From Okeania sp. KiyG1 (lineage in GTDB: Bacteria > Cyanobacteriota > Cyanobacteriia > Cyanobacteriales > Microcoleaceae), in the NCBI RefSeq assembly GCF_014132355.1, contig NZ_BLZO01000091.1, positions 1 to 64,000 on the forward strand: DNA of 64,000 bases. Direction: 5' to 3'. A program made the position numbers and the translations under genes. The notes below the pieces were generated by a model. The model did no database searches. It was not told where the DNA came from and saw only the letters and a list, made by a program, of their open reading frames with translations. Of this stretch, positions 1 through 64,000 are shown one piece after another; positions within the stretch are counted from its first letter, which is position 1; each line of letters starts with the position of its first letter.

Positions 1-435
1 CTCAGTAATGATGTCTATTCTTCTTTCTTTCCTCCTGACTCGGTCTTCCCCCTCCCCAGGAGGAGGGCGAGGGTATTTTGACTCCTAAGTAATTAAGACT
101 AATATCATACACGCTCTTCAGCAACGCCGAAAAATCCTTTTGAGCTGCCCATACTAACTTTATTCTATCTATGTCAAAAGCTCTATCAGCGGAAATTATA
201 CAAAAACGAATTTTCAGCTCAGAGCAATGAAACTTTTTTAGCGGACAAATCAAATACTTAAAATTCAGACAACGTCAGATTTTTTCAACTTAGGTCCTTT
301 ATTCTTCCTTCTTGCTTCTGCTATGTAGCGATCGCCTAAATTGAAATACTCCCGGCGCTGAATTAAAAATTACAGCGCGGGATTCTCATGCATCTGTGAT
401 TCGTAATACCAAGCTAACTTGACCAAAAAATATAC
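1..435. other. Intergenic, interspersed repeat fragments
   Basis: No convincing gene. It holds a GGAGG-rich palindromic module near 50-70, related to modules at 5250, 6320, 27810, 35230, 56840 and 63340. The flanking phrase ctgactcggtcttcc recurs at about 5236. An open frame on the minus strand at 2-253 lacks recognisable protein features. Confidence 0.5.
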
Positions 436-1038
436 TTAAAAACCAGAGCTACTATAACGCTCTTCTGCCCAAGGTTCACCTCTTGTGTGATAACCATTCC
501 GCTCCCAGAAACCTAACTCTTCATCCTCAAGAAATTCTAATCCATTAATCCATTTGGCACTTTTCCAAGCATAGAGGTGAGGAACTACCAATCGCACAGG
601 GCCACCATGATCTGCTGGTAATGGCTCACCAAATAAAGTGTGGGCAAAGAAATTTTCTTCTCTGAGAAAGTCAGTCACAGAAATATTAGTAGTGTAGCCT
701 CCATAACAATGTTCCATAATATGGACAGCTTTAGGATCGACTTCTACATGACCCATCAAATCTGTAACTTTTACCCCTGTCCACTGAACATCTAGTTTTG
801 ACCAGCGGGTCACACAATGAAAATCTGCTGTGAAGTGGTTTTGTGGCATGGCCATTAAGTCTGGCCAAGTCAAGGTTAATGGTTTAGCCAAACCCCATAC
901 TTTCAATTCCCATGTATCTGTACTGATATTAGGAGTTTCGCCATAAGTTAGTACGGGAAATCCTTTAGCTAAGTATTGACCGGGAGGAACGCGATCGCTA
1001 TTTTCTGCTTCTGGTTTGTGGAAAAATTTACCTAACAT
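436..1038 (-). CDS. Sulfite oxidase-like molybdopterin oxidoreductase
   Basis: A 200-residue protein of the oxidoreductase molybdopterin-binding fold. The segment FHCVTRWSKL puts a conserved cysteine at about residue 75, which in sulfite-oxidase and YedY-type enzymes ligates molybdenum. The C-terminal LVVPHLYAWKSAKWI segment is also typical. There is no Tat or Sec signal and no dimerisation or heme domain, so this is the short single-domain cyanobacterial type and probably cytoplasmic. The physiological substrate is unknown; true sulfite oxidation should not be assumed. The ATG at 1038 gives the usual length. No partner gene lies alongside. Confidence 0.88.
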   Translation of the reverse strand: MLGKFFHKPEAENSDRVPPGQYLAKGFPVLTYGETPNISTDTWELKVWGLAKPLTLTWPDLMAMPQNHFTADFHCVTRWSKLDVQWTGVKVTDLMGHVEVDPKAVHIMEHCYGGYTTNISVTDFLREENFFAHTLFGEPLPADHGGPVRLVVPHLYAWKSAKWINGLEFLEDEELGFWERNGYHTRGEPWAEERYSSSGF

Positions 1039-1557
1039 GGTGAAAAACTTTTAGTAATTTACCTTGAATAGCTGAAATTAACTACTGTAGTTGCTGCAAA
1101 TGCTAATATTTCTGAATTATTTCAGGAATTCATTCGTTTAATGATGAATAAAATTGACAAGTTTCTGCTTTTACTGTTTTACTTGAAGAACTCAAATTTT
1201 ACCTAAAAAATTTGATAGTTTGGAAGTCTCTGTGCTTTCACTTAGGAAGGAAAACCTCTCAGTGATTTCACTGTTATTTTCAAGTAGCCAATTCCATCAG
1301 AAATATGGTAATTGCAACTATTCTACACTTTTATTTTTGCACAAATTCTATTTTGTGCACAATCCTGAGCTAAAATTGTACTCCAAATTGAAAGGCAATA
1401 AAGCTTTTACAGTTATGGATCGTAATGGATCGAATTTCATATTCCCGATCCTGTTTCTAATCGTTAGATACTAATTCTAAAATGTGGGAATTTATTCGAT
1501 CTTTAGCTATACTATTTAGCTAGATCGCTCATTATTTGTAAATCACTCATAAATACC
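1039..1557. other. Intergenic, AT-rich
   Basis: No gene supported. A TTG-started frame of 84 codons at 1220-1474 has no Shine-Dalgarno sequence or family resemblance. No tandem repeat was seen. Confidence 0.4.
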
Positions 1558-1776
1558 ATGAATCTGAATTATATAGTTCCCTTATGTATTTCTTGTCTGG
1601 CTATTTTTGTCAGTGTCAATTCTGATGTCAAAACTCTGGATGGGATTCCTCGCTTGCTAGCACCTTGCATCGGATTCATTGGATTAATATGGTTTTTCAA
1701 CCTTATTCCTTGGTTATTGAAGGTTGGTTGTATACTAATTTTACTTTCTATTAGTAAAACTTTCCTAACCCAATAA
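1558..1776 (+). CDS. Small two-helix membrane protein, unknown
   Basis: A 72-residue ORF with two strongly hydrophobic stretches, about residues 4-21 and 33-68, the second probably one or two helices around IGFIGLIWFFNLIPWLLK. No clear Shine-Dalgarno sequence precedes the ATG. Hydrophobicity and an ATG start suggest a real small membrane protein, but I do not recognise a family and it could be a chance ORF in AT-rich DNA. Confidence 0.4.
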   Translation: MNLNYIVPLCISCLAIFVSVNSDVKTLDGIPRLLAPCIGFIGLIWFFNLIPWLLKVGCILILLSISKTFLTQ

Positions 1777-2475
1777 CTAGATTTTTTTACTGTTAAAGTT
1801 TTTTCGATCAAAACTACCAATACTTTCAGAATATAGTTTTACTGAATTAAGGTATAGTATTAGAACTTAAAAGGTAGTTTTCGGTTCTTAATCCTGTGAA
1901 AAATAGATATTATTTTCTACGATCGCGGATACTTGTTCATACCATTCACTCATCTTTAAAATTATCATCAAAATCAACAAATCTCAGAAAATTTTGTTAG
2001 AGTAAAGACATTCCCCTGGAATGTCTTTCTAGGTTTAAGTATAATATTACAGCACTTTTTAAGATGGGGAGGTACAGTTAAGTATTAATATCTATATGCC
2101 TCTGTTAGTGTGCTTTCCATTTCATCTAGTTTCTTACAGAGGAGTTATATCAAATCCGCCTAATTGCACATAGATCGAATAACGTAATCATCAGGGTTTT
2201 AAGCTATTGATTGTGAGGGTATTTAACCGGATTTGATATTATCAGCTATCACACCGTGCAAGGTAACACTGCCACTGCCTACTCCCAATTCCTGTGTCCC
2301 TACTGCCAAGATGTACCTCATCAACTAGGAAACTTATTTCAAAAATTAATAATTACCTCTTATTAATAAGAAAAGGACTGACTAAAAACAATTTTTTTCC
2401 CCATCACCCCATCAATAGATAAGCTTTATAGCTTAATATTTCGGTAAAAAAAGCACCCTAACAGCACAATTTATA
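1777..2475. other. Intergenic with a MITE
   Basis: Contains the short MITE-like element at 2147-2239 and, near 2351-2400, a partial copy of the ~97-bp hairpin element (aattacctcttattaataag, then gactgacta). The rest is AT-rich with no supported gene. Confidence 0.5.
2147..2239. repeat. MITE, TIR ATATCAAATCCGG
   Basis: About 93 bp bounded by atatcaaatccgcctaa and the inverted ttaaccggatttgatat. Three larger elements with the same terminal inverted repeats lie at 6261, 41333 and 48847. No ORF inside. Confidence 0.6.
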
Positions 2476-3906
2476 CTACCAATCTCGTGAATTTTGAGAT
2501 TCATCCTGAATTGATAACCAATCTTTTCCTAACTGAATAGTCACATCTGACCTTAAATGTCCCGTACTTTCTACAAAAACTTCTCCAAAACCCAGAGACT
2601 TTTGAACTTCCTGTGCAGCTTGAATATCTCCTTTCTGAGCAACAATTCGAGTCACCTCCAAAGGTGAATTCCAAGGTTTAGCCACTTTCACATTCCAATA
2701 ACCAGCATCGTTTAGGGAATTTACTAACTCATCAACAGAGTCCCAATCATCTGTACTATCTTGAATTGCTACTCTAATATAAGAAGACTCATAATTTTCT
2801 GATTGTTCGCGATCGTAGCCAAAATCAAAATGTTTAGCAATCATCGTATCTAGAGTTGTCAGATCGGGCAACCAGTAACTAGCATTATACTCCCCAGGGT
2901 TGCTAAACTCACCAGGTACCATCAACATCTGCATATTAGAGCGCTCAGTTTTAGCAGCAAAATTCATCAAAGCCACTAATTCCTCAACACTCAAATTTGT
3001 ATCAATATGAGACTGAATTACCGAAAGAATTTTTGGTAGTCGTGATAAAGTTTTGACATTAACCGACTGTTCCATAAATGCCCGCATTAAAAGTTGCTGG
3101 CGTTGAACTCGCCCAATGTCCCCTAAATTATCGTAGCGGAATCTCAAAAATTGTAGAACCCGATCGCCATCGAGATGTTGTTTGCCAGCTTTGAGATTAA
3201 TATACAAATGTTGACTATCATCTTGATATTTCATGTCTTTGGGCACATTAACTGTTACACCCCCAAGAGCATCTATTAATTTTTCTACTCCTTGTACATT
3301 GACTCGAATATAACGGTCAATTCCTACCCCACCAAGAAGTTCACTCACAGCTTTTGCACTTTTCGCAGGTCCACCGTAATAGTTCGCAGCATTAATCTTG
3401 GTTAAGCCTCGATCCTCTACATAAGTACGAGTATCTCTAGGAATAGAAAGCAAAGTTAACTTCTGATTTTTAGGGTCAAACCTTACCAGAAGCATCGTAT
3501 CAGATAATCCCTTAAAAGAATTAACTAAAGCGTGATATCCTACATCATTATTATAGTGGGGATATTCTTCTAAATCTGACGTTAATACTTTTACTCCCAA
3601 TAGCAATATATTTACAGGCCGGGTTAACTCTGGCAATCTCATATTACTTTTGGCCAGGTCTTGTTGAGAAAATACTGCTGCTTCTTCTGGAGAGAGCTTT
3701 TGTTGCATTAATGGAGTGCTTGAAAGAGATACGGCTAATAGAGCGCCTGCTGTTGCAGATATCATTGCCACTCCAGCTAAACCTAGGCCCAAACCAAACC
3801 AACGTCCTGGACCAAATTGGGTAGGTTGTCTCTGTAAATCTTCTTTTGTTGAATGTTTTCTAGAGGTTGAATGTAAAAATTTATTAGCGGGCACTGGTTT
3901 CCTCAC
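2476..3906 (-). CDS. LytR-CpsA-Psr family protein with LytR_C tail
   Basis: A 476-residue type II membrane protein: basic N-terminus, one transmembrane helix at about 36-60, then an LCP domain from about 97 to 300 (NILLLGVKV, SDTMLLVRFDP, LLSIPRDTR, INAANYYGG). The SIPRDTR arginines belong to the polyprenyl-phosphate-binding pocket of the family. A C-terminal LytR_C-type domain spans about 375-470. LCP proteins transfer polyprenyl-linked glycopolymers to the wall; in cyanobacteria the polymer is usually undefined. Length and domain order match cyanobacterial relatives. It stands alone; the upstream neighbour is a small membrane protein on the same strand. Confidence 0.92.
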   Translation of the reverse strand: MRKPVPANKFLHSTSRKHSTKEDLQRQPTQFGPGRWFGLGLGLAGVAMISATAGALLAVSLSSTPLMQQKLSPEEAAVFSQQDLAKSNMRLPELTRPVNILLLGVKVLTSDLEEYPHYNNDVGYHALVNSFKGLSDTMLLVRFDPKNQKLTLLSIPRDTRTYVEDRGLTKINAANYYGGPAKSAKAVSELLGGVGIDRYIRVNVQGVEKLIDALGGVTVNVPKDMKYQDDSQHLYINLKAGKQHLDGDRVLQFLRFRYDNLGDIGRVQRQQLLMRAFMEQSVNVKTLSRLPKILSVIQSHIDTNLSVEELVALMNFAAKTERSNMQMLMVPGEFSNPGEYNASYWLPDLTTLDTMIAKHFDFGYDREQSENYESSYIRVAIQDSTDDWDSVDELVNSLNDAGYWNVKVAKPWNSPLEVTRIVAQKGDIQAAQEVQKSLGFGEVFVESTGHLRSDVTIQLGKDWLSIQDESQNSRDW

Positions 3907-4164
3907 ACACTAAATATTAAGATAAGGTTTTTGTCAGAAAAATTTTACTGAAAATTAAAATCTTCAATAGTTTAATAGAAAATAGCGAGAAGTCCCGCGT
4001 TCTTCTGCAAGGGAACGTTGCATGGTAAAGCGACCATGTTATAACAGAAGAACACAGGGGGAGGACATCACCTCTGTATAAACTGCAACTCCTTTGCGGG
4101 TTGAAGAATCCTGCGTTGTCGCTCAAGGGCAACATCGGGAGTATGTCAATAGAATCTTCGACTA

Positions 4165-4536
4165 TCATAAATGTTTACCTACCACTTTTTCTGCTATCCG
4201 GCTAATTCCTGGTAGCCATAAGGGTTGTTTTTTCCAAATACGAACCATTAGGCCGAAACTTATTATGAAGTAGCTAGTAGTTAGTAGGCTATTTATTAAT
4301 AACAGTGTGATAGTCCCAGATTCCCCAACTTCAGTCCCTGGTTGTAATAAAATATTGCCCAAGATCCACATCATGGTTAAAGTAATAACTAATTTGCTGA
4401 CTGCTCTATGTTGTGGACTACTGTTTTGACGAGACAAAATCCATATTGCGGGGAATAAACCTAATATTGGGGTAACTAACAAAAATAGTTGTAGACGCTT
4501 TATTTCTGAATTTTCCAGTTTCTCAGTATTTCTCAT
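4165..4536 (-). CDS. Conserved small membrane protein, unknown
   Basis: 123 residues with three hydrophobic segments at about 14-35, 46-66 and 72-99, and a charged C-terminal tail rich in K and R. The N-terminus MRNTEKLENSEIKRLQ is polar. The pattern suggests a real polytopic protein, but I do not recognise the family. It lies upstream of the LCP gene on the same strand with a 258-bp gap, so co-transcription is possible but not shown. Confidence 0.6.
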   Translation of the reverse strand: MRNTEKLENSEIKRLQLFLLVTPILGLFPAIWILSRQNSSPQHRAVSKLVITLTMMWILGNILLQPGTEVGESGTITLLLINSLLTTSYFIISFGLMVRIWKKQPLWLPGISRIAEKVVGKHL

Positions 4537-5468
4537 TTTTGTTGTTTAGATTATTAGTACAACTGCAATTTTTACCACTATTTCTATCATTAAAACTTGT
4601 TGGATTCCAGGAATAATTTTTTCTCAGAATAAATTTACCAAATATTGTTATACAGGGTGCATCTCAATGCGTGAATAAAGCCAAAAAATTATCGCTTTTA
4701 GGGAACAGGGAACAGGGAATAGGGAATAGGGAATATATAGAAAAAAAAGTAAAAGTATTTTTGCAAATATGAGATGCACCCGTTATACATATATTATTTA
4801 TTTTCTCAAAAATACTTTTTATTAAGCTGCTACAACTATAATTATCCTGTGTAATCTGTAAATAATGAATATTTTTTTGACAACTTTAGTCAAACTGAAA
4901 ACTGCCAAGATTTTTTTTATCTTCTGACAAAAATTTGGATAAAGATACTCCTCAATAAAAGTTGTTTGCTCCAATGATAACTCAATATACAGCATTTCCA
5001 GATAAAATATCTAAGAAAGTTGTCAAGGAGTTATCAATTTTTTTTATTGCCAATAACTTTAGTAAAATCGTAAAATTTTAGACTTTTTCCTATTCTTGAT
5101 TTCCTTTGACATCAGACAAAATTGAAAAAATAATGTTACAAATAATAAGCAGTATGAAAATAATTTATAGGAAATATCTATTGGACGAAAAAGATAAATT
5201 TTTATATAAAAAATGGTATCAAACCTATTCATTCTGACTCGGTCTTCCTGACTTCCCCTCCTGGGAGCAGGGCTAATTCTTTGTCGTCAGAGAATATTTA
5301 CAAACTTATATTTTTTGAGATCCTGTGCTTCCCACAGTCCCCACAGTCCCCACAGTCCCCGCCCCCTCCTCACCAGTATGAGAATTGCTATATCTATTTT
5401 GATAGTAAATTATTAAATTAGTGTTAAAATTTACAGCAACAGAGAATAGCAGGAGAACATTTACCCTT
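4537..5468. other. Long AT-rich intergenic region upstream of rpe
   Basis: No gene seen. Contains the MITE at 4655-4781. At 5233-5400 is an interspersed repeat with counterparts at 1-70 and 63215-63300, sharing ctgactcggtcttcc, taattctttgtcgtc and atcctgtgcttcccaca. It ends in a 9-bp tandem repeat (CCCCACAGT). Confidence 0.5.
4655..4781. repeat. MITE with TIR GGGTGCATCTCA
   Basis: GGGTGCATCTCA at 4655-4666 and its exact inverse at 4770-4781 bound about 127 bp that includes a heptamer array (GGGAATA) at about 4700-4735. A solo end (tgagatgcaccc) occurs near 7565. Confidence 0.6.
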
Positions 5469-6176
5469 ATGACCAGTATGAAAAAACCTATTGTTATCTC
5501 CCCATCCATATTATCAGCAGATTTTAGCCGTCTTGGAGATGAAGTACGAGCTGTAGATCAAGCTGGTGCTGACTGGATTCACGTTGATGTTATGGATGGC
5601 CGTTTTGTACCCAACATTACTATCGGTCCATTAATCGTCAAAGCACTTCGCCCTGTCACTGAGAAACCTCTTGATGTCCACTTAATGATTGTGGAGCCAG
5701 AGAAATATGTTGAAGATTTTGCTAAGGCGGGTGCAGATATTATATCTGTTCATGCTGAACATAATGCTTCACCCCATTTACACCGAACTCTAGGCCAAAT
5801 TAAAGAGTTGGGTAAGCAAGCTGGTGTAGTTCTAAATCCTTCTACACCATTAGAATTGATTGAATATACTTTAGATTTGTGTGACTTGGTGTTGATTATG
5901 AGTGTCAACCCTGGTTTTGGAGGCCAGAGCTTTATTCCTGGAGTAGTATCTAAGATTCGTAAGCTTCGTGAAATGTGTGATGAACGAGGACTCGATCCTT
6001 GGATTGAAGTTGATGGTGGCCTTAAGACTAATAATACTTGGCAGGTGTTAGAAGCTGGTGCTAATGCTATTGTTGCAGGTTCTGCTGTGTTTAAAGCTGA
6101 TGATTATGCAGAGGCAATTAGTGGTATTCGTAACAGTAAGCGTCCTGTTCCTGAACCTGAGTTAGTTACTGTTTAA
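5469..6176 (+). CDS. rpe: Ribulose-phosphate 3-epimerase
   Basis: About 235 residues interconverting ribulose 5-phosphate and xylulose 5-phosphate in the Calvin cycle and pentose phosphate pathway. TIM-barrel family motifs are in order: [24 protein letters not shown] with the metal-binding His and catalytic Asp, [15 protein letters not shown], and EVDGGL followed by VAGSAVF. The ATG at 5469 (MTSMKKP) is preferred: it follows AGGAG at 5451, while the frame upstream adds 16 non-conserved residues. A strong hairpin follows the stop. The gene is isolated by repeats. Confidence 0.96.
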
Positions 6177-6202
6177 TCACAATAGAATTTAAGAAAAACT
6201 AT

Positions 6203-6242
6203 AAAAGTTAAAAATGGATTGTATATCTATTTTTAACTTTTT
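6203..6242 (+). terminator. Intrinsic terminator of rpe
   Basis: Perfect stem AAAGTTAAAAAT / ATTTTTAACTTT around a 13-nt loop, then T-rich sequence, 27 bp past the rpe stop. It is AT-rich, so moderately strong, and could work in both directions. Confidence 0.6.
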
Positions 6243-6260
6243 GTGAAGTTATCTCCCGTT

Positions 6261-6560
6261 ATATCAAATCCGCTTGAATACTTATTCTATAGTTGAGAGT
6301 AGGGGACCCACCCCTCGCCCCTCCCCTCCTGGGAGGGGAAGAGGGAGTAGGGGAGTAGGGGAGATGAAATAGACACCTCCAATCATAAAAAATCAAATTA
6401 ATTATCCTACAGAAATTATCAATTATTTCCCTGTAGGGATGTTGCATGCAACGTCCCTACTCCTTCTTTTGGAGGAGATGTCTAATATTGAAGTAATTTA
6501 AGAAATTATCAACAGATATTATATAATTGAGTTTTATGTGGAATTAACCGGATTTGATAT
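6261..6560. repeat. MITE-like element, TIR ATATCAAATCCG, 300 bp
   Basis: Left end atatcaaatccgcttgaat, right end gaattaaccggatttgatat. Inside are a GGGAGGGG-type palindrome with (GTAGGGGA) repeats near 6300-6365 and the palindrome GTAGGGATGTTGCATGCAAC at about 6433-6461. These look like smaller elements nested in a MITE. Confidence 0.55.
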
Positions 6561-6654
6561 TAAACAATAGGAGCATCTTATTGTTAGCTACGCACTCCAA
6601 TTTCCTCTTCTTCCTTCTTCTTTCTTCCTTCTTCCTTCTTCTTTATTCCTTTAT

Positions 6655-7440
6655 TTATTCACTAACTTTAGCCAAAATTTTCTCCATATCTGACAGTTTT
6701 ACTGCACCAGAAAAAGTTTCTCCATTCATCACAAAGAAAGGTGTACCAGAAGCACCAATTTCTTGAGCTAGTTGCATATCTTCTTGAATTGAATTAATTG
6801 CTTCCTGAGATTTGCGATCGCTATTAAACTTCTCTATATCTAAATTCAAATTATTAGCAATCTCTATATAGAACTCTTCACCTAATTTGTCCTGTTGTTC
6901 AAATAAAGCATCGTGATATTCCCAAAATTTACCCTGTTGTTGAGCTGCCCAAGATGCTTTAGCTGCTGGAATTGCTTGAGGATGAATTCTTACTAGAGGT
7001 AAATGTTTAAATACTAAAGTTACTCTATCTTGATGTTTATCCATAAATTCTTTCAGATTTCCTTGCACTCTGGAACAGAAAGGACATTGAAAATCTGAGA
7101 ATTCAAACAGTACTATTTGTTGCTCGGTAGAACCAAAAGTTGGAGAATTACCAATTTTTGTTTGAGGATTGGTTTTAAACTGTTTTAATGTTTCTTGGTT
7201 ACTAGCTTGCTGTTGTTCCAGTTGTTGTTCTTGGTAAGCTTGTACTGATTCGATAATTGCTTCTGGATTATTACGAATAATCTGTAATACTTGCTTTTCT
7301 AATTCTTCTGAATTTACTTGAGTACCAGTTGATTGAGCTGATGGAGTACAACCACTAATTGCAATAACTATACTGAATATTGCTATGAAGTATAAAACTT
7401 TCAAGTTATGTAAATTAAATCTAGTAGAATAATTACTCAT
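6655..7440 (-). CDS. DsbA-family thioredoxin-fold lipoprotein
   Basis: About 261 residues. An N-terminal hydrophobic stretch ends in the lipobox-like ISGC, so a lipid-anchored extracytoplasmic protein is predicted. A Gln-rich linker follows, then a DsbA/Thioredoxin_4 domain with the redox motif FQCPFCSRV and the cis-Pro segment SGTPFFVMNG. It probably acts as a thiol oxidase or disulfide isomerase in the periplasm. I place the start at the ATG at 7440 (MSNYSTRF), which puts the lipobox Cys near residue 31; an in-frame ATG at 7473 would lengthen the n-region. The 3' end abuts a polypyrimidine repeat (ttcttccttc). Confidence 0.88.
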   Translation of the reverse strand: MSNYSTRFNLHNLKVLYFIAIFSIVIAISGCTPSAQSTGTQVNSEELEKQVLQIIRNNPEAIIESVQAYQEQQLEQQQASNQETLKQFKTNPQTKIGNSPTFGSTEQQIVLFEFSDFQCPFCSRVQGNLKEFMDKHQDRVTLVFKHLPLVRIHPQAIPAAKASWAAQQQGKFWEYHDALFEQQDKLGEEFYIEIANNLNLDIEKFNSDRKSQEAINSIQEDMQLAQEIGASGTPFFVMNGETFSGAVKLSDMEKILAKVSE

Positions 7441-7897
7441 AGTCCTCAATTTAACATCAAAAAAATCATTCATATAATATTATATAGTAGTCCTATTGTA
7501 GTTGGGGAGAAAATCTAGTGCAGGATGGCGGAAATAACTGGTTACAAAATCCTAAAACAATATTGAGATGCACCCTAAGATTAAACGAATAACCTAAGCT
7601 TTCAAGTATCTTCTTTCAAAAGGTAGCTTAACATCAGGAATATTCTCTTCTCTCTTGGTCTCATGGATATAGCGAGGAGACTTAGTCATCCCCCGACCGC
7701 CTTTTATTCCTTTAAAAGGGGATACTTTAGACCATAATTAATTGTTAATTGTTAATTATTAATTGTTAATTATTAATTATTAATTATTAATTATTAATTA
7801 TTAATTATAGTTTGCCAAAATATTCTAAATTTTGACAAACAAACTTAATCGAGCATCTATAGAAACACTTTCTAAATTAGTAGAAAATGGTTGAATT
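7441..7897. repeat. Intergenic: element fragments and heptamer array
   Basis: Holds a solo TIR (tgagatgcaccc, about 7565), an interspersed element at about 7655-7735 (cttggtctcatggatatagcg ending in cctttaaaagggg) shared with 28730, 30058 and 49420, and a heptamer array of TTAATTA type at about 7736-7808. No gene. Confidence 0.55.
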
Positions 7898-8362
7898 TTA
7901 ATCTAAAAAACCCATTAAACCTTCACTATCAATCTGATTAGAAGCAACTGGACGATTCATCAAAGTTTCACTAACTTCTAAATGATTAGTACCTATAGGG
8001 CGAACTCCAGAAGCAGTAATAGTACTATTAAATTCTAATCCACTAGAAACAACTGGACGAATTCCAGAAGCGGACATTGTATGATGGACTTCAAGACCTG
8101 TTGAAACTACAGGACGATTAGAAATTGTTTGACTATACTTAAGATTAGTTGTGCCAATAGGACGATTTCCAGGTAAGGCTAATTTTCCAGATACTTGAGA
8201 CTCTTGTGCTTGCTTTTCTTGTACTGGTTTGGTCTCAACTTGTAAAGTGGTACGCTGTTGAGACCCTTGATCCAATTTTGTTGGCTGATTACTTTGAGTA
8301 TTAGATTTACTGCTAGTATCAGTAGTTTTATTAGTTTCTGTCATATTTCCATTAGTGCTCAT
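7898..8362 (-). CDS. Low-complexity protein with ~19-residue repeats
   Basis: 154 residues. The N-terminal third is Ser/Thr/Gln-rich and disordered. The rest is an imperfect repeat around RPVVSSGLEFNSTITASGV, about four full units and one partial, with alternating RPIGT and RPVVS starts, ending in an acidic hydrophobic tail (EGLMGFLD). No signal peptide or membrane helix. I do not recognise a family or function. Periodic RP..S.LE blocks resemble linear binding motifs rather than an enzyme. The upstream TCTCC sequence (GGAGA on the coding strand) fits an RBS. Confidence 0.65.
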   Translation of the reverse strand: MSTNGNMTETNKTTDTSSKSNTQSNQPTKLDQGSQQRTTLQVETKPVQEKQAQESQVSGKLALPGNRPIGTTNLKYSQTISNRPVVSTGLEVHHTMSASGIRPVVSSGLEFNSTITASGVRPIGTNHLEVSETLMNRPVASNQIDSEGLMGFLD

Positions 8363-8471
8363 AATTTTACATCTCCATTATTGAAATTGATTTATCACTT
8401 GATAATTAAAACCACCAATTTTTGTTATTGGTCTTTGTTTGTTTATTTAATTGTTAAATTTTAATAAACCT

Positions 8472-8505
8472 TTGACTACTCCCCTGACTGAGGCCAAGGG
8501 GATTC
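8472..8505 (-). mobile_element. Right end of IS200/IS605-type element A
   Basis: On the minus strand, hairpin CCCC-ttggcctcagtca-GGGG followed by AGTAGTCAA lies just past the tnpB stop. The matching end of the degenerate copy at 38404-38433 has the same hairpin and AGTAGTCAA, which fixes this as the element terminus. The sequence beyond it (from 8471 downward) would be the guide flank of a TnpB omega RNA. Confidence 0.6.
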
Positions 8506-8640
8506 TAAGTTGATACTACGCAACACCGATCAATCCTTGTTGCTTCGTTTGTTCTTAGCTGACCAAAGATAAACTCTTTGGGGACAAGTCAAAGCGCCCC
8601 TACACAGTCGGCTTAAGTTTAATCCTAGCTTTCTGCTTAC
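8472..8640 (-). ncRNA. Putative TnpB omega RNA region of element A
   Basis: In TnpB systems the guide RNA overlaps the tnpB 3' end and runs through the right end. Here the tnpB 3' 110 bp plus the RE hairpin occupy that position. The placement follows from family knowledge; no promoter or processing site is demonstrated and the 5' limit is a guess. Confidence 0.3.
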
Positions 8641-9807
8641 TTTTGTGATAATATTTGCAGCCCCATTACAGTCTGCATTCACAAAACAATTATTACCACT
8701 CCTATACAAACCACGCTTTATTCTTTTTCCTGACGGTTTCCAATCATCGGGTTTTTCACCATAATTAGGTAGATAGTCACCATCTAAAAATGAAGCAATA
8801 CTTGTATAACTTTCTTCAGTTTCTATAAAAATAATTCCAGATTCAAAGCACAATTGAGCTATTCTATGTTTGAGTCTAGCTGTAGGAATTGGTACAAATT
8901 CTGAGTTATTTTTATGACCTAATTTTATTTCATTTTTCTGACCTTTATTCCAACCAAAAATAATTGTACCAAGCCCATGTTCTAAACAATGATTAATGAC
9001 TATTCTGGCTGCTTTATTGATACCATCACGGATTTGGCGGTTACGTTTTTCAGTAATAGCAGCTAGTTTATTTGACCAAAATCCCAAAGGTTTATTTTCT
9101 TTGATAGTTGATATCTGTTTGTTGTACCAACGATTCATTGATTTGAGATGTTTACCATCTACAATTAAGCTCGTACCGACATTAGATACACAAGTCAACC
9201 AATTATTGACACCATGGTCAATTCCTAATACATTTTCTTGATTTAATTGAGGTTTAACTACTTCTTTTTCATAGACAAATTCATAGTAAAAACATCTATT
9301 TCTTGGTAGAATTCTCAGTTCTTTAAGAGCATTAAATTCGAGATTACTAGGCTTATGAATATAAAAGCAATTCTTACCAAACCAGCGTTTACAGGTATTA
9401 CCTAGTGGTACTCTAATTTGATTACCTTTGAGCTTTAATGCTTGAGCCGGATAACTAACTGTAGCTAATCCTCCTTTTCCTTTTTTTCTATAGTTAGGTA
9501 TTCTAGGTCTATCTGCAATTTTTCCTTCAGTATAAGCTTTAATTAGACTATAATAAGACCTAAATGATTCAGCTACAGCCCTCAATACTTGTTGTGCTGC
9601 TTGAGAATGTAAAACTTTATAGTGGTTGTTGTTTTTGTAGACCTTTTCTAAGTCAAACTTACCAATACCTTTTTGAGACTTAAAATATAATTGCCGACCA
9701 TAATATATTCCCATGTTAGTTAGCTTGTGAGACTGTTCACATAAGAATGTTAAAGTTGCAATTAATTGAGGATTTTTACCTACTAAAACTTGTTGACAAC
9801 AGTACAT
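8530..9807 (-). CDS. tnpB: TnpB RNA-guided nuclease (element A), intact
   Basis: 425 residues. RuvC-like pieces are all present: GIDHGVNNW (RuvC-I Asp), IETEESYTSIASF (RuvC-II Glu) and FVNADCNGAANI (RuvC-III Asp). The CxxC zinc ribbon seen in many TnpBs is not evident. Basic N-terminal half with the PNYRKKG segment. No tnpA accompanies it, so it is a solo tnpB mobilised in trans if at all. The upstream GACAACTAAAGTTGTC palindrome (about 9852-9867) belongs to the left end. A degenerate relative lies at 36961-38400, and comparison shows this copy lacks the insertions found there. Known TnpBs are omega-RNA-guided DNA nucleases favouring element retention; activity here is inferred from intact catalytic residues. 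Confidence 0.88.
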   Translation of the reverse strand: MYCCQQVLVGKNPQLIATLTFLCEQSHKLTNMGIYYGRQLYFKSQKGIGKFDLEKVYKNNNHYKVLHSQAAQQVLRAVAESFRSYYSLIKAYTEGKIADRPRIPNYRKKGKGGLATVSYPAQALKLKGNQIRVPLGNTCKRWFGKNCFYIHKPSNLEFNALKELRILPRNRCFYYEFVYEKEVVKPQLNQENVLGIDHGVNNWLTCVSNVGTSLIVDGKHLKSMNRWYNKQISTIKENKPLGFWSNKLAAITEKRNRQIRDGINKAARIVINHCLEHGLGTIIFGWNKGQKNEIKLGHKNNSEFVPIPTARLKHRIAQLCFESGIIFIETEESYTSIASFLDGDYLPNYGEKPDDWKPSGKRIKRGLYRSGNNCFVNADCNGAANIITKVSRKLGLNLSRLCRGALTCPQRVYLWSAKNKRSNKD

Positions 9808-9930
9808 TTCAAAAAGGCGTTGGAAAACTTATTGTCCATTACAATAGCACAGGACAACTAAAGTTGTCTAGTCTAAACAACTCCCTCGTTTTCATTAAAA
9901 CACGGGGGCTTTCAGCGGAAGCTATCTGTT
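9808..9930 (-). mobile_element. Left end of element A
   Basis: Shares gtttagactagacaac and the tgtgctatt block with the sequence upstream of the degenerate tnpB at 36890-36960. Contains a 16-bp perfect palindrome (gacaactaaagttgtc) and a CCCCCGTGTTTT hairpin arm. It directly abuts the right end of element B at 9931. Confidence 0.55.
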
Positions 9931-10361
9931 GACATCCTCCCCGGCCTAAAGGCACGGGGATTCCTACCGAGCCGTAACTCCTCGGCGGGTTGACGTCTCA
10001 CAGGCTGTTGCACCCACCCCTCTTGCTCCCTCCCGGGAGGGGATGGGGTGGGTTACACTTGCCTCCACGTCCGTTTTTATCTCCGTTAGCGTAGCTCCTC
10101 CGGAGGAGGCATGCCCAAGGAGCGACTAATATATTTATCGCTGCGTTTTCGTCTAAGAACGTGTTTGTTGCCATAGTTTAGACACTCCCATTCTCGCACT
10201 TGAAGGTCTAACTTGCCACCTTTGAATCCACAGCTAGAGCAAGTTTGAGATGTTAGTTCCCAACGATTAATTACTCTGAAATCGCGACCATATTTTTCTG
10301 CTTTTCCTTCTAAAAAAGTCCTGAAAGTTCTCCAACCTAAATCTGATATGGCTCTGGATAA

Positions 10362-10460
10362 TTTACCGAAAAATTGTGGTTTAAAGCCTCCCCTTTTAAG
10401 GGGATAATAAAGAAAATTTTCATTATTTAGTCAATCCTCTTCTTTCAAGGAGAGGTAATT
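10362..10460. repeat. ~97-bp two-hairpin element, copy 1
   Basis: Starts ttaccgaaaaattgtgg, then tttaaagcctcccctttt with aggggataat (hairpin CCCCTTTTAAGGGG), then tcaatcctcttctttcaagg ending in the second hairpin CCTCTTCTTTCAAGGAGAGG. Related copies: 49238-49331, 57124-57220 and, inverted, 41996-42095, with partial copies elsewhere. It sits inside tnpB of element B. A heptamer array (TATTCAT) directly follows at about 10455-10498. Confidence 0.65.
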
Positions 10461-10905
10461 ATTCATTATTCATTATTCATTATTCATTATTAATTGTTGA
10501 AGGTTCTTGATCATACCAGAAACGTTTCCAACGGAGATGCTTCCCTACGGGATGCTACGCAAACGCAAACAAATATTCTAAAACAATTGTTTGGTTTTCA
10601 CGAATTATTTTAGTAGATAATTTATGTAGAAAATCTGTTAAGCATATCTTTCAGTTTTGCATGGAATTTAGCTACTCTAACCCTGGCTTTTTCATACCTT
10701 TTAGAGCCTTTAGTTTTATGAGATAATGACAAACTTTAACTTTCTTAATTTTTTAATTCGTTTCTTAAGTGGCTTAGGAGCATCAACCTTTGTACCATCA
10801 CTAAATGTAGCAAAGGTTTTGATACCTAAATCTATACCTACTGAATTATCAGTTTGAGGTAAGATTTCTGGTTGTATTTCTACTACAAAACTCAAGAAAT
10901 ATCTA

Positions 10906-10955
10906 GTAGGGGCGTTAACGATAGTTATGCGAAGCAAACGGCCGTTCGCCCCTAC
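10906..10955. repeat. Palindromic module, GTAGGGGCG family
   Basis: gtaggggcgttaacgatag, then ggccgttcgcccctac. The ends are inverted repeats. Inserted in frame within tnpB of element B. Relatives at 34957, 37968, 38213 and 41387. Confidence 0.6.
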
Positions 10956-11552
10956 AATCTTTGATTACTGTTACTGATGATGGAGGAGCAGGTAACTCTC
11001 TTGACCAGACAACTTTCAGCTTTCCTATCTTAGCCAAATAAACTTTATGTTGACCAACTTTAAATCCTCACGAGTGTAAACCTAGCAGTTTGCTTTGACT
11101 TTCTACTTTTAAATTTAGGAAGTTTAACAGGTCTACCTTTCTGTTGACCTTTAGTTGATTTGAAAAAATTTTGATAAGCCTGATTTAAATCATTTAAAGA
11201 TTGCTGCAATGGTATAGCAGAAACTTCTGATAACCATTCTCTGTCTTCAGTGTTTTTTGATTGAGTGATAAACTGTTTTTGTAGTTGAGAATTATTGGGT
11301 TTCTTCTCTCCTAATTTATACTTTTCACAGGCAACAAACTAGGCTATCATTCCAAACCACACGGACCGAACCAAATAGCTTTGCGCTCTCGGTATTTTTG
11401 TCCCGGTGTTGGATAGATACGATACTTAAATCTAGCTTTCATAATTCCTATCTAAACTAACAGCCATATAACATATTTATTAAAAAAACACAACTAAAAA
11501 GTCACCCGCTTATGGGCAAGGCTTTAAACCCAATTTTTTGGTAAAATCTATG

Positions 11553-11627
11553 TAGGGTAGGTAACAGCGATGAAACGGTCTTACTTTTAACTTTTAATTT
11601 TTAACTTTTGATTTAAGCAGCTAAATT
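11553..11627 (+). promoter_or_regulatory. Short leader upstream of the HAD gene
   Basis: Contains a small inverted or tandem motif (tacttttaacttttaatttttaac, a heptamer-like CTTTTAA array). No confident promoter and no strong Shine-Dalgarno sequence before the ATG at 11628. Confidence 0.25.
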
Positions 11628-12443
11628 ATGCAAACAACAATTCCTACTCTTCTAGCTCTTGACTTTGATGGCGTTTTATGCAATGGACTGGTTGAATATT
11701 TTCAAACGGCCTGGCGCACCTACTGTCAAATTTGGCAACCATTAGAACAAATACCAAATAATGATTTGGCAGAACAGTTTTATCGATTACGTCCGGTAAT
11801 TGAAATTGGCTGGGAAATGCCTGTTTTGATTCGGGCTTTAATATTAGGTATTGAAGAAGAAAAAATTTTACGGGAATGGCAAGCGATCGCTACAAAGATT
11901 GTGACTGAAGAGAATAAAAATTCAGCAGAAATTGGTAGTTGTCTGGATAATACTAGAGATGAATGGATAGCAAAAGATTTAGAAGGATGGTTGTCTTTGC
12001 ATGAATTTTATCCAGGGGTAGTGGAAAAGTTAAAGCAGTTGATAGTATCAGAAGTTAAACCAGTTATTGTGACAACTAAAGAGGGGCGGTTTGTACGATC
12101 GCTCCTGCAAAAACAAGGTGTGAATTTACCAGAAACGGATATTATTGGCAAAGAATGTAAACGTCCTAAATATGAAACTCTCAGAATGTTATTAGCAGCA
12201 TCAGGAGCAGGAACAATTATTTGGTTTGTTGAAGATAGATTGAAAACTTTACTATCTGTACAAAAACAATCGGACTTAAAAGAAGTAGAATTATTTTTAG
12301 CAGATTGGGGTTACAATACTCAGAAAGAACGAGAATCTGTAACTCAACATCCGCCTATTCATTTATTATCTTCTACTCAGTTTTGTCAGGATTTTTCCCT
12401 ATGGAAAGAAGGAAGAGGGAAGAAGGAAGAAGGAAGAAGTTAA
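11628..12443 (+). CDS. HAD-superfamily hydrolase
   Basis: 271 residues. The N-terminal LLALDFDGVLCNG is HAD motif I with the nucleophile Asp and the acid/base Asp. Motif II is around KPVIVTTKEG, and a lysine and acidic motifs follow in IIGKECKRPKYE and WFVEDRLKTL. A phosphatase or phosphoglycolate-phosphatase-like activity is likely; the substrate is unknown. The natural C-terminus seems to be near FCQDFSLW; the last ~13 residues (KEGRGKKEEGRS) are translated from a GAAGGAA heptamer array that has invaded the 3' end. Confidence 0.82.
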   Translation: MQTTIPTLLALDFDGVLCNGLVEYFQTAWRTYCQIWQPLEQIPNNDLAEQFYRLRPVIEIGWEMPVLIRALILGIEEEKILREWQAIATKIVTEENKNSAEIGSCLDNTRDEWIAKDLEGWLSLHEFYPGVVEKLKQLIVSEVKPVIVTTKEGRFVRSLLQKQGVNLPETDIIGKECKRPKYETLRMLLAASGAGTIIWFVEDRLKTLLSVQKQSDLKEVELFLADWGYNTQKERESVTQHPPIHLLSSTQFCQDFSLWKEGRGKKEEGRS

Positions 12444-12947
12444 GAGGTTGTCTGAGAAGTCTCATTTGCTACATCACTCGCCCCCTCAATCCCCCAAAAT
12501 TGGGGGACTTTTACCAGCTAATTGATTCTTGTTCCCCCCAGAATTGGCTTGCTCGGGGGGCAAAATTCAGTATTAAATAAGTTTTTTGCCAGAATTTTTC
12601 TAAGTGGAAAGAAGGAAGAAGGAAGAGGGAAAAAGGAAGAAGTTAAGAGGTTGTCTGAGAAGTCTCTTATGCTACATCACGCGCTCCCTAAATCCCCCAA
12701 AATTGGGGGACTTTTAGCAGCTAATGGATTCTTGTTCCCCCCAGAATTGGCAAAATAAATAATGCGATAAAAAGCTGTATCTTGTTAGATTTCTTAGATA
12801 GCTATATTGCTATATCTATTATTTTTACCTTTTTTTCTTCAATGTCACTATTGATTCTTTCCTTCTTTCTTTCTTCCCTCTTCCTTCTTCCTTCTTCCTT
12901 CTTCCTTATTAAATTACTTAATGCTCTAAAAATAGGAAATAAAAACT
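12391..12947. repeat. Intergenic: ~200-bp direct duplication and heptamers
   Basis: Two diverged copies, about 12391-12590 and 12598-12760, share gaagttaagaggttgtctga, then tcccccaaaattggggga and ttcttgttccccccagaatt. Each begins with a GAAGGAA array. A CTTCCTT array at about 12865-12905 precedes the NurA gene. Open frames here are repeat translations. Confidence 0.6.
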
Positions 12948-14162
12948 ATGCTAGACCTAACAAAACTAGCTAAACAAATGCAAGGGATGAGCCAACATCT
13001 CACAGCAGAAGCAATGGCAGCACAAAATAGATTAGAAATAGCTCAACAATTACTAGAAGAGGCAAAAAATGAACAAGAAGAATTATTAGAATTAGAAGAA
13101 AGTTGGAGCGATCGCATACTTTTTAATCCGGCTATTCCTATAGAATCTTTAGATATTTATCCTCTAATTAATCCTCCTCCAAAAAATCATACGGTATTTG
13201 CTACGGACGGTTCTCAAATAGCGCCAAGTCACCATGAAATTGCTTATTGTTATTTGCTAAATATTGGGCGAGTAATGTTGAATTATGGTGAAAGTATTTA
13301 TCCACTTTTAGATAGTATTCCAGAAATTTTTTATCAAGCAGATGACCTTTATATGTCTCGACAATGGGGAATTAAAACTGAAGAATGGATGGGTTATCGA
13401 CGGACTATTTCTGAGGCTTTGGTTTTGGCAGAATTGGGTTGTGAATGGAGGAAAAATAATCCGGATAATTTAGATTCCCCAATATTAGCTATGGTTGATG
13501 GTTCTCTGATTTATTGGTTCTTAGAATCTTTGCCTTCTGAAGCACGGGATAGAATTTTAAATCCGATTTTAGATGCTTGGAATAAATTAAAGTTAGCGGG
13601 TATTCCTTTGATTGGTTATTTGAGTGCTTCTCGCAGTAGTGAAAGTTTATCTTTTTTACGTTTAAAGGCTTGTATTTATGATGAACCTGACTGTGTTAGT
13701 AATTGTCCGAATGTTGGTTTAGGAGGATTTGGTTTTACCGAAAAAGCTCCTTGTCAGTCATTTGAACCTTTGCGAGATGTGGTATTTTGGGGTTCGATAT
13801 TACAACCTGGGCAAAGAAGTCCTTTATGGCAATCTTCGGCTAGAATTTTGGATTTATATGGAGATAATATTATCTATTTTTGTTATGTGAATGTGGGGAC
13901 GGAAGTTGCCAGAATTGATATGCCAGAATGGGTGGCTGAGGATGAAGAAATGTTGGAGTTAGTGTTAGGAATGATGTTGGCTCAAGTGCAAAAAGGTTAT
14001 GGTTATCCGGTGGTATTGGCAGAAGCTCATAATCAGGCAGTGGTTCGGGGAGGCGATCGGGCGAGCTTCTTTGCTTTATTGGAGCAGGAAATGATTAAAG
14101 CTGGTTTGAAAAATGTGGGAACTTCTTATAAGGAGACTCGGAAGCGAGGGAGTATTGCTTGA
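12948..14162 (+). CDS. nurA: NurA-domain 5'-3' nuclease
   Basis: 404 residues. An N-terminal Gln/Glu-rich coiled coil (about 5-55) precedes the NurA domain. Metal-binding positions are visible as VFATDGSQIAPSHHE (Asp near residue 87) and AMVDGSLIYWFLE (second Asp). Late conserved segments include ARIDMPEW and AEAHNQAVVRGGDR. In archaea NurA works with the HerA translocase in end resection; cyanobacterial homologues are usually single genes, and no herA is present here. Family assignment is good; the repair role is inferred. The next genes are transposon remnants on the other strand. Confidence 0.85.
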   Translation: MLDLTKLAKQMQGMSQHLTAEAMAAQNRLEIAQQLLEEAKNEQEELLELEESWSDRILFNPAIPIESLDIYPLINPPPKNHTVFATDGSQIAPSHHEIAYCYLLNIGRVMLNYGESIYPLLDSIPEIFYQADDLYMSRQWGIKTEEWMGYRRTISEALVLAELGCEWRKNNPDNLDSPILAMVDGSLIYWFLESLPSEARDRILNPILDAWNKLKLAGIPLIGYLSASRSSESLSFLRLKACIYDEPDCVSNCPNVGLGGFGFTEKAPCQSFEPLRDVVFWGSILQPGQRSPLWQSSARILDLYGDNIIYFCYVNVGTEVARIDMPEWVAEDEEMLELVLGMMLAQVQKGYGYPVVLAEAHNQAVVRGGDRASFFALLEQEMIKAGLKNVGTSYKETRKRGSIA

Positions 14163-14317
14163 TGAATTTAGAATTTAGAATTCAGAATTTAGAATTCAGA
14201 ATTTAGGGGAAATTTTCTTGATTTGCTGGAAGATTAATTTTAAGCGATCGCTCCTTGACACCTTCTTGAAAACTAGACAAAGCTAGACATCTGCCATCGG
14301 TGATTGCAAATGATTCA

Positions 14318-15884
14318 TTACTCACCCGTTTCAATGTGTACTTGCTGTGAAAGTTGATGTTCCGCCCATAAACCATGGGTTAGGATTCCCTCAAGGGCTT
14401 TCCTCCACTGAAAAAGTTGAGTCCTTCGGATACGATGTAGTTTAATAAAACTAGCAACTCGCCTCCAATGACTCCAATCATGTTTGTTGACATCCTCCGG
14501 TCTCAACAAACACTGTGGTATTTTTTCTGATAATTTTAACGCTCTACGGCCAATTACTAAAGCAGCAGAAGTGCCACTATTCAGGCCATATTTAGCCATA
14601 TAATTAATCATTCCAATTACACTGGTAAAAGCTGGATTAACTTTAATTAATTCAACTCCAAATCTTCTACAACGTGACTCTAAAGTTTCTCTAAATATTC
14701 CTGTAGATAATAAGACAAGCATCTCATTATAAACTTTACTTTCTTCACTCATCTTGGCCTTTTTATTACTAAAGTTTAGAGACTCAATAGCAATAGCACA
14801 TTCAAAAAATTCTGCTAATTTGACAATTTGACAAACAATATTTCTCATAGATGCTTGTCGTTGCCCTGTAGTTTGATTTTTCCATTTATACGGAATTTCT
14901 TCGGGCATATTCAATGTTACCATCCCACTTCACATAAGTAACTGAAATTGAATCAGCATTAAAGTCAATACCAAGACAACCATTTTTTCTTGTATGAACT
15001 ACTGGTATTTCTGGTACATAAGTTGAAAGATGTACATACCAATTATCCTGTTTCTGCTCCCTACGAAAAATAGAAATTGTAATTGGTTTTAAACTGTTTA
15101 TGGCATAATCTAAATCTGTGGCTCTATATCTTCCAATCCTATCTGAAACTGAAAATTTTAACTGTATTTTCTTACCATATTTTTCTTGTAATGGTCTAGG
15201 TAGTTGAACTTGTAATTTATATAACCCATCCTCTTGTAATGGTAAAACTTTCATCATAGTTCCACCCCCTGGCTGAGATTTTCCTACACAGAAAAACCTG
15301 CCTGAGCGTTTTTTTCTCCAATCTACATTCCATTCATCTGGGGTTTTATATCCGTTTTCTGCTAAATTGTGTTGAGCGTTAAATAATTTCTGTGAACCAA
15401 AACAAATATGTAGACGTTCTGTGTTTTTTAACTTCTTTAATTTTCGTTTCAGGTTAGCTATTTTCTGAATTTTACTTTTTAAACCCAGTAATTGATGACA
15501 AAATTTCTTTCGAGCTTGTGTGTGTGGAAAACCTTTTTTTGTTGCTAATTTTAATGTTTTTTCTAGTTTGGTGATCAGTTTTTTTGTCGCAGTTGTTTTG
15601 GCGCTTAATTGCAACTCTAATTTAGAATAATGGTTTTTTTTAGCTGTTTTTAATTGGTTTAAACATGTTCGTGCTTCAGTAGCAATTGAGTCAGCATAAG
15701 CCCATTGAATGTTAAACTTTTTCTGGAGACGCTTTTCTAGTTCAGATTCTGATAATTTCTCTGTTTGCATCCAGTTAATAGCAGAGCGTTTCCAGGATTC
15801 ATATAATGCTCCGAGTTCCTCAAATACGGGATGATATTCAATTTTAGCTTCTATCCCTATTAAGGAACCGTGAGATTTGACCAT
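14318..15884 (-). pseudogene. Frameshifted TnpB-related protein (element C)
   Basis: Two overlapping frames form one protein of about 530 residues. The 5' part (15884 to 14886) has a basic coiled coil at about 60-160 and ends just after GCLGIDFNADSISVTYVKWD (RuvC-I). The 3' part (from 14923) resumes at IPYKWKNQTTGQRQ and contains AIAIESLNFSNKKA (RuvC-II Glu) and SAALVIGRRALKLS. The break lies at about 14890-14925 and needs a one-base shift. This matches the long TnpB-related accessory family of IS200/IS605 elements. I see no CRISPR array, Tn7 genes or tRNA that would make it a Cas12k system. A sequencing error is possible. Confidence 0.72.
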
Positions 15885-16613
15885 TACTTACATTGAATTA
15901 CTTTACTCAAGGTTAGCAGAGCTTGCCTTTTTGTGTCAATAATATTTGCTATAACTTTGACATGAACTTAAGTTTCGTGTCTGGTTCCTAATTTTTCTAC
16001 CTATTTGCCATTGCGTAATATCCTAGACATTTTGTAGGTGTTTGTCTAGGATAGTCTATATTTTTTGGTGTTAGCAAGCAACAGCCAGAAAAAGTTGTTT
16101 TATTTTCAAAATGATTTTAATAGTTTTGTGTTTGGGGGCATCTTGCCCGTTCCTGATATTTTCAATCCTTGGCAGGGACAGGCAGGAAATGAAGTCAGAA
16201 GTCAGAACTCACAAGTCAGAAGTGAGGAAGAATTTTCATTTTGCTAGAAGACTAATAATGAAGCGATCGCTCCTTGACAACTAGAAAAAGTTGTTTTATT
16301 TTCAAAGTAGATAAGTATTATGGGAAAATATTGACATTTTTTTTGTAGGGGCGGGTTCCGCGTTAAGTTATTGGGGTAACAGGGGAACAGCTAAACCCGC
16401 CCCCAATTCTCGTTGTTGAAGAATAAAAATGCGAGTAATTGAGCGATCGCTCCTTGACAACTAGAAAAAGTTGTTTTATTTTCAAATTAGATAAGTATCA
16501 TGGGGAAATAGTGGCTCTTTTTTTAGGGCAATGACTTTTCTGGTTTAGGAAAACGCATAATCAATTATGAAGTTGTAGATATATAGATGTAGATATAAAG
16601 AATAAAAATCAGA
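15885..16613. repeat. Intergenic: IS end and repeated blocks upstream of the NACHT gene
   Basis: An 11-bp perfect inverted repeat TATCCTAGACA/TGTCTAGGATA at about 16018-16054 may be the left end of element C. A block gcgatcgctccttgacaact plus agaaaaagttgttttatttt occurs at 16264 and again at 16444, exactly 180 bp apart, with a third partial copy near 16086 and a first-half relative at about 14245. A palindromic GTAGGGGCGGGTT module at about 16346-16403 sits between the two copies. Confidence 0.55.
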
Positions 16614-18944
16614 ATGTCTGACGAGGAAAAACAAAACGACACTCAGCAACCTTCTCAACCACAAACTCCTTCTGTAGAAGCAGAACGCAAAATTGCTCAA
16701 AAATTTGTATCTGGTACAACCCAGGCTTTTATCCAGTGGGTGCCATTGGGGGGAAGTGGTGGTTTACTATTCTCCTTTTTGCTCAACCAAGAATGGCTCA
16801 ATGCTTTAATTACTTTCCCTGTAACTATCGCTACTGTTGTTTGGGCAAGGTACACTGAAGGTTTTCTCACACAACTGGGAGCGGTTTATCAGGAACGAGG
16901 AAAAAATGATGCTAACTCTCTAATGACATTCCTGAACAAGTTAGATGAAACTATGCGTTGGCAGCTAGCTGGGACAAAACATCAATATTTGCAATATCAG
17001 AAAAATGACTGCCTCCATTATACGACTGAAGGTGTGGCCAAAACCTTCAAGCCATTACTCAAAGATGTTTTTGTACCGTTAGGTTTGAGCGGTGATTTTC
17101 TTCGGGGGGCTGAAGGTGAAGATTTACCTGGGCTTCCAGGTTTCAAATGGGATCAGAAGATTATTGAGAGACTTCTAAAAGATGAAGGCTTGAAAATTTG
17201 GGATATTCTTAGCAAAGGGAAAAGAAACCCTGGATACCGTCATTTAGTAATTCAAGCATGGGGAGGCTACGGAAAAACAACTCTACTACGGCACATTACC
17301 TATAGTTATACGAGCAAAACTAGAAATATTGGGAATGCCCCTGATTTAATTCCTGTTTTACTTTATTTGCGACAGTGGCAAAGCAAAATTATGCCAACTG
17401 CTGATGGTCAACGAATAGATTTGCCTACTTTAATTGAAAAGTTTCACATCCCCAATTTGCCAAAACGAAAAACTCTGAAGTTACCGCCTAAGTGGGTGAA
17501 AAATCAACTCCAGGCAGGTAAAATGCTGGTGATGCTGGATGGACTTGATGAGGTGAAGGAGGAATGGCGAGATGAGGTGATGGAGTGGATAAAAAAAGCT
17601 ATCAAAGATTATGACTCATGTTTTTTTATTGTCACTTCTCGGCCTAGTGGATATCGTAATTATGCAAGAGATAGCAAACTTAATTCTCTATTTGTTAAGC
17701 CTCTGAGTGAGTCGCAACAAGAAAGATTTATTCGGAGTTGGTACTTGAGTATAGAACGTCATAAGAGTGCGGCATCGAATAACCCGTCAGTTAAGCAGGA
17801 AGCAGATCGACAAGCAAGTAATTTAGTTGCTCAGTTACAAGAAAGTTCGGAATTGAGCGATTTATCCAAAAATCCTCTATTACTTAATATTATTGTCAAG
17901 TTACACAGTTATTATTCTGGTGAAAAATTACCTAAACGTAGAATAGATTTATATGCAGAAATATGCCGGATGCAGCTTGGCGATCGCCCTCTGGTGAAAA
18001 AAATTGATATGTTGCTGGAGTCTAAGGATGGCCAAAAGGTTTTACAAGAGTTAGCTCTGTATATGGTCAAATCTAATCAGTCTCAAATTGAGAAAAAAGA
18101 GCTTCTGTCACAATTGAAGACTTATATTAGTAATTTGGGTGAGCAGACCGATCCGCAAAAGTTTTTGCAGCAAGTTGAGGAAGTGAGTGAATTATTGGTG
18201 AAGCATGACCAGGATTATGAATTTGCTCATTTGAGTTTTCAGGGATATTTAGCTGCTGTTGAAATTAAGGAAAAACAGCAGGAATATTTGTTGAAAGAAA
18301 ACAGGGATAAGTCTTGGTGGCGAGAAACTATTATTCTTTATACAGCACAATTAAAGCCTTCCCATTTTAGCCAGTTTGTTGATGAGTTGTTGGAGGATGG
18401 CAGTCAAAAAGCGGGGGATCTTGCCTATAACTGCTTGAGGGAATATCCTCGGCAAGTTGATCGAGACTTGATTTCTGATATTCTAGATGTGCGCTGTAGA
18501 CAACTCGAAGATTATTTAAAAAACCAACAGTGGCAAGAAGCTGATAGAGAAACCTGGCGAGTAATGTTACAAACTGTGGGAAGGGGAGAGGGTGACTTTC
18601 TGAGGGTTGAAGATATAGAAAATTTCCCTTGTGAAGACCTCCGTAAAATAGACCAACTTTGGGTAAGATATAGTAATGGTAAGTTTGGTTTTTCTGTTCA
18701 GAAGCAAATTTATCAGAGTTTGGGTGGTACGAAGGAGTATGACCATAAAGTATGGATAGCCTTCGGAGATAAAGTAGGATGGCGTAAAGGAGAGGAATGG
18801 TTGGACTATAGTAACCTGACATGGAGCATTAGTGCGCCTTATGCAGGGCACCTACCGCTTTGGCACTTCAAACTTCGCGTCCATCGTAGGGCACTAGACT
18901 TCATTATACTTCTCTTCTCTCGCGCAGAGACTTGTAGACTTTAA
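16614..18944 (+). CDS. NACHT NTPase with C-terminal GUN4 domain
   Basis: 776 residues. After a polar N-terminus come two hydrophobic stretches (about 41-58 and 62-80), likely a membrane hairpin. The NACHT core has Walker A GGYGKTTLL near 217-225, Walker B MLVMLDGLDEVKEE near 303-316, a sensor-like FIVTSRPSGY, and a helical segment with DLSKNPLLLNIIV. A GUN4 domain fills about 620-746: ENFPCEDLRKIDQLWVRYSN, FGFSVQKQIYQSLGG, VWIAFGDKVGWR and SISAPYAGHLP. GUN4 binds porphyrins and stimulates Mg-chelatase through ChlH; in fusions it is thought to be a tetrapyrrole sensor. The fusion suggests a porphyrin-responsive STAND switch, possibly for stress or cell death (inference). No effector domain is recognised. 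Confidence 0.88.
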   Translation: MSDEEKQNDTQQPSQPQTPSVEAERKIAQKFVSGTTQAFIQWVPLGGSGGLLFSFLLNQEWLNALITFPVTIATVVWARYTEGFLTQLGAVYQERGKNDANSLMTFLNKLDETMRWQLAGTKHQYLQYQKNDCLHYTTEGVAKTFKPLLKDVFVPLGLSGDFLRGAEGEDLPGLPGFKWDQKIIERLLKDEGLKIWDILSKGKRNPGYRHLVIQAWGGYGKTTLLRHITYSYTSKTRNIGNAPDLIPVLLYLRQWQSKIMPTADGQRIDLPTLIEKFHIPNLPKRKTLKLPPKWVKNQLQAGKMLVMLDGLDEVKEEWRDEVMEWIKKAIKDYDSCFFIVTSRPSGYRNYARDSKLNSLFVKPLSESQQERFIRSWYLSIERHKSAASNNPSVKQEADRQASNLVAQLQESSELSDLSKNPLLLNIIVKLHSYYSGEKLPKRRIDLYAEICRMQLGDRPLVKKIDMLLESKDGQKVLQELALYMVKSNQSQIEKKELLSQLKTYISNLGEQTDPQKFLQQVEEVSELLVKHDQDYEFAHLSFQGYLAAVEIKEKQQEYLLKENRDKSWWRETIILYTAQLKPSHFSQFVDELLEDGSQKAGDLAYNCLREYPRQVDRDLISDILDVRCRQLEDYLKNQQWQEADRETWRVMLQTVGRGEGDFLRVEDIENFPCEDLRKIDQLWVRYSNGKFGFSVQKQIYQSLGGTKEYDHKVWIAFGDKVGWRKGEEWLDYSNLTWSISAPYAGHLPLWHFKLRVHRRALDFIILLFSRAETCRL

Positions 18945-19434
18945 CATCTAAGGGTTTCAGCCGTCAAGAGAAAAAAGTTTGAGGAAGCAAATTTTACGAT
19001 TTTACTGAGCTTGAGGATTTTGATACCTGACACTTCCCGTGGCTGGAAAATTTTATCCGACAGTAGTTTTAGTTTTTGATAATCAATTTATCTCAGACAT
19101 ATCATCAAAAAATTGCATTGCCACTTCCGGGTTATAAAAATTTGCCAAAATAAACTGCCTCGCCACCTCTACCACTTCAGTTGAGGGAGCTTCCCACTCT
19201 GCCCAAGGAAGTCGCATTTGACCAGGAGAAATTTTATTTTTTCCCTTCCTTTCCACCACCTTCGGCAAAAATCTACTACCCCACCAACTACCCTTTTCCA
19301 ATTTTGGTCGGGGTTTGTAGTTTTTGCAAAACCCCCTATAGTTTTTAGCACAGTCGTCAAGAGTTTTTCCCAGAGACAAAAAAGCAGAATACCATTTCAG
19401 TTATCAGTTATCAGTTATCAGTTTTTCTCCCAAA
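18945..19434. other. Intergenic with a doubtful ORF
   Basis: A 98-codon minus-strand frame at 19083-19379 ends in STEVVEVARQFILANFYNPEV, which reads protein-like, but its N-terminal half is Lys/Trp-rich with no match I know, and a competing frame overlaps. It may be a gene remnant. A TTATCAG array lies at about 19393-19422. Confidence 0.3.
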
Positions 19435-20990
19435 GTTGAATCAAATATATCGAGCGTTCGATATGAATATCCCACAATTCAAATTAGTCACAGCAAAAAT
19501 TTAACTTCTAACTTCTGACTTCTGAGTTTTGACTTCTGACTTCAAGGCGAGCGATCGCTAAATTTAAACCTTCCTCAAAAATAGGTCAACCAATATTTTC
19601 TTACCCTACTTGTGTTGAATCAAATATATTGAGCGTTCGATATAAATATCCCACCATCTAAATATTAGTCACAGCAAAAATTTAACTTCTAACTTCTGAC
19701 TTTTGAGTTGTGACTTCTGACTTCAAGGCGAGCGATCGCTAAATTTAAACCTTCCTCAAAAATAGGTCAACCAATATTTCCTTACCTCACCTCTGTTGAA
19801 TCAAATATATCGAACGCTCGATATAAACTACCCACCATCCAAATTAGTCACAGCAAAAATTTAACTTCTAACTTCTGACTTTTGAGTTGTGACTTCTGAC
19901 TTCAAGGCGAGCGATCGCTAAATTTAAACCTTCCTCAAAAATAGGTCAACCAATATTTCCTTACCTCACCTCTGTTGAATCAAATATATCGAGGGTTCGA
20001 TATAAATATCCCACAATTAAAATTAGTCACAGCAAAAATTTAACTTCTAACTTTTGACTTTTGAGTTGTGACTTCTGACTTCAAGGCGAGCGATCGCTAA
20101 ATTTAAACCTTCCTCAAAAATAGGTCAACCAATATTTTCTTACCTCACCTCTGTTGAATCAAATATATTGAGCGTTCGATATAAATATCCCACCATCTAA
20201 ATATTAGTCACAGCAAAAATTTAACTTCTAACTTCTGACTTTTGACTTGTGACTTCTGACTTCAAGGCGAGCGATCGCTAAATTTAAACCTTCCTCAAAA
20301 ATAGGTCAACCAATATTTCCTTACCTCACCTCTGTTGAATCAAATATATCGAGGGTTCGATATAAATATCCCACAATTAAAATTAGTCACAGCAAAAATT
20401 TAACTTCTAACTTTTGACTTTTGAGTTGTGACTTCTGACTTCAAGGCGAGCGATCGCTAAATTTAAACCTTCCTCAAAAATAGGTCAACCAATATTTCCT
20501 TACCTCACCTCTGTTGAATCAAATATATTGAGGGTTCGATATAAATATCCCACAATTCAAATTAGTCACAGCAAAAATTTAACTTCTAACTTCTGACTTC
20601 TGACTTTTGACTTCTGACTTCAAGGCAGGCGATCGCTAAATTTAAACCTTCCTCAAAAATAGGTCAACCAATATTTCCTTACCTCACCTCTGTTGAATAA
20701 AATATATCGAACGCTCGATATAAACTACCCACCATCCAAATTAGTCACAGCAAAAATTTAACTTCTAACTTTTGACTTTTGAGTTGTGACTTCTGACTTC
20801 AAGGCGAGCGATCGCTAAATTTAAACCTTCCTCAAAAATAGGTCAACCAATATTTCCTTACCTCACTTGTGTTGAATCAAATATATCGAGGGTTCGATAT
20901 AAATATCCCACAATTAAAATTAGTCACAGCAAAAATTTAACTTCTAACTTCTGACTTTTGACTTCTCACTTCTGACTTCAATATCGCTCT
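19435..20990. repeat. ~179-bp tandem satellite, nine units
   Basis: Units begin (gttgaat) at 19435, 19614, 19795, 19974, 20153, 20334, 20513, 20692 and 20871; spacing is 179 or 181 bp. Each has a palindrome ATATCGAGCGTTCGATAT or a variant, then ttagtcacagcaaaaattta, a six-fold array of the heptamer CTTCTGA, a HIP1 site (GCGATCGC), and aaataggtcaaccaatattt. Variant classes recur (units 2 and 5; 3 and 8; 4, 6 and 9), a higher-order pattern. No ORF spans it. Confidence 0.9.
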
Positions 20991-20999
20991 CTATACAAA

Positions 21000-21206
21000 T
21001 TAGATTTTCTGTAAATTCTGTAGCTGTGGCAGGGGTTTCCCCATTTGCTCATAAGCATAGACTAAATCTGCCAAAACTTCCTTCGCATTTTCCAGTGCTT
21101 CCTCATAAGATTCACCGTGAGTTTGAGCATACTTTCCCCATTCAGGCAAACTAGCAATATAGGTTTTATTCTCTTCAGACCATTGAATTAAAATACTATA
21201 TTTCAT
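21000..21206 (-). CDS. HicB-type antitoxin
   Basis: 68 residues with the HicB fold signature: MKYSILIQWSEENKTYIASLPEWG, then THGESYEEALENAKEVLADLV. HicB antitoxins bind and mask the HicA mRNA interferase. No separate C-terminal DNA-binding domain, so it is the short form. Directly upstream on the same strand is a truncated hicA (21272-21345), separated by a TTAGAAT heptamer array, so the antitoxin survives without a working toxin here. Confidence 0.82.
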   Translation of the reverse strand: MKYSILIQWSEENKTYIASLPEWGKYAQTHGESYEEALENAKEVLADLVYAYEQMGKPLPQLQNLQKI

Positions 21207-21271
21207 TAGACATCTCCAGAGATGAATTTAGAATTTAGAATTTAGAATTCAGAATTTAGGAGAAATTTTCT

Positions 21272-21345
21272 TCATAAGAGTGAAAATCCTGCTTTTTGCA
21301 AGATTTGTTTTAATTCTCTAACCTTTTTGGGTATTTTTCCAGATA
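21272..21345 (-). pseudogene. hicA: hicA toxin stub
   Basis: The minus strand encodes GKIPKKVRELKQILQKAGF then SLL and a stop. This matches the first helix of HicA (PKKIRELKQ.L.KAGF) and lacks the remaining roughly 40 residues with the catalytic His region. The stub ends close to a TTAGAAT array at 21222-21262. Too short for routine ORF calling. Confidence 0.6.
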
Positions 21346-21379
21346 AAAATATTTCTAGAGTTCAATGTTAATATAATAG

Positions 21380-21478
21380 GACTTACGCAGATACGCTATA
21401 TATAGTACTTGTAACTATTTTCCAATAGTTACTGGACTCTATACATAGTGTCTTTGCGTAAGTCCTGTATAAATAACA
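21380..21478. repeat. MITE with TIR GGACTTACGCA
   Basis: ataggacttacgcagatac and, inverted, gtctttgcgtaagtcctgta bound about 95 bp with an inner pair ctatatatag/ctatacatag. A second, longer member is at 34927-35062. Confidence 0.6.
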
Positions 21479-21521
21479 TTAAATTATCAATCAAAATATC
21501 AAGAATATTAGGAGGTAAAAA

Positions 21522-21779
21522 TTGAATTGGGAAATAGACGAAGCACAACAAAATTTATCAGACCTGAAATAACCAACCCAAAAACCACAAATGATTTATG
21601 AACAAGAAAAACTTGTAGCAGCTATTATCAATGCGCAAACATTTCAGGAGTTTTTAGCATGGCAAAAACAACATCAAAAACCTTCCTTAGCAGATACCTT
21701 CGGGGAATTACGCAGTTTGTGTACTCAAGCAGATTATGTACTAGAAATTCCCACTCGCCAAAATAGACCAAACCCTTAA
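21522..21779 (+). pseudogene. Phd/YefM antitoxin with early stop
   Basis: With the TTG start at 21522, six bases past GGAGG, the frame reads LNWEIDEAQQNLSDLK, stops at TAA 21570-21572, then continues in the same frame as PTQKPQMIYEQEKLVAAIIN through FQEFLAWQKQHQKPSLADTF to the stop at 21779. The joined 85 residues match Phd/YefM antitoxins. The ATG at 21591 could still give a 62-residue fragment without the DNA-binding N-terminus. Imperfect direct repeats (attatcaatcaaaatatcaa) lie at about 21483 and 21780, exactly bracketing the gene. No partner toxin follows. Confidence 0.7.
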
Positions 21780-21807
21780 ATTATCAATCAAAATATCAAC
21801 AATATAT

Positions 21808-22083
21808 ATGTCAATTACAATTAACCTAACTCCAGAATTAGAAGCACGACTCCGGGAAAAAGCAACTCAACAGGGACAAGATATTTCCCTAGTTGTCAGT
21901 GAATTACTTGCCAGAGTTTTAGACTGGGAAACTGCCGATACCGAAGAAGCTATTAAAGGTATTCAGCAAGGATTAGATGATTTTGAAAATGGTAGATTTC
22001 GTTCTTTTGATGAATTTGCTGAAGTACAACGTCAGATTCAGTTATCAGTTATCAGTTATCAGTTATCAGTTATCAGCTTTTGA
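21808..22083 (+). CDS. Ribbon-helix-helix antitoxin-like protein
   Basis: 91 residues. The N-terminal SITINLTPELEARLREKATQ is a ribbon-helix-helix start, and the acidic C-terminal half (GIQQGLDDFENGRFRSFDEF) resembles ParD-like antitoxins. The last ~14 residues, QLSVISYQLSVISF, are translated from a TTATCAG heptamer array, so the original C-terminus has been replaced. A toxin would be expected immediately downstream; instead the convergent UPF0175 gene begins in the same array. Confidence 0.65.
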   Translation: MSITINLTPELEARLREKATQQGQDISLVVSELLARVLDWETADTEEAIKGIQQGLDDFENGRFRSFDEFAEVQRQIQLSVISYQLSVISF

Positions 22084-22085
22084 TA
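22034..22085. repeat. TTATCAG heptamer array at a convergent gene junction
   Basis: About five copies of TTATCAG. Both the RHH gene (+) and the UPF0175 gene (-) end inside or at the border of this array. Further TTATCAG arrays: 19393, 22314, 22686, 23238, 24530 and 28897. Confidence 0.75.
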
Positions 22086-22302
22086 GTTGAGTAATTACCT
22101 CTTCTCGTAATTCTTCAGGAGAATAATTAAAAATAGGGATTTTATATTGTCCTAAAACTTCTATAAAAGCTGACTTAGAATATCCTGCTAATCTTGCTGC
22201 TTTTCCTAAAGAAATTTTATTAATTTCATACAATTTTATTGCTAAGAATAACTTAGCCTCATTTTCCGAAATTCCCATAGGAAGTTCACAAACTAAATTC
22301 AT
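22066..22302 (-). CDS. UPF0175-family antitoxin-like protein
   Basis: 78 residues: ELPMGISENEAKLFLAIKLYE, KISLGKAARLAGYSKSAFIE and IPIFNYSPEEL are the UPF0175 signature, a small HTH-like family usually preceding a PIN-type DUF3368 toxin. The terminal KADN comes from the adjoining TTATCAG array. The place where a downstream toxin would sit is taken up by that array and the RHH gene, so the toxin is missing. Confidence 0.8.
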   Translation of the reverse strand: MNLVCELPMGISENEAKLFLAIKLYEINKISLGKAARLAGYSKSAFIEVLGQYKIPIFNYSPEELREEVITQLSKADN

Positions 22303-22336
22303 AATTGCTCCTTTTCAGTTATCAGTTATCATCATC

Positions 22337-22531
22337 TTAGGGATTATCCCAAATTGTCTCAAAAGCTGTTTCAGATAGTTTAGTAGTAGAGTAAACCAAA
22401 CTTTGCTGTTGCTCTAGCTGAGACAAAAAATCCACAAAATCTATTATTTCGGCAACTTTATCTTGAGGCAAACTCCGAATTTTGGCAATAAGTATTTTTT
22501 CCGACTCAGTGTAAATGTTTGTGTGTACCAT
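22337..22531 (-). CDS. DUF2281/VapB-like antitoxin
   Basis: 64 residues: IRSLPQDKVAEIIDFVDFLSQL is the helix typical of DUF2281 and VapB-like small proteins that pair with PIN or RelE toxins. The N-terminus MVHTNIYTESEKILI is short, with no AbrB fold visible. A TTATCAG array (22314-22335) abuts the 3' end, exactly where a partner toxin would be expected. Family call is moderate. Confidence 0.6.
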   Translation of the reverse strand: MVHTNIYTESEKILIAKIRSLPQDKVAEIIDFVDFLSQLEQQQSLVYSTTKLSETAFETIWDNP

Positions 22532-22718
22532 TAATTCATATCTCTTCTTGTTAACAGCGTAATATTACAAGAGGCAATTAATTTTTATAGCAAATATTCA
22601 AGGGAGAATTTATTATATTCAAAAAATCAGGTCTCATGCCTACTCTTTTAACGGGACGAAAATAATAAACTCCAGATTTGAAACACTGATAACTGATAAC
22701 TGATAACTGATAACTGAA

Positions 22719-22970
22719 ATGACTATATCACCCGAACGACTTAAAGAATTGCAAAATATAAAAGACTCTGAGATTGACACTTCAGACATTCCTGAACTTG
22801 ACGAACAATTTTGGCAAAAAGCTAGAAGAGTTGAACCAATACCTCAAGAAACGGTTTTGATTAAATTAGATCCAGATATTACCAACTGGTTTAAACATCA
22901 AGGTCCAAACTATAAAACTATTATCAATCAAGTTTTGCGTGATTATATTAATCAACAAAAACCAGAATGA
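22719..22970 (+). CDS. brnA: BrnA-type antitoxin
   Basis: 83 residues: DSEIDTSDIPELDEQFWQKA then LIKLDPDITNWFKHQGPNYK and INQVLRDYI, the BrnA ribbon-helix-helix pattern. BrnA represses and neutralises BrnT, normally encoded just upstream. Here the start codon is preceded only by a TTATCAG/CTGATAA array (22686-22715), and I find no brnT piece in 22532-22685. Confidence 0.8.
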   Translation: MTISPERLKELQNIKDSEIDTSDIPELDEQFWQKARRVEPIPQETVLIKLDPDITNWFKHQGPNYKTIINQVLRDYINQQKPE

Positions 22971-23276
22971 ACTTTAACGAAGTCATATTAAGCAATAAAC
23001 CAAACCAAGGATTAAAATCCTTGGCTAATAGCTTAAGTCATCTTTTAGATGACTAAATTATCTATATCGTCTTTTTTTGTCAGCAGGGGAAGTTATGAAG
23101 CGATAATTGAGCTACTGGACATAGAGTATATATGAGCGCACCTTTCCCACTATACAGATAGTACCACAAATAAATTTTAAATCAACCCTTTGCTGAATTT
23201 TTTTTTCTGGCAAATATTCATTGGAGCGATCGCCTTTTTCAGTTATCAGTAGGAATATTGGTTATTAACAAATATA
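22971..23276. repeat. Intergenic with left direct repeat of the HNH cassette
   Basis: 23118-23205 (tatatatgagcgcacctttc and following) matches 24178-24262 at roughly 80%. A short stem (ccaaggattaaaatccttgg) is at about 23005-23025. Confidence 0.6.
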
Positions 23277-23723
23277 TTAGGCTTGTATTGGATCGCCTGG
23301 AGGTGGATATCTACCAACTTCCACATCTGCTGCACGAATGTTAATAATTCGAGTTCTATTAAGATTTAGGGTTGTTATTGTAGCGCGACCTATTGCTGTT
23401 AAAGCAATTATTAAAGTTTTATCTGTAGACCAAATAAAATGTTCTTGCCAGAGATTATTTCGAGGATTAAACAAAGGTACTTCTTTGCCAGACTGTTCAT
23501 CAATAGCACTAATTTTATTAGACTTTTTTCGATTACAGTGAAAACAAGCTAAGGCTAAATTATCAATTGAGTTGCTACCTGCTTTATTGATAGGAATTAT
23601 ATGATCTACAGTAAATTTTACATAGTGCCATTTTTCTGATGCGTGGCAATATTCGCACAGATAATTTGCTCTTTGATGTACTTGTTCTATAGTTATTTCG
23701 GAAAGATAACGATTAGCAGACAC
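23277..23723 (-). CDS. HNH endonuclease
   Basis: 148 residues. Zinc and catalytic pieces are in order: ANYLCEYCHASEKW, FTVDHIIPINKAGSN (Asp-His of the HNH core) and NLALACFHCNRKKSN. The long C-terminal tail after residue 85 is typical of small cyanobacterial HNH proteins. It follows a small gene on the same strand with a 23-bp gap, a pairing I recall from other cyanobacteria. Could be a homing-type or defence nuclease; target unknown. Confidence 0.88.
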   Translation of the reverse strand: MSANRYLSEITIEQVHQRANYLCEYCHASEKWHYVKFTVDHIIPINKAGSNSIDNLALACFHCNRKKSNKISAIDEQSGKEVPLFNPRNNLWQEHFIWSTDKTLIIALTAIGRATITTLNLNRTRIINIRAADVEVGRYPPPGDPIQA

Positions 23724-23746
23724 ATCTATAACAAAAATTCTTGGAA

Positions 23747-24028
23747 TTAATTTTCTTTGAGGGTAATATTCCTTACAGTTCGATTAATAAAACTGAGGTA
23801 ATCATCCAATTCTTCATAATCATCTAATTCTTTTTCTTCTGCCAAAGCCAACTCAGAATCTTTAAGTTTAGCCAGTAGATTTTCTATTCTATCCTGAACA
23901 ATTTTGGAGGCACGAAATATAGGAATTCCTTCTACTAATTCCATGCTTATTCCACCTTCGAGAGGTAAATTTTTCGGTAATTGATTTAGTTTCAAGGTTG
24001 AATTATCCAAATAATATGGGTCGCGCAA
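23747..24028 (-). CDS. Small acidic protein paired with HNH gene
   Basis: 93 residues by the TTG start at 24028. Core: LPLEGGISMELVEGIPIFRA, then QDRIENLLAKLKDSELALAE and an acidic DDYEELDDYLSFINRT segment. No known fold recognised. Spacing to the HNH gene suggests an operon and possibly a regulator or inhibitor of it (inference). Upstream is repeat DNA, so the natural start may have been altered. Confidence 0.62.
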   Translation of the reverse strand: MRDPYYLDNSTLKLNQLPKNLPLEGGISMELVEGIPIFRASKIVQDRIENLLAKLKDSELALAEEKELDDYEELDDYLSFINRTVRNITLKEN

Positions 24029-24567
24029 CCCCGCCTTTTAAGGCGCAATATTTTTGGAGAGAAGCTCAAATCCCCTATTTCCCCTCCACAGTCGGGGGAG
24101 GGGCGAGGGGTGGGTTAACTTCTGACTTCGTTAACGAGCATGATATTTGTAGCGCTTCCTTAACTGAGGCCATATAATATAGAGTATATATGAGCGCACC
24201 TTTTCCACTATATAAATAATAGCACAAATTTATTTAAAATCAACCCCTTACTCAAAATTTTTTCGTCTATTTCAAAGGTACAGCGAATAGCAAATTTTGG
24301 CATATCAGTCAGGTATATTCAGGTATAATATTCGCGGGCAAGATGCCCGCACTGAAGATTATGAAATAAGGTGTAAAGCCTTCTAATATTATGTCCGGTT
24401 GAACAGTTATAAATAAACGACGAAGGAGTCAGGAGTCAGGAGACAGGAGTCAGGAGGGTAGAAAGAAGAAGAAAGAGAAAGTTTTTTTATCACTAATTAT
24501 CAGGACATGATATAATTTTAGTCGGAGGTACTGATAACTGATAACTGATAACTGATAACTGAATTTC
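24029..24567. repeat. Intergenic: cassette right repeat and heptamers
   Basis: Right direct repeat of the HNH cassette at 24178-24262; palindromic cccctccacagtcgggggag near 24075; the module cgcgggcaagatgcccgc at about 24330 (also at 53760); AGGAGTC array at 24425-24455; cttatgtccgg-type motif; TTATCAG-type array at 24530-24562. No gene. Confidence 0.55.
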
Positions 24568-25194
24568 CTAACCTCCAGTCAAAGAATTTTTAATCAATTC
24601 AATTCCACCTTTTACACCCTCATAACCAAAACGCAGAATTAGACCACTTAAAGTCGCCCCCATTGCACAAAGAACTAACCCACCCAAACTAATAACACCA
24701 TCATCATCCAACAAACCAAAACCAGTAACAAAAATCCCGATCGCTGGTAAAGTATTAGTACCAGGAATTGGAATCATCATAGAAATAGCCATCAGAGCGA
24801 TCGCGCAACCAATAATAACTCTACCTATAAAACTTGTGCAAATATAACTCAATCTAGGACGAGATATCAACTCAATTTTCTGTAACCACGGAATACCTTT
24901 TTTCAAAATTCCTTGCACTTGATCAAGAGAAATTGAATGATTTAACCAACTTTTAGGCAACCACGGAGTTTTAGAACCAATTATTAATTGAAGTGCTAAT
25001 AAAAGTAATAAAATTCCAAATGGAATAGAGTAACCAGGAGCAGGTACAGGCAAAGCAGAAGGTAGAGACAAAATAACTAATAAAAAGCCAAAAATCCTCT
25101 CTCCTGCTAAATCAATAATGTCTCCCAAAGTCACTTGAGAAGCACATTTTTCATCAAAAAAATATCGTTGTAACTCTACAGATAATTTAGCCAC
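24568..25194 (-). CDS. ExoD-family membrane protein
   Basis: 208 residues. GDIIDLAGERIFGFLLVILSL and LPSALPVPAPG are ExoD signatures, followed by four to five membrane helices and a repeat of the turn (MIPIPGTNTLPAIGI). Family members influence exopolysaccharide production, but the biochemical role is unknown. Complete length, isolated gene; the start codon at 25194 gives the conserved SVELQRYF N-terminus. Confidence 0.88.
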   Translation of the reverse strand: MAKLSVELQRYFFDEKCASQVTLGDIIDLAGERIFGFLLVILSLPSALPVPAPGYSIPFGILLLLLALQLIIGSKTPWLPKSWLNHSISLDQVQGILKKGIPWLQKIELISRPRLSYICTSFIGRVIIGCAIALMAISMMIPIPGTNTLPAIGIFVTGFGLLDDDGVISLGGLVLCAMGATLSGLILRFGYEGVKGGIELIKNSLTGG

Positions 25195-25478
25195 AGATGT
25201 ATATTATTTAAAGTTAAAATTTGAATAAGTTAGAAAGTACAAAATCACTTTAGATAAATATTTGATTAGAATATTCGACAGTAAATATCAAAAATTGACT
25301 TATGAAATTCTCATAGAGAAAATAGCACCCGAAAGAAAAATATTTAATAATACCCCAGATAAAATCAGGGCTGTTTTACCAAGATTTTACTGGGGTTATT
25401 TCAAGCAAAATAAAGCTAAGAATTATCAAAGGAATAGGAATTTAGATTAAACTAGATTCTTATTCCTTAAAAAATTAA
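25195..25478. other. Intergenic
   Basis: A TTG-start 62-codon frame at 25262-25450 is Lys/Asn/Ile-rich and unsupported. Nothing else seen. Confidence 0.4.
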
Positions 25479-26756
<1,278 letters not shown>

Positions 26757-27084
26757 TCAACTTTTCCTTGAAATTTTATTCTTTGTCAGTATAGCTAATT
26801 TTACAAAAGTCGATCAAGAGTGTTAATACGACAAAATTTATTTTGACATTCATGCCAATATATGTTATTGTAGTTTCTTCCAGTAATCAGGACTGACGCA
26901 TCGAAACAAGAGACCGAGTTTATTACCCTGATTATTATTTTTTGTGATTGTGTGAAATTTCGTCGATCAACCCTGTTTCTGCATATTGATAGTTAAAGTG
27001 ATAGCAGTCGCCAGTGCAGTTATGAAATTATCAGGTCTCTCAAATTTAGTCACAGTAATTTTTAACTCAAGATTCCATCTACAC
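26757..27084. other. ahcY leader / intergenic
   Basis: AT-rich, 328 bp. No repeat family, convincing riboswitch or gene recognised. Confidence 0.4.
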
Positions 27085-27627
27085 CTATTGAACAATTGGT
27101 TCTTCAGTTTTTGGTATTGATGATGTTATCCCTTCAAGTGCTTGCATAATTATATGGGGTTGAGTATCTGAATTTAAAATTAACAATAGACCAAGATATT
27201 TATTCTTTCTATATGCATCTCCTTCATACTTAGAAATATAAATCGCTCTTTCACTAGATACAGAAGATACAGGTTTCCAAGCTAAATAACCAATATTCTT
27301 TGTTTTGTGAAAATCATTTAACCGATTGGCAACATTTTTGCAACGTTCTAAAGGTTCAACTAGATCTGGACTGGGAGTTTTAAATATAATAATAGGAATA
27401 TTTCCCAAGTCTGACCTTGCTACTACAGTTGGATACACTGTATTTTTTGCATTAGTTGCGTCATCAATTTGATGTTTATTTTCACAGAAGTACAGTATAC
27501 CTTGCTCTAAAATTTCTTGTTCTAAAATTTCTTGATTACGACCAACTTCTGTAGTTTTGCCAGTATGACTCCCTGATATCAAAACTGTTGTCACTAGCAA
27601 CAGAGAACAAAAAAATCGACATCCCAT
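27085..27627 (-). CDS. COP23-domain exported protein 1
   Basis: 180 residues with a short N-terminal signal-like stretch (CSLLLVTTVLISGS). The COP23 domain covers about 45-175: LYFCENK, YPTVVARSDLGNIPIIIFK, PLERCKNVANRLNDF, ISKYEGDAYR. COP23 was described as a circadian-oscillating, membrane-associated cyanobacterial protein of unknown function. Two cysteines (YFCE and ERCK) are conserved in the paralogue at 28124. About 500 bp of repeats separate the two genes. Confidence 0.82.
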   Translation of the reverse strand: MGCRFFCSLLLVTTVLISGSHTGKTTEVGRNQEILEQEILEQGILYFCENKHQIDDATNAKNTVYPTVVARSDLGNIPIIIFKTPSPDLVEPLERCKNVANRLNDFHKTKNIGYLAWKPVSSVSSERAIYISKYEGDAYRKNKYLGLLLILNSDTQPHIIMQALEGITSSIPKTEEPIVQ

Positions 27628-28123
27628 TCAGTTAAAAACCCTCTAACTCTGTCTAAAATTATTTAATCTACTTCTTCAGACAATTTTCGCTATGAACAGG
27701 AAAGTCTTGATCATTACACATAAACCGGGTTGATCAAGAAAATTTCGTGATTTACAGCGCTCATTGCTATAAGTAAACTACAAAATTCTTTTGGTGCGCG
27801 GGAGTAGGGACTCACCCTTAACTCTTCCCAGGAGGTAGGGCTGTTTCATTCTCGATAGACACGGGAACGCGGAGAAACGGAGACACGGGAATGGAGGCTT
27901 TTAATTTATGATTAAAAGTTGACTTTTCACCATTTTAGATAGAATCCGGTTATATAGTATATGTTGATAATTCTATAATTACTTCAATATTTAATCTCCC
28001 CCACTCCCTTACTCCCCCACTCCCCTACTCCCCTACTCCCCTACTCCCCCACTCCCCACTCCCTTACTCCCCACTCCCTACTCCCAACTATACAATAACT
28101 ATTCAACCGAATTCTATAGAAGT
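27628..28123. repeat. Intergenic: interspersed element and octamer array
   Basis: 27839-27946 (ctgtttcattctcgatagac through aaaagttgacttttcaccat) is the inverse of about 56741-56846. 28008-28085 is a CCCCTACT-type octamer array. No gene. Confidence 0.6.
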
Positions 28124-28690
28124 CTAATGTATCAATGGCTCACCATCGCTAGATATTGAAGAAATTCCTCGAATCTCATCAAGAATCTTCTCTCCATCAT
28201 CGTCTGGTTTGAGTGTAATCAACAACCGCACAAAATCAGGATTCTCTTTTGCAAGATCGGTATGATCGGCATCATACTTTGAAATACAAATTGCCTGGAA
28301 GTTTGTTCCTTCCATTTCCTCCAGGTCTAAATAACTAATAATTCTTAGTCGATGAAACTCTTGCGCTCTTTTGGCAATAGTTCGACAACGCTCCAGAGGT
28401 GTCCACTTTTTGCCAAATGTTTCTGCTTGGAATTCAATCAAACGAGCATTTCCTAAATCAGAACGAAACACTAATGTTGGGTGATTATAGGATATGCGAT
28501 CGCAATAATAAACTTTTTCCTGGTCAAGAATACCTTTTTTTGAAGCTGTTTCCGTACCTGATGTCCGCCCCATTGCACTTGAAATACTAACACCAATTGT
28601 TGTAGTCAACACTGTCAATAGTGAAAATAAAGAGAAAGCTAATTTATTTTTCATTTGTTTCTTCTGATTAACTGATATAAGACGTTTCAA
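28124..28690 (-). CDS. COP23-domain exported protein 2
   Basis: 188 residues, paralogue of the previous gene. The N-terminus carries a signal peptide (LAFSLFSLLTVLTTTIGVSISSAMG). The domain shows VYYCDR, HPTLVFRSDLGNARLIEF, PLERCRTIAKRAQEF and ICISKYDAD. The same cysteine pair is kept. Same strand as its relative, separate transcription likely. Confidence 0.8.
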   Translation of the reverse strand: MKRLISVNQKKQMKNKLAFSLFSLLTVLTTTIGVSISSAMGRTSGTETASKKGILDQEKVYYCDRISYNHPTLVFRSDLGNARLIEFQAETFGKKWTPLERCRTIAKRAQEFHRLRIISYLDLEEMEGTNFQAICISKYDADHTDLAKENPDFVRLLITLKPDDDGEKILDEIRGISSISSDGEPLIH

Positions 28691-28949
28691 AATGACATAT
28701 TAAAGTTTCTTTCCTAATGACCAAGAAATAAGGTCCATAGCCTCCCCTTTCAAGGGAATGAAAAAGCGGTCGTTTGCGGAGCAGTCCGTTAGGATGGGAT
28801 GGCGATCTTCGGAGCGGCTCTGCCAAGAGCTAGTCCCCTCGTCATATCCAATCGACCAAGAGAAAATAAAGTTCAGTATTTCAAGCCTCTGACTTCAGGT
28901 ACTGATAACTGATAACTGAAATGACAATAAGGCATCACAGAACCACCAT
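28691..28949. repeat. Intergenic: interspersed element
   Basis: 28735-28865 carries atagcctcccctttcaaggg, aaaagcggtc and atatccaatcgaccaagaga, the family seen at 7655, 30058 and 49420, with a nested G-rich palindrome. A short TTATCAG-type array follows at 28897-28918. Confidence 0.5.
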
Positions 28950-29666
28950 TTATTCTAACAACTCAACAGATTTGAACATCCTATCTACTTTTGACAGATT
29001 TACATTATAATCTTCTCGGTCAGCGGTATAGGTAATAAGAATGAAATAATCTCCAGGCAATTTAGGTTCTGCAATTATTCGCTTTCTCTTCAGAAAATGC
29101 TCGCCATTATCCCCAGAATAGATAACCTCACGAACATCACTACCATTTAACTTCACCTTCTGATCGGACTCTATAGTATAAGTACCTAACTGTTTAATTC
29201 TTCCAACCTGTGCATCTGCAAATTCATCCAGTGAAAAAGGTTTATCAATCTGCTCAATTTTGACTAGGATATTCTCTTGATAAAATCCCTGACCACTATC
29301 AGGAACTAAAAACTGAAATAAATCCTTAGTTGCTCCCAAGACATTAGAGGGATAATTAATTGCTGGTTCCCTAAGTTCCCAAGATTCTGGATAACTAATA
29401 TTAATGCCATAGCGGGCGCTCTTCTTTTGTATCAGCTTGTCACCTTGCGAGGACATCAAACTAAATGTTAACCCACCAATAACAGCAACTGCTGATACAG
29501 AAATCAAAATGGGAATTATGGGCAAACTAATGGATGGAGAGAGGGAGCCCACTACTTCATGTTTAAGCAGGCCACACTGTGGACAAATTCTGCCTTCAAC
29601 TTCCACCTCATCATGCTGAAAATCAGCATTACCGTCTTTTGTAACACCTCTACATTTCCAAGACAT
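28950..29666 (-). CDS. PsbP-like protein with N-terminal zinc-ribbon
   Basis: 238 residues. The N-terminus (MSWKCRGVTKDG to GRICPQCGL) looks like a rubredoxin-like or zinc ribbon with three visible cysteines. A membrane helix follows at about 48-70 (IPILISVSAVAVIGGLTFSL), then a PsbP/DUF1795-like domain: YGINISYPESWELREPA, FQFLVPDSG, VLVKIEQ-type strand and RMFKSVELLE ending. PsbP-like proteins are lumenal or periplasmic; here the ribbon would be cytoplasmic. Exact role unknown; it is not the canonical CyanoP. Confidence 0.72.
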   Translation of the reverse strand: MSWKCRGVTKDGNADFQHDEVEVEGRICPQCGLLKHEVVGSLSPSISLPIIPILISVSAVAVIGGLTFSLMSSQGDKLIQKKSARYGINISYPESWELREPAINYPSNVLGATKDLFQFLVPDSGQGFYQENILVKIEQIDKPFSLDEFADAQVGRIKQLGTYTIESDQKVKLNGSDVREVIYSGDNGEHFLKRKRIIAEPKLPGDYFILITYTADREDYNVNLSKVDRMFKSVELLE

Positions 29667-30240
29667 TTTAGCTCAAATATATATAATAATTTTCAGCCTC
29701 ACTTTTGTAGGGATGTTATCGAATAATTAATAATTAATAATTAATAATTAGGGCCTGCTGATTAAATATCAAAGCATTGACTGATATTGGTTTTAGGCAA
29801 ATTATGTCTATTAAAAGTATGAGCTTTTCAGTTTCTGTAGTTAAAAAAGTGATGATTTTCACCGAAGCAAAAGCTGAAAAATCACTCTTACTATTGTTTT
29901 GGCCACTGACTCTGTAATTCTCATTTCTTTTACGTCCTAACTACTGCCTACTGCCTTTTTACCCTCCTGGGAGGAAGGGCCAGGGGTGGGTCTCTACTCC
30001 CTACAAAGAGCAAAAAGACTTTCCATAAGCAAAACCTAATTAAATAATTCTGGTTTAAAGCCGACCCTTTTAAGGGTAAAAAAGCGGTCTAGGGATGGAT
30101 GGGTTTCCTAACCATATCCAATCGACCAAGAGAAGAAATAATATTTCCTTATATTCAATTCCGTAACGGTTTTAACCACAGGTAATTATCAATTATCAAT
30201 TAATGAAATACAACGTCCCTACAAGGTTATCATTTTTTTT
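29667..30240. repeat. Intergenic: heptamers and elements
   Basis: TAATTAA heptamer array at 29722-29750, a GGGCCTGCTGATT end-like motif at 29752, a CCCTCCTGGGAGG palindrome near 29960, and an interspersed element at 30051-30140 (tggtttaaagccgaccc, then atatccaatcgaccaagaga). No gene. Confidence 0.5.
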
Positions 30241-32664
30241 TCAGACAACTCGACACACAAAGCTCATCGTTGCCCAACTATTAATATCTAGAGCATAATC
30301 ATCAGTTGATAACCCACTTGATTGAACAGCTGATTGACTAGCACTTTGTAAGTCTCGTAACAATGCTTGCGCTACATTCAAAGGATTTAATACTTCTTGA
30401 ATGAGTCGATCGTCTCTCATTTGACGTACATCTCCATTAAGAGCAGCTATTGTTTCCTTGAATGGTTGATAGCTACAGATAATTAGACTTTCTGCCAAGC
30501 CTTCAGGACCAATTAGTTTCCATCCAAAAGATTCTGTATCTCTAGGAAAATTACTAATCACAGGAGGTATATTTACACTATCTTCTGGAGAAATAACTAA
30601 CCCAGTTTCTGAAGACTCGTTATTATTGAGAGGTTGATTAGATGCAGCAGGATCGAGAACAAGAATGCGCCCACTACTGTCTAAACTGAATAACATAAAA
30701 TAAACTGGGCGATCGCCGTCATTATACAATCGACATTGAATTCGACTACCAATTGGTAATGTGAGTAATCCATCAGAAGCTCCAAAACTACCTACACCTT
30801 CTATATTCGTTTTAAATTTCGCCTCATTACTTACCCCTAAAGTTTCCCGACGCATAACTATCTTTGCTTCTGGAGTAATAGTAGCAAAGTTGGCTCTGAC
30901 TTTCATTTGAGTCGAACCTTCATTGCTGGTTAAGCGTAGTATTTTAGCTGCCAGTAAAGTTTTTAATTGGGAACTTAACCTTTGTACTGCTACCTTTACT
31001 GCTTCTCCTCCTTCCCCTCCTTCTCCTGCACTATTGGGTATAAGCACCTGGCCTAGAGAAAATAAAGCATAACGACCTTGGTACATTGAAGGTAGAGGAG
31101 CAGAGAGACTTTGAGCAATAGTTGTTTCCCCTACTCGACTAAATACATAATCTGCTGCTTGGGTATTATTTACTACTGTAACTTGTGACTCTGCGGAGAA
31201 TCCACTGGTAGCATCTACCCGCTCAATTCTTGACAGTTCTGGATCCAGAGCAATAGTCAATTCAGTAGATTTTGGCAAAATACGAATTTTTTCTCGCACC
31301 ATTTCTCCAGTCAAAAGTTGAGGATTAGGAGAAGATTTTTGTGTTTGACTGTTTGAATTTTCTCCATTTTCAAACTGCTGTTTTTCCTGCTCTGATAACT
31401 CTTGTGAGTTATTAGTTTCAATAATTATGGAAGCTTTAGCTGTTAAACCAGTCCGACTACGAATTTGTAATTTAAATTGGTAGTTGTTTGAGTTTAAATC
31501 TGAAGAAGGTACAGTTGTAAATAGGGAATTAGATTTAACTGCATCAAGAACATTAATTGGTAGTCCTCCTAGCCAAAGACTTGCTATTTTGCCGTTATCT
31601 TCTACTGAAGTGACTACACCACTAGCAGGGGGTGATAGGGGAGTCAAAAGATTTTGATAACGCGTAGCTATTGGAGTTATAGTAGCTTCTGGCGTAAATT
31701 GAGCTATACTTTGTTTTGTTGCTTCTTTGAGTTCCGGTTGCTGATAAGTTCCAGCTAGTTGTTCGACGAAGCTAGTGCTTTGTGCAAAACTAATTTGTAG
31801 TTTGGTTGCAGGTGTTGTATGCCATAAATTTTGGGTCAGAGCATAAGTGAATAAACCCGAACTAAAACCATTCCAGTCAGTTTCGGTAGCAAATTGGTTA
31901 TCTCGACTAGCATTAAGGATCAGTCCTGGTAGTTGGCTTTGATTAATTGCCTGTTTTCTTTCTAAAGAGAGGCGATCGCGTAGCAGTGTTTGCATTGCTT
32001 TCTCTTTTTTATTAACTTGCTCCGTAGTCGAACTAGGTCGAGAGCGAACTCTGAGAACACCTTGCAAACTTTGACCGGGATATACATAGCTAGTGTCTAG
32101 TACAGTCACTACTTTTGTCGTATCAAGCGATTGCACTAATAACCATAGAGTTTCTTCTAGTATGTCATTTATTGCTCTACCTTCATTTTTTAGTGATACA
32201 GCGTCTATTGGCACTAGAGTATTTTGAAATGTTAATTTTGAGGAACTGAACTCCTCATTTTGTTCGTCCTCATCTATCATTTTGCTGACACGACTACCAT
32301 AACCACTAAAGTGAAAGAGAACTAGGTCATCGGGTTTAGCTTGATTAGTTAGATGACTAATAAAAGCTGTTTCTATATTTTCTCTAGTTGCTTGTTTATT
32401 TGTGAGAGTGAGAATATCATTAGGTAAAAAACCAAACTTATGAACTAGCAATTCCTGCTGCATCTCCACATCTGTAACACACCCAGATAGAGCTGCATCC
32501 GGATATTCATTAATACCTATTAGAAGTGCTAATTTACGTCCAGTAGTTTCAGCTAGGGCAGTTGAATAACGACTTTGGAGTCGCCACCACCATGCTTCAC
32601 TTATTCCCAATGCTCCCAGGGCCAAGCTAGCCCTTTGCAGAAATTCACGCCGCTTTAATCCCAT
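30241..32664 (-). CDS. Pseudo-orthocaspase (p20 Y/S variant) with DUF4384
   Basis: 807 residues. A twin-Arg-like N-terminus (GLKRREFLQRASLALGALG) suggests Tat export. The caspase p20 fold follows: KLALLIGINEYPD near 44, HFSGYGSR near 119 and VVTVLDTSYVYPGQ near 183. In active orthocaspases these read HFSGHG and DSCHSG, so the catalytic His is Tyr and the Cys is Ser; proteolysis is not expected. A DUF4384 domain at about 620-680 (GLLTLPIGSRIQCRLYNDG, RILVLDP) is common in this class. YS-type pseudo-orthocaspases are known in cyanobacteria; their role is unresolved. Single gene. Confidence 0.85.
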   Translation of the reverse strand: MGLKRREFLQRASLALGALGISEAWWWRLQSRYSTALAETTGRKLALLIGINEYPDAALSGCVTDVEMQQELLVHKFGFLPNDILTLTNKQATRENIETAFISHLTNQAKPDDLVLFHFSGYGSRVSKMIDEDEQNEEFSSSKLTFQNTLVPIDAVSLKNEGRAINDILEETLWLLVQSLDTTKVVTVLDTSYVYPGQSLQGVLRVRSRPSSTTEQVNKKEKAMQTLLRDRLSLERKQAINQSQLPGLILNASRDNQFATETDWNGFSSGLFTYALTQNLWHTTPATKLQISFAQSTSFVEQLAGTYQQPELKEATKQSIAQFTPEATITPIATRYQNLLTPLSPPASGVVTSVEDNGKIASLWLGGLPINVLDAVKSNSLFTTVPSSDLNSNNYQFKLQIRSRTGLTAKASIIIETNNSQELSEQEKQQFENGENSNSQTQKSSPNPQLLTGEMVREKIRILPKSTELTIALDPELSRIERVDATSGFSAESQVTVVNNTQAADYVFSRVGETTIAQSLSAPLPSMYQGRYALFSLGQVLIPNSAGEGGEGGEAVKVAVQRLSSQLKTLLAAKILRLTSNEGSTQMKVRANFATITPEAKIVMRRETLGVSNEAKFKTNIEGVGSFGASDGLLTLPIGSRIQCRLYNDGDRPVYFMLFSLDSSGRILVLDPAASNQPLNNNESSETGLVISPEDSVNIPPVISNFPRDTESFGWKLIGPEGLAESLIICSYQPFKETIAALNGDVRQMRDDRLIQEVLNPLNVAQALLRDLQSASQSAVQSSGLSTDDYALDINSWATMSFVCRVV

Positions 32665-33013
32665 GCTTTTTCCTTAAAGTCCTCACCTGAACTGAATCAA
32701 TTAGGACTTTTTATAACAACATTATTATTAATTTTCTACATAATTGAAGCATTCTGCAGTTAACCGATAGGGGCGATATTCGCCAACTTTAAACACTTGC
32801 GAGTTTAGTTTACTACATTTTTCAGGTCAGCTCTTAACCAGCCATCAAGTTAATGTAAATTTAATATAGATAACTTGACCGCTCAACTAAACTTACTCAA
32901 ACTTATGCGAGTTTAGTTTACTACATTTTTCAGGTCAGCTCTTAACCAGCCATCAAGTTAATGTAAATTTAATATAGATAACTTGACCGCTCAACTAAAC
33001 TTACTCAAACTTA
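32665..33013. repeat. Intergenic with 108-bp tandem duplication
   Basis: tgcgagtttagtttactaca begins at 32798 and again at 32906; the two copies are almost identical over about 105 bp. Each contains the inverted repeat TCAAGTTA/TAACTTGA. The pair lies just beyond the tnpB remnant, where its right end should be. Confidence 0.7.
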
Positions 33014-33245
33014 ATCAAAAGCCTGAAACCTTAGTTGTTCGTAGTGGTTCGACCACCACAGGGTTAAACGGCAAACCCTTTATTCCTTGGTCCAAGACAT
33101 CAGGAATTACTTTTAATTATATTAAATGACCCATTTACATCTGCATTTAATAATTTATTTTCCCTGGTTTTATACAACCCTCTTGTTACTCTTTTTCCAC
33201 TAAATTTCGGTTTTTGTTCTCCATCTTTTGGTAAATCATCCCCTT
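33014..33245 (-). pseudogene. tnpB: tnpB C-terminal remnant
   Basis: Minus strand reads DDLPKDGEQKPKFSGKRVTR, GLYKTRENKLLNADVNGSFN (RuvC-III Asp), then after a one-base shift IPDVLDQGIKGLPFNPVVVE, PLRTTKVSGF and stop. This is the last ~75 residues of a cyanobacterial TnpB; the rest is gone. Confidence 0.72.
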
Positions 33246-33328
33246 AGTTTTATAGCTATAGTTATGAGTAAGTTTGATGAACTTTAGATAAGTTTTCCCC
33301 TTCTGTATTTACCCCTGTTTTGAGGGGC

Positions 33329-33365
33329 GGTTGAAAAGCTGACTTTTTGTATAGCTTTTTCAACC
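33329..33365 (-). terminator. Hairpin downstream of sat
   Basis: GGTTGAAAAGCT/AGCTTTTTCAACC stem with a 12-nt loop, about 68 bp past the sat stop. T-tract is weak, so termination is only plausible. Confidence 0.4.
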
Positions 33366-33432
33366 CACCTCCAAATTCTGGTACAATTATGCCTCATCAT
33401 TAAGGAGTGTACCAGAAAAATTTCTGCTAATA

Positions 33433-34605
33433 TCAGCTAGATGCTTTCATTGCCTTAGCCAACTCTTCAGCGACCTCTGGTCTTGAAAATTCTGGTGGTG
33501 GTAACTCACCCCGACGTAACATTTCTCGTACTTTTGTTCCTGATAGATGAATTCGTTCTTCTGGTAAACTTGGACTTGTTTTACTTGTGGCCATACCTTT
33601 AGTACGAGTACAGTAGAAAGCGTGTTCAAACTTCATTGGAACAATATCTAACTCTCCGGGTTCAAACTCATCAAAGATATGTTGAGCATCATAAGTACCG
33701 TAATAATCTCCTACCCCAGCATGATCTCGACCAACGATGAAATGGGTACAACCATAGTTTTTCCGCACTAAAGCATGAAAAATTGCTTCTCTTGGGCCAG
33801 CATAACGCATGGCCGAGGGGTTGATGGCCATAATTACTCGATTTTGAGGAAAGTATTTCTCAAACATAATCTCGTAGCAACGCATCCTGACATCAGCAGG
33901 AATGTCATCGGATTTTGTCGCACCTACTAAAGGATGTAGAAATAAACCATCTACTACTTCTAAAGCACATTTTTGAATATATTCATGGGCACGGTGGATG
34001 GGGTTACGAGTTTGGAAACCTACTACTGTCTTCCAACCCCTTTCTAGAAATAGTTTTCTAGATGCGGCTGGATCGATTTGGTATTTGGGAAATAATGGAT
34101 GAGGATGACGTTCTAATAACCATACTGGACCTGCTAAGTTAATAGGGCCAGAATCATAGAGAACTTTTACTCCTGGATGTTTGATTTCGTCTGTGCGATA
34201 AACATTAATTGCTTCATGGGCTTTATTGTAGCGAAACTTTTGAGTTAATTCTAAAACTCCTACAAATTCTCCATCGGGAGAATCTAGACGCACCCAACTT
34301 CCTTCTTTGATTGAATCTGCTACTTCTTCTGAGACTGATAGAGTGACTGGTATACTCCAAGGCAGACCATTTTGAAGACGCATATCAGTAACTACGGTTT
34401 CATAGTCTGCCGCCTCCATAAAGCCATTGAGGGGACTAAAACCTCCTATGGCTATCATCACTAGGTCTGACAGTGCTCGTTTATCTAGTTGTATTTTTGG
34501 TAAACTTTCAGCTTTTTCCATGAACTCTTGTCGTTCTGCTGGTGTGGCAATCCGATTAATCAGATGGCCACCGTGTGCTGGTATACCATTGGGATGCTGA
34601 CTCAA
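33433..34605 (-). CDS. sat: Sulfate adenylyltransferase
   Basis: 390 residues. Converts sulfate and ATP to adenosine 5'-phosphosulfate, the first step of assimilatory sulfate reduction. The homo-oligomeric Sat type, without an APS kinase domain: N-terminal PUA-like part, then [18 protein letters not shown] near residue 195 (HxxH nucleotide-binding), [30 protein letters not shown] near 285, and [15 protein letters not shown]. Full length. Stand-alone, with no cysH or cysC nearby. Confidence 0.97.
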
Positions 34606-36141
34606 AGCAATTCCTCTCTTTGTTAACTACAGTAGTCGATCAAAATTAGGTTTTCTAATCTCGATCTTACATCTTTGAGGCACCTCTGTCTTCAGATTTA
34701 GTTATTAGAAGTTGACTGAGGTTAAGGTAACTATCAAAGATGCAAAGATACTTTCTTTTTTCTAACTTCTCTAGTTTTAATCAGATGACCGGACTTATTG
34801 ACATCCTCCTTACGCGAAGATTACGCTATTGTTAAGGATTCCCAAACCTCACGATTTAGGTTTTTGCGGCCACTTTACATATTATCAGCATAAGTCCTAA
34901 GCAACCCATTTTTACTTACTATAGATCAGGACTTACGCACGGACACTAAATCTAGTTAGGGCGTTAGCGGAGCTTGACGTTAGTCAATGCCATTTGCTAC
35001 GCAAACTACGTTAACGCTCCTAGAGATGGCGCTTTCAAGGTGAATTTGCGTAATTCCTGTAGATAATAAAGTCTGAAATTCTTACCAGTGTTTTCTGTTC
35101 TCTAATTTTTATACACACTCCCCATCTCCCCATCTCCCCATCTCTCCATCTTCCACGCTCCCCATCCCCCCATCATTACTATGCACCACCACGAAAATGG
35201 TATTGAAGCAATTCCCACACGACTCCTGACTCCCCTCCCAGGAGGGGGGGTGAGGGTGGGTTGACTCCTCAGAAATATCCTAGCTATTTGTAGCAAAAAT
35301 TCATCAATTTGGTATTACGCAGTAGCGTTACATATAGTGTAAAATTTGGTCATTATTGCCGATACAACTACTGCAATTAGTGCCGTTGCCTAAGTCCCGA
35401 TCGCCTTAAGGATGGGTTTTAATTAAATTAAGTATTTCTGTTTTTATCTACAGTCAAGTTTGATTAAAATTTGATTCTATGCAACTTAGAAATGAATTGG
35501 GTATTAGGACTACGAAATAGATATAAAAAAAGTCAAAATCAGAGTATGTAAATTTATGTAAATAAAATGTCGTCTTAAATGTAAATAATTTGACAAAAAC
35601 TGGTTTTATAAATTAGTATTATCTAAATTAAGAAGTTTGCCAAACTACAAAATTTAACTAGGTAAACTATTAGCAATCTTTGATAATGAGTGCTAACAAT
35701 ACGCCATTATATTTTGAGGATAAATTCAAGGTTTTGCATCTGATTAATTATTAATTAGATGATAAGCATTTCCTAGGTCATGCTGCGCAAACAGCCGTCA
35801 GCCAGCCTCCTATGGTCGGAACTGCGAACTTCAGCTAGCCTCCTCCGGAGGAACTGCGAACTTCAGCTATTGCCTTTAGTTTACGATCAAAGCAATATTT
35901 AATTGTCTTACTACAAAAGTTGGTTCCCTTGACCTTAAAGTCAGTTGTTAATTTAAACACTGTTCTTAAAGAGAAAGTCTTTTTGCTGATAGCTGACAGC
36001 TAATAGCTGTTTGCGCAGCATTCCGGAGGAAATGCTTACATTAGATGTCAAAAAATTAGCACTCGCCTTGAAAGACTGCTAACTTGAATGTATCTAAAAT
36101 ATAGTTATAATATCAAAAATAATTAGAGAGGAAAAACAGAA
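34606..36141. repeat. 1.5-kb gene-free region with nested elements
   Basis: 34798-34850 resembles an IS200/IS605 right end (ttgacatcctccttacgcg, then ttaaggattccc). 34927-35062 is a GGACTTACGCA MITE. 35105-35160 is an octamer array (CCCATCTC). 35230 has a CCCTCCCAGGAGGG palindrome. 35815-35870 and 36005-36035 carry CCTCCGGAGGA palindromes beside gcgcagca or actgcgaacttcagct. 36050 onward is the leader of the next gene. No ORF with family features. Confidence 0.5.
34927..35062. repeat. GGACTTACGCA MITE containing a GTAGGGGCG-type palindrome
   Basis: Ends caggacttacgcacggacac and tttgcgtaattcctgta are inverted repeats. Inside, 34957-35022 (tagggcgttagcgg to cgttaacgctccta) is a palindromic module like those in the tnpB pseudogenes, so one element sits in another. 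Confidence 0.55.
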
Positions 36142-36483
36142 ATGCAGTATACTTTTGAGCTTTTAGGTATTTCTCCAATCTTACATTTTTTTAATCACCA
36201 ACAAAAACTGCAAGTAGAAAAAAACTTAACTGTAGAATATCTCGGAAATCATCAGTGTTCTCTAGATGTGTTTATAAAGTCTGTAGAAAATGTTTCTATC
36301 AATCGTGGTTGGAGAGTAGATAAAGTTGTCGAAACAGTGATTAATTTTTGGATGAATAATGCTGATAGTATTCAGTATTGGAATTCTCGCTTAAAAGATG
36401 CTGGGGAGGAAAATCTTTTAGTGGCGAGAGTGGGAGATATTAAATCTTTAAGGCAATCCTTTGAATTCTTACTAAATAATTAG
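36142..36483 (+). CDS. Conserved hypothetical protein
   Basis: 113 residues, ATG preceded by GAGAGGAAA. Soluble, mixed alpha/beta, no motif I recognise. Segments such as MQYTFELLGISPILHFFNHQQ and VNRGWRVDKVVETVINFWMN-like helices (here SINRGWRVDKVVETVINF) read as a genuine protein with good codon use. Monocistronic. Confidence 0.65.
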   Translation: MQYTFELLGISPILHFFNHQQKLQVEKNLTVEYLGNHQCSLDVFIKSVENVSINRGWRVDKVVETVINFWMNNADSIQYWNSRLKDAGEENLLVARVGDIKSLRQSFEFLLNN

Positions 36484-36960
36484 GTCGTATTGGTGCAAGT
36501 CTGGATATATTTCATCCGCCAATATAATGTCTACAAAAGACGGGCAATAAAAGTAGTATTTTCAGACTTTTTATCTATAACATTGAAATTTTGAATTTTC
36601 TTAATTCAGATAAGTTAGCAATATTGCATAAGTTAGGTAAACTCGTGATTTTTTTATCTAAGATTGTGTCCGGATAAGAGCGTGACAAAAAAACTTTCTA
36701 CACCTTAAAACTCCTTCTTCTTATCTCCTGAGAGAATTACCTAAATAACACGGGAGCATGAAAGCCATCGTCTTTTAAGCGATGGATGAAAAGCGAGGAG
36801 TCGGATTTTAAGGAGATGTATTTTATTTGACCGAAAAGCAAGGTTAAAAGCCCTCATGTTTTAACCGAGGGATGAAAACAACCGAGTCGTTTAGACTAGA
36901 CAACTAAAGTGGTCTTGTGCTATTATTACTCAGGGGTAAGCCATCCAACCCCCGTTTCAA
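36484..36960. mobile_element. Intergenic and left end of degenerate element D
   Basis: Contains cattgtgtccggataagagcg-like motif near 36665, two hairpins (ccatcgtcttttaagcgatgg; ccctcatgttttaaccgaggg) near 36770 and 36850, and gtttagactagacaac at about 36890, which matches the left end of element A. Confidence 0.5.
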
Positions 36961-37967
36961 ATGTACTCTTGTCAGCAAGTTTTAGTAAATAAAAATTCTG
37001 AATTAATTGCTATCTTAAAATTCTTGTGCGAAGAATCTCACAAGCTAACTAACATGGGAATATATTATGGCAGACAATTATATTTTAAGTCTCACAAAAC
37101 CCTGGGTAAGTATGACTTGGAAAAAGTCTATAAAAGCAACTATCATTACAAAGTTTTATATTCTCAAGTAGCACAACAAATATTGAGAACCGTATCTGAA
37201 TCATTTCGCTCTTATTATGGTTTAATTAAAGCCTATAGTGAAGGAAAAATCACAAACATACCAAGGGTCCCTAACTATAGAAAAAAAGGGGGAATGGCTA
37301 CAGTTAGTTACCCTAAGCAAGCATTAAAACTTAAGGGTAATAAAATTAGAGTACCACGCTTAGAATACCTGTAAACGCTGGTTTGGAGTAGATAGCTTTT
37401 TAATACATAAGCCTAGTATAAGAGCATTTTCTACTCTCAAAGAACTGAGGCTATTACCAAGAAATAGATGCTTTTATTGGGAAGCGTGTCTATGAAAAAG
37501 AAATAGCAGTTAAACCTCAATTAAATCAAGAAAATGTATTAGGAATAGACCATGGTGTCAATAATTGGCTGACCTGTGTATCTAATGTCGGTACTAGCGC
37601 GGGTTGTAGATGGGAAACAGATCAAATCAATGAATCGTTGGTACAACAAACAAGTATCAACCATTAAACAAAATAAACCGACTGGATTTTGGTCAAATAG
37701 GCTAGCTTCTATTACTGAAAAACGTAACCGCCAAATTCGATTTTGGTATAAATAAAGCAGCCAGAATAGTAATTAATCATTGCTTAAAAAATTCTATTGG
37801 TACAATTGTATTTGGTTGGAATAAAGGTCAGAAAAATCAAATAGATAATGGTCATAAAAAGAATTCAGAATTTGTACCAATTCCTACAGCTAGACTCAAA
37901 GAAAGAATAGCTCAATTATGCTATGAATATGAAATAATATTCATAGAAACTGAGGAAAGTTATACTT

Positions 37968-37995
37968 GTAGGGGCGAATGGCATTCGCCCCTTCA
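37968..37995. repeat. Palindromic module in tnpB D (1)
   Basis: GTAGGGGCGAATGGCATTCG plus CCCC replaces about 10 bp (caagtattgc) of the intact sequence within the RuvC-II region. Confidence 0.65.
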
Positions 37996-38071
37996 TTTTT
38001 AGATGGTGACAATCTACCTAATTATGGTGAGAAACCCAATGATTGGAAACCGTCACCGAAAAGAATAAAGC

Positions 38072-38123
38072 GATGCAGCGCGGTCTTGGGGGTTTCCCCC
38101 ATGAGCGACTGCATCAAGACAGC
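38072..38123. repeat. GATGCAG palindromic insertion in tnpB D (2)
   Basis: gatgcagcgcggtcttgggg and ccccatgagcgactgcatc form nested stems GATGCAG/CTGCATC and TTGGGGG/CCCCCA. AGCG flanks both sides (aaAGCG...acAGCGtgg), matching a single AGCG in the intact copy, a likely target duplication. Confidence 0.65.
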
Positions 38124-38212
38124 GTGGCTTGTATAGAACTGGTAATAATTGTTTCGTGAATGCAGATTGTAATGGGGCTGCAAATATCATCAGAAAAGTA
38201 AGCCGCAAAGCT

Positions 38213-38285
38213 GTAGGGGCGTTAGCGGAGCTATGCGTCAGCAAACGGCCGAAAGCTTGCGCATAACTATCGTTAACGCCCCTAC
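38213..38285. repeat. Palindromic module, GTAGGGGCG family, in tnpB D (3)
   Basis: gtaggggcgttagcggagc to tatcgttaacgcccctac, 73 bp. Compared with element A it replaces aggattaaac between aaagct and ttaagccgactg. Confidence 0.7.
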
Positions 38286-38403
38286 TTAAGCCGACTGTGT
38301 AGGGGCACCGCGGAAATTGTCCCCAGAGAGTGTATCTTTGGTCAGCGCTCGAAGAAACGAAGCAACATGGATTTATCCTGTTGCGTAGTATCTGCGCTTG
38401 TTT

Positions 38404-38433
38404 CCCCGTGACTTGAGTCCGGGGAGTAGTCAA
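38404..38433 (+). mobile_element. Right end of element D
   Basis: CCCC-gtgacttgagtc-CGGGG followed by AGTAGTCAA, the same architecture as 8472-8505 on the minus strand. Confidence 0.6.
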
Positions 38434-38649
38434 TTTGATTTAGTATTTATGACGATTGGAGATTTTTTTATGTCCAATCAAATGGATTTGATATGATTTA
38501 TGCAAGAGGTCTAATTAAAAAAAAATTGGTATAGCAGTTGAAGGAAACGGTGCGGACATATCAAAAACTTAAAACTCAGACAAAGCAATATTTTTCCTTC
38601 TGTCCTCTTCCTTCTGTCCTCTTCCTTCTTTCCTCTTCCTTCTTCCTTC
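38434..38649. repeat. Short intergenic, right-end piece of the ATATCAAATCC MITE
   Basis: tttatgacgattggagattt followed by tccaatcaaatggatttgat is a single right end of the MITE family at 41333 and 48847. A CTTCCTT/CTCTTCCTTCTGTC array precedes the truB stop. Confidence 0.5.
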
Positions 38650-39555
38650 TTATTCAAGAATTACAACTTGAGGTGCTAATAATAAATTTTCTTCGGATTT
38701 GATTAACTGCCCAATACCCAGAAATATACCTTCAATATTGTATACTCGCAGAGGATTTTCAGTTTTTTCGTCTTCTATTTCCCATTTTTTTTGATAAGGT
38801 AAACGTTGACCTTGACACCATCTTTTGGCATCCTCAATAACTAAAACTATTGCTTGTAAATGTGCTAATGCTACTTCCGGTGATAAGAGACTAAAAGTTT
38901 TTTGTTGCAGTTGAGTTTCCATCTCCTCAAAGGTAAGACTATCTTTCAAACAAAAGCCACTACTTTCTGTTCGAGTTAAAGAAGCTAAAGTTGCCCCAGT
39001 ATTTAAAACTGCACCTAGATCGCGAGCGATCGCCCGAATATAAGTTCCGGCACCACAAGCGATCGCTAAATCTAGCTCTGGAAAATCTCCACTTCGCCAG
39101 TCAAGAATTTCTAAACTAGACACTTCTACAACCCGAGTTGGAATTTCAACAGTTTTTCCCTGACGAGCTAAATCATAAAGTCGCTTTCCTTCTATTTGTA
39201 TTGCGCTGTAGCTAGGAGGTACTTGTTCAATTTTTCCTAAGAAATTTGGCAGCACTGCTTCTATATCAGACAATGTTAACTGTGGCGCTAGTGTAGATTT
39301 AACAATTTCTCCCTCTAAATCATCAGTAGTCGTAATAACACCAAATTTGACTGTGGCACAATAAGCTTTTTCTGAGCGTAGAAACTGTAATAATCTAGTT
39401 ACCTTTCCCACAGCAATAGGTAAGACACCAGTAGCAGCAGGATCGAGAGTTCCTCCATGTCCAACACGCTTGAGACGTAGTAACTTTCTTACCTTTGCTA
39501 CACAGTCATGGGAAGTCATGCCAGATGGTTTGTTAAGATTGAGAAAGCCTTGCAT
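38650..39555 (-). CDS. truB: tRNA pseudouridine-55 synthase
   Basis: 301 residues. Makes pseudouridine 55 in the T-loop of tRNAs. [19 protein letters not shown], the catalytic-Asp motif [15 protein letters not shown] near 33-47, TDDLEGE, and [20 protein letters not shown], then [15 protein letters not shown] are all family hallmarks. Full length with a short PUA-like C-terminal part. It is not next to rbfA or infB here. Confidence 0.96.
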
Positions 39556-39916
39556 TATATTGTTATTTCACTCATAATTTTTCTTTGTTCTTTGGTTTTA
39601 TATCAGGTCTCATTAGACATCTGGTGAAAAAGATATAGATTTTTTGCAGGAGTAGGCAACAGCTCATCTGCTCCGGAAGGCAACAGATAAGATATTTTTA
39701 CGCGCGAAGGCAGGAAAAAAGATTTTTTAGGGTGAATTTTTCGTATCCTTAGCCTGCTCTAATTAAAAGATTTATTTTCTGGAGATGTCTATTAATTAGA
39801 TAATTAGACGTAAGTAAATATTAATGATATTCATCAATTATCTTGAGAATCTATCAAATTTCCCCCTACTCCCTACTCCCTAATCGTTATTTGTGGGTAT
39901 TTAAAAAGACATGATA
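39556..39916. other. Intergenic
   Basis: AT-rich. A short CCCTACTCC repeat near 39865. No gene or clear element. Confidence 0.4.
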
Positions 39917-40762
39917 TTAGATAATAGTGAAGTCAAGATCGCCTTCTGCAACATTCAGCACTATTGCCAGATAATCTTCTTCATCATCCCTCAACCTAAT
40001 AGCTACACCATTTTCTCCACCCACAACAGTTGTATCAAATTCTATGTCGCTACGCGCTAAACCATCAATTAATCCAATTCGATCATCTTCTTCAGGATTA
40101 TAGTCTGTAATAATATCTGCATCTGATGGACTGAGACCACCTGTGTTTTCATTAATAGCAAATAAATCTTCTCCTGCTCCTCCTGTTAAAGTATCAGAGT
40201 CGCGATCGCCTACTAGAGTATCATCGCCTTCACCTCCATCTAGAGAATCATCTTCTTTACCTCCCAAGAGGCTATCATCTTCTAAACCACCAAAAAGACA
40301 GTCATTGCCTCTATTACCATAAAGTGTATCTTCATTTTCTTCACCAAATAGAGAGTCATTATTCCTACCACCCCACAATGTGTCACTACCATCACCACCT
40401 AAAATAAAATCCTGTTGTTGACCGCCGAGTAGAGAATCATTACCTGTACCTCCAAGCAAAGTATCATTATCTCCCTCTCCAAAAATTCTATCTCCCCCGC
40501 CTCTACCTTCTATAGAATCTCGGCCTTCCATTCCCATAATTAGGTCTGCCCCTGCTGTGCCGTTGATAGTATCATCTTCTTCTGTACCGAGAATTTCATT
40601 GAATTGATTTCCAGAACTCCCACTTCCATCGGTGCTTGTGCCATTAGCACCTCCATTCGGATCGTTGCCCCCTCCTGGCATTGATTCATCAATTAAAGGC
40701 CCAAAAAAATCAACTAGATCGATTACACCGTTAAAAAGGTCTTCTTCTGTTGCTGTTACCAT
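39917..40762 (-). CDS. RTX calcium-binding repeat protein
   Basis: 281 residues. A Gly/Ser/Asn-rich N-terminus leads into about 11 hemolysin-type nonapeptide repeats (GNDSLLGG, GSDTLWGG, NNDSLFGE and similar) at about 68-200, then a C-terminal domain with DIITDYNPEEDDRIGLIDGL that resembles the capping or secretion signal of type I exported proteins. No Sec signal, consistent with type I secretion. Extracellular, Ca-dependent folding likely. Function beyond that unknown. The larger RTX protein at 53792 is a distant relative. Confidence 0.85.
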   Translation of the reverse strand: MVTATEEDLFNGVIDLVDFFGPLIDESMPGGGNDPNGGANGTSTDGSGSSGNQFNEILGTEEDDTINGTAGADLIMGMEGRDSIEGRGGGDRIFGEGDNDTLLGGTGNDSLLGGQQQDFILGGDGSDTLWGGRNNDSLFGEENEDTLYGNRGNDCLFGGLEDDSLLGGKEDDSLDGGEGDDTLVGDRDSDTLTGGAGEDLFAINENTGGLSPSDADIITDYNPEEDDRIGLIDGLARSDIEFDTTVVGGENGVAIRLRDDEEDYLAIVLNVAEGDLDFTII

Positions 40763-41671
40763 AAAACTCTACTTAATAACTTCTTTGTAAATTATATTTA
40801 CATTTAGAGCAACAGTATAGATAGGTTTGGACATAGAGCGATAACGATCTTTAAGACAGGGAAATTTTTTTCCGATTGTTCATTGTTCTCTTTTATAGCG
40901 TTTTCATCTGGGATGTGGAAACCAAGTTATATGAAAAATGTATGGAGGTATGGAGGGAATAGTCAAGGAGGAAAAACAGCATTAAATAGTAGCAAACACT
41001 AGGATATCTGGCACTCAAAACAGTGTCTTTTTTAGAAAAGAAAACCTCAATCTATGTTTACATTTCAAATAAAAACACTATATAAATAATCTGTTAATTA
41101 TTTTTTATTCGCCAGTTCAGTAATAGTTAATAGGGATGATATAGCGTTTTTATCTGGAATGTGGAAACCAAGTGCTATGAAAAAGGTATTGAGGTATGGA
41201 GGTATGGAGAGAATAGTAAAGGAGGGAAAACAGCATTAAGGAGAGAAAACAGCATTAAATAGTAGCAAAAACTAGGATATAAGGTACTCAACACAGTGCT
41301 TTTTTTATACAAAAAACCTCAATCTATAATTTATATCAAATCCGGTTAAACACCCATAGAATGGTTAAGTTAGGAGGAGTCAGGTAGTAGGGGCGTTAAC
41401 GATAGTTATGCGCAAGCTTTCGGCCGGAAAGCTGACGCATAGCTGACGAATGGCGCCCGTACAGGAGTCAGGAGGAGAAAGAATTACAAAGATGACCATA
41501 GTTATGACGATTGAAGATTTTTTTTATGTCCAATTAAACGGATTTGATATTACATCTCAAATAAAAACATTATATTTGACAAATACACTATTCAATTGCT
41601 TAGTGTATTTGTCAGAGCCTAATAAACCTGGTCATAATTAAAGTTAATTTTGAAGGGGTAACTAGGGTAAT
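40763..41671. repeat. Intergenic: diverged direct duplication and MITE
   Basis: 40896-41075 and 41141-41330 share tagcgttttcatctgggatg, tggaaaccaagt, ggaggtatggag, aacagcattaaatagtagca and caaaaaacctcaatctat: a direct duplication of about 190 bp. The MITE 41333-41550 follows. A 63-codon frame at 41450-41641 is built from repeats. Confidence 0.6.
41333..41550. repeat. MITE, TIR ATATCAAATCCGGTTAAA, with nested palindrome
   Basis: Ends atatcaaatccggttaaaca and caattaaacggatttgatat. Within it, 41387-41462 is a 76-bp GTAGGGGCG palindrome (gtaggggcgttaacgatag to atggcgcccgtac). Confidence 0.65.
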
Positions 41672-41935
41672 TTGACATCCTCCCCGGCTGTTAGGCACGG
41701 GGATTCCTACTGAGCCGTAGCTCTTCGGCGGGTTGACGCTTTGCTTCGCATAGCTGTCGCTAACACAGGGTGCTGCTTCCTTGGCGGTAGTCTGACGCTT
41801 CCCTCCACGTCCGTTTAGAGTTTCCGAGTGCCCCCCGGCAACTAATAATAGTGTAGCATATATTCAATTCACTTGCAAATAAAATAAAAAGTCGCCCTAC
41901 AAGGGCGAGGCTTTAAACCCAATTTTTCGGTAAAA
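41672..41935 (-). mobile_element. tnpB-less derivative of element B
   Basis: 264 bp. Right end ttgacatcctccccggctg with ggcacggggattcctac and ttcggcgggttgacgc; left end gtcgccctacaagggcgagg, then ctttaaacccaatttttcgg. Both match the termini of element B (9931-11552), and internal ctccacgtccgttt and actaataat are shared too. The tnpB coding region is absent. On the minus strand an extended -10-like TGCTACACT lies at about 41850, before the structured region. Confidence 0.7.
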
Positions 41936-41995
41936 TTGGCGAAATATCGTACTCAGGAGTCTTCAAGAATTTAGAATTTAGAATTTAGAATTTAG

Positions 41996-42095
41996 AATTA
42001 CCTCTACTTTAAAACGCATAGGATTGACTAATCATGAAAATTTTTATTTATTATCCCCTTAAAAGGGGAGGCTTTAAACCACAATATTTCGGTAA
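41996..42095. repeat. ~97-bp two-hairpin element, copy 2 (inverted)
   Basis: aattacctctactttaaaac, ggattgactaatcatg, ccccttaaaaggggaggc and aaaccacaatatttcggtaa. A TTTAGAA heptamer array (41970-41998) directly abuts the hairpin end. Confidence 0.65.
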
Positions 42096-42624
42096 TTCTT
42101 AATTCATACAGAGATATATAGCTCTAAGACTTTCAACAAATATGGTGATTTACTGGTCTTAAGTTTGATTGCCCACTAATTTATTCTGATTCCTGTCTTG
42201 TGTCTTCTTATTCTTTCGAGTTTATACCAAATCGGATTATTTAAAGATATTTTATAGGATGCAAGATTTAACCATCTCTTCATTTACATAAAAGGAAATA
42301 GAAGTCTGAGGCATTGTTAATAGTTACTCCCTTATTTCATAGATCGAGTGTACCTATCTTATAAGTTTAAAGGACTTTTCTCAGGGTCTATTCTTATTTG
42401 TGATGAGTCTTAATGTCCCTATTTGAGAAATTATCTTGGCGAAGCCATAGATTTCTGCTACTTTTAAATTAAGTAGATAATAACAATCAAAACTAAAAAA
42501 TTATTTTTGGTATTCAGACTTGCAAGTAATTAGAAAAGCTAGTCTATGAATTGACAAATTAATAGCTAATGACATAGATCGAGCTATTAGAGTAATATTT
42601 AATACTGGAGTGCAAATAAATATA
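42096..42624. other. Leader region of the HD gene
   Basis: AT-rich, no tandem repeat or ORF. TGGAG at about 42606 is the only candidate ribosome site. Confidence 0.4.
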
Positions 42625-43581
42625 ATGTTAAATGCAACGGAAATATTAATAAATGCTTTCGTAAAAGAGCTACAAGCAGGCTACCATCGTACTTATGGTG
42701 GTTTTAAGCCCAACTATCCAGAAATTATTGCCTGGGCAGGAAATATGGCTCTGGAAAATATTGCTAACTGTGATGCTTTATATCACAACGTTGAGCATAC
42801 AATGTTGGTTACTCTTGTTGGGCAAGAAATTTTGCGGGGTAAGCATATTCGTGAAGGTGGGGTGTCTCCCGAAGATTGGTTACATTATATTATTTCATTA
42901 TTGTGCCACGATATTGGTTATGTTAAAGGAGTTTGCCGAGAGGACCAAGAATTATTAAGTTTATATGCTACAGGAATTAATGATGGAATGGTTTCTTTGG
43001 GAGATGGTGCTACTTCAGCTAGCCTTACTCCTTATCATGTAGATCGAGGTAAATTAGTAATAGATGAACGTTTTGGTGGTCATCGACTAATTGATGCAGA
43101 TCAAATTAAACGTAATATTGAATTAACTCGTTTTCCTGTTCCTAAGGCAGAAACTCATCAAGATAGAAATAATTTTTCTGGGTTATCAAGAGCAGCAGAT
43201 TTAATTGGTCAATTAAGTGACCCTAATTATTTGCTGAAAATTAGTGCTTTATTCTATGAATTTGAAGAAGTTGGTACTAACAAAGTTTTGGGTTATAAAT
43301 CTCCGGCGGATCTAAGACGTAGCTATGCAAAATTTTATTGGGATGGAGTTTATCCTTATATTCCTGCAGCTATTAATTATTTGGAATTGACTCAAAGTGG
43401 CAAACAAATTATTGCTAACCTCTATGCAAATGTGTTTCAGGTAGAACATGAACCACAGGAAAAAAACAATGGTGTAAATTTACTAGATGCTCAGAATAAC
43501 AGTTACACAAATGGAGATGTTTCAAAAATAAAATCAGTGAAGAAAAAGAAATTTAGTGAATTTTTAGGCTTGAATTTATAA
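42625..43581 (+). CDS. HD-domain metal-dependent phosphohydrolase
   Basis: About 318 residues. The His-Asp metal site is visible as LYHNVEHTMLV and SLLCHDIGYVKG; further conserved acidic residues lie in DADQIKRNIELTRFPVP and SRAADLIGQLSDP. No GGDEF or PAS partner domain, so it is the stand-alone cyanobacterial type, perhaps a nucleotide or cyclic-nucleotide phosphatase. Start: the ATG at 42625 sits 14 nt past TGGAG; a GTG at 42610 overlaps that site and is less likely. The C-terminal ~50 residues are Asn/Lys-rich and variable. Confidence 0.82.
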   Translation: MLNATEILINAFVKELQAGYHRTYGGFKPNYPEIIAWAGNMALENIANCDALYHNVEHTMLVTLVGQEILRGKHIREGGVSPEDWLHYIISLLCHDIGYVKGVCREDQELLSLYATGINDGMVSLGDGATSASLTPYHVDRGKLVIDERFGGHRLIDADQIKRNIELTRFPVPKAETHQDRNNFSGLSRAADLIGQLSDPNYLLKISALFYEFEEVGTNKVLGYKSPADLRRSYAKFYWDGVYPYIPAAINYLELTQSGKQIIANLYANVFQVEHEPQEKNNGVNLLDAQNNSYTNGDVSKIKSVKKKKFSEFLGLNL

Positions 43582-43649
43582 CTAGAAAAATAGGATTTTT
43601 ACAAAAAAACTATCAATCAATATAATTAATTAATCTATGTGATTCAAAT

Positions 43650-43735
43650 TTGAAGAAGGAAGATGGAAGAAGGAAGATGGAAGAAGAAAGATGGAAGAAG
43701 AAAGATGGAAGATGGAAGATGGAAGATGGAAGATG
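43650..43735. repeat. GGAAGAT heptamer array
   Basis: About ten copies of GGAAGAT/GAAGAAG variants. Translated frames over it are artefacts. Confidence 0.7.
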
Positions 43736-43799
43736 AGGAAAAGGAGAAAGTTTTTCGATCTATAATTATTACTAATTATCCGGACATGATTCTGATAAA

Positions 43800-47698
<3,899 letters not shown>

Positions 47699-48421
47699 TT
47701 ATTCCTGTATAATATCATCTTTGACTGGCGCTTCAAACTTATAACCAACTTTATAAATAGTTTTTATATACTCAAAATCACAACCACAATTTTTAATTTT
47801 TTTGCGAATCTGACTAATATGTACATCACAAACTTTTTCGTTTCCAAACCAAGAATCATCTTCACTATTAAATACTTGATTGCACAATTCAGAGCGCTTC
47901 CAAACATAGCTTGGTTTATTAGCCATACAAAATAATAAATTAAATTGTATGTTAGTTAGAGCAACAATTTTATTCTTAAATTTTACTTCTCTAATAGTAT
48001 TATTTATTACTAAATCCCCAAATACAAGCTGGTCTGATTTTCTATTAGAAGGTAATCTTTGACGTTTCAATATTGCTCTGATAAGAGCATTCAATTCTAC
48101 TAAACTAAATGGTTTTGTGAGATAACCGTCTGCACCTAACTGAAAAGCTAGGACTTTAGTTGCTTCATCACATAGACTGCTCAACATAAGTACCAATACA
48201 TCATTATAACTCTGCATTTCCTGACAAAGCTCAAACCCAGTAGTATCTGGTAGATTTATATCTAAAACAACTAAATCTGGTTGAAATTCTTTAAATAAAA
48301 CTAAAGCTGTTTTACCATCTCCTGCAGACTCTACTTGATATTCTTGCTGAGTTAAAAAACGATGAACTAACATTCTGGTTGCCTGGTCATCATCAACTAC
48401 AAGAATTTTATGAGATGCCAT
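47699..48421 (-). CDS. OmpR/PhoB-type response regulator
   Basis: About 240 residues. Receiver domain 1-120: ILVVDDDQATRML (acidic pair), phospho-acceptor Asp in LVVLDINLPD near 54, MLSS and GYLTKPFS (conserved Lys). The C-terminal winged helix (FNLLFCMANKPSYVWKRSEL, VCDVHISQIRKKIKNCGC, IKTIYKVGYKFEAP) binds DNA. Start at the ATG at 48421 (MASHKIL). No sensor kinase adjacent on the same strand; the cognate partner is unknown. Confidence 0.92.
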   Translation of the reverse strand: MASHKILVVDDDQATRMLVHRFLTQQEYQVESAGDGKTALVLFKEFQPDLVVLDINLPDTTGFELCQEMQSYNDVLVLMLSSLCDEATKVLAFQLGADGYLTKPFSLVELNALIRAILKRQRLPSNRKSDQLVFGDLVINNTIREVKFKNKIVALTNIQFNLLFCMANKPSYVWKRSELCNQVFNSEDDSWFGNEKVCDVHISQIRKKIKNCGCDFEYIKTIYKVGYKFEAPVKDDIIQE

Positions 48422-48846
48422 ATTAAACATCCTCCTAATTTTTGTATAGGTACATCATCAGTTTAACTGCTACGACAATTATCGCAAAATACCCTAATAA
48501 TTCCAAAAATGCAATTTTTAGATTGATAATATGGCACATCATTGATATAATGTTAGTTGAAATGCCTAATATTAAAGATCAGAAAAAGTCATTATCTGGA
48601 AATAAAAATCAAGAAGAAAACTTTTATTCTCTTTAATTTGCCGGACATCATGTCAGCAGAAGAAAAAAAGGGAAAAAATATTACTGAAAAATTGGGCTTT
48701 GCATCATCATGGGATGATTTTGATATGTATCCAGAAATTTGTTCGATCTATCAACATTTTCAGCTTATAAAAATGCGATCGTCGTCCTGCAATTATGTAA
48801 TATCAAATCAGGTTAAACAGTTATAAATTGGTAGTCTTTACAAGTC

Positions 48847-49101
48847 ATATCAAATCCGGTAGCATCGGTGTAATTAGATGGGGGATGGGGAGATGGGGAG
48901 ATGGGGAGATGGGGGGATGGGGAGATGGGGGATGGGGAGATGGGGAGATGGGGGATGGGGAGATGGGGAGATGGGGGATGGGGAGATGGGGAGATGGGGG
49001 ATGGGGAGATGGGGAGATTGGGAGATGGGGAGATTAAGAAATATTTGGTAATGGTTGAAGATGGAACATTTTTTACGTGCCGAATTAAACGGATTTGATA
49101 T
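48847..49101. repeat. MITE with GATGGGGA minisatellite inside
   Basis: atatcaaatccggtagcatc and cgaattaaacggatttgata are the inverted ends. The inside is largely the octamer array. Confidence 0.6.
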
Positions 49102-49237
49102 CAGGTAGCGTCCCCGTTAGTAGGGGGATGTACAGGAGTCAGAAGAAGAGAGAATCACTTTGATTTAGTTGTTATGACGGTTGTAGAGTTTTTGGTTGTC
49201 CTGAATAGTAATGATGAAGATATATATTTTTAATTTC

Positions 49238-49331
49238 TTACCGAAATATTGTGGGTATGCGCCTCCCCTTTTAAGGGGATAATAAATAAAAATTTTCCTG
49301 TTCGTCAATCCTATCCGTTTTCAAGGAGAGT
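49238..49331. repeat. ~97-bp two-hairpin element, copy 3
   Basis: ttaccgaaatattgtgggta, gcctccccttttaaggggat, then gtcaatcctatccgttttca and aggagag. Directly followed by a GGATAAT/TTGATAA array. Confidence 0.6.
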
Positions 49332-49744
49332 TCATTAATGGATAATTGATAATGGATAATTGATAATTACCTCGGGTTTTAACCGAGAGGATTGAATATA
49401 AGGAAATATTATTTCTTCTCTTGGTTGATTGGATATGGCGAGGAGACCTCGCCATCCCTCAACCGCTTTTTTCCCCTTAAAAGGGGAGGCTTTAAACCAG
49501 AATTATTTAATTATCAATAATTCTAAATTCTAAATTCTAAATTCTAAATTCTAAATTCTAAATTCTAAATTCTAAATTCTAAATTCTAAATTCTAAATTC
49601 TTGAATACACTCCCACACTCCTGTTCAAAAGCAAAATGTTGGAGACTTGGTGACTACTTTAGAGCCATCAAACCCCCAACATTTAAAATACAAGTTAAAA
49701 GTCTTCTTTCTACAAAAATAGAAATATTAACCAATCAACCGTTA

Positions 49745-50464
49745 TTATTCAGCAGCAGTAGCTAACTCTGTACTACCTGAACTACGTCTTCTAGTTAAAG
49801 TATTGAACAACAATACACCGATCGCCTTAATTAAATTACCTTCTAATTCATTGAACATTTTCATGTTCATGTCAAAAGCAGCATTAGCCTCATTAACCAT
49901 TCTATCTGCCGTTGCCTGATCGATGGGTAAATCATTCATCCTCTGACGATACATATTCTTAAATGCTTTCTCATCAGAAATTTCTGGGAACTCATAGAAA
50001 GCAGTACCTTCCCCATCAGTTAAATTCATACCTCTCTGAGCAATTTTCTTAAGAATTTGACCGCCAGACAAATCTCCCAAGTAGCGAGTATAGGAGTGAG
50101 CTACTAACAACTCTGGTTCTTTTTCTGAAATTTCTCTAATTCTCTGTACATAAGCTTCACCCGCAGCAGAAGGAGCAACTTGATCGCGCCAACCAGCACC
50201 ATAATAAAACTGTAGGTCTTTCTCTAGACTCTGTTTACGGTTTAGCTGTGCAAAATAAACCTGGGAAAGGATTGGATGTTCCTGGTGGCGTTGCATCTCT
50301 TCTTCCATTGCGGAATAAACAAAGTAAAGATTCTTAACTAAATTCCGGTAGGAGTTCTTTTCTACAACACCTTTTAAAAAACACTTGACAAAACCTACGT
50401 TTTCTGCATTTGTATGAGCTTTTTTGGTTCCTTCACGCAATTGAGTTGCTAGGTTTACACTCAT
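49745..50464 (-). CDS. ho1: Heme oxygenase (biliverdin-producing)
   Basis: 239 residues. Cleaves heme to biliverdin, Fe and CO with ferredoxin, feeding phycobilin synthesis. Proximal heme-ligand His17 is in GTKKAHTNAENVGF; the distal-helix glycine pattern is in YTRYLGDLSGGQILKKIA; KNLYFVYSAMEEEM is also diagnostic. Full length with a cyanobacterial C-terminal tail. It is single, without a pcyA or O2-sensing partner. The upstream region (50465-50824) separates it from the divergent GHL10 gene. Confidence 0.96.
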   Translation of the reverse strand: MSVNLATQLREGTKKAHTNAENVGFVKCFLKGVVEKNSYRNLVKNLYFVYSAMEEEMQRHQEHPILSQVYFAQLNRKQSLEKDLQFYYGAGWRDQVAPSAAGEAYVQRIREISEKEPELLVAHSYTRYLGDLSGGQILKKIAQRGMNLTDGEGTAFYEFPEISDEKAFKNMYRQRMNDLPIDQATADRMVNEANAAFDMNMKMFNELEGNLIKAIGVLLFNTLTRRRSSGSTELATAAE

Positions 50465-50824
50465 GTTAAAATTCCCTTACGAATACTAAATTATACAATT
50501 TGGCGTATCAATTCCTACAGAAATTTAGAAATTTACTGCCTATTTCTATAGATTAAAATGAATGGATGAGAATTTACATTAAGAATGATTAAGAAGTATA
50601 AGGAAGGCAGGAGGCAGGAGGCAGGAGGCAGGAGGGAAGAAAAAGTGCTTACGAGAAAAAGTTTTTTATCACGCTCTTATCCGGACATGATATTACTTCC
50701 TCTGTTGCTAAAACTATAATTCCAATGTGGATTCTATGTAAAGCCCTCCACACTTCCCACACTTCCCACACCTCCCACACTTCCAACACCTTCAACACCT
50801 CCAACACCTCCCACACCTCCGAAC
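50465..50824. repeat. Divergent intergenic region with arrays
   Basis: GGCAGGA heptamer array at 50605-50632, gctcttatccggacatgata motif near 50672-50691, and a CTTCCCACA/CCTCCAACA nine-base array at 50748-50820 that runs up to the GHL10 start codon. Confidence 0.6.
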
Positions 50825-51877
50825 ATGACATTACACGGTATCTGGCTCACAAATGTTGATAGTAAAGTCCTCTATTCTAGAGATAATATTGCTGAAGCAA
50901 TGGACTTTCTTGCTGAAACAGGATTTAATGTTGTATTTCCGGTGGTCTGGAATAAAGCATTTACCCTCTACCCGAGTCAACTGATGCAGACAATTTTTGG
51001 CAGAGAGATAGACCCTCTATACAAAGGTCGCGACCCCCTAGCAGAAGTAATTATGGAAGCACGGCGAGTCGGTATTAAAATTATTCCTTGGTTTGAATAC
51101 GGGTTTGTCAGTTCTTACAAACAAAATGGAGGGTTACTTCTAGCAAAAAAACCGGAATGGGCGGCTCGTGACTGTAGGGGGAATTTATTGGTAAAAAATG
51201 GTTTTGAGTGGATGAATGCTTTGGATGAGCAAGTGCAGAATTTTCTGATGGATCTAGTATTGGAAGTGGTGAAAAATTATGACATTGATGGCATCCAGGG
51301 AGACGACCGAATGCCAGCATTTCCTTCTGAAGGTGGCTACGATGTTAAAACAGTGGAACGTTATCGTCAGCAATTTTCTTGTCATCCACCTCAAAATCAT
51401 AAACATCACAGATGGTTACAATGGCGTGCAGATATTTTGACAAATTTTTTAACTCGTTTACATCGGGAAGTGAAAGCAATTAAGCCTGAACTTTTGGTTT
51501 CAATGGCTCCCAGTTTTTACAAGTGGAGTTTGAATGAATATTTACAAGACTACCCAACTTGGATAAATCAAGGAATTGTGGATATTATTCACCCTCAACT
51601 TTACCGTCGTGACTTTGCTAGTTACAAATCTCTTGTGCAACAGTTAGTGAAACAGCAATTTATTTGTAGTCATTTAAGTAAGGTGTTTCCAGGGATTTTA
51701 ATTAAAGTTGGCTCTTATCGAATTAGTGTAGATTATCTTTTGGAGGCGATCGCCTATAACCGCTCTATAGGTATTAATGGAGAAGTGTTATTTTTCTATG
51801 AAGGTCTCAGAGAAAATAACGATGCTTTGGCTAAAGCATTGCGAACAATTCCTTACAGCGGTTTTCCTGCACGGTAG
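50825..51877 (+). CDS. GHL10-type glycoside hydrolase-like protein
   Basis: 350 residues. TIM-barrel pattern of the GHL10/DUF187 family: HGIWLTNVDSKVLYSRDNI, TGFNVVFPVVWNKAFTLYPS, GIKIIPWFEYGFVSSY, YDIDGIQGDDRMPAFPSE (acidic cluster of the active site) and VDIIHPQLYRRD. No signal peptide on this form. Likely acts on a glucan or cell-envelope sugar; substrate unknown. The start ATG at 50825 lies within the array, so no clean RBS is visible. Confidence 0.85.
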   Translation: MTLHGIWLTNVDSKVLYSRDNIAEAMDFLAETGFNVVFPVVWNKAFTLYPSQLMQTIFGREIDPLYKGRDPLAEVIMEARRVGIKIIPWFEYGFVSSYKQNGGLLLAKKPEWAARDCRGNLLVKNGFEWMNALDEQVQNFLMDLVLEVVKNYDIDGIQGDDRMPAFPSEGGYDVKTVERYRQQFSCHPPQNHKHHRWLQWRADILTNFLTRLHREVKAIKPELLVSMAPSFYKWSLNEYLQDYPTWINQGIVDIIHPQLYRRDFASYKSLVQQLVKQQFICSHLSKVFPGILIKVGSYRISVDYLLEAIAYNRSIGINGEVLFFYEGLRENNDALAKALRTIPYSGFPAR

Positions 51878-51931
51878 ACCACAAGACGTTCCATGGAACG
51901 TCCCTACGTTGGGAAGCGATCGCCTCCCAAA

Positions 51932-52486
51932 CTACTCCCCAAATAATCTCTCGACTGAAACCTCCAGTTCCCTAAACGCCAACGGTACAATTACCCCCTG
52001 ACTCAAAATTTCTTGGGAGTTATAACCTGTATTAGTAGGAGAACGAAATACCACAACTTCCCAATTTTGCAAATTAATCACCCAATATTCTGGAATACCT
52101 ACCGCAGCATAAATCTTACTTTTTACCTCCAAATCTTTACTCAAAGTAGAATTAGAATATTCTATCAACCAAAATATATTTTCTGGATAGGGGTGATGTT
52201 CGCGATAATTTCTACCTAAACGTTGTACAATTGCAATATCCGGTTCAGGTTCAGAATTACTTTGTGGTAAAGTAATAGGCTTACCTTGACGGACTTTAGC
52301 GCGTTCCCCCAACAGATATATCAAATATTCTGCTGCTTCATCACTGGTATAAGCATGAAATTCTCCCTCTGGCGTCATTTCCACAATTTCTCCATTCAAT
52401 AACTCCACACAGCGTTCCACTAATATTCCTGCTGCAATCATTTGATGATATTCAGTAACTGTCCACTTGGCAATGGTCATAGTCAT
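51932..52486 (-). CDS. Uma2-family (DUF820) nuclease-fold protein
   Basis: 184 residues with the PD-(D/E)XK-like core: VELLNGEIVEMTPEGEFHA, SEPEPDIAIVQR, IFWLIEYSNSTLSKDLEVKS and KIYAAVGIPEYWVINLQ. Hugely expanded in cyanobacteria; presumed endonuclease, real role unclear. A palindrome (gacgttccatggaacgtc) lies just beyond its 3' end at about 51888. Confidence 0.88.
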   Translation of the reverse strand: MTMTIAKWTVTEYHQMIAAGILVERCVELLNGEIVEMTPEGEFHAYTSDEAAEYLIYLLGERAKVRQGKPITLPQSNSEPEPDIAIVQRLGRNYREHHPYPENIFWLIEYSNSTLSKDLEVKSKIYAAVGIPEYWVINLQNWEVVVFRSPTNTGYNSQEILSQGVIVPLAFRELEVSVERLFGE

Positions 52487-52689
52487 AGCGATCGCTCCTT
52501 TTTAATTGATAATGGATAATGGATAATGGATAATGGATAATTGATAATTGATAATTGATAATTGATAATTGATAATTGATAATTGATAATTAGAGTATTA
52601 ATGGATAATTGATAATGAATAATTAGAGTATTAGTAGAGTTAGAGAGAAAACTAGAGATTTAAAAAACTCTTTCATTATCAATTGCTTA
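52487..52689. repeat. TTGATAA/TGGATAA heptamer arrays
   Basis: About 15 heptamers at 52503-52625. A matching TTATCCA array is found on the other side of the next gene (53050-53100), so that gene is flanked by inverted arrays. Confidence 0.7.
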
Positions 52690-53043
52690 TTAGTTGTTTG
52701 ATTTAGCTGATTTGACAATAGTTATTAGGAGTTTTAATAATTCTATGCAGTCTTGGCTAATTGAGTTAAATCCTCTGATGTCAATGTAGTCTCCGTAATG
52801 TAATAACTCTAACCAATACAGAGTCTCATTAGCCTCTTTCAGAGCGATGGCCATTTTATGTGCGAAGTCGGCACGACTTTCAGCGTGTTCAGCTTCACGC
52901 ACCAAAGCCCCTATTGCTGTACCACTACGAAGTAATTGCTTTGACAAAACATACTCATGTTTATCTTGATTAAGATACTTTGACAATTTAACAACTCGTA
53001 GTGCAAATGCAAATGATTTTTCTTTAACTACATTATTTTTCAT
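52690..53043 (-). CDS. Four-helix bundle (S23/IVP) protein
   Basis: About 117 residues, start MKNNVVKEKSFAFALRV. LSKQLLRSGTAIGALVREAE and ADFAHKMAIALKEANETLYW are signatures of the S23 family first seen as ORFs in 23S rRNA intervening sequences. Here it is not in rRNA. Function unknown; often near diversity-generating or mobile DNA. Confidence 0.85.
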   Translation of the reverse strand: MKNNVVKEKSFAFALRVVKLSKYLNQDKHEYVLSKQLLRSGTAIGALVREAEHAESRADFAHKMAIALKEANETLYWLELLHYGDYIDIRGFNSISQDCIELLKLLITIVKSAKSNN

Positions 53044-53101
53044 AATTATCAATTATCAATTATCCATTATCCATTATCCATTATCCATTATCCACTATCA
53101 A

Positions 53102-53744
53102 TTAGCTTACAATCTTTGTAAATCTTATGCCAATCAATTAGAAATAGGAGAAGGTTATTTTTTGCTAAATCCAATCATAGCTGTGACAATTACTGATTTT
53201 CTGATGTTTAAGGAAAATCAGAAAGTAATTAACAGATTTGTGTATAAAGAGGAAACAGATAATTTTGTTTATAAAGGTGCAGAACTAAAATTTGTATTTC
53301 TGGAATTGCCGAAATTTAATAAGAAATTAGAGGAATTAGAAAGTTTGGCAGATAAGTGGATTTACTTCTTGAAAGAAACTGCTAAATTAGAAATAATTCC
53401 AGAACCTTTAGGGGAAGTACCGGAAATTAAACGTGCTCTAAATATTGCTAATCAGGCTAATTTTAATAGACAAGAATTAGACAGTTTTGAACGGCGGGCA
53501 ATAATGTTGTAAGATGAGAAAGGAAAAATAAGTTATGCAAAAGAAGAAGGTAAAGCAGAAGGAATAAACAATAGGTAAATTAGAAATAGTAATGTCTTTA
53601 ATTAATCAACGTTTTGGAGAGGTGGATGAAGATATTAGTAGTCAGATTTCTAATTTGTCTAGTGAAGATTTAGAAAGTTTAGTTAAGGCGCTTTTTGATT
53701 TTAAGAATTTAGCAGATTTATTAAGTTGGTTGGAGAAGAGATAA
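53102..53744 (+). pseudogene. Rpn/PD-(D/E)XK transposase-like remnant
   Basis: From about 53108 one frame reads SYANQLEIGEGYFLLNPIIA, VTITDFLMFK, then LPKFNKKLEELESLADKWIY, stopping at 53512. After a stop and a frame change comes MSLINQRFGEVDEDISSQIS and LESLVKALFDFKNLADLLSW, a DUF4351-type tail ending at 53744. The N-terminal nuclease core is missing, replaced by a TTATCCA array. Confidence 0.7.
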
Positions 53745-53791
53745 TTGAGGTACACCCACGCGGGCAAGATGCCCGCTATAGTATAAATTGT

Positions 53792-56197
53792 TTAATTCTT
53801 GATAGAGAAATTTTCTTCTCCTAATGATGGAGTATTTGTCAAAGTTGCAAACTGACCACCATTACCGAAACCTGAGCCACTACCATTGGGATTATAGAAC
53901 AAATTACCATTTTCACTATTGTAGACAATTACAGCACTAGACGTTTCTGCCGATAGATTATCAGTAACTATAGCAAATTCACTCTCAATGCTAAACCCAT
54001 CTCCCGCCACACTCTCGATCTTAGTGAAAGTTGTGCGATCTAAGGAAATAATATCTTCTTCGGAAAAATCAGTTATTTCATCTATACCTATCTTCTTTGC
54101 TTGAAATTTCTGATTAGTGTTAAAGCTAAAGTAGTCAGAACCGTCAGAACCTGTGAGAATATCATTACCAATACCTCCTTCTAGAGTATCGTCATCAGCT
54201 CCTCCTAATAAGGTATCATTACCAGATTTACCAAAGAGTTCGTCGTCACCATTACCTCCATTAATAATATCGTCACCTTTTGTACCATTGAGAATATTGG
54301 CTTCGTTGTCTCCGATAATGGTTTGATCTTCCTCACTGTCATTATCAAGGTTAACATTGGCTTCAGTATCATCCTCGTTTGTCTCTAACTCGGTAGAGCT
54401 AACGGTTATCCTCTCACTAGGAGTCTCCTCATTATCAACGTTAAGAACAGTTATATCCGCTAATTCTATCTTGTTATAATTTTTATCCCTACTATTTACT
54501 TTACCTGATATAGTTAAACTGATATCTCCATCCAGTTCATCATCATCTACACCTGTTACTGTAACAGTTTGGGGAATATTCCAATTTTTGGGAGTAAATC
54601 TGTATGTGCTTTTATCTAAAGCACCTTCACTCTTATCGCTGCTAGTTAATTTTACTGATACAGCTCGGGTAGGTTTACTATCTAATACCACATCAAATTC
54701 GGCTTCAGTACCATCCTCGCTTGTCGTTAATTCGGTAGAGCTAAAGGTTACCCCCTCACTAGGAGTCTCCTCATTATCAACGTTAACAACAGTTATATCC
54801 GCTAGTTCTCTCTTGTTATAATTTTTATCCTTGCTACTTAGTTTGCCTGATATAGTGAAACTGATATCTCCATCGAGTTCAGCATCATCTACACCTTTCA
54901 CTTTAACAGTTTTGGGAATATTCCAATTTTTGGGAGTAAATCTGTATGTGCTTTTTTTTAAAACACCTTCACTCTTATCGCTGCTAGTAAATGTTACTGA
55001 GACAGCTCGAGTAGGTTTACTACCTAATACTACATCAAATTCGGCTTCAGTACCATCCTCGCTTGTAGTTAATTCGGTAGAGCTAATCTTTACCCCATGA
55101 AGGATTTTCTTTACAACATCACGACCGACACCACCAACAGGAAGTGGTTCTAGCACGACATCGTCTGCATCGAAATCACCTAACACGACATCACCTAACA
55201 CGACATCATCTGCTCTTAGCTCTGGCAAAAAGTATTTATGAGGAGATTCTAGAGCATTGACATTTTCTGAAACCGTGTCAAAAGTTCCCATAACATCAAA
55301 GTCAGTATCCCAAACATGACCTCCATGATTAAGGAAACTAGCCGAATTGAATGACGGGTCTCCGTCCCAAAACCAAATTTCACCTCCATCAAACCCTAGC
55401 TCCTCAATAGGATCGATACTAAATATAATTTTATCCCCAGATGTCATCATGGCATCAATGTTAACTTTATTGGCATTTTGAGGTAATACACCAATAGCTT
55501 CAGCAATTTCTGCCTGAAAATACACCGGGGTAATATCTCCAGTGAACCTATTATACTCGTAGACAGCTGCATCTTGATCTCCATATACAGAGAAGCGATT
55601 AGCATCTACGGGGCCCCATAATTCTAAGCCATCTACATCAAGCGCTCCAACATCGCCTACTGGCTGCTTTTGTTGATCTATTTGATTACGGGATGCCCAA
55701 ACCCCGCCAGGTCCACTAGGAGTTTCATAGTAGATTTTGTTACTAAAAGTTGTAGAAAATGCCAGGTTACTTTGATTGTTAACAACTGAATTGAAGAAAG
55801 CATCTCCCGCATTTGATATAGCATCTACCTGAGCTCCAATCCCATAATCAAATGCATTATCCGTTGAGCCAGTTCCATACCAAAGTAGATTTTGAGCAGG
55901 ATCGGGTATTCCGTTAGTATCTTTATCTGCATTATTGGAATATTCTTTTCCTGTAACTGATATAGGTCTTGGTCTCCAAGGACGACGAAGCGATGTAGGA
56001 GGTGTAAAGATTTCTCCTGACTCAATTGTTTCTTTGACACGCTCAACAGCTTCAGGGACAAGAGTAAAATATTTATCTTCCAAGGAAAAGACTGTACTCT
56101 CATCTATTTCTAGATCGCCTAATATCTTATCCCGATCCGTTACCTCATGATCTTCAGTTAGTTTGGCTGTTTTTTCTTTCGTACTTTTTGTAGACAT
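53792..56197 (-). CDS. Large Calx-beta-like/RTX surface or exported protein
   Basis: 801 residues. N-terminal 1-350: unknown folded region with LLWYGTGSTDNAFDYGIGAQ and several Trp/Gly-rich parts. Two near-identical ~114-residue units at about 369-480 and 483-595 (SSTELTTSEDGTEAEFDVVL, STYRFTPKNWNIP, VKGVDDAELDGDISFTISGK) resemble Calx-beta/cadherin-like repeats; a truncated third start sits at about 597. RTX nonapeptides follow (GNDTLLGGADDDTLEGG) near 630-690, and a C-terminal domain with ITDFSEEDIISLD fits type I secretion. A short tandem LGDVVLGD motif occurs near 335. Probably extracellular, Ca-binding. Confidence 0.78.
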   Translation of the reverse strand: MSTKSTKEKTAKLTEDHEVTDRDKILGDLEIDESTVFSLEDKYFTLVPEAVERVKETIESGEIFTPPTSLRRPWRPRPISVTGKEYSNNADKDTNGIPDPAQNLLWYGTGSTDNAFDYGIGAQVDAISNAGDAFFNSVVNNQSNLAFSTTFSNKIYYETPSGPGGVWASRNQIDQQKQPVGDVGALDVDGLELWGPVDANRFSVYGDQDAAVYEYNRFTGDITPVYFQAEIAEAIGVLPQNANKVNIDAMMTSGDKIIFSIDPIEELGFDGGEIWFWDGDPSFNSASFLNHGGHVWDTDFDVMGTFDTVSENVNALESPHKYFLPELRADDVVLGDVVLGDFDADDVVLEPLPVGGVGRDVVKKILHGVKISSTELTTSEDGTEAEFDVVLGSKPTRAVSVTFTSSDKSEGVLKKSTYRFTPKNWNIPKTVKVKGVDDAELDGDISFTISGKLSSKDKNYNKRELADITVVNVDNEETPSEGVTFSSTELTTSEDGTEAEFDVVLDSKPTRAVSVKLTSSDKSEGALDKSTYRFTPKNWNIPQTVTVTGVDDDELDGDISLTISGKVNSRDKNYNKIELADITVLNVDNEETPSERITVSSTELETNEDDTEANVNLDNDSEEDQTIIGDNEANILNGTKGDDIINGGNGDDELFGKSGNDTLLGGADDDTLEGGIGNDILTGSDGSDYFSFNTNQKFQAKKIGIDEITDFSEEDIISLDRTTFTKIESVAGDGFSIESEFAIVTDNLSAETSSAVIVYNSENGNLFYNPNGSGSGFGNGGQFATLTNTPSLGEENFSIKN

Positions 56198-57327
56198 TTT
56201 AATTCACTCCTTAAGTAAGTATGGCAATACATTACAAATAGCACTCTTAAGTGATAACTTGAGTTTTATTAATAAAAAGTTTATATTTTATTTGCCTACC
56301 TGCTTCTTCCCTCTTCCTTGTGAATATTGTTAGTATTATTGTTAGTTTGATGATGTTTTTCATTGTGATTGTTTTTGGGTTGATAAAATTACAACCTACA
56401 TTCTGCACTTCAATTTGTAACATTAAAATGAGTATAAAATTCTGAAGTTGTTTAAGTATTTATACTATATAAATTATCTTCATTTACCTCGATCAAGAGC
56501 CAAATTCTCAGTTAAATATTAAACATAAATACTTATTTAAATCGTTGATTCTGATTGATATCTATAATTTTCTTCTTACTTTTGACTTTTGACTGCGGAG
56601 CGATGGGGAGTGTGGGGCTGTTTCAAAGTATTGTAGATTAACGATGAGCGAGAGAACGGAAGATGAGGGGATCGTGGAAGCTGTAAAATTTACCAAAATT
56701 TGCCGATTTTGAGCGCCAATAAGCGTCCCTTTTGCTCTGACTAAAATGGTGAAAAGTCAATTTTTAATCATAAATTAAAAGCCTCAATCCCCGTGTCTGG
56801 TGTGTCTGGTGCGTCCCCGTGTCTATCGAGAATGAAACAGCCCTGCTCCCAGGAGGGGAAGATGGGGAGTGTGGGGACTCACCCCAGCCCCTCCCCAACC
56901 CAGGAGGGGAAGATGGGGAGATGGGGGAGATCAAGACACCTAGAAACAAAAATAAGAGTGCACCATTTAAGGTATGTCAGTCCAATACAAAGATTAAAAA
57001 TCATATTCACAGCAAAATGTCAAGTAATTTTTTTAACAAAATTTGAACTATATATTTGCCATTTTGTCAATAAATGTAACGAAAAATTTTGAAATTCTTA
57101 TCGAATTGTATCAAATCAAGACTTTACCGAATAATTAAGGTTTAAAGCCTCTCCTTTTAAGGAGAAACAAGAAAAATTTTCCTTTGATTCAATCCTCTTC
57201 CTTTTAGGGAGAGGTAATTATCAATTATCCATTATCAATTATCAATTATTGAACCTACCTTTTATTAATGTTTTCTGGTAAATATACTCATTAAGTATCA
57301 GCAATTACCCTCAAGGAGCAATACTTA
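56198..57327. repeat. Intergenic with duplicated chlH leader
   Basis: 56741-56846 is an inverted copy of the element at 27839. Two GGAGGGGAAGATGGGG palindromic modules lie at 56840-56930. From about 57000 the sequence copies the chlH leader at 63545 (agcaaaatgtcaag, ccattttgtcaa, cttatcgaattgtatcaaat), interrupted by the 57124-57250 insertion. Confidence 0.65.
57124..57220. repeat. ~97-bp two-hairpin element, copy 4, with empty site known
   Basis: ttaccgaataattaaggttt, gcctctccttttaaggaga, tcaatcctcttccttttagg and gagagg, followed by a TTATCAA/TTATCCA array to about 57250. The intact leader at 63660-63680 reads gactttaccctacctttt, so this element plus array is an insertion between gactttacc and ctacc. 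Confidence 0.75.
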
Positions 57328-57480
57328 ATGTTCACATCTGTTAAACCTACCGTTCGCCACATTGTCCCAGAAGACTTGAAAGGGCGATCGCTCTTAAAAG
57401 TTGTATATATCGTTTTAGAAGCACAATATCAGAGTTCTCTCTCAACAGCGGTGCGCTCTATCAACAAAAAAAGCGACTAA
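57328..57480 (+). pseudogene. chlH: Truncated chlH 5' copy
   Basis: 50 codons, MFTSVKPTVRHIVPEDLKGR onward, identical in protein to the chlH start at 63743 for 46 residues, then KKSD and stop. AAGGAG and spacing are preserved. In the shared 46 codons I count five nucleotide differences, all silent. The remaining ~1280 codons are missing; the kinase gene ends 50 bp further on the opposite strand. Could be a dead fragment or a short peptide under selection. Confidence 0.8.
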
Positions 57481-57530
57481 CTATAACTATAGCTAAGAGG
57501 TTTGAAAACTTGCTTTTGCCAGACTTTCCC

Positions 57531-60500
57531 TTATTTTTGAGCCAAAGCAATAACGAACTCAGTTCCTATTCCTAATTCTGAAGTACAAGTAATTTTACCT
57601 CCATGTTTTTCTTCTACTATTTGCCGAGAAATTGATAAACCTAATCCCGTTCCTTTTCCTACTACTTTGGTCGTAAATAAATGCTCGAATATTTTATTTT
57701 TCATCTCCTCATTTATACCCAAACCATTATCTCTAATGCGGATAATTGCCTGTTGTTTTTCATCCTCAATTTCTGTAGTAATAGTAATCTGATTTGGTGC
57801 TGCTTTTATCTCATCAAAATTTTTCCCGGAATTACTTTCTTCTAAAGCATCAATAGCATTAGCAATTAAGTTCATAAATACTTGATTTAGTTGTCCGGGA
57901 TAACAGTTGATTTCTGGCAAATTTCCATAGTTTTTTACTACTTTTATTTCTGGGCGAAGTTCATTAGCTTTGAGTCGGTGTCTGAGAATTAATAAAGTGC
58001 TATCTATTCCTTGATGAATGTTAAATGGAACTTTCGCTATTGTATCGCTACGAGAAAAGGTTCTCATGGATTTGCTAATCTCGGTAATGCGATTAGTTCC
58101 TTGTCTCATTGATCGGAGCATTTCTGGCAAATCTTCTATCAGATAATCTAATTCTATCTCCTCAATTTTATCTTGAGTTGTTTCACTATTCCAATCGAAT
58201 CCTTCTTGATAAAGCTGCAATAAATCAATTAAATTTTGGATGTATTTGGTGGCGCAACCTAAGTTACCAGAAATAAAGCCTATAGGATTATTGATTTCGT
58301 GAGCGACACCAGAAACTAACTGACCAATTGAAGCCATTTTTTCGCTTTGAACAAGTTGTAGTTGTGTTTGTTCTAATTTTTGAGCATAATTCTGAGATTC
58401 TTGATAGAGTCTGGCATTTTCCAGGGAAATTGCTGCTTGGGAACAAAGTAAACTTAATACTTCTACTCGTTCGCTGGTAAATGCTCCTGCTAATTGATTG
58501 TTTTCTAGGTAAAGAATGCCAATCATGTTACCGCGGTCTATTAAGGGTAGACATAACACAGACTTGGGTTGATGTTTTTGGATATAAGCATCCCCAGCAT
58601 AAGCATTATTGTTAATAGCGTTATCAAGAACTAAAGACTTTTGGTTGCGCTTGACTTGGTTGACTATACTCAAGGGTATTGCATGACTGGTTGCTACAGG
58701 AACAGGGTAACAAGTAAGAGTTTCTTGGTTAGTAACAATAGCTGTCAGCATTAATACTTGGTCAGTAAACAGCATCAATGCCACAGTTTCAGCTCCGGCA
58801 TTTTCTCTGACTACTTGCATTAAATTAGCTACTGCTCCTTCTAAGGATATATCTTCTGAGAGAGTCCGCGATGCTTTCATTAGAGTAGCTAAGTCTAATA
58901 TTTCTCTTGCTCCTGTTGCAGTTCGGGAAATTGTTCCTTGAGTTAAATGGGTGAGAGTCGCACTGGAAAGCGAGCTAATTTTTTGGCTTTCGATAATGGG
59001 TGTGAGGAGATAAGGGTAGCGTTTTTCTAAGTCGCCAGTTTTGGCTTTCGCACCCCAACGAGCGTAGCAATAGTAGGCTTCTTGCATATAGACACAGGCA
59101 ATTTTCTCTTTGCCACAGTCAAGGTAGAATTTAGCTGCGAGTTCGTTAGCAAGGGCTTCTTCTTGGATATATTCGTTTTCTTTTGCTCCGGCAATAGAGC
59201 GGTCGTATAAATCTATTGCTTCCATGTTTTGTCCGAGAAGACGATACCGTTCAGCTTCAATAAGTTGTAGTTTGTGTTCGTAATTGACTGGTGCGGAAGT
59301 CGCAAACTTGCCCAACAACTCCAAACTATTCTGAAATGACTCCCCAATAATTTCTTGGTTTTGCCCTTTTGGCAATTCTGTCGCCTTCAGTCGCAACAAG
59401 CAGTTATAGAAGTGGAAAGCAGGAGGACAGATCGTACCTCCTAGGTTGGCGATAAATTTCTCTGCTTCCTCTGCAACTTCTACACCCCGAAGCACTTCTT
59501 GAAACAGACAGCATAAACTCAACTTGTAGCCGAAAAAAGATGCAAGTCCGGTGTTATCTTCTTTTTCGTATAATTCAGGCACACTCTCTTGCTCGTTATA
59601 AAACTCTCCCATTAAATCAATACTGGCATTCGAGCTTCTCAAATTGGCAACTGTTTGTTGGAGGATGCTATAGTATTCCAGCGTAATTTCTTGTTTAGTT
59701 TGTTTGAGAAGTTCCCGATAAATTCCTAAATCCTGTTCTAAAACATCTAGCTCGACTCCAGCAAAATAGGATGTCAGAAATTGAACCAAGATACTGTTGC
59801 CAGAATACTGATATTCTCCAGTTTCTATGCCTGCCAATCCTCCCTTTAGAGCTGGCTGCAAAGATGCCCGAGCCGGATCTTTGATACTCTGAAGGTGATT
59901 GTGGAATAGATGTCGTGTCGTGCTTTTTACCGACTCCATTCCTGGTTGCTCTAGTAGATCTATGGCTAACCGTCCGAATTGGTAGCCCCGCTCTACATCC
60001 AACCAAGCCCCTGCTAAAAACATCCCGTAGAGAACGCATGCAACCGGGGTTTGGGTCGTCAAGCCCCACTGGAGCGTCAGTTGTAATTGTCGGATGGCCA
60101 CCATCTGAAAGAGGAGAATTCGGACTTGAAAGGCTGGCGAAATCATACTCGCTAAAATTTCCGTGGCTGCCTTAATTTCTCGGTTCTCCATGGGAGGTAA
60201 CTTGGCAATGTCAGCCACTTCGGTCCCGTTCAGGGCGGTGTCAGTATCGCGCAATCCTTGTTGAATATCCTCTTCTGTGGGATATTCGGGCAATTCTACT
60301 CCCAATTGTTGCAATACCGATAGGGCAATCTTCAAGCATTGGAGTTGTTCTCCTCGGGCTTGAGCGATTTGAATTTCGATTTCCCAAGCCTTAATTTCCT
60401 CTAAGAAATTTTCTGCTTCTTGTTTGATACTTGATACGATCGCCCTCGCCATAGCAAAATCCCCTGAGAGAAAAGCGGCTTCGGCAATATTTTCCGAGAA

Positions 60501-62909
60501 ATAAAATGCCAATTCTCGTTGTTGCTGCCAAGGGTCGTTCCCTAGTAACGCCATTCCTCTATTGAAGTAATCGATAACGCCAGAATAAGCTGTCGATCGC
60601 TTGGCTTTTTCCCCGGCCATTTGGTTTAATTGTACGACTTGCATTTTCTCTTCTGGGGTGGTTAACAAAGAAGGTTCGACATTGAAATGTCGGACGATAT
60701 CTAATACTTGCTCTCGGACTTTTTCTGGGGATAAACCACCAAGTAAGGAACGACCGATGTGGAGGTGTTTCACTCCTCGTATCTCTTCGGGAATCAAAGT
60801 ATATGCTGCCTGTTGGACGCGATCGTGCAGGAAGCGATAACCTACAGTGAGGTTTTCTAAGTTTTCAATCTCGTTTTTGACTTTGAGATCCTCTCCTTGG
60901 AAGAATTTATAGATTTCGCTTTTCGGTAATACTAATCCCTCTTGCAATGCTAGCCACAAACTACTTGCAACTTCTATCTGAGACTGTTCGCTTACTACTG
61001 CCAAAGTCTCCAAATCAAACTGATTACCAATATAAGCAGCTAGTTTCAGCACATCCTGAGTTTCCCTCGGTAATTTCTGCAACCTTTGTGCCATAAACTT
61101 CACCACATCATCAGTAAGCGCTTTTTGCCTCACCTTAGTAATATCACACTCCCAATACCCCACTTCCCGATTAAAACTAATCAATTCATCTCCATACAAA
61201 CCCAACAAAAACTGAGTCGTAAAAAACGGATTTCCCTTGGTCTTCTGATACACCAACTCCGTTAACGGTTTCGCCACCTCCCCATCACAACTCAGGGTAT
61301 CCGCTACCAAATGATTAATATTTCTTTCAGATAAAGGTGCTAAAGTAATAGTGTTAATTGTTGCCTCTGCTTTCCCCATCTCATCTAGGGTTAACATTAA
61401 CGGATGGGCAGGAAATACCTCATTATCCCGATATGCTCCTATCATTAGCAAATAAGAATTAGAAACTCCACCCATCAAAAGTTTCATTAAATTTAGAGAA
61501 GCAGAATCTGCCCATTGTAAATCATCCAGGAAAATTACTAAAGGATGTTCTTTTGTTGTAAAAACTTGAATAAACTTGCCAAACAGCAAATTAAAACGAT
61601 TTTGGGCAGCACTTCCTGATAATTCTGCTACAGCAGGTTGTTTGCCAATAATTTTTTCTAATTCTGGAATTACATCAACAATTACTTGTCCATTTTCTCC
61701 CACTGCATCCAGGATTTGACTTTTCCACTGTTGCAGTTGAGCATCACTTTCACTCAATAATTGCCCCATTAAATCTCGCAGAGATTGCACTAATGCTGAG
61801 AAAGGAATATTCCGATTAAACTGGTCGAATTTCCCTTTAATGAAATAACCCCTTTGCCTAACTATAGGTTTGTGAACTTCATTAACAACTACTGTTTTTC
61901 CAATCCCAGAGAAACCTGCTACCAACATTAGCTCACTCTGGCCTGATGCTACTCTCTCAAATGCTTCTAATAACTGTTGTACTTCTGCTTCTCTCCCGTA
62001 GAGTTTTTCTGGAATCAGAAAGCGATCGCTTATATCCTTACTTCCTAACTCAAAATACCCTATTTTTCCCTTAAACTGCCATTCGGTCCGACATTTTTCC
62101 AAATCTGATTTTAAACCCAAAGCACTCTGATACCTATCTTCCGCATTTTTAGCCATCAACTTTAGGACAATATCTACCAGGACTCTCGGTAGTTGAGAGT
62201 CTTGCGTCGGAGGAGTTTTTGTAATATGACAATGCACCAATTCCATGGGGTCAGTAGTTTCAAATGGTAATCTTCCATTTAACATTTCAAACAACGTTAC
62301 TCCTAAGGAATAAAAGTCGCTGCGATAGTCTATTGCTCGGTTCATCCTTCCGGTTTGTTCCGGAGAAATATAGGCTAAAGTTCCTTCTAATACACTGTAG
62401 TTTTGAATGGTTTGAGTTTCTCTTGGCAATAGGGTAGAAATACTAAAGTCAATGATTTTTACTTGTTTAGTTTGAGGATTAATTAGTATATTTGCTGGTT
62501 TAATATCTTTATGAATAATTCGGTTTCGGTGTAATTGATAGACAATTTCCGCTATTTGAATGGCAATATCTAGAAATTGGGATATGTCTTTTGTACTAGG
62601 AGAGGAACCTTGATAATATTCACCTAAAGAAATGCCACCAAAATCTGGCATAATTAAGGCATAGCCATTCTGATAATGTTGGAGAGCTAATGGTTTGACT
62701 ATACCTTCAAGACACAAATTTCTAGCAACAGTGTATTGGTTGCGAAATTGAACTAATTCATGAAAGGAAGGAAATTGATTGCGCATCAGTTTAATCGCTA
62801 CTGGTTGACCATCTACTTTAGACATTCCGCGATAAACAACAGTGCGATCGCTCTCATGTATTAAGTCGCCGATTTCGTAATCGGTTAAGGATGTTATAGT
62901 TAAGTTCAT
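57531..62909 (-). CDS. Ser/Thr kinase - AAA ATPase - GAF - histidine kinase hybrid
   Basis: 1792 residues. Ser/Thr kinase domain about 8-275 (VAIKLMRNQF; catalytic loop IIHKDIKPANIL near 131; DFSIS). AAA_16-type ATPase with GFSGIGKTVVV near 330 and FLDDLQWADSASLNLM. A long helical repeat region follows (about 560-1300). GAF domain about 1340-1500. HisKA with GVAHEINNPIGF near 1533, so the phospho-acceptor His is present. HATPase_c with NAIDAL, IRDNGLGI and GKGTGLGLSISRQ near 1755. A trifunctional sensor family common in filamentous cyanobacteria; ligand unknown. It lies between the two copies of the chlH 5' region, antisense to them. Confidence 0.93.
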   Translation of the reverse strand: MNLTITSLTDYEIGDLIHESDRTVVYRGMSKVDGQPVAIKLMRNQFPSFHELVQFRNQYTVARNLCLEGIVKPLALQHYQNGYALIMPDFGGISLGEYYQGSSPSTKDISQFLDIAIQIAEIVYQLHRNRIIHKDIKPANILINPQTKQVKIIDFSISTLLPRETQTIQNYSVLEGTLAYISPEQTGRMNRAIDYRSDFYSLGVTLFEMLNGRLPFETTDPMELVHCHITKTPPTQDSQLPRVLVDIVLKLMAKNAEDRYQSALGLKSDLEKCRTEWQFKGKIGYFELGSKDISDRFLIPEKLYGREAEVQQLLEAFERVASGQSELMLVAGFSGIGKTVVVNEVHKPIVRQRGYFIKGKFDQFNRNIPFSALVQSLRDLMGQLLSESDAQLQQWKSQILDAVGENGQVIVDVIPELEKIIGKQPAVAELSGSAAQNRFNLLFGKFIQVFTTKEHPLVIFLDDLQWADSASLNLMKLLMGGVSNSYLLMIGAYRDNEVFPAHPLMLTLDEMGKAEATINTITLAPLSERNINHLVADTLSCDGEVAKPLTELVYQKTKGNPFFTTQFLLGLYGDELISFNREVGYWECDITKVRQKALTDDVVKFMAQRLQKLPRETQDVLKLAAYIGNQFDLETLAVVSEQSQIEVASSLWLALQEGLVLPKSEIYKFFQGEDLKVKNEIENLENLTVGYRFLHDRVQQAAYTLIPEEIRGVKHLHIGRSLLGGLSPEKVREQVLDIVRHFNVEPSLLTTPEEKMQVVQLNQMAGEKAKRSTAYSGVIDYFNRGMALLGNDPWQQQRELAFYFSENIAEAAFLSGDFAMARAIVSSIKQEAENFLEEIKAWEIEIQIAQARGEQLQCLKIALSVLQQLGVELPEYPTEEDIQQGLRDTDTALNGTEVADIAKLPPMENREIKAATEILASMISPAFQVRILLFQMVAIRQLQLTLQWGLTTQTPVACVLYGMFLAGAWLDVERGYQFGRLAIDLLEQPGMESVKSTTRHLFHNHLQSIKDPARASLQPALKGGLAGIETGEYQYSGNSILVQFLTSYFAGVELDVLEQDLGIYRELLKQTKQEITLEYYSILQQTVANLRSSNASIDLMGEFYNEQESVPELYEKEDNTGLASFFGYKLSLCCLFQEVLRGVEVAEEAEKFIANLGGTICPPAFHFYNCLLRLKATELPKGQNQEIIGESFQNSLELLGKFATSAPVNYEHKLQLIEAERYRLLGQNMEAIDLYDRSIAGAKENEYIQEEALANELAAKFYLDCGKEKIACVYMQEAYYCYARWGAKAKTGDLEKRYPYLLTPIIESQKISSLSSATLTHLTQGTISRTATGAREILDLATLMKASRTLSEDISLEGAVANLMQVVRENAGAETVALMLFTDQVLMLTAIVTNQETLTCYPVPVATSHAIPLSIVNQVKRNQKSLVLDNAINNNAYAGDAYIQKHQPKSVLCLPLIDRGNMIGILYLENNQLAGAFTSERVEVLSLLCSQAAISLENARLYQESQNYAQKLEQTQLQLVQSEKMASIGQLVSGVAHEINNPIGFISGNLGCATKYIQNLIDLLQLYQEGFDWNSETTQDKIEEIELDYLIEDLPEMLRSMRQGTNRITEISKSMRTFSRSDTIAKVPFNIHQGIDSTLLILRHRLKANELRPEIKVVKNYGNLPEINCYPGQLNQVFMNLIANAIDALEESNSGKNFDEIKAAPNQITITTEIEDEKQQAIIRIRDNGLGINEEMKNKIFEHLFTTKVVGKGTGLGLSISRQIVEEKHGGKITCTSELGIGTEFVIALAQK

Positions 62910-63742
62910 GGCCAGTTATATTATGTCCGGTTGATTACTTATAAATAAAATGAGGGAGGAGTCAACCCACCCCTAACCCCTCCTAGGACCTATCCCTTAT
63001 AAGGAACTCCTGAAAACCTTGTGGGAGGGTGGGGAGAGGGGGAGAGAGGGAAGAGAGGGAAAAGGGAAGTAAGAATCTTGTCTGAATTTATTAAAAAATG
63101 TAGTTTTCAATACACTTTTCTCAGGAAAAAGCCTCTCAAATGCTTATCCATAACTTGTCTACGCATGTCAAATTTTATGTTAAGAAAGATGTTTATAAAG
63201 CATAGTCCTAGGAGGCAGGGCTAATTCATTGTCGTCGCCCGAATATTTACAACCCTATATTTTTTTGATATCCTGTGCTTCTCACACTTCCCACCCTCCC
63301 CACCCCCTCCTCCTTTTTTCTAGCCGTGACAATAAATAGACCCTGCTCCTAGGAGGGGAAGTCAGGAGGACCGAATCAGGAGAGAAGAAAGAAGCAAGAA
63401 ATAACAGAAGGAAAAGGAGGAAGTTTTTTTGGTCGCGTAAGTGGAACGGAGTTCTATCGCTAATTATCCGGACATGATATTAATCCAAAGACTTTTTCAG
63501 AATTTTCTTTTATTCCCATTCTATCTAAAGGTACAAAAATTATGATGCATATTTATAGCAAAATGTCAAGTTATTTTTAACATAAAATAATATATACTCG
63601 CCATTTTGTCAAAAATTGTAACGAAAATTTCAAATTTCTTATCGAATTGTATCAAATCAAGACTTTACCCTACCTTTTATTAACGTTTTCTGGTAAATAT
63701 ACTCATTAAGTATCAGCAATTATCCTCAAGGAGCAATACTTA
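62910..63742. repeat. Intergenic: element fragments and chlH leader
   Basis: Motifs tatgtccggttgattactta (62931) and aattatccggacatgatatt (63463); CCTAGGAGG palindromes at 63208 and 63347; an interspersed piece at 63215-63300 matching 5267-5345. From about 63545 the AT-rich chlH leader, duplicated at 57005, contains ccattttgtcaaaaattgta and tcttatcgaattgtatcaaa, which may hold the promoter. Confidence 0.55.
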
Positions 63743-64000
63743 ATGTTCACATCTGTTAAACCCACCGTTCGCCACATTGTCCCAGAAGACCTCAAAGGGC
63801 GATCGCTCTTAAAAGTCGTATATATCGTTTTAGAAGCACAATATCAGAGTTCTCTCTCAACAGCGGTGCGTTCTATTAACGAAAAAAATCCTAATTTGGC
63901 CATAGAAATAAGTGGCTATTTAATAGAAGAATTACGAGACCCACAAAATTACGAGAACTTTAAAAAAGAAGTTTCTGAAGCTAACATCTTTATCGCTTCC
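63743..64000 (+). CDS. chlH: Magnesium chelatase subunit H, 5' part
   Basis: 86 codons before the window edge: MFTSVKPTVRHIVPEDLKGR, LKVVYIVLEAQYQSSLSTAV and NPNLAIEISGYLIEELRDPQ are typical ChlH N-terminus. ChlH carries protoporphyrin IX for Mg insertion at the branch point to chlorophyll, with ChlI, ChlD and GUN4. RBS AAGGAG is 9 nt before the ATG. Full length would be about 1330 residues; the rest lies outside. Confidence 0.95.
   Translation, partial: MFTSVKPTVRHIVPEDLKGRSLLKVVYIVLEAQYQSSLSTAVRSINEKNPNLAIEISGYLIEELRDPQNYENFKKEVSEANIFIAS

Follow-up and report, generated by a model that had tools for sequence, protein, structure and literature searches.

Why a genome should carry a row of antitoxin genes from which every toxin is missing is the question raised by a short interval (positions 21000-22970) of the window, i.e. 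the whole 64,000-nucleotide stretch of DNA analysed here (G000:C91:1-64000), which belongs to the 10.98-Mb draft genome of Okeania sp. KiyG1 (G000; 198 contigs). This interval near sahH contains six antitoxin-type genes (HicB, Phd, RHH, UPF0175, DUF2281 and BrnA) and four heptamer arrays, which in five of the genes occupy the side where the toxin would lie. The relatives compared are of the Okeania lineage, those with a name being Okeania MAGs, and are designated by G-numbers; a paralogous locus of the own genome, G000:C198, was included. When 99 related genomes were searched at the DNA level, 85 gave some match, many of the matches listed falling on arrays; the brnA locus is present in Okeania sp. 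SIO2C9, SIO3I5 and SIO2F4, and the whole-window comparison revealed colinearity with G004 and G002.

A first-pass annotation, made from the letters alone, had claimed six antitoxin-type genes in about 2 kb without any intact toxin, and this is borne out by the list of open reading frames (ORFs) and by alignments. No toxin is present among ORFs of at least 40 amino acids (aa) in positions 21000-22970 and hicA is reduced to a stub of 23 codons, hence none of the six genes has the adjacent intact toxin that makes a type II toxin-antitoxin (TA) module. Among the same ORFs there is also no toxin hidden in the gaps under another name.

Six antitoxin genes and their missing partners

A search for intact partners at syntenic loci in relatives and in the own-genome paralogue revealed HicA, PIN, ParE, DUF3368, a PemK/MazF-like toxin and BrnT, each of the six passing its Pfam cut-off, and in the relatives' intact cognate modules the antitoxin shares about 79-96% identity with that of the window. 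Since the absent partners are found at the corresponding positions in relatives and the own paralogue, six neighbouring type II modules have all had their toxin lost or broken. The earlier proposal that toxins were removed and antitoxins kept is supported for all six, and the idea that these antitoxins were never paired is ruled out by the intact pairs. Among the six window antitoxins only UPF0175 and BrnA pass the Pfam cut-offs, and hicB, DUF2281, RHH and phd are named via relatives with intact partners.

The hicB-like gene (21000-21206, minus strand) is an open frame of 68 aa without a HicA partner, whose product scores 18.9 bits (E=0.0018) with PF15919, below the cut-off of 27. A HicB 88% identical to it adjoins an intact HicA (PF07927, 32.1 bits against 27) in G005:C39, where hicA lies directly upstream. 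What is left of hicA in the window is a stub of codons 1-23 (21266-21334, minus strand; residues 1-23 at 83%, with one TGA), followed by a GAATTTA heptamer array (21224-21259; all four arrays were detected with TRF) that, on alignment with intact hicAB, stands in place of the hicA 3' part. This scar is common to G004 and G001, and in G012 a TTCCCTG-type array is found at the corresponding place. Only pieces of HicA are present in the own genome, at C93 and C198, and among 24 distinct HicB-like loci of at least 60% identity, a number of which are incomplete or close to the end of a contig, nine have a near full-length HicA match and 15 a fragment or none. Between the hicA stub and phd lies a palindromic dispersed element (21378-21466; AGGACTTACGCA...TGCGTAAGTCCT), with more copies in G000:C53 and three tandem copies in G001:C113.

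In the case of phd (plus strand), alignment places an in-frame TAA in the N-terminal part (21522-21590), a lesion found also in G002, G004 and G001:C113, and the C-terminal remnant (21591-21779) is an open frame of 62 aa. This remnant has no Pfam family match and is not a full-length antitoxin with PF02604 above the cut-off, a score that the intact paralogue in G000:C198 does not reach either (20.4 against 29.8 bits). The PIN gene is missing between positions 21777 and 21778 without any array, a junction shared with G001:C113. Behind full-length phd, PIN is intact in G017:C223 and in G000:C198 (L031 4576-4989), the latter being the sole close intact cognate found in the own genome, and it is still present with two stops in G002 and one in G001:C679. 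In G004, phd is joined to DUF2281 across a TTAATAA-type array.

The RHH (ParD/RelB-like) ORF (21808-22083, plus strand) is homologous to its relatives up to position 22033, and its tail is encoded by a TTATCAG array (QLSVISYQLSVISF). Its scores (14.2 of 27.3 bits for ParD and 21.2 of 50 for RelB-like) stay below the curated models; the protein is 92% identical to one encoded directly before ParE in G002, and ParE follows RHH in G002, G012 and G001:C320. The array (22038-22076) joins the 3' ends of RHH and UPF0175 (22066-22302, minus strand; PF03683, E=1.4e-19, 70 bits against 27.9). Homology of UPF0175 starts at 22092, its last codons being altered by the junction. Together with a short linker this array replaces 1.9 kb of G002 that holds parE, another ORF and DUF3368, and the same RHH-array-linker-UPF0175 scar is found in the window, G000:C198 and G001:C679. 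DUF3368 is intact behind UPF0175 in G002, is split in G004 by an insertion of about 180 bp plus a stop, and in the own genome, where the neighbourhoods of the 11 other UPF0175 copies were examined for it, has a match beside six of them.

A second TTATCAG array with 2.4 copies (22315-22331) lies between the UPF0175 5' side and the 3' side of the DUF2281/VapB-like gene (22337-22531, minus strand), which has a premature stop and has lost its MazF-like partner. The intact pair is found in G001:C679, where the PemK/MazF-like toxin lies behind DUF2281 and the antitoxin scores 31.4 bits with PF10047, compared with 22.8 for the window copy (cut-off 26.5). The DUF2281-array-UPF0175 layout occurs in the window, G002, G001:C113 and as a fragment in G004; its junction letters are identical in the latter three, and the window differs on the DUF2281 side and is the same on the array-UPF0175 side. 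Premature stops are present in the window and G001, and the start is lost in G002.

Finally, brnA (22719-22970, plus strand) encodes an open frame of 83 aa (PF14384, E=1.3e-11, 45.1 against 26.1 bits) without BrnT. A CTGATAA (TAACTGA) array (22685-22717, plus strand) ends 1 nt before its ATG. In G022 and G017 brnTA is intact, with BrnT preceding and overlapping brnA, and homology to these relatives begins with the start codon (ATG at 22719), which immediately follows the array. This junction is present also in G004 and in the own paralogue at C198, in which brnA is cut to 24 aa. As to the far end of the brnT loss, positions 22547-22684 matched only G004 among the compared loci. BrnT of the own genome is only 39-41% identical, and G001:C113 carries a lone BrnT with its last residues replaced, no BrnA match being found in G001.

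Heptamer arrays at the junctions

TAACTGA heptamer arrays are known from marine Beggiatoaceae and Cyanobacteria (PMC4679880). The heptamer is the same here, CTGATAA being a rotation and TTATCAG the complement, reverse arrays likewise read LSVISYQ, and the brnA array is a forward one ending 1 nt before the start, which is the largest category in the Beggiatoaceae genome described in that paper. The main text of that paper, however, contains no word beginning with 'toxin', whereas the arrays described here lie at toxin-side TA junctions, some of which have units of the GAATTTA and TTAATAA types. Fourteen of 53 distinct CTGATAA arrays in the loci compared continue as CTGAAATG, compared with an ATG after 3.5% of all CTGAA, these loci being selected around TA genes and not a genome sample. 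The array before brnA stands at the position of a leader, a role that it may have taken over.

Arrays are abundant in this genome, exact triple TTATCAG matching 956 positions (overlapping ones counted) and period-7 arrays of at least 17 bp numbering 52 in the window. An unusual array density of the cluster was rejected, as its four arrays are not significant against a mean of 1.65 per 1971-bp segment, with 10% of such segments reaching four. It is their position that is unusual: arrays lie on five of the six toxin sides, compared with 15 of the 112 sides of 56 ORFs of at least 120 aa in own-genome pieces, in a post hoc comparison with a cluster picked for its arrays. The first-pass annotation had placed them correctly, with CTGATAA before brnA, TTATCAG joining the RHH and UPF0175 ends, TTATCAG at DUF2281 and heptamers between hicB and the hicA stub, and its claim of an array beside nearly every gene holds, the four arrays serving five toxin sides and the phd side having none.

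Slippage or recombination between arrays had been proposed as the means by which toxins were removed, and this stands only in part. In its favour, most junctions coincide with arrays, homology to the intact forms ending within about 20 bp of one for hicA, for parE with DUF3368 and, on the brnA side, for brnT. Close copies of the six antitoxins in the loci compared number 34 after restriction to those of at least 85% identity and 60% coverage that have either an intact toxin or 500 bp of sequence on the toxin side, and an array is found on the toxin side of 13 of the 22 without an intact toxin against two of the 12 with one (Fisher p=0.03, the copies not being independent). Arrays also lie beyond intact toxins, with agreement in unit and orientation: one is 9 bp beyond DUF3368 in G002 and another 115 bp beyond MazF in G001:C679, the letters beside the latter matching the window linker. 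Against the proposal, PIN was lost without an array, other toxins were broken by stops or an insertion, and none of the 12 intact-toxin modules has arrays within 100 bp on both toxin sides (two of the 12 within 600 bp).

Comparison of the colinear 53 kb with the G004 and G002 contigs revealed an array of at least 21 bp at three of the four clean indel junctions in the cluster, one of these three being the DUF2281 5' side in G002 and not a toxin scar, and at none of 16 elsewhere. Arrays as general deletion scars are ruled out by the latter count (one of 16 at a limit of 17 bp), and the clean junction at 22982, which lies a little beyond the cluster limits, has no array. Since none of the 12 intact modules is closely flanked on both sides and arrays are not general scars, recombination between arrays is only partly supported, and in our reading the arrays would be fragile or recombining spacer DNA that often gave one end of a deletion rather than a dedicated excision device.

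A quite plausible rival, which we nevertheless hold somewhat below even probability, is that arrays colonised scars and spacers later and took no part in toxin loss. Such colonisation would account for the array that separates RHH from an intact ParE in G022 and G017, for the hicA and phd junctions, where the array unit is not the same in all genomes, and for the location of most arrays of at least 21 bp outside aligned blocks (24 of 29 with G004, with 59% of the sequence aligned, and 21 of 29 with G002, with 52% aligned), whereas the arrays beyond intact DUF3368 in G002 and MazF in G001:C679 fit a deletion end at a pre-existing array. That contigs were simply misjoined at identical arrays is suggested by a draft of 198 contigs with hundreds of such arrays and is nonetheless very improbable, since another assembly has exact counterparts of three of the four array junctions and a similar one of the fourth: the RHH-array-linker-UPF0175 order is found in the window, G000:C198 and G001:C679, the hicA-stub-array order in the window, G004 and G001, the array-brnA order in the window, G004 and the C198 fragment, and the DUF2281-array-UPF0175 layout in the window, G002, G001 and the G004 fragment, with the window colinear with G004 and G002. 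Rather unlikely, too, is the more ambitious reading that TAACTGA-type arrays convert TA operons to lone antitoxins, by serving as a deletion end and then as a leader, as at brnA, and would in this way build an immunity bank against addiction modules.

Sequence change after toxin loss

Changes that followed the shared scars were counted in hicB, brnA, UPF0175, RHH and the phd remnant. These amount to 48 silent and 33 amino-acid-changing ones, compared with 55-63 of the latter expected in a neutral model; with all five mutation biases tried, p is about 0.001, the lowest value that 1000 runs can give. In brnA there is one change against 6-7 expected, and in UPF0175 there are three against 7.5-8.6; per-gene p values at kappa 4 are 0.001 for brnA, 0.005 each for UPF0175 and the phd remnant, 0.028 for hicB and 0.059 for RHH, which taken by itself is borderline (0.01-0.12). 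Pairwise dN/dS of scar-sharing copies is 0.03-0.35. For sahH the ratio is 0.08-0.09 and dS 0.14-0.16 (against G004, 0.08 and 0.16), and since this dS is like theirs the silent divergence of the antitoxins is ordinary. For phd, PIN may still have been active when the compared copies split.

A local non-coding yardstick does not confirm this constraint. Between the window and G004, hicB, brnA and phd together have differences at 8 of 505 amino-acid-changing sites (1.6%), and two non-coding stretches of the cluster (21262-21590 and 22532-22684) at 11 of 481 (2.3%; p=0.49), whereas silent sites differ at 19 of 124.5, far above the non-coding stretches; sequence outside ORFs of at least 80 aa differs by 7.2% overall. 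Because the non-coding stretches are as conserved as the amino-acid-changing sites, the low dN/dS is owed to silent sites that have diverged strongly, and the evidence for constraint is no more than suggestive. Recombination with paired copies could yield low dN/dS and may have mixed histories.

Two internal controls were tried. DUF2281 as a neutral control gave ratios of 0.98 (window against G002) and 2.76 (window against G001), with p=0.007 against five other pairs, one per gene, and was dropped, since the window copy is nearest another G004 copy and the junction letters differ, hence these are not clean scar-sharing pairs. The identical-scar pair G002-G001 gave 0.51 (p about 0.05-0.1 against the others), window pairs 0.66-2.76 and a paired copy 0.36-1.04. 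Dead toxins were uninformative, as their ratios are also low (PIN 0.29 and 0.58, DUF3368 0.20), perhaps due to most of the divergence predating their death.

The first-pass annotation had left a choice between relics and a bank of antitoxins. Its relic side agrees with DUF2281 and phd, which are visibly decaying, and fits less well with the low dN/dS of hicB, brnA and UPF0175 and, less clearly, of RHH and the phd C-terminal part, ratios that the non-coding yardstick does not bear out as constraint. On sequence comparison, retention is likely for brnA and UPF0175 and possible for hicB.

Why the antitoxins remain

Tentatively, and with a probability just short of even, we regard the interval as a TA hotspot in which toxins were lost in several separate events and the kept antitoxins still function, likely in anti-addiction. 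Intact partners in relatives, junction positions and shared scars show that six type II modules each lost the toxin. Heptamer arrays, common in the spacers of this genome, may have formed one end of some of these deletions and now fill most junctions, and the one at the brnA start codon, where the leader should be, may act as such. Following the losses, brnA, UPF0175 and hicB kept open frames and gained few amino-acid changes; DUF2281 and phd became damaged. Whatever the kept antitoxins still do, they would most likely neutralise toxins of homologous modules circulating in related filaments, with stand-alone regulation as the second choice. Such protection is our leading guess. Intact modules of these types exist in sister genomes and hence may pass around among relatives, which would fit anti-addiction without proving it. 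Retention of RHH and brnA is not accounted for by close cognates resident in the genome, because the genome search found no own ParE or MazF of these types at E <= 1e-15 and own BrnT is only 39-41% identical.

It is a serious though lesser prospect that all six are plain relics, leftovers awaiting decay. On this view the toxin must go first, as losing the antitoxin first is lethal. Such decay is seen in the premature stop of DUF2281, the broken N-terminal part of phd and the shortened brnA of the C198 paralogue; HicB is often found without HicA (the 15 of 24 loci), and amino-acid-changing sites have diverged no less than nearby non-coding DNA. The shortage of amino-acid changes after the shared scars, brnA and UPF0175 included, argues otherwise, and the lone BrnT in G001 counts against a strict toxin-first rule. 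A co-option of these DNA-binding antitoxins as transcription regulators of other genes would also be consistent with few amino-acid changes after toxin loss, and PMC7192599 discusses orphan antitoxins in such a role. We consider it unlikely, as the phd piece has low dN/dS even without its N-terminal part and promoter-like matches are about as many as expected by chance (11 against 9.7).

Orphan antitoxins, anti-addiction and the heptamers are each already in print (PMC7192599, PMC12654330, PMC2654758, PMC4679880). Orphan, or solitary, type II antitoxins are described in a Klebsiella survey (PMC7192599) and a marine survey (PMC12654330) as antitoxins without a toxin, often in a setting that elsewhere holds an intact pair, and with several possible origins; what sets the present case apart from these accounts is that six adjoining families are all toxin-less, with arrays at most junctions and scars common to different species. 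Anti-addiction is described in PMC2654758 for ccd of Erwinia chrysanthemi, the common point being that the toxin of a homologous mobile module could be counteracted by an antitoxin encoded in the chromosome, and relatives of the present genome do have intact modules of these types. That example is a whole ccd system, in contrast to a row of toxin-less antitoxins that would act by neutralisation. A search of the open-licence literature (Okeania TA, repeat-linked antitoxin deletion, orphan-antitoxin selection) found no report of a toxin-less cluster with heptamer junctions.

The TA field has yet to settle whether antitoxins without toxins are junk or serve as protection, and this cluster offers a natural test, with six families together, relatives that have intact cognate modules and scars common to species by which the loss can be dated. 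It also links a well-known, unexplained class of heptamers to something tangible, namely operons that become uncoupled. Physiologically, several of the antitoxins are intact and may still serve the cell.

A paralogous copy in the same genome

A paralogous copy of the cluster was found elsewhere in the Okeania sp. KiyG1 genome by DNA search and locus comparison, at positions 61260-63563 of contig 198 (G000:C198; L031 4261-6557). Comparison of the two loci revealed that in this copy an intact PIN toxin gene lies beside phd, that the array scar joining RHH and UPF0175 in the window is also present, and that brnA is shortened to 24 aa, with an array of the same unit as that of brnA in the window placed in front.

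Non-coding sequence, neighbouring repeats and stray toxin pieces

Two non-coding stretches of the cluster (21262-21590 and 22532-22684) are only 2.0-2.4% different from the related genome G004, which is unusually similar when compared with 7.2% for all sequence outside ORFs, and the genes between them are 15% different at silent sites.

A palindromic element, AGGACTTACGCA...TGCGTAAGTCCT, occupies 21378-21466, with copies dispersed through the genome, and three copies in tandem are present on G001:C113 of a relative. At lower coordinates, a 179-bp unit is repeated in tandem (19435-20981, 8.6 copies), and every copy contains an imperfect run of the heptamer ACTTCTG; the repeat reaches to within about 20 bp of the stop codon of hicB. 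Another dispersed repeat (23095-23250 and 24179-24264) recurs in many TA loci taken from relatives. An HNH endonuclease gene (23277-23723; PF01844, E=1e-15) shares with brnA a 1.2-kb stretch that is missing at the colinear place in G002.

A lone 3' piece of hicA in the own genome (G000:C93:11986-12117, L280; residues 26-69, 82%) corresponds approximately to the portion lost from the hicA stub of the window. In G001, a solitary BrnT with an altered C-terminal end was observed (C113:21232-21474; L032 3712-3975), and no BrnA match was found in that genome. No DUF3368 match was found beside a further own-genome UPF0175 homologue (G000:C57, L194); on the toxin side of this gene, at a distance of about 115 bp, lies an ACTGATA array of 117 bp (L194 1340-1456).

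CTGATAA arrays and their flanks

CTGATAA arrays are located at 22685-22717, 24530-24562 and 28901-28919, with recurring flanks, and further arrays are present in the compared loci. Among 53 distinct arrays from the window and from loci chosen around TA genes, GAGGTA precedes the array in 11, and CTGAAATG directly follows it in 14. With these flanks, the arrays look as though they separated a start codon from a ribosome-binding-like site in front of it.
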